This document shows positions 1 to 12,294 of a DNA stretch of 12,294 nt, one piece after another (the first letter of the stretch is position 1; each line of letters begins with the position of its first letter). The translations under genes and the position numbers were made by a program. The DNA is from a bacterium (GTDB lineage: Bacteria > BMS3Abin14): assembly GCA_020352595.1 (NCBI GenBank), contig CP070682.1, positions 1,626,621 through 1,638,914 on the forward strand. Reading direction: 5' to 3'. Under the pieces are notes generated by a model. It was not told where the DNA came from. It searched no databases and worked only from the letters and a program-made list of their open reading frames with translations.

Positions 1-362
1 AAGCTCTCCATGTACCTGAAGTCCCCCTCGGGCATCTCCTGAAGCTTCCTTTCCATGCGCTTGACAGGCCCCACGACACGGTGTGTCTCCCAGAGCGTGA
101 CGTAGGCACCCAGAAGCGCCATGGACGCCAGGGTCACGAGGGCCGACGCCACGATGACCCCCGGCAGGACCTCCTCCAGTCCGGCGGGACCGCCCCTTCC
201 CTCAGCCGTGATCCTGCCCACTTCCCTCTTGGTGATGATGTAGGTGGCCGTGGCCGAAAGGAGCGTTGCCAGGAGAGCCGCGGCAAGGATCTCGGCGATG
301 AACCTGAACTGGTAGGGACGGTTGATGAGCAATTGCCTGCGTGGCTGGATCGGTCTCTTCAT
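1..362 (-). CDS. HAMP-type two-TM membrane protein, N-terminal part (cut by window edge)
   Basis: This frame is open on the minus strand from the ATG at 362-360 to the window edge, so only about 120 N-terminal residues are present. A good Shine-Dalgarno (AGGAGG) sits about 7 bases upstream and decides the start. The N-terminus is basic and short. Hydrophobic segments at about residues 21-43 and 67-91 flank a periplasmic loop of only about 23 residues. After TM2 comes THRVVGPVKRMERKL and a PEGDF-type turn, which looks like the start of a HAMP linker. Proteins of this form often relay signals or belong to chemoreceptor- or kinase-like families, but the output domain is missing here. The loop is too small for a normal ligand-binding domain, so a stand-alone membrane HAMP protein is also possible. 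It lies 159 bp downstream of the secreted phosphatase-fold gene on the same strand. The HAMP-like call is fairly secure; the function is unknown. Confidence 0.75.
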   Translation of the reverse strand, partial: MKRPIQPRRQLLINRPYQFRFIAEILAAALLATLLSATATYIITKREVGRITAEGRGGPAGLEEVLPGVIVASALVTLASMALLGAYVTLWETHRVVGPVKRMERKLQEMPEGDFRYMES

Positions 363-474
363 GGGTTTCCCTCCTGAGAACTGGCGGGAAGGGCGGCTCT
401 CCTTCCCCTGCACCCTCCACCATTCCCCCTGCGCGGATCACAGCGGCATCACCGTGGCCCCGGATCCCCCGCGG

Positions 475-511
475 CTCCGGCCCCCGTTTCCGGAGGGCAG
501 GGGCGCCCTGC
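475..511 (-). terminator. Two adjacent GC-rich hairpins after the EEP gene (weak terminator candidate)
   Basis: GCAGGG (497-502) pairs with CCCTGC (506-511) across a 3-base loop. CTCCGG (475-480) pairs with CCGGAG (490-495) across a 9-base loop. They begin 10 bases beyond the stop of the gene ending at 522. No T-tract follows on either strand, so this is not a canonical intrinsic terminator. It may be an RNA-stabilising or pausing structure between two genes read in the same direction. Confidence 0.3.
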
Positions 512-521
512 GAACCGGCTG

Positions 522-1646
522 TCACTGACGACCTGTGGATGATCCGACCACCAGGTCCGCCATGACGCCGAAGTGGTCCGACGGCTGGAAGCCGTCCACC
601 TTGTCTCCAAGGACGACGCCCCGGGCACCGCCGGGAGCAGGCGCGACTCCCGGGCCGAGGAAGATGTAATCGATGCGGCGGCGCCTGTCCACGAACAGGG
701 AAGCCATGTAGTCGAACCCCTTCCTCACCCTGCCCCGGGCGTCCACCTGATTCATGGAAAAAGCTATGTTGTCATTGAGCACCGGATCCCAGGTCCAGAC
801 CTCGCCCTTCGGTCCTGCTCCGGGCAGGTCCTCCATCACATCCCTGAAGCCTCCCTGCTCCCGGAACAGGCCCATCTCATCCGCATCGGCATCGGCGTTG
901 AAATCCCCGGCCACGATCAGGGGCACCGCCGGCGGCAGACCGCGGATGCGCTCCAGGAGATTCCGGACCTCCTGCACGCGCCGCTCTTCTCTTTGCCGCC
1001 ACTTGAGTATGCCCTCATGGACCTCGGCCTCCGAGGCGTCAGCGTGGGCCAGGCCACGGGCACGCAGTTCATCCGCGTCATCGGGAAGACGCGGTGTCGC
1101 GACGAGGTGGACATTGAGGAGGTTGACCGGCTGACCGTCAACGGTGATGCGCCCCGGGAGCACGATGATGGTTTCGTCCGCGTGCAGGGTCAGGATATCC
1201 GTGTGGATCCCCGGCGAGCCGGACAGCTTCCACGAGCCTGTCTTACGCAGGGAGAGTTCCGGTCTTGCCAGGATGCTCACCCCCTCCTTCAGGTTGAGGG
1301 GGGGGCCAAGGGGACCGATCTTCAACCCGGCGTTGACCACCTGGTGGATCTCGACCATGTCCAGCGCGGACGCAAGCCGGGTCGAATATGGGCCGACCGG
1401 GTTGGCCTCCTGTACGAAGACAACGTCGGGTGCCAGGCTCCTGAGCTGGGTGACCAGGGAATGGAACCTCGAACCCCTCGCCTCGGCGGACTCGTATTCC
1501 CCCATCCGGGCAAACCCGTTGTAGTCCAATCCCGACCAGACGTTGATGGTGATGACCCTCAGAGCGCCTCCTCGAACCTGCGGGGGGTTGACCATGATCG
1601 CGAAAAGTAGCAAAAGAAGCAGTGGACCCCTTTTCATGGGGCCCAT
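522..1646 (-). CDS. Exported endonuclease/exonuclease/phosphatase (EEP) family protein
   Basis: 374-residue protein of the metal-dependent EEP fold (DNase I / sphingomyelinase / inositol-phosphatase superfamily), which hydrolyses phosphodiester or phosphomonoester bonds. The family motifs appear in order: TINVW (N35), VFVQE (metal ligand E80), NVHL (H180), GDFN (D248, N250), RIDYIF (D326) and the C-terminal PSDH (D357, H358). The catalytic set therefore looks complete. Residues 1-26 form a signal peptide: a basic start, a run of leucines, then a small-residue region near QVRGGA, so the enzyme acts outside the cytoplasm. Two close ATGs exist (residues 1 and 4) and neither has a convincing ribosome site; either keeps the signal peptide. 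The substrate cannot be told from sequence: nucleic acid, phospholipid head group or sugar phosphate are all possible. The gene is divergent from the giant activase gene, with 253 bp between start codons, so the two may share regulatory DNA. Confidence 0.88.
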   Translation of the reverse strand: MGPMKRGPLLLLLLFAIMVNPPQVRGGALRVITINVWSGLDYNGFARMGEYESAEARGSRFHSLVTQLRSLAPDVVFVQEANPVGPYSTRLASALDMVEIHQVVNAGLKIGPLGPPLNLKEGVSILARPELSLRKTGSWKLSGSPGIHTDILTLHADETIIVLPGRITVDGQPVNLLNVHLVATPRLPDDADELRARGLAHADASEAEVHEGILKWRQREERRVQEVRNLLERIRGLPPAVPLIVAGDFNADADADEMGLFREQGGFRDVMEDLPGAGPKGEVWTWDPVLNDNIAFSMNQVDARGRVRKGFDYMASLFVDRRRRIDYIFLGPGVAPAPGGARGVVLGDKVDGFQPSDHFGVMADLVVGSSTGRQ

Positions 1647-1680
1647 GATACATCAAAGAGAGCCCTTCGGGGCAGGGGGT

Positions 1681-1729
1681 GTGAACGCCTGTTCCCAGTG
1701 CCGCAGGCCAGCCGTGAACCGGCGTGCCC
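1681..1729 (+). promoter_or_regulatory. Tandem dyads, candidate enhancer (UAS) sites for the sigma-54 activator
   Basis: GTGAAC-N4-GTTCCC at 1681-1696 holds a perfect GAAC/GTTC inverted repeat. A related GTGAAC-N4-GTGCCC lies at 1714-1729. The copies are 33 bp apart, about three helical turns, at about -160 and -127 relative to the predicted start near 1841. This geometry resembles paired NtrC-type binding sites upstream of sigma-54 promoters. The second copy is imperfect and chance resemblance is possible. Confidence 0.35.
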
Positions 1730-1735
1730 GACAAC

Positions 1736-1788
1736 AATTTTTTCGATAATGGATATTTAAAAAAATTCCCTTTTGTTCTAGTATACTA
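1736..1788. promoter_or_regulatory. AT-rich intergenic segment with inverted repeats
   Basis: This segment is markedly AT-rich within a GC-rich region. AATTTTTT (1736-1743) pairs with AAAAAATT (1760-1767), and TAGTATACTA (1779-1788) is a perfect 10-bp palindrome. It lies between the candidate activator sites and the -24/-12 promoter, where a bendable or IHF-bound segment would be expected. The palindrome contains TATACT, a possible sigma-70 -10 element on either strand, but no good -35 box is found at the right spacing. Confidence 0.35.
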
Positions 1789-1814
1789 CCTCTTTTTTGC
1801 AACCGTTCCCCTCA

Positions 1815-1830
1815 TGGTACGGTCCTTGCT
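1815..1830 (+). promoter_or_regulatory. Sigma-54 (-24/-12) promoter of the giant activase gene
   Basis: TGGTAC-GGTCC-TTGCT matches the RpoN consensus TGGCAC-N5-TTGCW with one change (C to T) in the -24 box. The invariant GG (1816-1817) and GC (1828-1829) are exactly 10 bases apart. The predicted transcription start is near 1841, giving a leader of about 59 bases. Sigma-54 promoters need an AAA+ activator, and one with its kinase is encoded at 6334-9145. Confidence 0.7.
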
Positions 1831-1859
1831 ATTCGAGGCGCAAAGGCGCGGGAAATGGG

Positions 1860-1887
1860 TCCCTCGCCGCCGGCACCGTGAGGGAGG
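1860..1887 (+). promoter_or_regulatory. Leader hairpin overlapping the Shine-Dalgarno sequence
   Basis: TCCCTC (1860-1865) is complementary to GAGGGA (1880-1885), with a 14-base GC-rich loop. The 3' arm overlaps AGGGAGG at 1881-1887, the strongest ribosome-binding sequence before the giant ORF. Pairing would mask part of the site. A second GAGG at 1890-1893 stays free and suits the ATG at 1900. Confidence 0.35.
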
Positions 1888-1899
1888 TTGAGGATCGTG

Positions 1900-4800
1900 A
1901 TGGAAACAGACGACAAGGCAACCAGCAGATCCCTGGGGATCTGTCTCGGCGCCAGCACGCTGAGCATCGTCGAGAGGGTCAACGGAGACCTGAGCATCTC
2001 CCGCCGGACCCACGGCGGACAGGTGGGGGACACTGTCCAGGAGCTCATCAACGCCTCCGTCCCTGCCCGCATCGGCATCACGGGACGGAAGTTCCGGGAC
2101 CTCATCAACCTGGAGACCATTTCCGAGCCCGAAGCCGTGGAGCTGGCCTACCAGTCCATCCGGTCCAAGTATCCCGGTGTGGAAAGCATCCTTTCGGCGG
2201 GGAGCGAATCCTTCCTGCTTTACACCCTCGACTCCCGGGGCAAGATCAAGTCGGTCTACACGGGTAACAAGTGCGCGGCGGGCACCGGGGAGTTCTTCCT
2301 CCAGCAGCTCAAGCGCATGAACCTGGAAGTGACCGACGCCGTGGACATCGCCCGGGACTCCGAACCCTACGGCATCGCTCACAGGTGTTCCGTCTTCAGC
2401 AAGAGCGACTGCACCCACGCCCTCAACAAGGGTGTCGGAAGGGACCGTGTGACGGCGGGACTCTGCAGGATGATGGCCGTCAAGATGCTGGAACTGCTCA
2501 AGTCGTCCAAGGCGAAGAGCACCATGGTGGTGGGTGGCATCAGCAAGAACCCGGTGGTCATGAAACATCTCAGGGAACTGTTCCCGGACACGATCATCCC
2601 CGAGGAGGCCCCCTACTTCGAGGCCCTGGGCGCCATGCTGTGGGCAGAACAGAACGGCCCGACCACGGAACCGCGCGGGGACCTTATCCGGCAGTCCTAC
2701 AACCCCTTCTCCACCCTCCCCGCCCTGGAACGGGGAGTGGCCAGGGTGACCTTCAAGGAGAGCGGGAGAGGCGACTTCTACGACGGCGAGTACGTCATCG
2801 GACTGGACGTTGGCAGCACCACCACCAAGGCCGTCCTGGTTCGACGGGACAACCAGGCCATCGTCGCCAGCGAGTACCTGAGGACCCTGGGGGATCCCGT
2901 AGGGGCCAGCAGGAAGTGCTACGAGGCTCTTGTGAAACAGCTGCCGGAGGGTCACGAGCCTGCCATCGTCGGGCTTGGGGCCACCGGGAGCGGAAGGCGT
3001 CTGGCCGGCCTGCACAGCCTGACCGACAACGTCATCAACGAGATCATCGCCCACGCCGTGGCAGCCGTCTATTACGATCCCGAAGTGGAGACCATCTTCG
3101 AGATCGGCGGACAGGACGCCAAGTACACCTTCATCACCAACATGGTCCCCACGGACTACGCCATGAACGAGGCCTGCAGCGCCGGCACGGGGTCGTTCCT
3201 CGAGGAGGCGGCGCTGGAATCCTTCGGCATCGACACCCTCCAGATCGCCGACATCGCCGCCCAGTCCGCCGCCCCCCTCAATTTCAACGACCAGTGCGCC
3301 GCCTTCATCGGCAGCGACATCAAGACCGCCATCCAGATGGGCACTTCCCGTGAGGACAGCGTGGCGGGGCTCATCTACTCCGTCTGCATGAACTACCTCA
3401 ACAGGGTCAAGGGCAACCGCTCAGTGGGGCAGAAGATCTTCATGCAGGGCGGAGTCTGCTACAACAGGGCCGTCCCTCTGGCAATGTCCATCCTCTGTGA
3501 CCAGGAGATCGTGGTGCCGCCGGAGCCGGGTCTCATGGGAGCCTTCGGAGCGGCCCTCGTGGTGCTGGACCGCCTCGAGAAAGGCCTGACGGAAAAGCAG
3601 GCCTTCGACCTCGGCGCCCTCGCTTCACGGGAGATCGTCAAGGGCAAACCGTTCACCTGCGCCGGAGGGCGCGAAAAGTGCGACCGTAAGTGCCACATCG
3701 AGCGCTACGTCATCGACGGCGTAACGTACCCCTTCGGCGGCATATGCGACATGTACTACAACATGAAGCACAGGACCGAGAGGACGGATGAGGAATTCGA
3801 TCTTGTCCGGGTCCGCGAGGAGCTCGTTTACGGTTATCCGGGCCAGGATGCCTCGGGAGAGGCAAAGTCGGTGGGGATACCGACCTCCCTGTACACCGCC
3901 ACGGCTTTTCCCCTTTACCGGCACTTCTTCACCAACCTCGGGGTGAGGGTCGTGCCCAGCGAGAAGATGGACCCGGAGGGGATGGAGGCGGCCGCCTCTC
4001 CATTCTGCCTGCCGGTCCTCCAGTCCCACGGATTCCTTCAGAACCTTCTCGGGATGGAGACGGATTTCATCTTCGTCCCACACGTGAGGTACGCCTTCGC
4101 TCCCGGCGATGACGGCGTCAACTGCACCTGCCCGCTGGTGCAGGGCGAGCCCTACTACCTCAATGCTGCCTTCAGGGAAGAGATCGGCTCCAGGCTTCTG
4201 AGCGAGGTGCTGGACTTCAACAACCTCCCCGAACTCAGGGCCTCCTTCCTGCGCCTGGGTCGGAAACTGGGGCATTCCCGGAAACGGTCCGGGGAGGCCT
4301 TCGACAGGGCCTGGCTCGCCTTCCAGGCCGTCCAGGATGAGATGAAGGAGCACGGGCGGCGTTTTCTGGCCTCCCTGCCCCCGGAGGACACGGCCATCGT
4401 CCTGTTCGGGCGCGCCTACAACGCCTTCACCGGAGTCGGGAACATGGGCGTCCCGCGCAAGTTCGCCAGCAGGGGTTACAGGATCATCCCGTACGATTTC
4501 CTGCCCCCCGAGGCCCTCGAGGGGACCAGCGTGGAGAAGATGTACTGGGCCTCAGGTCAGGGCATCCTCAAGGCCGCCGAACTGGTGCGGGACACGCCCA
4601 ACCTGTACGGTGTGTACGTGACCAACTTCAGCTGCGGGCCCGACTCCTTCCTCATCGAGCGTTTCAGGAACGTCATGGGTCACAAGCCCTTTCTCACCCT
4701 GGAGTTCGACGCGCACACCGCCGACGCCGGCGTGGACACGCGCGTGGAGGCTTTCCTGGACGTCATCAGGGGTTATGGTCAGCAGGGGTTAAGGCAGGGT

Positions 4801-6183
4801 GAAGACTCCGGTTTCCAGCCGGCCCGCATCGAGAAGAGCGGAAAAACCGTAAAGCTGCGCACCGGCGACAACAGGATCGTTGACCTGACGGATCCCAACG
4901 TCCTCATGCTCATCCCCTCCATGGGGGAACTGGCGTCGGAGTTCTTCGCCGCCACCATGGGGTACCTCGGGATCCGGGCCAAGGCCTTCCCCGCGCCCGG
5001 GCCGCAGGAGATGGCCCTCGGCAAGACCGTCACCTCCTGCAAGGAGTGCCTCCCCTTCCTGCTGACGACCGGGTCCCTGCTGAAATTCCTGAGGGAACAC
5101 GATGGTGAGGACGATGTCCTGGTGTACTTCATGCCGGAGACCAGCGGGCCGTGCCGCCTTGGCCAGTACAACGTGGCCATCAGTGAGCTCATCGACAAGC
5201 GCAGGATCCCCAACCTGGCCGTCCTTTCCCTCACCAGCGAGAACGGTTATGCAGGCATGCCGGAGGAGTTCACCGCGCGGGCGGTCCTCGGCATGATCAT
5301 CGCCGACGGCCTCGACGACGTGCGCGCCGGCATCCTGGCCCTCGCGGAGGATGTCCCGGGCGCCCTCCAGGCCCTGGAGGGCACCTGTGACAGGATGAAG
5401 CGATCCCTTCAGAGCCTGAGCAGCGAAGAGGTGGTGGCTCAGCTCGAGGAGGAGATGGCCGCTCTCTCGGCTTTCAGGACCAGGAACCCCATCACGGACG
5501 CCGTCAAGATCACACTGGGTGGGGAGATCTACGTCCGCAAGGACGATTACTCGAGGCAGCACCTCGTGGAGAAGCTGGCGGAAAAGGGAGTGGTGGTCCA
5601 GACTGCTCCCATCTACGAGTGGTTCAAATACAACATGATGTGCGTGGCCACGGGGGAATCCCATGGGGCGACCTTCAGGGAACGGATCAATGCGCGCATC
5701 AAGAGCCACTTCCTCGACCGAGCCGAGGGCAGGATCCACGGCATCCTGCGTCGCTCGGGATTCTTCGACGGACACCGCATCGACATGAGGTTCCTGCTGG
5801 AAAGGGGAAGCTCCCTCATCAACCCCAAGCTCACAGGCGAGGCCATCCTCACCGTGAGCGGGACGCTCAAGGAGATCGGCGACGACACGCACGGCGTCAT
5901 CACCATAGGGCCCTTCGGATGCATGCCCTGCAGGATCGCCGAGTCCATCCTCAACCACCGTGTTCACGACGAGAAGGCCAACTTCTCGGCGAAAAACAAG
6001 GATTTCTGGATCCGGCACGGTGACAGCCTGTCCCTGCCCTACCTCCACATCGAGACCGACGGCAACGCCTTCCCCCAGATGGTGGAGGCAAGGATAGAGA
6101 GCTTCGTCCTCTCCGCCCAGCGGCTCAAGGAAGAACTGGCGGAAAGAAAAGGTTCAGGGCCCGGGGAAAGAGGCAGGTCCTAG
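1900..6183 (+). CDS. Giant fused acyl-CoA dehydratase activase / double-cubane-type reductase
   Basis: 1427-residue single chain of the BadF/BadG/BcrA/BcrD/HgdC activase superfamily, fused to a 2-hydroxyacyl-CoA-dehydratase-like half (domain content like COG1924 + COG3580 + COG3581). Activases use ATP to push electrons from a [4Fe-4S] cluster to low-potential clusters in the partner. Domain 1 (about 10-255) keeps the cluster cysteines (C125 in KCAAGTG, C163 in RCSVFSKSD), but its ATP motifs are altered: GICLGAS at 13-19 and SAGSES at 99-104. Domain 2 (about 299-560) is canonical: GLDVGSTTTK 301-310, EIGGQDAK 401-408, C426 in ACSAGTG, C466. A Cys-rich linker follows (C587, C594, C598, C616). 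The reductase-like half carries C703, C742/C744, C912, C1047/C1050, C1085 and C1341/C1344. No signal peptide is seen, so it is cytoplasmic. ATG 1900 is preferred (GAGG 6 bases upstream); GTG 1897 or TTG 1888 are alternatives. The substrate is unknown and no acyl-CoA genes lie nearby. Confidence 0.88.
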   Translation: METDDKATSRSLGICLGASTLSIVERVNGDLSISRRTHGGQVGDTVQELINASVPARIGITGRKFRDLINLETISEPEAVELAYQSIRSKYPGVESILSAGSESFLLYTLDSRGKIKSVYTGNKCAAGTGEFFLQQLKRMNLEVTDAVDIARDSEPYGIAHRCSVFSKSDCTHALNKGVGRDRVTAGLCRMMAVKMLELLKSSKAKSTMVVGGISKNPVVMKHLRELFPDTIIPEEAPYFEALGAMLWAEQNGPTTEPRGDLIRQSYNPFSTLPALERGVARVTFKESGRGDFYDGEYVIGLDVGSTTTKAVLVRRDNQAIVASEYLRTLGDPVGASRKCYEALVKQLPEGHEPAIVGLGATGSGRRLAGLHSLTDNVINEIIAHAVAAVYYDPEVETIFEIGGQDAKYTFITNMVPTDYAMNEACSAGTGSFLEEAALESFGIDTLQIADIAAQSAAPLNFNDQCAAFIGSDIKTAIQMGTSREDSVAGLIYSVCMNYLNRVKGNRSVGQKIFMQGGVCYNRAVPLAMSILCDQEIVVPPEPGLMGAFGAALVVLDRLEKGLTEKQAFDLGALASREIVKGKPFTCAGGREKCDRKCHIERYVIDGVTYPFGGICDMYYNMKHRTERTDEEFDLVRVREELVYGYPGQDASGEAKSVGIPTSLYTATAFPLYRHFFTNLGVRVVPSEKMDPEGMEAAASPFCLPVLQSHGFLQNLLGMETDFIFVPHVRYAFAPGDDGVNCTCPLVQGEPYYLNAAFREEIGSRLLSEVLDFNNLPELRASFLRLGRKLGHSRKRSGEAFDRAWLAFQAVQDEMKEHGRRFLASLPPEDTAIVLFGRAYNAFTGVGNMGVPRKFASRGYRIIPYDFLPPEALEGTSVEKMYWASGQGILKAAELVRDTPNLYGVYVTNFSCGPDSFLIERFRNVMGHKPFLTLEFDAHTADAGVDTRVEAFLDVIRGYGQQGLRQGEDSGFQPARIEKSGKTVKLRTGDNRIVDLTDPNVLMLIPSMGELASEFFAATMGYLGIRAKAFPAPGPQEMALGKTVTSCKECLPFLLTTGSLLKFLREHDGEDDVLVYFMPETSGPCRLGQYNVAISELIDKRRIPNLAVLSLTSENGYAGMPEEFTARAVLGMIIADGLDDVRAGILALAEDVPGALQALEGTCDRMKRSLQSLSSEEVVAQLEEEMAALSAFRTRNPITDAVKITLGGEIYVRKDDYSRQHLVEKLAEKGVVVQTAPIYEWFKYNMMCVATGESHGATFRERINARIKSHFLDRAEGRIHGILRRSGFFDGHRIDMRFLLERGSSLINPKLTGEAILTVSGTLKEIGDDTHGVITIGPFGCMPCRIAESILNHRVHDEKANFSAKNKDFWIRHGDSLSLPYLHIETDGNAFPQMVEARIESFVLSAQRLKEELAERKGSGPGERGRS

Positions 6184-6220
6184 CACCGCGGAGAGGCGAA
6201 ACTCAGATCTTAAAGAATAT

Positions 6221-6324
6221 GGGTTTGGGTATCTGGTATCTGGTGTCTGGTGTCTCGGAAGCACCTGATCAAAAGAACTTTCCGCCCATGCACCCATGCA
6301 CCCACGCACCCGGGCACCAGGCAC
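6221..6324 (+). repeat. Modular intergenic repeat, copy A (heptamers, core, octamers)
   Basis: Between two convergent genes. Four tandem heptamers (GGTATCT twice, then GGTGTCT twice) fill 6228-6255. A core follows, containing GATCAAAAGAACTTT (6267-6281). Then come four octamers of CCCAYGCA type (CCCATGCA twice, CCCACGCA, CCCGGGCA) at 6285-6316. It ends with CCGGGCACCAGGCAC (6310-6324), nearly identical to 9567-9581. The 15-base core recurs exactly at 12049-12063. No terminator hairpin with a T-tract is visible at either gene end here. Confidence 0.7.
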
Positions 6325-6333
6325 TATTCCCCC

Positions 6334-7695
6334 CTACAGCCCGTACTCCTTGATCTTCTTCTGAAGGGTCCTGCGGCTGATGCCGAGGATCTCGGCGGCG
6401 CGGGTCCTGTTCTGCCCCGTCTGCTCCAGGGCCTTGGTGATCAGCCTCTTTTCAGCGGACCTGGCGACGTTGTCCACCCGATCCCTGAAATCGGCGTCAT
6501 GGCCGGCCCTTGCCACGCCCCTGACCTCGACGGGCAGGTCCTGCAGGGAAAGTTCTCCCTTCTCCGAAAGAAGCACGAGCCTCTCTATGACGTTCTCCAG
6601 CTCCCTCGTGTTGCCCGGCCAGTCGTATGCGAGGAAAGCCGCCATGATCCCGGGCGGTATGGCACGGATCTTCTTTCCGTACCTTGACGCGAACCTTTTC
6701 ATGAAGTGGTCCGCCTGCGAAGGGATGTCGTCCCTTCTTTCCCGGAGAGGAGGTATGGCGATGGGGATCACGTGGAGCCTGAAATAGAGATCGGCCCGAA
6801 AGTCACCGCTTTTGACCATGGCCTGCAGATCCCTGTTGGTGGCCTCCACGATGCGCGTGTCCACCCTGATGGTCCTGACGCCCCCCACCCTCTCGAAGGC
6901 CCTGTCCTGGAGGAAGGTCAGCAGCTTCACCTGGACCGGGCCGGGGATCTCCCCGACCTCGTCCAGGAAGAGGGTGCCGCCGTCTGCGATCTCAAAGCGC
7001 CCGGGCTTGGAGGAGACCGCCCCGGTGAAGGCGCCCTTTTCGTGTCCGAAGAGCTCGCTCTCCACGAGGTTCTCGGGAACGGCCGCGCAGTGGACCTTGA
7101 TGAAGGGCGCCTCCCTCCTCCCGCTGCCAAGGTGGATGGCCCTGGCGACGAGTTCCTTCCCCACCCCCGTCTCTCCCGTGATGAGGACCGTGGAGTCCGT
7201 GGGCGCGATCTTTGACACGGTGCGGAAGATCTCCTCCACGGCCCGAGTGGAACCGATGAACCGGGTATCGAACTCCTCCTCCCGGTGGAAGAAATCAGAG
7301 ACGATGTCCCTGTTTTGTTCCGACTCGGTGAGAGCCATGGAGATGACGTTGAGCAGTTCCGCCTCGTCGACAGGCTTGGAGATGAAATCAAAGGCTCCGC
7401 CCTTAATGGCGGTGACGGCCGCTTCCACGTTGCCGTGCCCGGTGATCATGACGACGGGGACCTCCGGTCTTCTCTCCCTGCAGTAGGAGAGAAGGTCCAT
7501 CCCGCTCCTGCCCGGCATCTTGAGATCCGTGATGATCACCCTCAGATCGTCCCCCTCCACCGCCGGGACCGCCTCGTCGAAACTGCCGGCCGTGACCACC
7601 GCGTACCCTTCCCGTTCCAGCATGTCCTGGAGGACCACCCGCACGTTGGCGTGATCGTCGACGACGAGGATCTTCATTCTGGCGTCTGTCTTCAT
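6334..7695 (-). CDS. Sigma-54-dependent NtrC-family response regulator
   Basis: 453-residue transcription activator with the full three-domain plan. The receiver domain (about 7-120) has acidic pocket D13/D14, phospho-acceptor D57, T85 and K107. The AAA+ central domain (about 147-375) has Walker A GETGVGKE 174-181, the sigma-54-contacting GAFTGA loop 221-226 and Walker B TLFLDE 241-246. The C-terminal Fis-type helix-turn-helix ends in NRTRAAEILGISRRTLQKK. All residues needed for phosphorylation-controlled ATP hydrolysis and open-complex formation at sigma-54 promoters are present. The ATG at 7695 has GAGGAG five bases upstream; the in-frame GTG two codons earlier is less likely because it would overlap that site. 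It lies 64 bp downstream of the sensor kinase gene on the same strand and converges with the giant activase gene, whose promoter is sigma-54 type and so a candidate target. Target genes are inferred, not shown. Confidence 0.95.
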   Translation of the reverse strand: MKTDARMKILVVDDHANVRVVLQDMLEREGYAVVTAGSFDEAVPAVEGDDLRVIITDLKMPGRSGMDLLSYCRERRPEVPVVMITGHGNVEAAVTAIKGGAFDFISKPVDEAELLNVISMALTESEQNRDIVSDFFHREEEFDTRFIGSTRAVEEIFRTVSKIAPTDSTVLITGETGVGKELVARAIHLGSGRREAPFIKVHCAAVPENLVESELFGHEKGAFTGAVSSKPGRFEIADGGTLFLDEVGEIPGPVQVKLLTFLQDRAFERVGGVRTIRVDTRIVEATNRDLQAMVKSGDFRADLYFRLHVIPIAIPPLRERRDDIPSQADHFMKRFASRYGKKIRAIPPGIMAAFLAYDWPGNTRELENVIERLVLLSEKGELSLQDLPVEVRGVARAGHDADFRDRVDNVARSAEKRLITKALEQTGQNRTRAAEILGISRRTLQKKIKEYGL

Positions 7696-7759
7696 GAACA
7701 CTCCTCGAGGCGCGAGGTGCCGCCATCCCTCACGTGTAACGTTCCCGGCATCTCCCTGC

Positions 7760-9145
7760 TCAGACCGGCAGGAGGACGGTCACCTTCGCGCCCGTGGGCT
7801 GGACGTTCTCGATGGACACGGCTCCTCCGTGGGCCTCCAGGATCCTCGCGATGACGGCGAGCCCCAGACCGAAACCGGAATCCTTGGTGGAAAAGAACGG
7901 CTCGAAAACCCGGGCCTGGACCTCCTCCGGCACACCCGGCCCGTTGTCGACGAACTCGATGGCCAGGGAACCGTGGTTCAGGGAGGTGGCGATGCGAAGG
8001 CGCCCGTCCTGCCCGCAGGCTTCCGCGGCGTTGCGAAGCAGGTTGAGGAAGACCTGCTTGAGCAGGGAAGGGTCCGCCTGGACCGCGGGGAGGCTGTCGT
8101 CCAGGTTCAGGTCGATCTCCAGCTTAAGGTCCTCCAGGTTGGTCAGACGTACCGTCTTGCGCACAACCTCGTTGACCTTCACCGGTTCCTTCTCGATGAT
8201 CAGGGGCCTCGTGAAATCCTGCAGGCTTGCCAGGATGCCCTCGATCCTCTGGAACTCCTCCACCAGGATGTCCTGGTACTGCCTGATCTTTTCCAGGTCC
8301 AGCTTCTTTATCAGGTCTGCCCGAAGCCGGGTCAACCCCTTGATAGCGGTGAGCGAACTGCGGATCTCGTGGGCGATCTCGGCGGCCATGGAGCTGAGCA
8401 GATCCAGCTTCTTCCTCGTCTGGGCAAGCTCGTCGAAGGCCTTCCTGTGACGGTACAGACCGGCAGCCAGGACCATGGGCCCGAGGACGCTCCCCAGGTG
8501 TCCCAGGGGGGGAAGGGAGAGCTGCATCTTGTGGAACAGGTCCGTCAGGCCGGTGGCCACCTGGATGATGATGGCCAGCAGGATGAACTTGAGCCAGCTT
8601 CTCTCCTTGCCCTCCCCTGCCCTCTCCATGGCCGACGCCACCATGACCATGCAGGACAGGAGGAAGGGGAAGAGCAGGAAGAAGAACACGAGGTTCCAGC
8701 CGATGCCGACCCAGAAGCGGTAGATCAGGTCACTGAGGGGCGTAAGGACGGGTGTCAGGGCGAGGGGGAAAGCGGCGGCATAGGCCAGGATGATCCAGAA
8801 CCGGTTCTTCTCCGCGCGTTCCACCAGGATCGAGGTGAAGTGGAAGAGGGAGGCCACGGCGAGGCAGGAGCCCAGGGAAACCAGCTTTTTCCAGGGCGTC
8901 TGGTGGAAGGCACCCGGCGGCAGCCAGATGGGATTCCCGGAGGCGAAGATCATGAAATCCGCGAAGTTCCAGAACGCCACCCCCAGGCACACCAGGGAGA
9001 AGGTCACGTAGAGTGTCTCCCGGGACGTCCGCGCCAGAGCCAGGAGGGCGAAGGCGAAGTTCAGCACCGCAGCCGTGAGGGCGATGTAGGCGTTGACCGT
9101 CTCGAAACTGAGAACGCCCGGGAACAGCCTGGTCGCTTCCGGCAT
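7760..9145 (-). CDS. Sensor histidine kinase with 7TM N-terminal region
   Basis: 461-residue membrane kinase, presumed partner of the response regulator 64 bp downstream. About seven hydrophobic helices (roughly 17-37, 46-68, 87-107, 115-135, 143-171, 185-202, 213-231) resemble the HisKA_7TM sensor region, with only short loops outside the membrane. A short coiled linker leads to the H-box EIAHEIRSSL with H259. The ATPase domain shows the N-box (N368-N372, NLLRNAAEA), G1 DNGPG (400-404), F-box FEPFF (414-418) and G2 GFGLGL (424-429). The H-box has SS where most kinases have NP, but the phospho-acceptor is intact. The start at 9145 has AGGAG about 8 bases upstream; the frame stays open 84 codons further, but that stretch is Pro/Gly/Arg-rich and not family-like. 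The signal is unknown; a membrane-embedded sensor with little periplasmic mass suggests a membrane or lipophilic cue. This is inference. Confidence 0.92.
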   Translation of the reverse strand: MPEATRLFPGVLSFETVNAYIALTAAVLNFAFALLALARTSRETLYVTFSLVCLGVAFWNFADFMIFASGNPIWLPPGAFHQTPWKKLVSLGSCLAVASLFHFTSILVERAEKNRFWIILAYAAAFPLALTPVLTPLSDLIYRFWVGIGWNLVFFFLLFPFLLSCMVMVASAMERAGEGKERSWLKFILLAIIIQVATGLTDLFHKMQLSLPPLGHLGSVLGPMVLAAGLYRHRKAFDELAQTRKKLDLLSSMAAEIAHEIRSSLTAIKGLTRLRADLIKKLDLEKIRQYQDILVEEFQRIEGILASLQDFTRPLIIEKEPVKVNEVVRKTVRLTNLEDLKLEIDLNLDDSLPAVQADPSLLKQVFLNLLRNAAEACGQDGRLRIATSLNHGSLAIEFVDNGPGVPEEVQARVFEPFFSTKDSGFGLGLAVIARILEAHGGAVSIENVQPTGAKVTVLLPV

Positions 9146-9362
9146 CCGTCTCACTCCTCTTCCGGCTTCCGATCCACTGGAGTGAGCGGGGAGGTCGCGA
9201 CTAAACCTTCCGGACGCTCTGGATGACAGCAAAGGCCGGGCAACATGGACTCCCCCAATATCGGGCCCACGCCCCGGTGTCCAGACACTGCCCCCCGTTA
9301 ACGCCCTTGCACCCGTGGGCCCCATCCACTGGTTCCCGGACCCTTCCTGCGCGGCCCGGGAT
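9146..9362. other. Divergent intergenic region, kinase-proximal part
   Basis: No credible gene. It holds the kinase ribosome site (AGGAG close to 9153) and presumably the promoter of the kinase-regulator operon. No good sigma-70 pair was found. A -24/-12-like string read on the minus strand (9228-9243, TTGCCC-N5-TTGCT) lacks the first G of the essential GG and is only a weak candidate. Confidence 0.4.
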
Positions 9363-9389
9363 ACAGACACAGGACAGGTTACAGACACA
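9363..9389. repeat. Short direct repeat ACAGACACA
   Basis: ACAGACACA occurs at 9363-9371 and 9381-9389, 18 bases apart, each followed by a purine and GAC. Read on the minus strand it gives TGTGTCTGT, similar in style to the GGTGTCT heptamers of repeat copy A. Confidence 0.5.
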
Positions 9390-9404
9390 AGGACCACAAA
9401 TCAA

Positions 9405-9428
9405 GGGAAGGGAAGGGGGAAGGGAGGG
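9405..9428 (+). other. G-quadruplex motif
   Basis: Five G-runs (3, 3, 5, 3 and 3 bases) separated by AA, AA, AA and A lie on the plus strand, which fits the strict G3+N1-7 rule with a run to spare. It lies between the divergent kinase (-) and MFS (+) genes. Folding potential is read from sequence; a role is not shown. Confidence 0.6.
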
Positions 9429-9529
9429 TGCGTGAAGCGTGCGTGCGTGGAGGGTGGGTGAGTGAGTGCGCGGGCGCAGGGGCGCAGGGACGCAGGGGCG
9501 AAGAGCTTTTCAGGTCCTTTTTGAAATTT
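9429..9529 (-). repeat. Modular intergenic repeat, copy B (inverted)
   Basis: Read on the minus strand from 9529, it starts AAATTTCAAAAAGGACC, continues through a palindrome-like GAAAAGCTCTTC core, then octamers (CCCTGCGT, CCCTGCGC twice) and CACTCACTCACCCACCC. This parallels the order seen at 12030-12125. On the plus strand the octamer units are GCGCAGGG at 9474-9481 and 9482-9489, then ACGCAGGG at 9490-9497. It is more diverged than copies A and C. Confidence 0.6.
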
Positions 9530-9540
9530 GGGTGAGTGGG

Positions 9541-9581
9541 GGACGGTCCTCAAAAATCAAATTCGTCCGGGAACCAGGCAC
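9541..9581. repeat. REP-like hairpin with conserved CCGGGAACCAGGCAC tail
   Basis: GGACG (9541-9545) pairs with CGTCC (9564-9568) around an AT-rich 18-base loop. CCGGGAACCAGGCAC (9567-9581) overlaps the 3' arm and matches 6310-6324 at 14 of 15 bases in the same orientation. The shape resembles repetitive extragenic palindromes linked to IS200/REP-type Y1 transposases. No transposase is in the window. Confidence 0.4.
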
Positions 9582-9626
9582 CGCCTTTTCCTTCCCCTGA
9601 GTTATCTTTGGGTGTAATCTGCGGCG

Positions 9627-10787
9627 ATGTTTTCCATACCCACAGTCCCCCGGCGGCAGCGTGCCATGCTGCGCTTCCTCCTGGTCCTCAGCGCAGCCTC
9701 CATGCTCGGGCTTCAGGGATGGCGCACCCTGCTCAACAACTTCGCCGTGGAGGCGGGCCGCATTGACGGGTACCAGATGGGCATCATCCAGTCCGTGAGG
9801 GAGATACCCGGCTTCCTGGCGCTGCTGGCCGTCTGGGCCATGCTGCTCGTCCGGGAGCACCACCTCTCGGCCCTCTCCATACTGATCCTGGGTGTGGGGG
9901 TGGGGATCACGGGGTTCTTCCCGAGCTTCGCGGGCATCGCTGTCACCACCATGCTGCTGAGCTTCGGCTTCCACTACTACGAGACCACCAACCAGTCCCT
10001 GACCCTGCAGTACTTCGACTCCTCCACCGCCCCCCTCGTGCTGGGGGCCATCCGCAGCCTCTCGGCAGCCACCAACATCGTCGCCGGGATCCTTGTGTTC
10101 GTCATGAGCTTCAGCCTGGATTACCGGGCCATGTTCCTCGTGGTGGGAGTGCTGGTGGTTTTCATGGGGATCTGGGGCCTGCGGCAGAACCCGGCTGACC
10201 ACGAACTGACGCCCCAGAGAAAGCACATGGTCATGCGCTGGAGATACCGTCTCTTCTACTTGCTGACCTTCCTGGCCGGTGCCAGACGCCAGATATTCAT
10301 CGCCTTCTCGGTGTTCCTGCTGGTCAAGGTGTTCGGTTTCAGCGTCCGGGCGGTAACGGTGCTTTTCGTCATCAACAACGTCGTGGGATATTTCGTCTCC
10401 CCGCGCATCGGAAAGGCCATCGTCCGGTTCGGGGAGCGCAGGGTCCTGACACTGGAGTATGCAGGGATGGTTCTTGTCTTCCTGGCCTACGCCCTGACGA
10501 GGTCGGGCTGGGTGGCGGCGGGTCTCTACGTTGTCGACAACCTTCTCTTTAACTTCTCCATCGCCATCCGGACCTACTTCCAGAAGGTGGCCGACCCCCA
10601 GGACATCGCCCCCAGCATGGCGGTGGGCTTTACCATCAACCACATTGCCGCCGTTGTGCTGCCCGTGGTCGGGGGAGCTCTGTGGATCGTGGATTACCGC
10701 ATCCCCTTCGTCATCGCCTCGATCCTCAGCCTGGTCTCGCTCCTGGCGGTGCAGTTCATCCCCTCGCCCGCTGCCAGGGCTTCATGA
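9627..10787 (+). CDS. Major facilitator superfamily (MFS) transporter
   Basis: 386-residue inner-membrane protein with about 12 hydrophobic helices (roughly 14-34, 50-75, 79-97, 101-118, 139-161, 167-185, 207-237, 241-258, 272-292, 294-314, 331-352, 359-380) and a basic cytoplasmic loop around 186-206 dividing the two six-helix halves. This is the standard MFS layout, though slightly short. A motif-A-like GKAIVRFGERR (262-272) lies between the helices of the second half. MFS proteins are secondary carriers; whether this one imports or exports, and what, cannot be read from sequence. ATG 9627 has no clear ribosome site; ATG 9666 (residue 14) also lacks one and would remove only the basic N-terminal stretch. 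The gene stands alone: the regulator-kinase operon is divergent and a small hypothetical gene and a TetR repressor converge on it. TetR proteins often control exporters, so this could be a target, but no matching operator was seen upstream of it. Confidence 0.85.
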   Translation: MFSIPTVPRRQRAMLRFLLVLSAASMLGLQGWRTLLNNFAVEAGRIDGYQMGIIQSVREIPGFLALLAVWAMLLVREHHLSALSILILGVGVGITGFFPSFAGIAVTTMLLSFGFHYYETTNQSLTLQYFDSSTAPLVLGAIRSLSAATNIVAGILVFVMSFSLDYRAMFLVVGVLVVFMGIWGLRQNPADHELTPQRKHMVMRWRYRLFYLLTFLAGARRQIFIAFSVFLLVKVFGFSVRAVTVLFVINNVVGYFVSPRIGKAIVRFGERRVLTLEYAGMVLVFLAYALTRSGWVAAGLYVVDNLLFNFSIAIRTYFQKVADPQDIAPSMAVGFTINHIAAVVLPVVGGALWIVDYRIPFVIASILSLVSLLAVQFIPSPAARAS

Positions 10788-10801
10788 CAAACCTGCGCCT
10801 G

Positions 10802-10895
10802 ACCGGAGCGGGTGGTATCCGGTGGATCCCGCCGGGCCCGTCCGGCCGACACCGCGGCCTCGAGAACGGATGGCTTCGTTCCCTCAAAGTTGAGG
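10802..10895. other. Hairpins between convergent gene ends
   Basis: ACCGGA (10802-10807) pairs with TCCGGT (10818-10823), 15 bases after the MFS stop. CCTCAA (10882-10887) pairs with TTGAGG (10890-10895), just past the stop of the small minus-strand gene. Neither has a T-tract, so any terminator role is weak. Confidence 0.3.
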
Positions 10896-10907
10896 TCCTG
10901 CAGGTCC

Positions 10908-11174
10908 CTAAAGGTTCCGGCCTCTGGATCCGTGGGCCAGAGCGGACCTTGCCATGTCGCAGCAGTCCGAAAGCCTGCGCCGGAGTCTCCGCAGCCCGCG
11001 CGCGTCCCCCTCGCCCTTCTTTCTCCCGCGCCCCGACCCTTTCTCCGGCCCGCCGACGGACACATCGATCTCGTCGAACTGCGGCCGCAGATCCCGGTGA
11101 GACAGGTAAAGGTCCAGCCTCGCGGGCTCCCTGCACTTGGTGTAGTCCTCGATCATCTTCCTGGTGTACGACAT
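10908..11174 (-). CDS. Small conserved-looking hypothetical protein
   Basis: 88-residue ORF on the minus strand, starting at the ATG at 11174 with AAGGACAGGA upstream as a plausible ribosome site. The first 38 residues read like a real small soluble domain (MSYTRKMIEDYTKC, then RLDLYLSHRDLRPQFDEID): helical, charged, and similar in style to short uncharacterised deltaproteobacterial proteins I recall, a match I cannot verify. From residue 39 the chain becomes Gly/Arg/Lys-rich and low-complexity and looks unlike the N-terminal part, so the true protein may have been shortened or altered by a frameshift. It follows the TetR gene by 102 bp on the same strand. A hairpin between them has no T-tract, so co-transcription with TetR is possible. 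Function unknown. Confidence 0.55.
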   Translation of the reverse strand: MSYTRKMIEDYTKCREPARLDLYLSHRDLRPQFDEIDVSVGGPEKGSGRGRKKGEGDARGLRRLRRRLSDCCDMARSALAHGSRGRNL

Positions 11175-11235
11175 CGTCCTGTCCTTTCAACGGTTCTCGA
11201 TCCTGAAACCGTATGCCTGAGACTTCCCTTTTTGA

Positions 11236-11258
11236 CCCTCTTCCCGACATGGGAAGGG
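11236..11258 (-). terminator. Hairpin after the TetR gene (weak terminator)
   Basis: CCCTCTTCCC (11236-11245) and GGGAAGGG (11251-11258) form an 8-bp stem with one G-U pair and a 5-base loop, 19 bases past the TetR stop. On the minus strand it is followed by TCAAAAA rather than a T-run, so intrinsic termination would be poor. Confidence 0.3.
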
Positions 11259-11276
11259 CTAAGGTCAGTCGCTATT

Positions 11277-11903
11277 TCAACTCCGGGTGGTCCTTTGTTC
11301 GGTTGTCGCCCCCGGGGGGCCGAAGGAGGCGAGGAGCCTGCCAAGGGCCTCCTCGGATCGCCCGTCGGCCTCCGGGTCCTTCAGGAGGCGGTTGCCCAGA
11401 TGGTAGCCGCAGATAATGGCGTTGAACTCGAAGGCGAACTGCCTGGTGTCGGCGTCCGGCCTGAAGTGGCCCTCCTCAACGGCGATGTCCGCTGCCCTCT
11501 CTATCATCTCTAGAAGGCTTCGCATCATTCCCACCACCTCCGCGCGGACGGCCCCGGGGCGATCGTCGAACTCCAGGGCGCTGGCCAGTGCAAGGCAGCC
11601 GCCCGGGATGGAGCCTCCGTCTATCCATCTCTTCCAGTTCCCGAAGATAGCCCTGATCCTGGGTACGCCACGGGGCTGCGAGATGGCGGGCATGAGGACC
11701 TTCTCCACGAAGAGGTCCCTTACACGCTGTATGATCTGGGTCTGGAGGTTCTCCTTGGAGTTGAAGTGTGCGAACAGGCCGCTCTTGGAAAGCCTCGTCT
11801 CGGAAGCCAGCTTTCCGATACTCAGGTCCTGAAGCCCGCAGACGCTGGCCAGGCTGATGGCCTTGGAGAGGATCTTTTCCCTTGTTCGCTCGCCCTTGGA
11901 CAC
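11277..11903 (-). CDS. TetR/AcrR-family transcriptional repressor
   Basis: 208-residue regulator. The N-terminal DNA-binding domain reads MSKGERTREKIL, a helix, then the helix-turn-helix LSIGKLASETRLSKSGLFAHF (about 27-47), with the KENL start of helix 4, typical of TetR. The C-terminal all-helical ligand-binding domain contains PGGCLALASALEFDDRPG (about 100-117), a pattern common in one TetR subgroup. The start is taken as GTG at 11903, because GGAGG lies five bases upstream. ATG at 11915 is in frame but has no ribosome site of its own and would place GGAGG inside the coding region. The frame also stays open to 12023, but that would run across the promoter. TetR proteins bind a palindrome as a dimer and release it on binding a small molecule. 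A candidate operator sits in its own promoter, suggesting autorepression. Ligand and other targets are unknown; the nearest candidates are the small gene downstream and the MFS gene. Confidence 0.9.
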   Translation of the reverse strand: MSKGERTREKILSKAISLASVCGLQDLSIGKLASETRLSKSGLFAHFNSKENLQTQIIQRVRDLFVEKVLMPAISQPRGVPRIRAIFGNWKRWIDGGSIPGGCLALASALEFDDRPGAVRAEVVGMMRSLLEMIERAADIAVEEGHFRPDADTRQFAFEFNAIICGYHLGNRLLKDPEADGRSEEALGRLLASFGPPGATTEQRTTRS

Positions 11904-11940
11904 GGGTACCTCCATACGCCAGGGATATGCTACGAAACCA

Positions 11941-11969
11941 AAAATAGCACGACCGTTCGTTCTTGTAAA
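11941..11969 (-). promoter_or_regulatory. Sigma-70 promoter of the TetR gene
   Basis: On the minus strand, TTTACA (11969-11964, -35) is followed after exactly 17 bases by TATTTT (11946-11941, -10). TGC before the -10 gives an extended -10. The predicted start is near 11934, about 30 bases before the GTG start codon. Confidence 0.65.
11946..11963. promoter_or_regulatory. Candidate TetR operator inside the promoter spacer
   Basis: An 18-bp near-palindrome (AG-C-ACGA-CCGT-TCGT-T-CT) pairs at 7 of 9 position pairs, with ACGA/TCGT as its core half-sites. It fills the -35/-10 spacer, so a bound dimer would block RNA polymerase. Half-site length and spacing suit TetR-family dimers. Confidence 0.5.
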
Positions 11970-12015
11970 GTGTTTTTCGGAGATCTCGCTCTGACACCAA
12001 AGGTGTAAAGAGTTT

Positions 12016-12145
12016 GATTTCAAATTTCAGATTTCAAATTTCAAGGAGGATCAAAAGAACTTTGCTCCCATGCTCCCTTTCGCTCCTTCGCCCACGCACC
12101 CACGCACTGACTCACTCACCCACGCATTCACCCCTCCAGCCCATA
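12016..12145 (+). repeat. Modular intergenic repeat, copy C (heptamers, core, octamers)
   Basis: GATTTCAAATTTCA occurs twice in tandem at 12016-12043; read at period 7 this is four heptamers (GATTTCA/AATTTCA), the same 28-base length as the heptamer block in copy A. Then comes AGGAG and GATCAAAAGAACTTT (12049-12063), identical to 6267-6281. A C-rich tract and octamers follow (CCCACGCA twice from 12091, then CTGACTCA, CTCACCCA, CGCATTCA). It lies upstream of the TetR promoter. Confidence 0.7.
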
Positions 12146-12294
12146 AGACTCCTTTCCTCCCGCGCGAAACCGTTGTAAAAAGAAGGTCGGTGTCCGACGC
12201 GGGTTTTCCGGCATGGCCATCAGAATTCCGGCCCCGCGATCCCCGGAAAGAAAGAGATCCCACCTGAAAAACGACATGAGAGGACTGAAGAGAC
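12146..12294. other. Intergenic tail with small hairpins, no callable gene
   Basis: No supported coding region is seen. GTCGG/CCGAC (12186-12198, 3-base loop), shortly followed by GGGTTTT, is a weak hairpin. TTCCGG and CCGGAA around 12226-12248 form another. An ATG in the last 25 bases could begin a plus-strand gene beyond the edge, but too little is present to judge. Confidence 0.35.

Follow-up and report, generated by a model that had tools for sequence, protein, structure and literature searches.

A likely sigma-54 promoter before a fused activase-reductase gene, and its dissociation from a neighbouring regulator-kinase pair

Introduction

The locus examined here carries what appears to be a sigma-54 promoter in front of a gene for a 1427-residue redox protein, and directly beyond that gene it encodes an NtrC-type activator and a histidine kinase. 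This raises the question of whether promoter, enzyme and regulators form one circuit or are neighbours only. A sequence-only reading had proposed a self-contained, signal-dependent switch, leading from a membrane signal through kinase and regulator to an ATP-driven low-potential reductase. Our best reading is that the promoter is real but lineage-specific, and that it stands before an enzyme of a known kind.

Results

Sequence and genome sample

The whole stretch of DNA analysed (the window; 12,294 bases) is exactly one contig of a concatenated assembly, with a 100-N run at each end; because these joins bound the window on both sides, adjacency beyond its ends is not known. Its genome, G000, is a 2.16 Mb MAG that is 73.7% complete. 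A search of the window's phylum returned 12 genomes (G000 to G011), all of one family. The stretches examined in the nominally one-contig genomes G000, G001 and G008 also contain 100-N joins (L172 8522-8621; L173 6916-7015), so that distances across joins are meaningless in these three. The base composition is uniform along the window, and an Rfam scan of the whole window gave no match.

Short tandem arrays of period 7 (6228-6255, 9410-9424 and 12017-12044) and period 8 (6285-6311 and 9472-9500) are scattered through the window. Period-7 arrays whose units keep changing are numerous in the family loci, for example in L159 (1221-5975), L156 (7171-7284) and L171 (2418-5842), and a few neighbouring arrays are mutually reverse-complementary (L171, L164). 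At a score threshold of 36 or more, the 12 family loci (176,910 bases) hold 52 arrays of period 7, against 2, 8 and 4 of periods 6, 8 and 9; in 78 other activase loci (1,159,558 bases) there are 27 of period 7, ten of them in Desulfonema magnum L044, and 42 of period 9.

A likely sigma-54 promoter upstream of the activase-reductase gene

The element TGGTACGGTCCTTGCT at 1815-1830 on the plus strand has the form TGGTACG-N4-TTGCT, with the exact GG-N10-GC spacing of a -24/-12 promoter, and is separated by 69 bases from the start codon (ATG, 1900) of the 1427-aa gene; from the spacing, transcription is predicted to start near 1841. The TGGTAC-N5-TTGCT motif claimed earlier for this position is thereby confirmed as a near-perfect site. 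At a single position, 4, it has T where the consensus given in the available parts of PMC4641369 and PMC12316311 has C. The pattern TGGYACGN4TTGCW matches the window once, when 0.01 matches are expected and only one of 200 shuffles contained any, and it matches both strands of G000 five times, compared with once when the pattern is reversed as a control. The looser TGGTAC-N5-TTGCT yielded four sites in G000 versus two in its control, which shows the importance of the G at position 7.

Two of the four other consensus sites (G000:C1:445172, in L175, and 937096, in L003) come directly after NtrC-type regulator genes, about 0.5-0.6 kb from the AAA+ domain, when a random place in G000 has a 1.4% chance of lying within 1 kb of such a domain. 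This suggests that the five-site genomic set is largely real, and the two sites probably mark local targets. RpoN itself is encoded in G000 (PF04552, 205.8 bits). We regard 1815-1830 as a likely sigma-54 promoter, at which, judging from the class, RpoN polymerase would wait silent until an NtrC-type activator opens it.

Upstream of this site, a perfect palindrome, TCATGGGGCCCATGA, occupies 1634-1648, its only exact copy in G000. It overlaps the start of a minus-strand gene (522-1646) that is divergent from the activase gene and encodes a protein of the endonuclease/exonuclease/phosphatase family whose N-terminus is hydrophobic. The palindrome is a possible candidate for an activator site. With up to two mismatches it occurs at 42 places in the genome, compared with two for a reversed control that is unfair for a palindrome; these near-copies formed no convincing set in G000 and gave no support for such a role. 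Exact dyads with 5-base arms were also compared between the activase upstream region and eight other upstream regions, including the regulator-kinase pair's own loci, and none was common to them.

A probable single-chain ATP-driven reductase

The complete gene at 1900-6183 (plus strand) encodes a fusion whose parts were recognized by profile, sequence and fold matches. An ASKHA/BadF domain at about residues 10-250 (Pfam match 96-249) is followed by a second at residues 299-555, a Cys-rich linker at 587-616, and two HAD/DCCP-like domains, at about 625-960 (including DUF2229) and about 990-1415. Both cluster cysteines of the ASKHA/BadF activase, which serve as cluster ligands, are present. The two HAD-like domains have folds like those of subunits of 2-hydroxyacyl-CoA dehydratase, double-cubane protein and benzoyl-CoA reductase; the first scored clearly above unrelated rows (14.3 versus 7.5) and the second less clearly so (11.8 versus 8.5), at an identity of only 9-15% in the fold alignments. 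The HGD-D profile (PF06050) had no match in G000 at E 0.001, the fused gene included, and DUF2229 matches instead.

By its domains and folds the protein looks like an ATP-driven low-potential reductase of the BCR/HAD type, in keeping with what had been proposed for it. Its fold and invariant cysteines suggest that the two ASKHA domains, clamped by a common [4Fe-4S] cluster, would hydrolyse ATP, and that this hydrolysis would drive the transfer of low-potential electrons, one at a time, to the Fe-S clusters of both HAD-like domains. At least 573 relatives occur in genome contigs and are widespread in anaerobes; we saw no biochemistry of giant fused activases in the literature searched.

The regulator-kinase pair

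Both genes of the pair lie on the minus strand. The complete regulator gene (6334-7701, likely starting at the ATG at 7695) encodes an NtrC-type response regulator with a receiver, a sigma-54 AAA+ domain and a Fis-type HTH, and carries the motifs GETGVGKE at 176, GAFTGA at 223 and LFLDE at 244. Upstream of it and co-directional, the gene at 7760-9145 encodes a membrane histidine kinase (461 aa from the ATG at 9145) with a putative 7TM sensor, HisKA and HATPase_c, complete with H, N and G boxes. The complete activator (GAFTGA, Walker A/B, Fis HTH) and kinase described earlier were thus found with all their domains and boxes. The further description of the kinase as 7TM is plausible, but only six distinct hydrophobic segments passed the threshold, with a possible seventh below it, and the match to 7TMR-DISM_7TM (16.9 bits, E 0.006) falls below the Pfam cut-off of 29. 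Kinase orthologues reached 22.2 bits (L169; E 1.5e-4) and 19.8 bits (L170) with this profile, and the L171 fragment had no match; a PHROGs scan of the window's kinase returned generic kinase matches only.

The two genes are convergent with the 1427-aa gene and share no operon with it, and no terminator was found between the convergent activase and regulator genes. The regulator is one of 12 sigma-54 AAA+ matches in G000. In G011 (L170 209-5461) the pair follows, on the same strand, a PLD-family gene and a beta-barrel outer-membrane gene, and in G008 (L171 8200-11899) a homologous PLD gene is divergent from a kinase fragment. The pair may have a role in the envelope.

Separate occurrence of promoter and pair in related genomes

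Activase matches were present in 10 of the 12 family genomes. That of G003 is short and distant and that of G008 only a C-terminal remnant, and eight orthologues with a readable N-terminus were therefore left (G000, G001, G002, G004, G005, G007, G010 and G011). The pair was found in G000, G001, G005 and G011, together with a kinase fragment, cut by an N run, in G008. It accordingly co-occurs with the activase in 4 of 8 genomes, versus 1 of 4 (the kinase fragment) without it (Fisher p = 0.58, with G003's short distant activase not counted and G008's taken as a remnant). A sigma-54 site was seen upstream of only two of the eight orthologues: G001, G005 and G011 have the pair and an activase upstream region without a site, and G004 has no pair, yet the sigma-54-like TGGCACA-N4-TTGCC is found at -66 of its orthologous activase. 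An alignment of the family's upstream regions revealed no homologous block around the site. Within N-free stretches, pair and activase were adjacent in none of the six informative relatives (G001, G002, G004, G005, G010 and G011), where the flank in G004 is only 1.06 kb and G005 was viewed from the regulator's side; G007 was uninformative. The separate occurrence of site and pair, and their non-adjacency, argue that the promoter is a lineage trait and that the pair does not regularly accompany it. Co-conservation of activase, regulator and kinase, proposed earlier as a check, was not borne out by gene order or by co-occurrence, and the co-conservation expected of the pair as the putative activator of the 1815 promoter was not found.

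Nine of the 12 AAA+ matches of G000 were compared with the regulators of six relatives, among the matches listed (14 of 16 in the case of G004). Six of the nine have reciprocal orthologues (71-80%) in G004, and the neighbouring regulator has none there among the matches listed. These six, shared among the matches listed with a genome that has the site and no pair, would be candidates for the activator.

We also weighed a dedicated local switch confined to this lineage, in which a membrane signal would act through the kinase (7760-9145) and the regulator (6334-7701) on the 1815 promoter and so on the activase-reductase. Pair and activase adjoin each other here within one N-free contig and coexist in four genomes, and a distance of 4.9 kb separates the consensus-grade site from the AAA+ domain of the regulator, when a random place in G000 has a 6.7% chance of being within 6 kb of an activator AAA+ domain. 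Adjacency in this genome carries some weight, because two other sigma-54 sites adjoin activator genes at 0.6 kb or less. Opposed to such a switch, in addition to the dissociation in relatives and the convergent, non-operonic gene order, are the absence of an upstream dyad common to the activase promoter and the pair's loci and the different neighbours of the pair in G011, where it follows the PLD-family and beta-barrel genes instead. A private switch is a guess, because the pair is not kept with the activase gene in relatives, and we hold it to be unlikely; the pair's place here would more probably be a matter of gene order at this locus than the sign of a dedicated circuit.

Sigma-54 sites and regulators in a wider survey of activase loci

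Regulators of the neighbour's class were near the activase in 2 of 91 loci, and neither was orthologous. The regulator-like matches near the activase were in L026 (38%, full length) and L048 (44%, AAA+ and HTH), with a further match to the receiver part (28%) on the 5' side of the activase in L160; kinase-core matches were in L039 and L023 (24%). The 91 loci include two contigs twice, leaving 89 distinct ones. In 66 of these the 3' flank measures 1.6 kb or more; the remaining loci test adjacency only partly because their flank is shorter.

Upstream regions were taken from 88 loci, namely the 80 named ones less L005 and L007, which share their contigs with G007 and G010 (leaving 78), and 10 from the G genomes, and 85 passed a filter that required the match to start no more than 15 residues from the protein start and at least 150 bases of upstream sequence. 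These 85, which do not include the window, contained four near-consensus sites, versus 0.7 expected and two in the reversed control, and sigma-54 control is therefore not characteristic of the gene family.

The same counts bear on the idea that the 1815 site is unused, being a chance match or a non-productive RpoN site, and that a sigma-70-type promoter transcribes the gene. Six of the eight family orthologues have no site, and other members may use sigma-70, as TATAAT-like boxes were seen upstream of the activase in G001, G002 and G010 (by eye, unscored). E. coli, moreover, reportedly shows widespread intragenic sigma-54 binding, to go by the claim in the title of PMC4591121. A scan for sigma-70-like promoters between 1600 and 2000, however, found none, and the 1815 site is one of only five in G000 and has the correct position and orientation. 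We consider an unused site quite improbable.

Discussion

Taken as a whole, the explanation that we favour, and think reasonably probable, combines a lineage-specific sigma-54 promoter, a widespread activase-reductase of the BCR/HAD type, and a regulator-kinase pair that travels separately as a two-component system. Thin conservation, with the site in two of eight family members, counts against it. The arrangement of promoter, gene and neighbours is probably ordinary. Of the proposed self-contained switch, the sigma-54 promoter is likely and RpoN is present, but a role of the neighbouring pair as its activator is not supported, given the dissociation in relatives. A bolder version, in which the membrane kinase and its NtrC-type regulator form a lineage-specific, signal-gated switch that acts via sigma-54 and would make production of the cell's lowest-potential reductant by a one-polypeptide, ATP-driven, double-cubane-type reductase all-or-none, seems to us very doubtful.

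Giant fused activases are encoded on hundreds of genome contigs of anaerobes, and the literature searched describes no function for them. The gene stands behind a sigma-54 promoter in two lineages, which suggests that certain hosts make the enzyme only in response to a signal, and finding the activator would therefore point to the substrate. The dissociation of promoter and neighbour is also a comparative test that guards against reading circuits from adjacency alone.

A kinase, an NtrC-type regulator and a fused activase in precisely this combination were not described in the literature searched (without most subscription papers), but the statement that no described pathway has this pairing is too strong for sigma-54 and an activase. 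The main text of two sigma-54 regulon papers (PMC4641369, PMC12316311) contained no activase terms. As a two-component pair, the window's regulator and kinase can be likened, by description only, to BamVW of Geobacter, which controls aromatic-degradation genes according to the accessible sections of PMC6678401 and PMC11497800; for Geotalea, sigma-54 is reported for anaerobic aromatic genes in the accessible sections of PMC11497800.

On the enzyme side, sequence and fold matches to PDB entries liken the window's protein to DCCP with DCCP reductase and to benzoyl-CoA reductases of the Bzd/Mbd type, which also combine an ASKHA activase with HAD-like Fe-S subunits; unlike these, it is fused two-plus-two in one chain, and its fold-alignment identity to them is the low value given above. 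Similar in layout are the large fused activases of two Ruminococcus MAGs, described in the available text of PMC11362221 as having two YjiL-type ATPase domains and DUF2229; the window's protein, too, has two ATPase domains and DUF2229 in one chain.

For the promoter, the parallel is hadAIBC of C. difficile. There, as probably in the window, a sigma-54 promoter precedes an ATP-dependent activase with Fe-S dehydratase-type parts, HadI being the activase and HadBC the dehydratase. The operon (hadAIBC-acdB-etfBA) is transcribed with sigma-54 (SigL), with LeuR as the probable activator, according to the portions available of PMC7438776 and PMC6615313; these portions also report expression below 0.001 of wild type in a sigL mutant (PMC7438776) and binding of SigL to the hadAIBC promoter fragment (PMC6615313). 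Sigma-54 control of activase/dehydratase genes is thus already documented. LeuR is not termed a two-component regulator in those portions. The two systems differ in that hadAIBC encodes separate subunits in an operon, whereas in the window all parts are joined in one polypeptide.
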